NCBI GenBank assembly: GCA_009602725.1
Contig: WELB01000084.1
Span: 1-24,750, forward strand
Direction of reading: 5' to 3'
DNA from: Spirogloea muscicola
Lineage: Eukaryota; Streptophyta; Zygnematophyceae; Spirogloeales; Spirogloeaceae
Length of the DNA: 24,750 bases
Shown: positions 1 to 24,750 of the stretch, in pieces
Layout of the letters: each line of letters begins with the position of its first letter
Position numbering within the stretch: the stretch's first letter is position 1
The notes under the pieces: generated by a model
Databases searched by the model: none
What the model saw: the letters and a program-made list of their open reading frames with translations, nothing else
Told to the model about the DNA's origin: nothing
Made by a program: the position numbers and the translations under genes

Positions 1-41
1 CCTAAACCCTAAACCCTAAACCCTAAACCCTAAACCCTAAA
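1..41. repeat. Telomeric repeat array, (CCCTAAA)n
   Basis: The window opens with CCTAAA followed by five perfect CCCTAAA units, ending at base 41. This is the C-rich strand of the plant/green-algal TTTAGGG telomere, oriented as expected at a left chromosome end. Only about six units are present, so the assembly probably stops inside a longer array. The unit type argues for a green-lineage host and places everything to the right in a subtelomere. Confidence 0.97.
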
Positions 42-627
42 CAGCGTCGTGGTGTTGAGCTGGTCTTTTCAAGTTCAAGTGTTGCAGGCTCATGTTTCAT
101 TGACACCAAGTCCTCTGCTAGTGCCATTTCATGCTCATTTACTTTGGCAATGTGTGCATGGAGCATAAGTGTTGCATGCCTGTGACACCGCATCAGTATC
201 TGCAGTGGTACTGTAGGACGTCAGCATTCTGAACACGACCTTGGTAATAATAAGCATAGGGATTTGAGTCAGTGCTAATGTCGTGCTCTCCTTTTCTGTT
301 AGCTCTATGTACTGCACATTAGGCTGCACACAGATGAGGAGCATGCTTGAATGACCCATAGGCTCCTTGTACGAGTTGACCCATTGGCTTTCAGCTGTCT
401 CAGATATGTGTATCAGAACAACTATATTTGTGTCATGCACGTGTATATGTGCCACGTAAGCACGCCAAGGGCCTCAGAAAGGATGTAAAAGTAAGAGCAA
501 CATGTCTGTCAAAGCAAGAGTTTTCCTCACAACAGACCAATCCATAAGTAGAGGAGGTGTTTGGTACAGCAGATATTAAGCAGCAAGGATGTATTCCAAC
601 TCGAACGCCCTGCAGTCGATCAGACCG
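42..627. other. Subtelomeric spacer without a recognisable gene
   Basis: This 586-base stretch is visibly less GC-rich than the rest of the window. It carries only short open frames, the longest a 106-codon frame on the minus strand (135-455) with no recognisable motif. Its right part probably contains the 3' UTR of the GST gene. I see no retrotransposon fragments here, unlike the regions further in. Confidence 0.5.
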
Positions 628-1290
628 CTAGCCTTCCACAGCCTCCATCTCAGCCGCCAGCATTGCTTTGATCGCGGGGCGGTCATGGCAGCGCTTGAGC
701 CAAGCTTGCAGATTAGGCAACGCGGTGAGATCGACGCTCATGAATGTTAGCCAGCCAACCAGGCTTTGTAGGTGCGTGTCAGCCAAGGTGTAGTCCCCGA
801 GCAAGAACTGCCTGCCGTCCAGGCCGGTTTCCAGGATGCGGAGGCGTGAGTCAAGGTCCTCTCGAGCCTTGCGCTCGGCGTTGTGCTCCTTGGGAAGGTC
901 GTCCCTGGAGCCGGGCTCGACAGCCCCACCGGTGCCGGGTTGAAGCGCGTGAGACAGGCGGCCGGCCGCCTCGGCCAGCGTGACATTGGCCCAGGTGATC
1001 CACTTCATGGCTTCCCCGCGGCGGGGGCCCGGAGGGGGGTAGAGGCCGGCGTCGACGCCGAAGGTCTCGCCGAGGTACATGGTGATGGCGGCGGACTCCC
1101 AAATGGGCGTGCCGTGGTGCACGATGACGGGCACGCGGCCGTTGGGGTTGAGGCGGACGAAGTCGGGCTTGCGGGTGTCGCCGGCCTGGATGTTCAGCTG
1201 CACGCGGTCGCAGGGCGTGCCGAGCTCGGCCAGCACGTCGACGGTGATGCTGGCGGTGGACATGGGGGAGTAGTAGAACGTGAGGGTCAT
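628..1290 (-). CDS. Glutathione S-transferase, bacterial-type, single exon
   Basis: Predicted 220-residue cytosolic GST, a normal length for the superfamily; such enzymes conjugate glutathione to electrophiles or act as peroxidases. The N-terminal thioredoxin-like domain (residues 1-80) begins MTLTFYYSPMSTAS and contains NPNGRVPVI, with the conserved cis-proline, and WESAAI, the glutathione gamma-glutamyl binding segment. The rest is the all-helical C-terminal domain, including FLLGDYTLADTHL. I chose the ATG at 1290 because the GST fold starts immediately. The frame stays open to an ATG at 1434, which would add 48 Pro/Ala-rich residues, possibly an organelle-targeting peptide. The YYSPMSTAS start and the lack of introns resemble proteobacterial GSTs more than plant tau or phi classes, so bacterial ancestry is possible but untested. 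The stop is TAG at 628-630. It is the gene nearest the telomere. Confidence 0.88.
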   Translation of the reverse strand: MTLTFYYSPMSTASITVDVLAELGTPCDRVQLNIQAGDTRKPDFVRLNPNGRVPVIVHHGTPIWESAAITMYLGETFGVDAGLYPPPGPRRGEAMKWITWANVTLAEAAGRLSHALQPGTGGAVEPGSRDDLPKEHNAERKAREDLDSRLRILETGLDGRQFLLGDYTLADTHLQSLVGWLTFMSVDLTALPNLQAWLKRCHDRPAIKAMLAAEMEAVEG

Positions 1291-1550
1291 GGCGGCGGGC
1301 GGGGAGGACCGCGGAGCGGGCCCGTGGGGGGAGGAGGGGTGTGGGGGTGCAGGCTTGCGGGCAGGCGGCAATGAATAGAAAAGGCGCGGCGTGCAGTGGT
1401 CCTTGGCATTTGCTGCCACCTGCGTGCAGGCCACCCCTTGGCTGGTGCCTCCGGGTTCCGTTAGGGAGACGCTTTTCCGTCCTTCAGTACTCTGACTTGC
1501 ACTTGCTAGAGTAGAGGTTACTAAGAGCAGAATCTAGTGCAGGATAAACA

Positions 1551-1627
1551 AGGCTACATGAAACGGAGCCCTATGCTAAGGTAACAGGGTGACATTGGTA
1601 CTGGTACCCACGGGTGAGCACATGCAA
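1551..1627. repeat. Direct repeat, copy 1 (partner at 2155-2234)
   Basis: The stretch from AGGCTACAT to CACATGCAA recurs at 2155-2234 with a few substitutions, a 9-base insertion (GGTGCCTAA) in the second copy and a 6-base insertion (GGTACT) in the first. Both carry CCCACGGGTGAGCACATGCAA, the reverse complement of the family's C-terminal codons, so the repeat is two copies of one retrotransposon 3' end. Confidence 0.85.
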
Positions 1628-1636
1628 ATCCGCTAG

Positions 1637-1666
1637 GAGAGAAAGAAAGGAAGGAAGGAAGGAAGA
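1637..1666. repeat. GAAA/GGAA microsatellite
   Basis: A run of GAAAG and GGAAG units. On the minus strand it is a pyrimidine (TTCC)n tract, similar to the CTT-rich tails at the 3' ends of the retrotransposon copies, so it may be an expanded tail. Confidence 0.7.
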
Positions 1667-1734
1667 CTACTAAGAGCCCACTTGCTGACGTCTTGGAGAC
1701 TGGTACACTGCTTTTTGCGCCATCCGGCCCTTCC

Positions 1735-1771
1735 AGGCTGCAGAGGCTGCAGAGCTGCAGAGGCTGCAGAA
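1735..1771. repeat. GAGGCTGCA short tandem repeat
   Basis: GAGGCTGCA-type units repeat about four times, followed by GAAGAAAGACGCTTCC. A related block, CAGAGGCTGCAG then GAAGGACGCTTCC and GGGAAAGG, lies at about 1951-2003, so the unit plus flank is duplicated within the minus-strand retrotransposon debris. Confidence 0.65.
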
Positions 1772-2735
1772 GAAAGACGCTTCCAGGGAAAGGGCGGTGG
1801 CTGGGAGAAAGTGACACTCCCAATGAGGACTGTGGGAAGCCAGCCCGGAAAGTCTTGACAAGGTTCAAAGGGGCCAAACTATGAAGGGGCCAGAAGCGTT
1901 ATCTCGCTGGGAGAGGCCAGCCTAGAGAAGGAATGAGCAAAGACAACAACTGCAGAGGCTGCAGCTGAGGCACGACGAGAAGGACGCTTCCGGGAAAGGC
2001 GTCGGACCGGGAGAACGAACAGCGCTGCCAAATTAACTGGTGGCGGAGAGCGGTTGTTTAGCGCAGGACGGAAGGCGCGTGGTGCGCATGATATGAAAGC
2101 GTGGCCAGTCCAAGCCAATACATTGGTCAGGCATTATCAAGTGCCAAATAAAGAAGGCTACATAAAACGGATCCCTATGCTAAGGTGCCTAAGGTAACAG
2201 AGTGACATTTGTACCCACGGGTGAGCACATGCAAGTGGAGAAAGCGTGGCCCAATTGACTGGTGGCTGTGAGAGGCCAGCCCAAGGGAATGGAGAAGGTC
2301 TGAAGGAGCCAGATGGAGCTGAAAGCAAGGTACCAAGTGCTAAGACGGCAGCAAGGGGACTCTCAGTAACCTATAGTCAGTAGATGCAAATCGGAATAGC
2401 TAGCAGTGGATGCAAATCGACAAGCTCACTTGGGGAGCCGGAGCGCCGCCACGGAAGCCGGTGGCCTGACTTGGAGCGCGCCCTGCACGGGAGGGGGGCG
2501 CTTGGTGGGGCAGCTCAGCGTGAGGGGGGGGAGCGGGGCAGGAGGGGCGGCGCCTCGTTGACCGCAGCGGGAGTGCCGTCTGGCGGGCTGTCTCGCTCCT
2601 TTTCGGTGTTTCGGTATCTCGCATGCGGCTGGCGGTCTCGTTCCAGCGCTCTCTGGCTCTCGCATTCCACACGCGCGCCGGCCGGCTATGGCTGCCCTCT
2701 AGGTCTCAGCGGAGTGCCTCTTTCACACATGGGCC

Positions 2736-3072
2736 ACGTCTTATCCTGGACGCAGTGACCACAGACGCATACGACCGCTCACACCCAGCCCAATGTGCCA
2801 TCAAGGCTGGGTATGCGGTCGCCTGCGCCGTTCGAGCTAAGGAGCTCAAGTATGCTGATCATCCGCGGGAAGACGAGTTCTTCCCGCAGGCTATCGACAC
2901 GCATGGGGCGTTGGGCGCTCGGTGGCTCGAGCTGCTCAACCAATTCGCCCGCCACGCCATCGTCCGCCGCTTCCATGGGAAGCCAGTGGCCTTTCCTGCA
3001 GCCGCGTCGCTAGCGCAGGTGTACCGGATGCGCTTGACCGTCTCGCTGCAGAGAGAAGGGCTCGCCCATTGA
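2736..3072 (+). pseudogene. Retrotransposon endonuclease-domain fragment
   Basis: This is the C-terminal part of the family protein, starting GPRLILDAVTTDAYDRS and running through KAGYAVAC, DEFFPQ and VYRMRLTVSLQ. The acidic-beta-strand pattern LxLDxVTTD fits the central strand of a PD-(D/E)XK fold (inference). Upstream RT, zinc knuckle and first acidic motif are absent. The frame leaves family sequence at about 3055, reads into an inverted 3' UTR fragment and terminates. Confidence 0.75.
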
Positions 3073-3149
3073 GGATAGGGGCTGGAAAAAGCCAGCCCCT
3101 GGCCCCCTTCTTGTACTTTGGGACCCCTATCCTCAATGGGCGAGCCCTT
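3056..3149. repeat. Perfect 26-bp inverted repeat from two opposed 3' ends
   Basis: Arms 3056-3081 and 3124-3149 are perfect reverse complements (AAGGGCTCGCCC to ATAGGGG) separated by 42 bases. Each arm is the variant-B 3' terminus of the retrotransposon, once on the minus and once on the plus strand. The left arm is followed by a hairpin of its own, GGGGCTGG/CCAGCCCC at 3078-3099. The palindrome thus comes from two elements inserted in opposite directions. Confidence 0.85.
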
Positions 3150-3593
3150 TCTTGGCGCGCTGTGTCCCGCAGGCGCGGTGAGCCGGCTGACTTCAACGCC
3201 GCTGGCTCGTGGGCTCAGGTATACTGTATGCGTTTGTCCGTCTCCCTTCAGCGGTCCTTGGCCCACGCCTTGCATCTGCGTGCTGGCCGTGCTCTCGCTG
3301 CGGCCTCCGGCTTTCGTCAGGGGGATAGTTTTCCGGCAGCTAGTTTGTCGGATTTGAGGCTCCTCACTCGTAACTACTGAGTGGTCCATCCTCCCCCGTT
3401 CTGACATAGCATCTTCAGGGCCCTTAGTAGCTGCTAAGCGCTTTTTAGGCCCCTCCATCATTTGGCCCCTTCGAAACTTTGTCGATTCTTTTACGGGCTG
3501 GCTTTTCACAGCCCTTTCCCCCATTGGGAGTGCCACATCTGTCTCTTCTTCTTTCCCAGCTTCGAGTAATTCTGACTTGCTGTTACTCACTCG

Positions 3594-3612
3594 TTGGGAG
3601 AGCCACTGTAGT
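3594..3612 (+). repeat. 19-bp tail fragment inserted with ACTCG duplication
   Basis: ACTCG occurs at 3589-3593 and 3613-3617. The 19 bases between (TTGGGAGAGCCACTGTAGT) resemble the end of the family 3' UTR, ATTGGGAGTGCCACTTCTT. Removing them and one ACTCG restores CTCACTCGTGGGTAC as found at 16963-16980. This may be an extremely 5'-truncated insertion. Confidence 0.55.
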
Positions 3613-3663
3613 ACTCGTGGGTACTGAGCTTCCATCTGCATCATCTCGTGTCTAGTTGTGTAG

Positions 3664-4000
3664 TTTTCTCCTTTTTTGGCACCCTGTTTGTGACCTTTGG
3701 AAATTTGTCCATTCTATTCTGGGCTGGCTTTGCTAGCCCCTCTTTGTTTATGGGCGAGCAATTTCTTCCGGCCTGCTAGTCTTTCGGGCAGGCTGTTCAC
3801 ACCCTTGCCCCCTTTAGGAGTGCCACTTCTTCCTTGGGGAGAGCCAGCCACTTCTTCGTTGGAAGAGCAGAAGAAGAAAGGGCTCGCCCATTGAGGATAG
3901 GGGCTGGAAAAGCCAGCCCAAAAAAGGAGGAACAAAGTACGGGAATGGGGCGTGGGGAAGAGCCACTTTCTTTCTGACTTGCGGGTACCGATTGGGGGTT
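3664..4000 (+). mobile_element. Head-to-tail retrotransposon 3' UTR fragments
   Basis: Noncoding family sequence. A hairpin lies at 3721-3739 (GGGCTGGC, TTT, GCTAGCCC, with one G.U pair), followed by TATGGGCGAGCAATTTCTT, a 3' terminus. Further tail copies follow (GGAGTGCCACTTCTT near 3826, then AGCCACTTCTT). The block is interrupted by a minus-strand solo-tail insertion at 3869-3955. Confidence 0.7.
3869..3955 (-). mobile_element. Solo hairpin-tail insertion, 87 bp, 8-bp TSD
   Basis: GGAAGAGC occurs at 3861-3868 and 3956-3963. Between them lies a minus-strand copy of only the end of the retrotransposon: about 35 bases of upstream sequence, the hairpin GGGCTGG/CCAGCCC (3901-3919), the terminus and a CTTCTTCT tail. 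Removing it restores GGAAGAGCCACTT, a motif also present at about 12377. Confidence 0.75.
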
Positions 4001-4164
4001 AGTAAGTGATTATCATACAGCGAGAGATGGAGTAACGGAGGGACTGAATGGCCAGGTACAAAAGCAAGCAAGTAGCAGGAGGATGGGGGCCAGCAGCCCC
4101 CCCCCGGCGCCCGGAGAACAAGGACATGGAGTGTATCAAGGGATGGTGGTGGTGTGTCAAGTGA

Positions 4165-6635
4165 TGGAGGAAGAGAGAGAACAGCGCCTCGTTCAAGATC
4201 ACGCTCAAGCGCTCCCATCCCCCCCCCACTGCCTCCGCATGCACTCTGCCGGCTTCTTGCCAGCCGCCCCCCTCCCCCCCCTTTCCCTTGCGTCTCGCGC
4301 CCCGNGCCCTCCGCGCTCCCCGCGCCCTCGCCCTCCGCGCGCTCGCCGCCTCCGCGCCCTCCCCTGCCGGCCCGCCCGCTCTCTCGCCGCACCACCTGCC
4401 CCTCAAGCACCTCGCCTGCGCCTGCATCGGCGACAACCAGCGCCTCGGCAGCCAGCAGGTGGCCCTCCTCGACGACGCTCGGGTGAGCACCCTCGGCCGC
4501 CCTGCTGCAGCCTCGCGCTTGTGACGCAACCAGCCCTGCGCCTGGGGTTTGGGTGCCAGCGCCCTCAGCCTCTCGGCTCAAGCTGAGTGCCGCACGCCAC
4601 TCCTCACACGCGCCGCGCTGGGGCGCTACGTGGCCGCTCTGGTGGCAGAACGAGGAGGTCATACACGACCTGCGCGTGGCCCTCCGGCGTCTCAGGACCT
4701 CCGTGCACCTCTTTGGCCCGGTCCTCGGTTGGCCTCCTCACCAGCACCCCTTGTGCCAAAATCGTGTCACCCACTGCTCTGACGCACGGACATCAAGCTC
4801 ACTCTCTGAGCCACGCACAAATCGCTCCGACTTGCCCCTCATACCCTTCCTCGTTGACCCGGCCGATCGTGTCTCCACTGCCAGACTTACCCAAAGGAGG
4901 ACAGGCGAAGCACATCTCCCGCGCTCTTCGGGTGCTCGGGACTCTGCGCGACGCCGATGTCATGCAGGTGCACGGCTGAGCATATGAAGGACGGCATGGG
5001 CCCTTTGCTTCCAGGAGCGCTACATCTCGTTACAGTGGCCGCTTGGAGACACGATTGTACTGCAGCAGTGTCGCATGTGGCGGCTAGAAGGGGGCTGGTG
5101 GTGCAAACTTCTGATTCTTTTTGGGCCGAGCATTGAAGCAGCAATGCGACTCACTGCTGGGCTGAATGGGTTGTTGTCTCATAGGCGACGTTGGAAGAGG
5201 CCGTGGCAGGGGGAGATTTCTCTGAGAAAGATACAGAAGCTGTTGAGTCTGCACGCGACGTCCTCTCAGAGCACAGGGAGCAGGCCATTCGACACGTCAT
5301 GCGTGTGCTACATGGCAGACGTACAAGCAAACTGCTAGATACACTTGAGGTGAGCCAGCACTGCATGAAGCCTCACCTGGCGTTCACAACCTGCGAGGGA
5401 CAGCTCATTGGCAGGCTGCTAGTTTAATCAGATGTAGGTGGCTGGCATTTGTACGTGCTTCTTTTATTGAGAGCACTGACAAACAGGGTGGCTTTGTCGC
5501 AGGACTGGGTGATGACACCTGCATTCAAGAAGAAAGCCAAAATCTTGACAGAGGAGATGGCCGGGCTAGCTGCGCCCTCGCTGGTCATGCCTTATGTCAC
5601 TTCCATGCTTCTGCATCCAGCCTGGCGGATAGATGGTACACTGCACTTCTCATTTCTAAACAGAGCGCTGTCTTGAGTAGGATGATAGTCCAATAGATGT
5701 CGCATATGGATGCACTGTGAGCACGTGTGCAGAGGTAGGTGCAGCCAGCTTGCAGATTGGTGCTTCAGTGTCGTTATCAGATGATACCGAGTGCATCCCC
5801 TTAGCAAACGTACTTGGTGCTCTTACTGGCCAGACATTGAGATCAAATCAGAGAAGGGGAAGGGGAAATCGGATGTGATTGGTGATACAAAGAACACTGC
5901 CAAGGGTCATGGAGTGCATATAAGCACGGCTCGAAGCAGTGCAGTGCATGACCTTCGTAAACACATGCGAGGTTTCCTCCAGCTCCTTTCAGCAGCTTTG
6001 GAGCTGCGGTGTTGATCCTTCTCAGTTGCTTCTTGGGGCTCACGGATACTAGTATGTGTGTCCTTGCATTGGCACCAAGACTTGAAGAGATTTGCTGTGG
6101 CATGAACAGCCTCTACAATCGCATTCTTACTTATGGTGCCTGGGGTAATCTGCAGAATTGCGATATGTGATGGAGCTGCTAGGTGACCTATACAATGGGC
6201 ATCCACGATACAGCCGGGAGCTGAAGCAACTGAAGCACATGCAGGACACCCTAGGCAATCTGCAAGACCTGGAAGTGCTCTCAGGGTTCCTACGGTCGCA
6301 TCTTCTTCGATCAGGCCACACACTCCTGCGCCATTTGGCTACAAGGCAGCTGCAGGCAAGCAACTGCTCCACTGGAGAGGCTTGAGGCACATTGCAGTGT
6401 GGCTGTGTTGGCACGCCAATCCTAGCTCACTTAACAAAGTGAGCAACTGTGTTCCCTGATGCAGGTCTGGAAAGAGTGGCTGGATGCAAGATCCGAGCTT
6501 CTCAGCATCCACGGGCGAGCAAAGCTGATGAAGGCCCTGAGTAATCCAAAGCTGGCTAAGACGAGTAATGAAGAGGAGCATTTCAACGGCGTACCTGCAA
6601 GTCGTATGGACTCAAAGGTGGCCTTGGTTGCTTGA
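4165..6635 (+). CDS. CHAD-domain protein, eight exons, 5' end unresolved
   Basis: CHAD domains are conserved histidine alpha-helical bundles that bind inorganic polyphosphate. Exons, with phases that close: ?-4482, 4649-4727, 4885-4967, 5185-5349, 5503-5635, 5834-5971, 6156-6355, 6465-6635 (stop TGA 6633-6635); exons 2-8 encode 322 residues. Both CHAD half-repeats are visible: VIHDLRVALRRLRT with LGTLRDADVM in the first, and AVHDLRKHMR spliced to ELRYVMELLG with LKQLKHMQDTLGNLQDLEV in the second. These show the His-x-x-Arg signature and the LG-x-x-(R/Q)D segment twice. Intron 7 has a GC donor (CAG|GCAAGC). I see no CYTH (triphosphatase) domain, a common CHAD partner. Exon 1 is open from 4165 in the required frame but has no ATG; the ambiguous base at 4305, or another upstream exon, may hide the start. 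The N-terminus is Pro/Ala/Arg-rich and could include a targeting peptide. Confidence 0.85.
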
Positions 6636-7495
6636 TTACCAAACTGCTCAATGTTGTGCTTCATAGCCCGGGGTTTGTGCAGTTCTTCATTGTCTGCACT
6701 GTTGTTTGTGAGACGGAGTTTGTGCCTCCTTGTGCTACTGAGTATCTTGTAGTGCTTGTCCCGTAGAGTGGGATCAGATTTTGGTGCCTTGTCAGCTCTA
6801 GTAATGCACCTTCGACCACCATAGATTGGTGTTAAGGTGCTAATTTCGGAACGAGTAAAATATGCATCAACTGGCTGATTTCATAGTTCGGAGTTGCCTC
6901 TTTGTGCTTAGTACCTTGGACTGCTTTGTCCCATAGATTGGGAGCAGTTCTGGTGCTTTGCCACCACATCAGTGCAACTCCAACCACCATAGAGTGGTGG
7001 TCTTTTCTGTGACCAGTAAGATATGCAGACTTGTACAGGATTTGCGCTTCAGTGCACGCTTTACGATCTTGCAAGCCCTTTCACAATTGTAGTCGCGATT
7101 TGCAGTTACTGCTGCCATTCTGAATGGGGTGTAGTGAAGCAATCCAAGGTTGGTCAATACTGTGTGGCAAGCATTTAATCAATACCTTTCATGGCCTCGA
7201 TAAAGTTTGATCTGGAACGTTGCAGGAGGAAAAAGCATAGCAGAATGTGTGCTACACATAATGCAGCAGCACTTAATGCAGCAGTCTCTGAGGGCCCAAG
7301 CGTCAGGAAGGAAACAAACGAGGCAGAGACCTGGTCGACAGGGAGGGGCAACCCCAGCAGCACTGCAGACATCCTTGTAGCTTAGGAGACAGTACTTTCA
7401 GAAATGCAGAAAACAATGGACGGTCCTCTCGCACTGAAGGAGCCACTTCTCGCTGGATGATCCAGCTCATGCGAGTCGGCTCCATTCAAGCCTAG
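6636..7495. other. Convergent intergenic region (3' ends of CHAD and UBA5)
   Basis: This 860-base interval separates two genes that converge on it, so it should hold both 3' UTRs. I see no coding sequence with homology and no retrotransposon fragment. It contains the imperfect tandem duplication at 6721-7040. Its base composition is lower in GC than the exons. Confidence 0.6.
6721..7040. repeat. Imperfect tandem duplication, period about 171 bp
   Basis: Two diverged copies, about 6721-6880 and 6892-7040, share GCCTC-TTGTGCT, AGTA-CTTG, TTGTCCC-TAGA-TGGGA-CAG, TGGTGC-TTG, AC-ACCATAGA-TGGTG and AGTAA-ATATGCA in the same order. The copies differ by substitutions and small indels, indicating an old duplication in the CHAD 3' flank. 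Confidence 0.75.
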
Positions 7496-9816
7496 CTACT
7501 GAGAACCCAGAGCAGCCAAGAGTTGTTGAAGATCATCCAGATCTATGTCGTCATCTGCAGATAAGGCCTGCACTTTCAGGTCGTGAGCATCAACCTGCTT
7601 GGCTCTGGGCAGGTCTCGCTGCAAGCCCTCCGGCAGCTCCTCCACACCTGGGACCCAGCGGAAGCGCAAAAAGGAAGTCAGCAGAGTGCTGGCGAAATTT
7701 GCCTTTATGGGCGATTCAATGGTATTATTGTGACAAAGGAACTTGTAATACCTGCAGAAGACGAGGGCCTTTGGGTCGTCCCCTCTGTTTGCAGACCATC
7801 ATCAACGCCCACACTGCACGCGATTACCTGGGTGGTCGATCAGACTGGAGTTGGACAAAGCTGGGGCCTGCTCCGCTGACAAGTGGAGAATGACTTTGAC
7901 AAGACCTGATATTCCACTCGTTGTCTGTGTGAAGGGGCATCGACAAGTCCTGCTCAGCCTGCTCCGCAGCACGGCCCAGCGCTGCAGCTGATTCACGCTG
8001 GGGGGCTCCGGCTGCATGCTCTGCCTGCCGCAGCCTGCAGGCGTCGTTTGTACATTGCTCGTTAGGTCGCAAGACCATGGTGGGGAAGAAGTCCTTCAAG
8101 GCGTTGTACCCCAGATAGGCCGACACCGTCCCAAACCCGAGCAAATGCTTGAAGGCACTCTGCACCAAGAGGCCTGCCACTATGCCCTGCACAACGATTG
8201 TGCAGGCAGGGCTCCGCTTTGCTCAGTGCTGGCACAAAGAGCAGCTGAGGAGCTGCGTGCACAGAGTTGGAGGCGGATCACGGCCAGCTCACCATGGTGG
8301 TCGGCAACGATGCGGCACAAACGCCCTCACGCTTGAGCGTGCGCTCGTCGACACCAGTCGCAACCACCTGCACAAACCGCGGCATCCCATGAGCAGGCGA
8401 GGGCCAGCAGCACAGCGGCAGCCCATCAAGATAGAGGCAAGAAGCTCCAGTGCCACTGCAGCTATATCGGAGGAGTGCTGACCAGCGGGGGCGCACAGGC
8501 AAAGCAGGCAGTCTCTCCTGGAATCAGCAGCTGCACATGGCCCGACACAGCATCTTCAGACACACCTGCCACATAGCAAAGTCAACGCAGGAGCAGGTCG
8601 TCACCTCCTCTACGCTCCGCGCCTCAGTCCAGGACGTCTAGTGCAGGGCTGTGTAGGGCTGTGACAGTGGTGTACCTGACTCCATCCACGTCTGGCCCAG
8701 CTCATTGCAGGCCTGCAATGCAAGCTCCACCGTGGGGTTGCCGCAGACTTGTCAGGATGCCTGTGCATACGACAGGATGCCAAGTCATCACTGTTGGCTG
8801 CTGGACTGTGCATGGAGGAAGGACCTGATTGACGACCATGCGAGCTTCGTAGTTATCGACGCAGGATAGCACGAGGTCCACGCCGGGTGCCGCTTTGAGG
8901 CTGCTCATGAAGGCCTCGAAGCCATCAACGGTCGTGATGTTGAGAGTGAAGCTCTACATTTGTCGCAGCTCTTTACTGTCAGTGTTGAGGCGCGAGAGGG
9001 ACCAGCAGAGCACCGAATCAGCTAACATGCTGTGCAGCGAACTGATGGCCGACGTACCTCGAGCACGACGTCAGGGTTGATGCCAGAGAGCGTCTGTACA
9101 GCAGCGTCGGTCTTGGTCATACCAGCCTGCTCTTGGACGCGCATGCAGACAAGTCTCAGGCCCGCGCTTGCTGTTGGAGACATAGGAGGGGTTTGGAGGC
9201 CGGGAGCAGGGAGCAGGGCGCAGAGTTCAGGGCTCTAGCCCCAGACTCTGAGCTTTGGGCTCCAGGCTTCCACGTTTAAGGCTCTGTGGCATTCGGGAGC
9301 AGACCCACTCTGGGGACCTGCTTAGCATTGACTTTTCCGAGTGCAGGGAAGCCAGCTGTGAGCTCGGGCGTCGTGGGCTCCCGCTTCTTCAAAGCTAGGG
9401 CTCGAGCGGCTTGGTGCCCGGAGCTCGGAGCCTAATGGGTGGTGCAGAGAGCTCGAGCTCCAGGCTCGAGGCTCGAGGCGCTCAAGACTCTTACTTCCAC
9501 TCCGGGCTGTTGGACTCGCCCCCACAGGGCACAATGTGACGAGCAGCAGCCCCCCGTCTTCCTCCACCCGTGCGGGAGGGGGATGCGGGCGGGTGGGGTG
9601 GGGTGGTGGTGCGAGTGCCTGGTCGGGCCGGAAGAAGAGGCGGTTCATGTTGGCCAGCTCCACGGTGTCGTAGTCGTAGAGCAGGAGGCGGCCGATGCCG
9701 CAGCGCGTCAGCATCTCGGCGGCCACGCTGCCGACGCCGCCGACGCCGACGACGGCGACGGAGAGGTCGCGGATGGCCTGGTAGTTGGCGACGATGCCCA
9801 TGCGCTGCAGCGCCAN
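7496..9816 (-). CDS. UBA5: UBA5, UFM1-activating E1 enzyme
   Basis: UBA5 adenylates UFM1, takes it onto a cysteine as a thioester and passes it to the E2 UFC1. Exons on the minus strand: ?-9619, 9126-9058, 8953-8825, 8712-8676, 8565-8483, 8367-8293, 8186-7906, 7813-7752, 7647-7496 (stop TAG 7498-7496). From the ATG at 9801 they give 356 residues; the human protein has about 404. Visible motifs: GVGGVGS (ATP loop), [53 protein letters not shown] and QCTNDAC (zinc cysteines), and [15 protein letters not shown] with the catalytic cysteine. DNEWNI (exon 7) matches the UFM1-interacting/LIR segment, and [12 protein letters not shown] matches the acidic C-terminal helix. Intron 1 has a GC donor (CAG|GCACTC). 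An upstream NTG codon at 9816-9814 could be ATG if the ambiguous base is T on the plus strand, so the true start is unresolved. Retrotransposon debris begins about 120 bases upstream. Confidence 0.92.
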
Positions 9817-9934
9817 CGCGCGCCGCTCCGCCCCGCCCGCGGCCGCGCTGCCACCTCTCGTCGTTCACAGCCCGCGCCCGCTGCTGCTGAGCAGCCAGGG
9901 GGCGGGGGGCTGCGGCCACCGGTGGGGGCCTCGT

Positions 9935-10035
9935 GAGAGAGAGCGCGGCCACATTGCCTGGTGGCTGGGAGAGGGCCGGCCCAACCGGAATGGACAAGGT
10001 CAGAAGAAGCCAGATGGTACCAAAGGGCTAAGGCG
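9935..10035 (-). mobile_element. Minus-strand retrotransposon 3' UTR fragment upstream of UBA5
   Basis: The reverse complement reads CGCCTTAGCCC, GGTACC, TCTGGCTTCTTCTGACCTTG, TCCATTCCGG, then the hairpin arm GGGCCGGC, and ends GGCCGCGCTCTCTC. It aligns with the 3' UTR at about 16785-16857 and with 2090-2340. Only the 3' end is present. It lies in the presumed 5' flank of UBA5. Confidence 0.7.
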
Positions 10036-10214
10036 GCCCACGCCCAAGTCTGTCGCATGCGACTAGCCGTATCCCTTCAGCGGTCCCTGGCCCTAGCTTT
10101 GAAGCAAGCGCGGCCAGATGACCTGATGGCTGGGAGAGGCCAGCCCAAACGAATGGACTCGCTTTGCACCTGCGTGCTGGCCGTGCTCTCGCTGCTGCCT
10201 TGGCTTTCGGCAGG
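10036..10214 (+). mobile_element. Outer retrotransposon copy, left part
   Basis: A C-terminal fragment reading AQVCRMRLAVSLQRSLALAL, broken at 10101 by a solo-tail insertion, resuming at 10161 as LHLRAGRALAAALAFG and ending at about 10214. The rest of this copy (CFPPASLSALRLLTRY, stop, 3' UTR) appears at 11486, after the 1.27-kb insert 10215-11485. The outer copy is therefore split twice. Confidence 0.72.
10102..10160 (-). mobile_element. Solo hairpin-tail insertion, 59 bp, 6-bp TSD
   Basis: GCTTTG occurs at 10096-10101 and 10161-10166. The 59 bases between are, on the minus strand, CCATTCG, then GGGCTGGCCTCTCCCAGCC (hairpin), then CATCAGG and a GGCCGCGCTTGCTT terminus. Removing the insert and one GCTTTG rejoins the coding sequence in frame (LALALHLRAGR). 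Almost nothing but the hairpin and tail was inserted. Confidence 0.82.
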
Positions 10215-11371
10215 AGGCGGGCGGCGTACCTCGGCAGCTGGGCGCAGACAGCCGCTTCCGTGGCCCGGCGCTTCTTGGTCCACGGCCGGCGTGCGCTGGA
10301 GCAGGCGGTGGCGGATGGTAGAAACGGGTGTGCTGCCTTTCCAGGCGTCGCTACGCTCCGCCCACCAGGAGCTGCTCGCGGCGCACCCGGACCTGGCGGG
10401 CCAGGCGGTCTCCTTTGCGCACCTCGCGCACACCGCCGACCTGCGCGTCCAAGCCCGCTTCGCAGCCGCGATGGACGAGGCCGCCTTCACCACCGCCTTG
10501 CTGCAGCTCCCGGAGGCCGACCTGCGCGGGCGCGCGAGACTCCACTCGGCCTCTTCCCCGGGGGCCGTGGCGTGGCTCCAGGCCCTCCCCCTCAACGACG
10601 CCCTCACTTTCCCGGACGAGGTATTCCGCAGTGCCGTCCACCTGCTCCTGGGCCTGCCGCCGCCATGCCTCCAGGGTGTGCGTCAGTGCGAATGTGGCGA
10701 GCGAGGGGCCGAGCCTGGGGAGCTGGCCGCTCATGTTCTGCGCTGTTCCCACGGCGGAGAGCGGACAGCGGCCCACGACCGCCTCCGGGATGCGATGCAT
10801 GGCATCCTGGTGGAGGCTGGCTTCTCGGTGGCAGCGGAGAACTCCGCCGTCATGCCGCTCCAGCAAAGGGCCGACGGTCTCCACGCACGTCGCGTAGACC
10901 TTGTGGCCATTCCACAAGCCGGCGGGCCACATCTTATCCTGGACGTAGTGACCACAGACGCATACGACCGCTCCCACCCAGCCCAATGTGCCATCAAGGC
11001 TGGGTATGTGGTCGCCTGCGCCGCTCGAGCTAAGCAGCTCAAATATGCTGATCATTCGCGGGAAGACGAGTTCTTCCCGCTGGCTACCAACACGCATGGG
11101 GCGTTGGTAGCGGTGGCTCGAGCTGCTCAACCAGCTCGCCCGCCACGCCATCTTCCGCCGCTTCCATGGGGAGCCAGTGGCCTTTCCTGCAGCCGGGTCG
11201 CTAGCGCAGGTGTACCGGATGCGCTTGGCCGTCTCGCTGCAGAGGTCTGTGGCCCGCGCGCTGCACCTGCGTGCCGGCAGAGCCCTCGCTGCTGCCTCTG
11301 CCTCTGGCCAGGGGACCCACTTCCAGGAGCCTAGCTTCTCTGACCTGAGGCTGCTTAGCAGGGGTTACTGA
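10215..11371 (+). pseudogene. Retrotransposon zinc-knuckle plus RLE-type endonuclease region
   Basis: This is the best-preserved C-terminal half of the family protein. Order: the post-RT helical segment (LGSWAQTAASVARRFL; HPDLAGQAVSFAHLAHTADL), a Cys-His knuckle (QCECGERG, then HVLRC), RTAAHDRL, then RRVDLVAI and, 12 residues on, LILDVVTTDAYDRS, then KAGYVVACAARAKQLKYADH. The Arg/Asp, Asp and downstream Lys/Tyr pattern after a zinc knuckle fits the restriction-like endonuclease of R2/CRE/Utopia-type LINEs (family knowledge; the assignment is inference). Two frameshifts kill it: near 10317, and near 11104, where two bases are missing relative to sibling copies. The tail FSDLRLLSRGY and stop are in the shifted frame. 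Confidence 0.78.
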
Positions 11372-11485
11372 GTAATACGTAGCTGCTTTGTTTCTTGTTG
11401 TGCCTGTTTTTCTTAGCGCTTCCCCCTTCTCGTAATTTGTTCTTTTTTGGGCTGGCTTTTCCAGCCCCTATCCTCAATGGGCGAG
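10215..11485 (+). mobile_element. 5'-truncated retrotransposon inserted in an older copy
   Basis: This 1.27-kb block starts in the post-RT region (RRAAYLGSWAQTAASVARRFL) and ends at the 3' terminus TCAATGGGCGAGCCCTTTCTT-type sequence at 11469-11485. The 3' UTR follows the stop at 11369-11371, with the hairpin GGGCTGG/CCAGCCC at 11449-11467. The sequences flanking the block belong to a single older copy (see 10036-10214 and 11486-11735). I could not find a clear target-site duplication. Confidence 0.75.
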
Positions 11486-11735
11486 CCCTTTCTTCTGATT
11501 GTTTTCCGCCAGCTAGTCTGTCGGCCTTGAGGCTCCTCACTCGTTATTGAGTGATTCATCCTTCCCTAGTCTAGAGCGAGCGCCTCTGGCCCCTTCGTAG
11601 TTTGGCCCCTTCGAACCTTGTCAATTCTTTTTGGGCTGGGATCTTACAGCCCTTGCCCCCATTGGAAGATTTAGGCCCCTCCGTCATTTGGCCCCTTCGA
11701 ACTTTTGTCAATCTTTTCGGGCTGGGCTTTCACAG
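11486..11735 (+). mobile_element. Outer retrotransposon copy, right part, and 3' UTRs
   Basis: Resumes the copy begun at 10036: CFPPASLSALRLLTRY and a stop near 11547, then a 3' UTR with TTTGGCCCCTTCGAAC, hairpin GGGCTG/CAGCCC (11633-11652) and CCCCCATTGGAAG. A second 3' UTR segment follows at once (TTAGGCCCCTCCGTC, hairpin 11719-11736), so two family tails are concatenated here. Confidence 0.68.
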
Positions 11736-12231
11736 CCTGAAGAGGCTATGGCAGAACGGGGGAGGATGGACCACTCAGTAGTTACGAGTGAGGAGCCTCA
11801 CATCCGACAGACTAGCTGCCGGAAAACTATCCCCCTGACGAAAGGCGGAGGCCGCAGCGAGAGCACGGCCAGCACGCAGATGCAAGGCGTGGGCCATGGA
11901 CCGCTGGAGGGAGACGGACAAGCGCATACGATATACCTGAGCCCACGAGCAGGCGGCGTTGAAGTCAGCCGGCTCACCGCGCCTGCGGGACACAGCGCGC
12001 CGTGCAAGCCTGGCCAACAGGTCGAGCCAGTGGGATCGAGAGCCCCGTGCACGTCCACAGCCAGGCGGGACGCACTCATCGGCGGCCGGGTGGTCGGCGT
12101 GTTTGGCCGCCTTGCTGCGAGCGGCCTTCGCCGCAGCGTGGCCAGCCCGCGAGGCAGAAAGCCCCGGTTTAGGAGCGGTCGACCACATCAGTGGTGACCA
12201 CATCAGCATTGATGCGCCCATCCTCTTCAGG
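11736..12231 (-). mobile_element. Inverted retrotransposon segment between 10-bp inverted repeats
   Basis: CCTGAAGAGG (11736-11745) and CCTCTTCAGG (12222-12231) are exact inverted repeats bounding this segment. On the minus strand it encodes the family C-terminus, starting at a degenerate endonuclease strand (DVVTTDVVDRS, stop) and ending LSDVRLLTRNY with a stop, then a 3' UTR start (GAGTGGTCCATCCTCCCCCG, CATAG). Re-inverting the segment joins CATAG to CCTCTTCAGG followed by CTGCTTAGC, which matches the intact 3' UTR at 3405-3440 and 12481-12515. Local inversion after insertion is the simplest reading; twin-primed insertion is an alternative. Confidence 0.72.
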
Positions 12232-12615
12232 CCCCGCAGTCGCTGCTTAGCTCGTACTTTGGCCCCTCCGAACCTTGTCAACTCTTTTCGGGCTGGCTTC
12301 TCACAGCCCTTGCCCCCCATTGGGAGAGCCATTTCTCTTTCACAGCCCTTGCCCCCATTTGGAGTGCCACTTCATTGGAAGAGCCACTTCTCTCTCGGGG
12401 ATAGTTTTCCGGCAGCTAGTCTGTCGGATTTGAGGCTCCTCACTCGGAACTACAGAGTGGTCCATCCTCCCCCGTTCCGACATAGCATCTTCAGGCTCCT
12501 TCGTAGCTGCTTAGCGCTTAGGCCCCTCCATCATTTGGCCCCTTCGAACCTTTGTCAATTCTTTTTCGGGCTGGCTTTTCACAGCCCTTGCCCCCATTGG
12601 GAGTGCCAGTTCTTT
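12232..12615 (+). mobile_element. Array of concatenated retrotransposon 3' UTRs
   Basis: Several family tails follow one another: hairpin 12290-12309 (GGGCTG/CAGCCC) with CCCCCCATTGGGAGAGCCATTTCTC; another CACAGCCC and CATTTGGAGTGCCACTTC; ATTGGAAGAGCCACTTCTC; a C-terminal stub (CGGCAGCTAGTCTGTCGG to a degenerate stop, 12408-12455) with its own 3' UTR; and hairpin 12568-12587 with CCCATTGGGAGTGCCAGTTC. Most junctions fall just after a CACTTCT-like terminus, as if new copies had landed at the ends of old ones. Confidence 0.72.
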
Positions 12616-12695
12616 CTCTCTAAGACGGCAGCAAGGGGACTCTCGGTAACATCCAGTCAGGAGATGCAAATCAAATTAGCTAGCAGGCAGATAGA
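12616..12695 (-). mobile_element. Minus-strand retrotransposon 3'-end fragment
   Basis: AAGACGGCAGCAAGGGGACTC and GATGCAAATCAAATTAGCTAGCAGGCAG match the minus-strand block at 2342-2405 and are the reverse complement of 16722-16795. It is a short 3' end whose coding part is limited to the last codons. Confidence 0.75.
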
Positions 12696-12759
12696 CGTAG
12701 CCCACCAGCTAAGTTGTGCCACTTGTGCCACCAGCTGACAACAGCCAGCAACAGAAAGA

Positions 12760-13703
12760 GTGGACAGAAGGCCCAAATGGGCCGAAAGCATACCAGTGTT
12801 CCTCCCTGGCGACGAGGCCGCCTGGAGGGTCTATATCCTCTTCCCCAGGCTGCTGCTCTGGCGCGCACCCCCACAGGGCCACGGCCAAGGCCGCCAGCTC
12901 CTGTTGGACCGCATCTACCTCTTTGAGTGCGTTGGGAGGAGCTCCTGGCGCGGCATGACGCTGCGGTGGCTGCGGCCATACAGCCGGCCGCCGCACTTCG
13001 CAGACGGCTCCTTCACCAGACAGGGCGGCCATGTCCGCCGCGCTCTCCGGAATGGCCATGCCGGGGAGCTCTCGAGAGCCGTCCAGGCGCTGGATGATTC
13101 GGTGTTGGCGCCGGCAACTGAGGACACGCGGCAAGCCCTCTCGTCCCTCCCCCCCCCCGGCACGCTCTCCCCTGCCTTCGTGGTTGGCCTCCTACGTCCA
13201 GCAGGAGGAGGTGGCCATTGAGGCTGCAGCTTTTCGCAAGGCCCTGCAGAGCAGCCGGCACGCAGCTGCAGGCGGCCCCTCGCGCATAGTTACGGAGCAT
13301 TTGAGGGAGCTCTTCCTCGAAGGGGACGAGGCGGACTTTCGGGCGCTGCACCAGGTGTGTCAACACACGGCCCGGGGTCACGTCCCTGCCAGCATTCGCG
13401 CCGTGCTCTGTGCCAGCACCCTGCTGGCCCTCAGCAAGGTCACTGGCGGCGTCGCCCCATTGCCATCGGCGAGGTCCTGTATCGCCTGGTGGGACGGGCA
13501 CTTTGGCACTAGCATGCAGGTGCGGCCCAGACAAACCTGGCACAGCACCAATATGGCGCCGACCTGCCGAGCGGCGGCGAGGCAGTTGTCCATGGGGTGC
13601 GGGCTTCCCTTGACCTGCACCCAGAGTGGGTGGTGCTGGCGGTGGACGTCCGTAATGCCTTTAACTGGGTCGACCGCGCCGTTGTCGCCGAGGGGTTCCG
13701 TGA
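12760..13703 (+). pseudogene. Retrotransposon linker and RT N-terminal half (host copy, part 1)
   Basis: Left half of the longest copy in the window. 12760-13190 encodes the pre-RT linker (LPGDEAAWRVYILFPRLLLW; GGHVRRALRNGHAGELSRAVQAL), typical of the segment before RT in zinc-knuckle/RLE LINEs. A frameshift near 13190 moves to FRKALQSSRHAAAGGPSRIV and LLALSKVTGGV (RT motifs 0-2). Another near 13450 leads to VVLAVDVRNAFNWVDR (RT motif A with its catalytic Asp) at about 13630-13675. The reading frame stops being RT at TCCGTGA (13697-13703), where the insert 13704-14818 begins, and continues at 14819. The 5' end of the element is not identified. Confidence 0.78.
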
Positions 13704-13973
13704 CCGCCTGGACCTGGCGGGCCAGGCGGTCTCCTTTGCGCACCTCGCGCACACCGCTGACCAGCGCGTCCAAGCGCGCTTCGCAGCCGCAATGGACAAG
13801 GCAGCCTTCACCACCGCCTTGCTCCAGCTCCCGGAGGCCGACCTGCGCGGGCGCGCGCGATTCCACTCGGCCTCCTCCCCGAAGGCCGCGGCGTCTCTCC
13901 AGGCCCTCCCCCTCAATGAGCCCTCACCCTCCCGGACGAGGCCTTCCGCAGTGCCGTCCACCGGCTCCTGGGC

Positions 13974-14693
13974 TTGCCGCCGCCATGTCTCCAGGGTGTG
14001 CAACAGTGTGAGTGTGGTGAGCGAGGGGCCGAGCATGGGGAGCTGGCCGCTCATGTTCTGCGCTGTTTCCACGGCGGAGAGCGGACAGCGGCCCATGACC
14101 ATCTCCGGGATGCGATGCATGGCATCCTTGTGGAGGCTGGCTTCTCGGTGGCAGCCGAGAACTCTGCCGTCATGCCGCTCCAGCAACGGGCCGACGGTCT
14201 CCACGCTCGTCGCGTGGACCTTGTGGCCACCCCACCGGCAGGCGGGCCACGTCTTCTCCTGGACGTGGTGACCACCGACTCCTTTGACCGCTCACATCCA
14301 ACCCAGTGTGCCACCAAAGCTGGGTATGCGGTAGCCTGCGCAGCTCGGGCCAAGAAGCTAAAATACGCAGATCACCCGCGGGACGACGAGTTCTTCCCGC
14401 TCGCCATCGATACGCACGGGGCGCTGGGCGCTCGGTGGCTCGAGCTGCTCAACCAGCTCTCTCGTCACGCCATTGCCCGCCGCTTCCATGGGGAGCCGGT
14501 GGACTCCCATGCAGCAGGGTCGCTAGCGCACGTGTACCGCATGCGCTTGGCCGTCTCGCTGCAGAGGTCTATGGCCCGCGCGCTGCACCTGCGTGCAGGC
14601 AGAGCCCTCGCTGCAGCCTCTGGCTCTGGCCAGGGGACCCGCTTCCAGGAACCCAGTCTCTCCGACCTGAGGCTGCTTAGCAGAGGTTACTAA
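13974..14693 (+). CDS. Retrotransposon zinc-knuckle/endonuclease ORF, longest uninterrupted
   Basis: An open frame of 239 residues, part of the insert at 13704-14818, beginning in family sequence MPPPCLQGVQQCECGERG. It holds the Cys-His knuckle (residues about 12-35, ending HVLRC), RTAAHDHLRDAMHGIL, the presumed endonuclease motifs RRVDLVATPPAGGPRLLLDV and VTTDSFDRS, KAGYAVACAARAKKLKYADH, DDEFFPLAID, RWLELLNQ and the conserved tail VYRMRLAVSLQRS, HLRAGRALAAAS and SDLRLLSRGY. The first ATG shown is not a true start; the frame is a 5'-truncated fragment without RT and is not expected to be expressed as an enzyme. Confidence 0.7.
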   Translation: MPPPCLQGVQQCECGERGAEHGELAAHVLRCFHGGERTAAHDHLRDAMHGILVEAGFSVAAENSAVMPLQQRADGLHARRVDLVATPPAGGPRLLLDVVTTDSFDRSHPTQCATKAGYAVACAARAKKLKYADHPRDDEFFPLAIDTHGALGARWLELLNQLSRHAIARRFHGEPVDSHAAGSLAHVYRMRLAVSLQRSMARALHLRAGRALAAASGSGQGTRFQEPSLSDLRLLSRGY

Positions 14694-14774
14694 GTGCTTC
14701 CGTAGCTGCTTCGTTTCTTTTCTGTGCTTAGAAGGCTCCTCTTTCTTTGGCTTTGGACATTGTCAATTCTTTTT

Positions 14775-14795
14775 GGGGCTGGCTTTGCCAGCCCC
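14775..14795 (+). other. 3'-terminal RNA hairpin of the retrotransposon (best example)
   Basis: GGGGCTGGC and GCCAGCCCC form a perfect 9-bp stem closed by TTT, ending 23 bases before the 3' terminus of the insert. Equivalent hairpins occur on the plus strand at 3495-3514, 3721-3739, 11449-11467, 11633-11652, 12290-12309, 12568-12587 and 17080-17098, and on the minus strand at 3078-3099, 3901-3919, about 10129-10147 and 17229-17250. The role as an RT recognition site is inference by analogy with stringent-type LINEs. Confidence 0.8.
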
Positions 14796-14818
14796 TCTTC
14801 TCTATGGGCGCGCACTTC

Positions 14819-16728
14819 TCCGTGAGGCCTTCCCCACCCTGCTGCCGTTCTTCCGGCTCGGCTACGGCCAGTCCAGTGATCTCCTCTGGCGGAATTGCAC
14901 CTGCGGCGTGGAGGTCCTCCAGTCTACCTCAGGCACGCGTCAGGGGGACCCAGTGGCGGGGTTTATCTACGCGCTGGCGCATGACCGCGCCCTGAAGGCG
15001 ACGGCAGCTGCTCACCCGGGCGTCCTCATGCCCACCTATGCCGACGTCACCACGCTGGTGGGGCCGCCGGACGAGGTCATGGCAGCCTTCGACACCCTCG
15101 AGGAGCAGCTGAAGGAGATCGGCCTGGACATCCGTGCAGCGAGGGGCAGCGCCTGGTAACCGCAAGGCTTGCCAGCCCTCCTCCGCCTGCCCTCCGGCTG
15201 GCAGACACCAGCCGGGGGCCTCACACTCCTCGGGGTTCCACTGGGCTCACCCGCCTTTGTGGACGAGCAGCTGCGCGGCAAGCTGCAGGAGCACCTCAAG
15301 CCGGCGGCCCGCCTCCCTGAGCTGCACGACATGCAGCTGGCTCTCGCCATGCTGACGCAGAGCATTGCTCAATGTCCCCTGTACCTGGCTCGAGCCCTCC
15401 CCCGCTCCCCGGCGGCGCAGGCCGCCTATGCAACCTTCGATGCAGGTATCCTGGCCAGCACAGCGGCCCTGGTCTAACACCAGGCCTTCCTGGAGACGCC
15501 GGCTGCGGTTCAACAGGCCTCCCTTGCCTGTGAGCCGCGGGGGTCTGGGCTGCCGTCCGCTGGCTCGTGCCTGCCGGGCAGCACACCTGAGGAGCTGGGT
15601 AAGGTTGCGGCTTCGGTGGCCCAGCATTTCATCCTGCATGGGGGTCGCCTCCTGGAGCAGGCGGCAGCGCACGTGGAGACCGGCACATTGCCATTCCAGG
15701 CGGCTCTCCGCTCTGCCCGGGATGCGCTGCTCGCGGATCACCCCGCCCTGGTGCCGCGGGCCGTCCCTTTCACGCACCTTGCACATACGGCCGACCTCCG
15801 GGCCCAAGCTCGCTTCATGGGATTTGGGTTTAGGATTTAGGGTATGATGCGGCCTCATCCGCCGCAGCAATGGGGCTTTTGCATCTGGACGACCTCCGGG
15901 GACGCGTGCGGCTGCTCTCGGCATCCTCACCGGGGCGGCAGCTTGATTATCTGCCCTGCCGATGTATGACGCGCTCCGGATGCCGGACGACGCCTTCCGC
16001 ACGGCTGTGCACCGCCTTCTCGGCCTACACCCACCCTGCCTAAGTGGGTACAGCAGTGCAAGTGCGGCGAGCGCAGCGCAGACGCGGCATCGTTGGCAGC
16101 CCATATGCTCAGGTGCACACAGGGAGGGGAGCGGACCGGCACACACGACCTGCTCTGGAACGTAATGTTCGGCATCTTTGTCGAGGCCGATTACACAGTG
16201 GCGTTGGAGAGTTCCAGCATCATGCCTTTGACTGCTGAGCCGGATGGCCGCCTTCACACCCGGCGCGTCGATCTCGTCGCCAGCGCGCTCCGCTGGGAAC
16301 TACGGCTCATTGCCGACGTGATTACCACTGACTCGTTTGATTCTAAGAGCGCCAAACGCTCGTCGGAGGAGGCGGGCTACGCCGTCCGCCAAGCGGCGGC
16401 CGTCAAGACACGGCAATACTCGGATCACCCAGTGGGAGACGAGTTTGTTCCACTTGCCGTCGACGTCCACAGAAAGAAATGTTTTTCTGGGACAAAATGG
16501 CTTGACCTTCTTCACCACCTTGCGCGGCGTGCAGTGGCCCGCCGCCACGGGCAGCAGAGCGAGCAGCCTGGCTTCAATGTCGCCGGGTCCCTCGCTCAAG
16601 TCTTCCGGATGCGCTTGGCCATTTCTGTGCGGCGGTCCCTTGCCTTTGTAGTTCACTTGCGCGCAGGCCACGCTTTGGCTGCGGCCTCCGGCTTCCGTCA
16701 GGGCAACATCTATCCGCCTGCCTGCTAG
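14819..16728 (+). pseudogene. RT C-terminal half through endonuclease (host copy, part 2)
   Basis: Continues in frame from 13703. It reads EAFPTLLPFFRLGYGQ, then SGTRQGDPVAGFIYALAHD (RT motif B) and PTYADVTTLVGPPDEV (motif C, 15031-15066), where the second catalytic Asp of YADD is Val (codon GTC, 15046-15048). A frame break near 15159 precedes LTLLGVPLGSPAFV; a stop at 15475 and a shift precede LPVSRGGLGC. A telomere-like insertion lies at 15818-15842. After LHLDDLRGRVRLLSASS more shifts occur; the zinc knuckle (QCKCGERS, HMLRC) and endonuclease (RRVDLVAS, LIADVITTDSFD) are readable from 16065 to 16728. Multiple lesions make it a clear pseudogene. Confidence 0.82.
15818..15842 (+). repeat. 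Interstitial telomere-like sequence in the retrotransposon
   Basis: Degenerate TTTAGGG units: TGGG, ATTTGGG, TTTAGG, ATTTAGGG. They replace about a dozen bases of the coding sequence between the codons for ARF (ending 15816) and the next alignable codon at about 15846, and introduce a stop at 15838-15840. Sibling copies (10458-10475, 13768-13795) lack them. Confidence 0.75.
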
Positions 16729-17199
16729 CTATTCTAATTTGCATCTACTGACTTGAGGTTACTAAGAGTCCCCTTGCTGCCGTCTTAGCACTCAGTACCT
16801 TGCTTTCTGCTCCATCCGGCTCCTTCAGACTGTCCATTACTTTGGGCTGGACCTCTCCCTTGCCCACGCCGTCCACACGCGCGCAGGCCGTGCTATGGCC
16901 GCCGCCTCTGGGTCACGGCGGAGTGCCTCTTTCCCTGCAGCGAGCTACTCAGACCTGATGTTGCTCACTCGTGGGTACTGAGCTTCCCTGCATCGTCTCT
17001 GTGTTCTGCAGTGTTTTGTAGTGTAGTCCTTTTTTCCGGCTCCTTTTTCTTTGGCTTTGGACATTGTCCATTCTTTTTTGGGCCGGCTTTGCCAGCCCCT
17101 CCTCTCTATGGGCGCGCGCTTCTTCTCACAGCCCCCGGTCAATCTGGTCTTGGGCTCCGCGGTCGAGGCGTCCGCGCTCGGTGGCACCACTGCAACAGC
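16729..17199 (+). mobile_element. Host 3' UTR interrupted by a nested insert (16858-17123)
   Basis: The 3' UTR of the host copy runs 16729-16857 up to GGGCTGGACCTCTC, then resumes at 17128 with ACAGCCCCCGGTCAATCTGG; joined, it matches the minus-strand copy at 2240-2275 (GGGCTGGCCTCTCACAGCC, AGTCAATTGGGCC). The insert (16858-17123) is a 5'-truncated C-terminal fragment (HTRAGRAMAAASGSRRSASF to LLTRGY, stop near 16980) with a 3' UTR, hairpin 17080-17098 (one C.A mismatch) and terminus ATGGGCGCGCGCTTCTT. TCTC lies on both sides (16854-16857, 17124-17127), a weak 4-bp duplication. Confidence 0.7.
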
Positions 17200-17257
17200 G
17201 AGAGAGAAGGGCTCGCCCATTGAGGACAGGGGCTGGAAAAGAGCCAGCCCAGAAAAG
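17200..17257 (-). mobile_element. Solo hairpin-tail insertion, 58 bp, upstream of AP-2 alpha
   Basis: AACAGC flanks the block at 17194-17199 and 17258-17263. Inside, on the minus strand, are the hairpin GGGCTGG/CCAGCCCC (17229-17250), CAATGGGCGAGCCCTTC and a CTCTCTC tail. It ends 149 bases before the ATG of the AP-2 alpha gene, so it sits in that gene's promoter or 5' UTR. Confidence 0.8.
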
Positions 17258-17406
17258 AACAGCTGGCCCCGCTCCGGGGAACAGCACCTCCTCCCGCATC
17301 CTCGGCGCCGCTGTCCCCGCCGTCAGCCGTCAGCTGGCCACCCCCCAGCCTCTCCCCTGACCCCCAGAACCCTAGAACCCCCCCGGATCACCACCAGCCG
17401 AGCGCC

Positions 17407-20400
17407 ATGGCCCTGTCCGGCATGCGTGGCCTCTCCGTCTTCATCTCCGACATCCGCAACTGCGCCAACAAGGAGGCGGAGGCCGCCCGCGTCGACAAGG
17501 AGCTCGCCAATCTCCGCACGCGCTTCAAGGCCGAGCGGGTGCGCACCCTCCTCGGCCTCCCGCGGCCGCGCCACAACTCTCTGGCACGGACCCAGCTGAT
17601 GCCGCTGCCCCCGCCCCTGCCAGAGCATGACGCCGTACGAGAAGAAGAAGTACGTGTGGAAGATGCTGTACATCTACATGCTCGGCTACGACGTCGACTT
17701 TGGCCACATGGAGGCCGTGGCCCTCATCTCGGCCCCCAAGTACGCCGAGAAGCAGGTCGCGCACCCTCCAGCCTGCTCGTCGTGCAGCCCCAGGCCCCAG
17801 CTCGCTCACACAGGCATCGCCATGCATGCCGTGGGCCCAAGGCGCTGCCCCGATCTCGGCAGCTCCTTGATCCAGCACCTGAGAGCGGCCCCACGCGCAG
17901 CCCTCATGCGTTCCCTCGCCGCTGGCGAGGGCGGCTGCCACGCAGGTTGGATATGTCGTGACCGCATGCCTGCTGAACGAGAATCACGACTTCTTGCGCC
18001 TCGTCATCAACACCGTGCGGAATGACATCGTGGGCCGTCACGAGACTTTCCAGTGCCTTGCCCTCACCATGGTGCGCAGCTGGACAGCCCTCCACTGTCC
18101 TCCCCAGACGTTGTGAGTGCAGGGGCGCAGCTGCTGCTGCAGCCAGGCCCTCGGCTCTTCGGCTGCCAGGATGACACGAAGCTGTGTGCCTGCTGCGGTG
18201 CAGGTCGGCAACGTGGGCGGCAAGGAGTTCTCGGAGTCGCTCGCACCAGACGTGCAGAAGCTGCTGGTGCGCCAAGCCAGTAGCTCTGTGACCTCAGCGT
18301 CGCCTGCTCAGTGCAAAGACCACGTCAGAGGGTGTTCGATGCATGAGGCAATCTCCTTGAATGTACTGCGGACATGTGGCAGTCACAAGCTAAGCCGCTT
18401 TGCAGGAGGGAGCCAGGCTGGCAGGCAGGGCTGGCAGGGCCTCCCTACATCGGGAAACGGGACTCAGAGACCACGCTGCTGAGGCTAGTGTGTCACATCG
18501 TGCAGGTGTCCAACAGCTGCAGGCCACTTGTGCGCAAGAAGGCGGCCCTGTGCCTGTTGCGACTGTTCCGCAAGAATCAGGATGTCGTCAACACCGAGGG
18601 TTGGTGAGGGCTTGCGCTGGCTGGCGCCTCGCGCAGTCTGCCTGCTCCCCGCTGCTTCTGCATGACTCATGTCAATCCAGGAATATCGTTCCACGAGGCC
18701 GAGCCGTGTGCCTTTGGCGGCCTGCAGGCCAGAAAAGATGGCGGTGCTGCTGGAGGAGCGGGACCTGGGGGTGCTGACAGCAGCCATGAGCCTCCTTGTG
18801 GCGCTGGTTTCCAACTCGGCTGAGGCTTACCACGCTTGCGTGCCTCGCTGTGTGCGGATTCTGGAGCGCCTCACGCGGTCCCAAGACATTCCCCAAGACT
18901 ACGCGTACTATGGCATTCCCTCTCCTTGGCTCCAGGTAGGGCCACCCTGCAAGTGCTTCAGCTTCCAGGCACTCGCACCTCAGGTGTGATCGTGATTTGG
19001 ATCTGGTTCCCCTAAGCAGACCCTTGTGAGCCGACAGGTCAAGACGATGCGAGTGCTGCAGTACTTTCCGGCCATTGAGGATCCAGCCCTCAGACGATCC
19101 CTTTTTGAGGTAAGTCTGAGGGAGAGGTCCTGTTTGCAGTCCACGTGCATGGGCTTCCTGCACTTTTCAATGGGATCAGGCAGCCTGATGAGCACGCAAC
19201 CCTCCTGTCCTTGCTGCGCGCACGGCAGGTGTTGCATCGCATTTTGACCAGCACGGATGTGGTGAAGAATGTGAACAAAAACAACGCTGCCCACGCTGTC
19301 CTCTTTGAAGCTCTGGCGCTGGTGAGGCTGCATGCCCTGCTCCTCTGCAGCCCCATAAGTTGCAAGTAGCCACATACTTCGGTGTCCGTTGTCGCCTGCG
19401 GCCTTGTTGACAAGTCTGCTGCAACTCGCAGTCTTGATAGCGAAAGGGCTTTCTCCTCATTGTTCTTGCAACTCGCTTGGGCCTGTGACAGATCATGTAC
19501 CTGGACGCGGACAAGGACATGATGGCCCAATGCGTCTCTCTCCTGGGCCGCTTCATAGCCATCCGCGAGCCCAATGTCCGCTACCTTGGCTTGGTGAGAA
19601 GCTAGCTTTCAGCAGTGTTCACCACAGGGCCCTTTGTGAGTCCAACTGCGATTATGGAGCTTGCCCCCTCCTAAAGCAGTGCACAGACTTTGGGCTCCTC
19701 AGTCTGTAGCAAGTATCATCAACACCGAGTATTGAGATATATTGGCACCTGTGTTGGCACCCCCTTGTCTCCCAGGAAACCATGACGCGCATGCTGCAGT
19801 TGGTGGACGGGCAGGATGGCATCCGTCGTCACCAAGCACAGATTCTGACCTCGCTCAAGGACCCTGATATCAGGTCTGGTCGGATATGGTGCGCTACGAA
19901 TTGATTATCTGCCCAGCAGGGGTCATTTGCAACTGGCTCATGTGGTCTGCGCAACGGGATCTGTGTTGTGCAGTATACGACGGAGGGCCTTGGACCTTCT
20001 CTACGGCATGTGCGATGTGAGCAACGCCAAAGAGATTGTGGAGGAGCTTCTGCAGGTGTGCTTTGGTGATCCTTACAAGCACCCACTGAGAGCCTGGAAC
20101 ATGTTGACCGGGTCACTTGCAATCTGCCATTGCACAGCACTTACCGCTGCTGATCATGTGCAGTACCTCTCAACGTCGGACTTTGCAATACGGGAGGAAC
20201 TTGCTGTGAAGATAGCCATTCTGTCAGAGAAGTTTGCACCAAATCTGTCGTGGTACGTGGACGTCATACTGCAACTTATTGAGAAGGCCGGGGACTTCGT
20301 CAGTGACGACATCTGGCACCGGGTGGTGCAGTTTGTGACCAATAACGAAGACCTGCAGGTACTGTTGACATGCGGCCGGTCACCATTTCGAAGCTTCTAC

Positions 20401-23400
20401 ATCCTGCTGCCGCTCCTCGCTGTCAAAAGTCAGGGTGGATTGACCTCGGTTTCTTAGCAGGACGCGTGATAATTTGGAGCTGAAGTCAGCTGTTTGCCGT
20501 TGACTCATGCATAATTGTGGCATGCCTGTGCAGGCTTATGCAGCCAGGGAGGTGCTGTCCTACATAGACAAGCCTGCAGTCCACGAGACAATGGTCAAGG
20601 TGCTCCATTGCTGATCATCAGACAGCGCTCCTCTCTCGCCACGCACCCAGCAACGCCTCTCTCTGAGCATGAGCACATTCAATTGTCACACCCTCTCTGT
20701 CACCTGCTTGTCCACGCCATGCAGGCCGCGGGCTACATCCTTGGGGAGTACAGCCACCTCCTCAGCAGACAGCCAGGCTGCTCACCAAAGGAGATATTTG
20801 CCGTTCTCCACGACAAGTTTCCCACCGCTGCGTGAGCTGCTGCAGTCTTGGCAAGCATGACATGAGCTGAACGTGATCAACAACGCTCGCACACTATCAG
20901 CTGCCTCCTGCATGCAGCTGACCAGAACGTGGTTGGATGCCCTCTCTGCTTATGTCTGACAGGACCCCGACCAAGGCCTTGCTCCTCTCCGCTTATGCAA
21001 AGATCTTGCTGCACTCACAGCCTCCTGACCCGGAGCTGCAGGCCCAGATCCTTTCTGTTTTCCAGAAGTGAGTGCACGTTCCATCACAAGGGAGCCTGAA
21101 GCCCAACACTTGTACACACACCGGTGCAAGACTCCGGAGATGATGTCAATGCTAAGATGTGGTGGAATGTTTGTTTGGGCAGGCACGAAAGCTCGGTGGA
21201 CGCAGAAGTACAGCAGCGTGCAGCAGAGTATGTGGTCCTCAGCACAAGGGGGGCTTCCATGGTGGACATCCTCGCCGAAATGCCCAAGTTCCCAGAGCGG
21301 CAGGTGTGTTATCCTCTGTGAAACATGCAATGCAAACATCACAATGAGATTGCAGCTCAGTAGTCGACAATCCAGCACACCTTCTCACACCCACTCCCTC
21401 CTGCTCCAGAGTTCGCTTCTCCGAAAAGCGGAGGATTCGGAGGGCGATGTTGCAGATATCAGCGCAGCCAAGCTCAGGCAGCAGGCTGTGTCCAATGCCC
21501 TCGTGCTGGCCACTCCAGCTCCTGCCGCAAATGGAGGACTTCCCCGTCCTCCACTGCCGTCCTTGGTTCCTCGAAAGGTAGCAGAGCCTTGCCCTCCAAC
21601 TCGGCACCTCGAGTCAGGCAAGGATTGCCGAGCAGGCAGCGACTGAGAGGAAATGAGCAATCGTTGCTGTGCCGGCAGGACACCAACGGCTACGTGCCAG
21701 CTCAGGCAGCGCCCCTGCCGCAGGCGCCCCCTCTACATTCACAGCAGCGGCCACCACCGGCTCCTGCCCCGGACCTCTTGGTGGACTTGGGCTTGCTGGC
21801 TCTTGAGGCTCCTACACCCGTTCCCCCACCACCTGCCGGAGCCGCTTTTGACGCCGACTCTGGCCTTGCCCTCGCTCTCTACGATGCCCCAGCTGACTCT
21901 CCCGTTCAGGCACACAACATTCCACATCTCTTCGTTCCGTCCAAAGTCCAGGCTTGGTTGCATTGCCATCAGCTTCCCGGATTGCCTTTGAACGTGGACA
22001 ACTGTGCACGTCATGTGGACCGCAGCCCCTTGGAAGCATCATCGACTGGTTTGAGGCTCTGGTGATGAAGGACAGCGGTGTGTTGTACGAGGATGCCTTC
22101 ATCCAGGTCAGCTGCTCGGCCGAGCGTATCAGCCTGCCAATGGATCGTGGGTGGTGCACGGTGACTCTCTGACTCCTCTTGCAATGTGGCCAGATCGGGG
22201 TCAAGGCAGAGTGGCGAGGGCCTGATGGGAGACTGATGCTGTATCTGGGCAACAAGCACACCGCTGGCTTGACCGATGTGCGCGCCACACTTGTGACGCC
22301 TCCATCACCAGCCCTGCGCATTGTCGTGGCGCCCTTCCCGGCTACCATCCCACCACGCTCTCAGGCAAGCCTTGTCGGAGCTTTCCTCTTGACACCACTA
22401 GAGTGCGGCAGCTTGGTGCCATGCCACCTACCCTGAACACAGGTTTCATCAGCTCCAGTGTGCTTGGATGTGCAGGTCCAGGTGCCCATCGATGTGGGCG
22501 TTGTGCAGGCGCAGTGGGAGGTGCCTGTTCTCGATTTCAGCTACTCTTACTCAAGGCTGGTGAGCAGCTCGCCGATGCAGTTGTGCCCGACCCTCGGTCC
22601 CTGCCAGCATCTTTTGACTGGTGGCCGTAGTGGCTGACGGACTTGAAGGATGGTCGCAGGTGACTGTCAGGCTTCGGCTGCCGGTTGTGATGAGCAAAAT
22701 TTTACAAGCGGCGCCTCTATCTGGAGCCGACTTTTTTGCTCGGTGGAAGGTGCTCGCTGGACCCCCTCAGAAGCTCCAGGATGTGGTGAGTGTGCCCCAG
22801 ACTGCTCGACGCTGTTCAACATGCGCACACTGCTGTCCAGTCTGCTGATCCCAAGACCACATGAAAGCGAGCAGATCTCAGTCGGACTGAAGCTAGCTGC
22901 TTCGTCGCCTGGCTGGCAGCTACGAGGAGTGAAACCTCTTCTTCTCCCGGCCATGGCAGACCTCCTCAATAGTCTCCACATCGGTGTCACTGCAGGGCTG
23001 GTAGTGCCTCGGCGCCTCGGGGGCACTCTCTTCCTGTCGTATTTGTTCAGCATGCATGTTTTCCACAGATAGACACGACGGTACCGGTGCTGCGCTGAGA
23101 AATGCTTGTTGCATGTGAGCCTGAGCAGATTACTCACGGCTCCTGTTTTGGGCGCTCCCTCATGCAGGACCCCAATCCCAACAACCTTGTGGCTGCCACC
23201 GCGCTGACGACAGAGGCTGGGGGTGCTGTCTATCTTCTGGTGAGCCTTTTGTCATCAGAGCAGTCCTGCCTTTCGTGCCTGCCAAAGCACTGCCTGGACC
23301 AGGACATGATGTCATCGGTATCCTTGGGCGTTCCGGTGCAGGTGCGAGTGGAGACTGATCCAGCCGACCGGACTCAGTTGCGACTTACAGTAGCCTCTCC

Positions 23401-23674
23401 CGACCCTGCTGCCAGCCTCGGGTATGGCACTGACTGCTGCGACACCCCCAAAGGCATTTGTGTGGTGCACCCCTTATGCATGTCTGCCCTTCGGACAGTC
23501 TGGAAGCAATGGATCGGGAGGCATGGGGCTTGAGTGCACAGAATGACCTGGCGATGCAGACTGAAGAACTTCATCGAGGAGCAACTGGAGGAGCGGCGGC
23601 CTGCTGCCCAGCCCCAATTGCCAGCAGCGGCGCCTCTGACTGGACCTGCCGCCTCCTTGGTCGGCCTTCTGTGA
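17407..23674 (+). CDS. AP2A: AP-2 complex subunit alpha (alpha-adaptin)
   Basis: Large subunit of the AP-2 clathrin adaptor that selects cargo at the plasma membrane. Exons modelled: 17407-17538, 17624-17755, 17946-18071, 18204-18266, 18506-18603, 18728-18935, 19020-19109, 19229-19321, 19492-19593, 19776-19873, 19974-20055, 20164-20358, 20534-20599, 20725-20831, 20963-21067, 21183-21303, 21410-21577, 21679-21903, 22026-22106, 22194-22364, 22476-22559, 22660-22785, 22920-23000, 23168-23239, 23342-23421, 23560-23674. Phases close and give about 1005 residues, the usual length. Trunk: [140 protein letters not shown] Pro/Ala hinge (exons 17-18) precedes the ear domain and platform, with [23 protein letters not shown] and LKNFIEEQL as in plants. 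The intron at 21904-22025 is the least certain; 22365 is a GC donor. Confidence 0.95.
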
Positions 23675-24259
23675 TGCACCCACGCGTCTGCTATCAAGGG
23701 GTGGCTGTGCACTCGGCAGGCACCTCACGTCCCGTGCAGATTGCGGTACTTGACCGGCTGGCCACCATCAAGACTTTGGCCGACTGTTCACCAGAAGTGT
23801 TGGGACGAATAGCACCAATTGATCGAGTCATAGAGCACGCGGGGCCCTATTGCGGCAGGCCATGTACGATATCGGCAGCCGAGGTGTTCGACCTCTGGTT
23901 GACAAATTTGTGGGCGCTGAGTCACAGTGCAATTGTCATTGACGAGTACAATGTCTAGGAGCCCTGGATGTACAAGGAAATGGGGTTCGCTCGATCCTGT
24001 CCGCCTGAGGAGTGGAGGCCTCTGAGGGTGCCAAAGGGGGTGGGGTTTCAAGTGTACCTGGAAGCAGGGTGTGCGAACTGATGCTGTACGGGGACGAAGC
24101 AGGCTCGAGGCAAGCCGCCGTGCACCCCAGGCTGTGCCTCTGGCAAGCTGGGAGTGCGGCGGAGAGCCGAGCACCTGACCTCTCAGTTCGCAGACCCTGC
24201 CCCGGTGAGAGGGGGAGGTGGCAGGCAGGCCAGCTGTCGGGGCGCAAGGGCGAGGCGCG
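23675..24259. other. Convergent intergenic region without a recognised gene
   Basis: These 585 bases follow the AP-2 alpha stop and precede the terminal exon of the minus-strand gene, so they should hold both 3' UTRs. Open frames here are short and show no motif I recognise. I see no retrotransposon tail or hairpin. Confidence 0.5.
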
Positions 24260-24622
24260 TCAGGGAGGGAGGTCCGGCGGGAGGAGAGAGAGTGCGGAGA
24301 GGTGGCTGCTGCTGGACGCGGAGTACGTGCCCTGGCTGCCGGGGAAGGTGGTCATGTCCATGGACGTCGCCTCGACCGCCGCCAAGCCCGGGATGTGGCC
24401 GATGCCGACCGCGGGGCCCATGCCGCCCCACGGCATGGGCAGGCGGGAGTAGGGGTTGGCGGCCTGCAGCACGCCCTGCCCGGCCGCCGCCGCCTGCTGC
24501 AGCTGCGCCGCCTGCGCCTGCTGCGCCACCTGCTGCTGCGCCTCCTGCAGCTGCTGCGCCTCCTGCTGCAGCTGCTGCTGGCGCAGCCTCGTCATCTCGG
24601 CGTGCACCGCCGCCAGCTCGGC
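24260..24622 (-). CDS. Terminal exon of a Gln/Ala-rich coiled-coil protein, unrecognised
   Basis: A 120-residue terminal exon on the minus strand, with a stop (TGA) at 24262-24260 and a convincing 3' splice acceptor just upstream (CTGCCAG at 24629-24623). It starts AELAAVHAEMTRLRQQ, a heptad-like amphipathic stretch that could be the end of a leucine zipper or other coiled coil. A low-complexity Gln/Ala/Glu segment follows, then a Gly/Pro/Met-rich tail (LPMPWGGMGPAVGIGHIPG) and a Ser-rich end. Such composition is common in transcriptional regulators, including bZIP proteins, but nothing here fixes a family. The rest of the gene would lie beyond the right edge. The open frame continues upstream of the acceptor to 24694, so the splice site is a judgement. 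Confidence 0.55.
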   Translation of the reverse strand, partial: AELAAVHAEMTRLRQQQLQQEAQQLQEAQQQVAQQAQAAQLQQAAAAGQGVLQAANPYSRLPMPWGGMGPAVGIGHIPGLAAVEATSMDMTTFPGSQGTYSASSSSHLSALSLLPPDLPP

Positions 24623-24716
24623 CTGGCAGGAGCGGGAGGCGCGAGGACGGGGGTCAGCGTGGCCCAGCCCGACGGGGGGTGGGGACGTCGTCACAGGGGC
24701 GAGAGAGCCTGCAGTC

Positions 24717-24750
24717 GGGGGGGGGCCGGGGGGGGGGGGGGGGGGGGGGC
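24717..24750. repeat. Poly-G run at the window edge
   Basis: A near-homopolymer of G, interrupted by CC at 24726-24727, with 22 consecutive G at 24728-24749. It lies in the presumed intron upstream of the last exon. It could be a real G-tract or a sequencing/assembly artefact next to a gap. Confidence 0.8.

What the first reader, a model, noticed from the sequence alone, without database searches (positions are those of the whole stretch)
10102..10160. 59-bp 'solo tail' retrotransposition event: hairpin plus terminus only
Seen: GCTTTG at 10096-10101 and 10161-10166 flanks 59 bases that are just the minus-strand hairpin and 3' terminus of the family, landed inside the C-terminal coding sequence of another copy. 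Excising it restores the frame. Known: LINE reverse transcription starts at the 3' end, so extreme 5' truncation leaves the part recognised first. Inference: the hairpin and tail lie at the point where reverse transcription begins, and such mini-inserts could seed a SINE-like population.
Basis: partly seen in the sequence, partly recalled or inferred. Interest (0 to 1): 0.82.

Follow-up and report, generated by a model that had tools for sequence, protein, structure and literature searches.

The report
Stub end of a jumping gene
A 65-base disruption in the genome of a photosynthetic organism is the last few dozen letters of a copy-and-paste jumping gene that stopped copying almost at once; about two thousand similar tails lie elsewhere in the same genome, so the event is a clear but ordinary product of a known mechanism with unusually severe shortening.

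Summary
The insertion is real: the host copy gained 65 nt (10102-10166), and 28 places elsewhere in the genome carry the stretch uninterrupted. The insert is the last 56-57 nt of a retrotransposon, on the minus strand; the duplication is better read as 9 nt with one mismatch (10093-10101 / 10158-10166). The tail end occurs 2190 times (35-mer, up to 3 mismatches; reversed control 0). In 80 exact copies fetched, one end is fixed and the other ragged: 34 of 73 simple copies match the tail for under 80 nt, 4 for over 425, whereas a related copy has a 1,338-codon frame. Duplications stand in 28 of 76 copies, 3.2% in shuffled pairs. A few compound tails fit template jumping. The reverse transcriptase is nearest to R2 proteins among solved structures; the endonuclease region has KX2KY, but its CCHC spacing departs from the published one. 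Target-primed reverse transcription with extreme 5' truncation is well supported. The SINE-like extension is not: stops are scattered and no 5' head was found. Covariation does not prove the hairpin. Verdict: new member of a known kind, with notably severe truncation.

The parts
10102..10158 (-). 3'-terminal 56-57 nt of the retrotransposon tail (my type T1); element sense is the minus strand, its 3' end at 10102
   Evidence: base 10158 may belong to the element or to the duplication
10093..10101 (+). left copy of the target-site duplication, CTAGCTTTG (reader: GCTTTG 10096-10101)
   Evidence: the uninterrupted relatives suggest the A is a later change
10158..10166 (+). right copy of the target-site duplication, CTCGCTTTG (reader: GCTTTG 10161-10166)
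10128..10146 (-). hairpin 1 of the tail (GGGCTGG...CCAGCC in element sense), shared with my tail types T2-T5
   Evidence: alignment; stem conserved in sequence, no compensatory change
10114..10126 (-). second small hairpin of T1 (CCAG...CTGG in most copies; imperfect here)
10042..10101 (+). host: C-terminal coding sequence of another element copy, upstream part
10167..10211 (+). host: C-terminal coding sequence, downstream part, in another frame because of the 65-nt addition
9942..9995 (-). a diverged T1 tail just upstream of the host fragment
   Evidence: 85% over 54 nt
2239..2293 (-). another diverged T1 tail
   Evidence: 80% over 55 nt
13920..14693 (+). related element copy with an open C-terminal frame (knuckle-like CCHC, RRVDLV, DVVTTD, KX2KY)

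Best explanation
A non-LTR retrotransposon, probably of the kind that carries a restriction-like endonuclease, nicked a cousin's coding sequence after ...GCTTTG, used the freed 3' end as primer, began copying its RNA at the fixed 3' end, and stopped after 56-57 nt, just past the GGGCTGG hairpin. Second-strand cleavage and repair left a 9-nt duplication. Shown: insertion, empty sites, fixed 3' end, ragged 5' ends, duplications in excess of chance, a reverse transcriptase in the wider family. Inferred: that the tail RNA is what the protein binds, and that the enzyme falls off early rather than that short RNAs serve as templates.
For: Empty sites. 2190 tails; 941 matches to a 35-mer lying 55-89 nt inward, a rough sign that many copies end before it. 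Of 73 simple copies, 16 match the tail for less than 60 nt, 34 less than 80, 44 less than 100, 4 more than 425. Duplications of score 6 or more in 28 of 76; control 3.2% of 753 shuffled pairs. Primer-side preference: G at -1 in 45 of 80, A at -3 in 39 of 80, z 5.4 and 5.8; the window insert also follows a G. T1-to-T2 tail junctions in L029, L030 and L079 (3 of 80); 17 genome matches, 4 of them exact, to a neighbouring junction form; the compound in L030 is enclosed by an exact 8-nt duplication, a length reached in 2 of 150 mismatched pairs. A related copy has an open frame of 1338 aa with RVT_1 (E 3.3e-16), its best solved relatives being R2 proteins (E 4.8e-7 to 1.6e-6).
Against: 48 of 76 copies have no duplication at score 6. 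The other two T1-T2 compounds have no clear duplication (L029 six nt, L079 a C-rich run). The CCHC spacing departs from the published one. The endonuclease was not recovered by Pfam, by a PDB profile or by a good model. No complete T1-type element was read: of five long T1 loci fetched (L101-L105), two show a family C-terminal frame (318 and 186 aa), none a whole one, and two have long N runs; the 1338-aa frame belongs to a relative with another tail.
Confidence: 0.9

Rival explanations
1. A SINE-like or short-RNA population: stable short tail RNAs, with their own 5' end, are the templates, so the insert is a full copy of a short RNA.
For: 8 of 69 copies end within 61-63 nt; 17 copies share one T1-T2 junction form, which could descend from a mosaic source copy.
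Against: 56 distinct extents among 69; the cluster is not significant (0.089 of resamplings); no tRNA or Rfam head in the window; 29 of 73 simple copies match the tail for 100 nt or more, continuous with the element body.
Confidence: 0.08
2. The 59 nt are native to an ancestral host sequence and other copies lost them.
For: Three loci (L001-L003) show tails within a few nt of the same place in other host copies.
Against: By my reading of the flanks, L002 has a 13-nt and L003 a roughly 10-nt duplication of other sequence (L001 is unclear, about 3 nt), and the hosts are of other subfamilies; 28 close relatives have the site uninterrupted with a single GCTTTG or GCCTTG.
Confidence: 0.02
3. The enzyme targets its own family's C-terminal coding region, so the location is not random.
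For: Four tails (window, L001-L003) within about 7 nt of one position, with differing flanks; 53 of 80 left flanks match a small library of this repeat nest, 2 of them self-matches.
Against: The query spanned this very site, which selects such copies; the family is abundant (21310 first-look candidates), so a few coincidences are expected. The number of host copies was not established, so no proper test was possible.
Confidence: 0.12

Closest known systems
R2-type (restriction-like endonuclease) non-LTR retrotransposons
   Same: One long frame with a weak N-terminal zinc-finger match, a reverse transcriptase nearest to R2 among solved structures, a C-terminal CCHC set and KX2KY; 3' end fixed, 5' end ragged; chimeras that fit template jumping
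   Different: Dispersed with a base preference rather than one site; short variable duplications; CCHC spacing C-X1-C-X12-H-X3-C instead of CX2-3CX7-8HX4C, and GX2W instead of GXW (PMC5678591, passages seen)
HERO clade
   Same: Restriction-like-endonuclease elements, many of them non-specific in target (PMC4640811, passages seen)
   Different: No HERO sequence was available here; clade not tested
R2 SIDEs of Drosophila (PMC3414825; abstract and Discussion read)
   Same: Very short elements that keep the 3' end which starts reverse transcription
   Different: SIDEs also keep the 5' ribozyme and propagate; the present insert is 3' end alone
LINE/SINE pairs with a shared 3' stem-loop
   Same: A similar 3' hairpin tail in several subfamilies
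   Different: No SINE head found; structure not supported by covariation. PMC6510757 seen as a search listing only

Membership tests
Non-LTR retrotransposon inserted by target-primed reverse transcription | reverse transcriptase in the family | tested here: met
   PF00078 E 3.3e-16 in a related 1338-aa frame; not read in a T1-type copy
Non-LTR retrotransposon inserted by target-primed reverse transcription | fixed 3' end with variable 5' truncation | tested here: met
   Extents 35 to over 425 nt. The pattern itself fixes AAGCAAGC; the test is that the flank next to it differs: 79 different left flanks among 80
Non-LTR retrotransposon inserted by target-primed reverse transcription | target-site duplications | tested here: met
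   28 of 76 against 3.2% of 753 shuffled pairs
Restriction-like-endonuclease LINE (R2 group) | KX2KY motif after the D residues | tested here: met
   KELKY, KQLKY, KERKY and, in one row, KTRQY; first K and Y in 4 of 4 rows; definition from passages of PMC5678591
Restriction-like-endonuclease LINE (R2 group) | CCHC knuckle with spacing CX2-3CX7-8HX4C | tested here: not met
   C-X1-C-X12-H-X3-C in 4 of 4 rows; so I say 'works like'; membership is probable, not filed as proven
[quoted passage not shown]
   predicted order helix, three strands, helix, strand fits, but mean pLDDT 46; Foldseek lists R2 entries at ranks 6 and 10 with E 0.03-0.04 among other folds, none at E 0.001
R2 (28S-specific) | one target site in 28S rRNA genes | tested here: not met
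   flanks of 80 copies are diverse, with a base preference only; rRNA genes were not searched for in the flanks
SINE | own head/promoter and a shared 5' end | tested here: not met
   56 distinct extents of 69; no tRNA or Rfam match in the window
R2 SIDE | 5' ribozyme joined to the 3' end | tested here: not met
   the window insert is 3' end alone (comparison); no Rfam ribozyme in the window

The most novel reading that the evidence does not exclude
In this lineage the enzyme gives up so early that the main product of retrotransposition is a 35-100-nt hairpin tail, thousands per genome, and jumps between tails of different subfamilies build mosaic 3' ends that can be copied again, so that subfamilies exchange their recognition modules.
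Probability: 0.25. Interest if true: 0.6.

Novelty: new member of a known kind. Interest (0 to 1): 0.42.

Why it matters
Thousands of near-minimal inserts with a common start point map where reverse transcription begins and where it stops, in a retrotransposon that looks like the deep-branching R2 type, in a photosynthetic eukaryote. My seven literature searches (two returned none, the others only their first listings were seen) showed me no paper on such a family there, which is a limited search. They also show that very short, easily overlooked insertions of 35-100 nt can add to small insertions in coding sequence.

Tried and rejected
Hotspot in the family's own coding region: three more tails at nearly the same place (L001-L003), but the query selected for it and host copy number is unknown; not claimed. 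SINE-like length class at 61-63 nt: not significant. Compensatory changes in the hairpin: none in helix 1; the five cells with two-sided change (reached by 10 of 500 shuffles) are all in helix 2, whose alignment between tail types is doubtful; 83.1% of cells pair, against at most 55.8% when slid, but 63 of 500 shuffles reach it. Shuffle z-scores of folds run from -0.29 to -1.30 for four tails and -3.21 for one T4 tail. Endonuclease identity by Pfam, by PDB profile and by fold: nothing significant. A 23-mer search for shorter inserts was ill-designed, because H includes the consensus T; I fetched 20 regions from its list that lacked an exact 35-mer: by eye 12 are point variants, 5 are joined to other tail sequence (L107, L108, L114, L121, L126), L118 stops near 35 nt, and two (L112, L124) match only 25 nt without a clear duplication. 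Literature: searches returned no paper; some gave background.

Dropped rows: of the 100 places listed, 80 were fetched. Left out were 5 places already inside earlier loci, the neighbour C5:382636, and the 8 places on C29 and 6 on C32. All 80 have 0 mismatches in the 35-mer and lie on contigs C2 to C28, so they are probably younger than average and cannot show inserts under 35 nt; L031 and L070 share their left flank and may be one event. For lengths, 7 rows (L025, L029, L030, L041, L046, L057, L079) were set aside before counting 73; on a second look L057 is rather a simple insertion inside another tail, and three rows kept as simple (L051, L072, L080) have another T1 tail close by, as L060 has an inverted piece of the element. 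For duplications, 4 rows longer than the fetched stretch were set aside, leaving 76. In one search two left-flank hits (L036 to L101, L081 to L104) are the same locus.

Full report
What is there. The window is contig C84:1-24750 of a 153-Mb eukaryotic genome. The genome gives 68 exon-level matches to the chlorophyll a/b-binding family, and one of the frames matches chloroplast chlorophyll a-b-binding proteins of solved structure, so it is a photosynthetic eukaryote; its name is not known to me.

Insertion shown by empty sites. With the insert and one flank copy left out, the host reads 94.6% identical over 112 nt (one gap) to an uninterrupted copy in L005, and its frame continues as SLALALHLRAGRALAAA. 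A 35-mer across the empty junction finds 28 uninterrupted copies at up to 3 mismatches, none in the reversed control. Nine loci match the two host halves side by side, overlapping by 5-9 nt. Long copies of the family read GGACAAGG at the far end, whereas here it is GGACTCGCTTTG; the duplication is therefore better read as CTAGCTTTG / CTCGCTTTG, nine nt with one later change, and the element part as 56-57 nt. The net addition is 65 nt.

A large family of tails. The 35-mer at the tail's end occurs 1113 + 1077 = 2190 times at up to 3 mismatches, reversed control 0. A 35-mer lying 55-89 nt inward occurs 461 + 480 = 941 times. I fetched 80 of the 100 exact places listed. Next to AAGCAAGC the flanks differ (79 different ones; L031 and L070 share theirs), while the other side is ragged. 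Of 73 simple copies, 5 match the tail for less than 45 nt, 16 less than 60, 34 less than 80, 44 less than 100, and 4 for more than 425 nt; the median for all 80 is 79 nt. The lower limit near 35 is set by the pattern. Extents come from alignment to long copies and can be a few nt too long where flank and element agree by chance.

Duplications. Exact or near-exact duplications of score 6 or more occur in 28 of 76 copies; in 753 shuffled pairs the rate is 3.2% (a first version gave 34 of 75 at six or more exact nt against about 6%). Lengths are 6-9 nt in 25 of the 28, with three longer (11, 13, 16). In 19 of the 28 the duplication directly adjoins AAGCAAGC; in the rest one to five extra nt intervene. 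The base before the tail is G in 45 of 80, with A favoured at -2 to -4; since the duplication itself ends in G in 11 of the 19, this is at least partly a target preference. The window insert fits...GCTTTG. The 48 copies without a duplication at that score remain unexplained; age, compound events and blunt or deleted ends are possible.

Template jumps. In L029, L030 and L079 (3 of 80), and in L107, L108 and L114, the T1 tail is joined after about 35 nt to the 3' end of another tail type, T2. The junction form of L107, L108 and L114 has 17 genome matches, 4 exact; L029 and L030 have a slightly different form. T2 itself has 3635 matches. In L030 a T1-T2-T1 compound is enclosed by an exact 8-nt duplication, TCCGAAAG; 2 of 150 mismatched pairs reach eight nt or more, and L029 and L079 show no clear one. 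This fits one event with two jumps, but another T1 copy follows directly, so a more complex history is possible, and a repeated junction may also mean a mosaic source copy. R2 enzymes jump between templates in vitro (PMC8857657, abstract), and jumps in vivo have been inferred from R2 junctions (PMC3414825, abstract and Discussion).

The machinery. A related copy with another tail has an open frame of 1338 aa with RVT_1 at E 3.3e-16 and a zinc-finger match below the curated cut-off; the only convincing solved relatives are R2 proteins. The C-terminal part has a DLV motif (RRVDLV or RRADLV), DVVTTD or DVITTD, and KX2KY, as described for restriction-like-endonuclease LINEs (PMC5678591, passages; the first two motifs are from recall), but its CCHC spacing differs from the published one, and GX2W stands where GXW is described. 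Pfam, a PDB profile and a poor structure model gave no significant endonuclease match. I therefore say it works like an R2-type element and probably belongs to that wider group; the clade is untested. The family is dispersed, whereas four clades of that group are mostly target-specific and HERO holds many non-specific ones (PMC4640811, passages).

The hairpin. Tail types T1 to T5, named by me, share GGGCTGG...AGCC, most of them after a TTGTC-ATTCT-like box. The stem is conserved in sequence; on 13 sequences helix 1 shows no pair changed on both sides, and the covariation score is reached by 79 of 500 shuffles. The window copy folded alone prefers another structure; the four other tails folded do form helix 1, but only one folds better than shuffles by a clear margin (z -3.21). 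So a recognition role is plausible, by analogy with R2, where the 3' end is needed to start (PMC3414825), but structure is not shown.

SINE-like claim. Nothing here shows that the stubs are copied again: extents vary (56 values in 69), no shared 5' head was seen, and no tRNA or Rfam family is in the window. They look like dead-on-arrival copies.

Verdict. What is unusual is the degree of shortening and the number of stubs.

Noticed in passing
L001 (C53), L002 (C32), L003 (C22): Tails sit within about 7 nt of the same position in other host copies, with differing flanks; the search that found them was biased to this site.
   Followed up: partly
L117:468-789: A 109-bp tandem array of three perfect units, each holding a T1 tail plus a reversed tail end, next to an inverted tail.
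   Followed up: partly
L030 (C5:382305-382909): TCCGAAAG stands on both sides of a T1-T2-T1 compound and directly before another T1 copy, as if one nick site had been used twice.
   Followed up: partly
L041, L046, L060: A tail followed by an inverted tail or inverted element piece: at once in L041, after some tens of nt in L046, near the truncation point in L060; perhaps twin priming or a second event.
   Followed up: no
L027, L057: T1 tails that appear to have landed inside another tail (a T2 and a T1 tail).
   Followed up: no
window 2236-17126: Dense nest of at least four tail types and C-terminal fragments on both strands.
   Followed up: partly
L112, L124: Matches of only 25 nt to the tail end, both followed by (C)ATAGTGG; possibly still shorter inserts or another junction.
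   Followed up: no
window 9322-9864 (-) and 628-1533 (-): Frames that look, from recall only, like a UBA5/ThiF-type enzyme and a glutathione-transferase-type protein.
   Followed up: no
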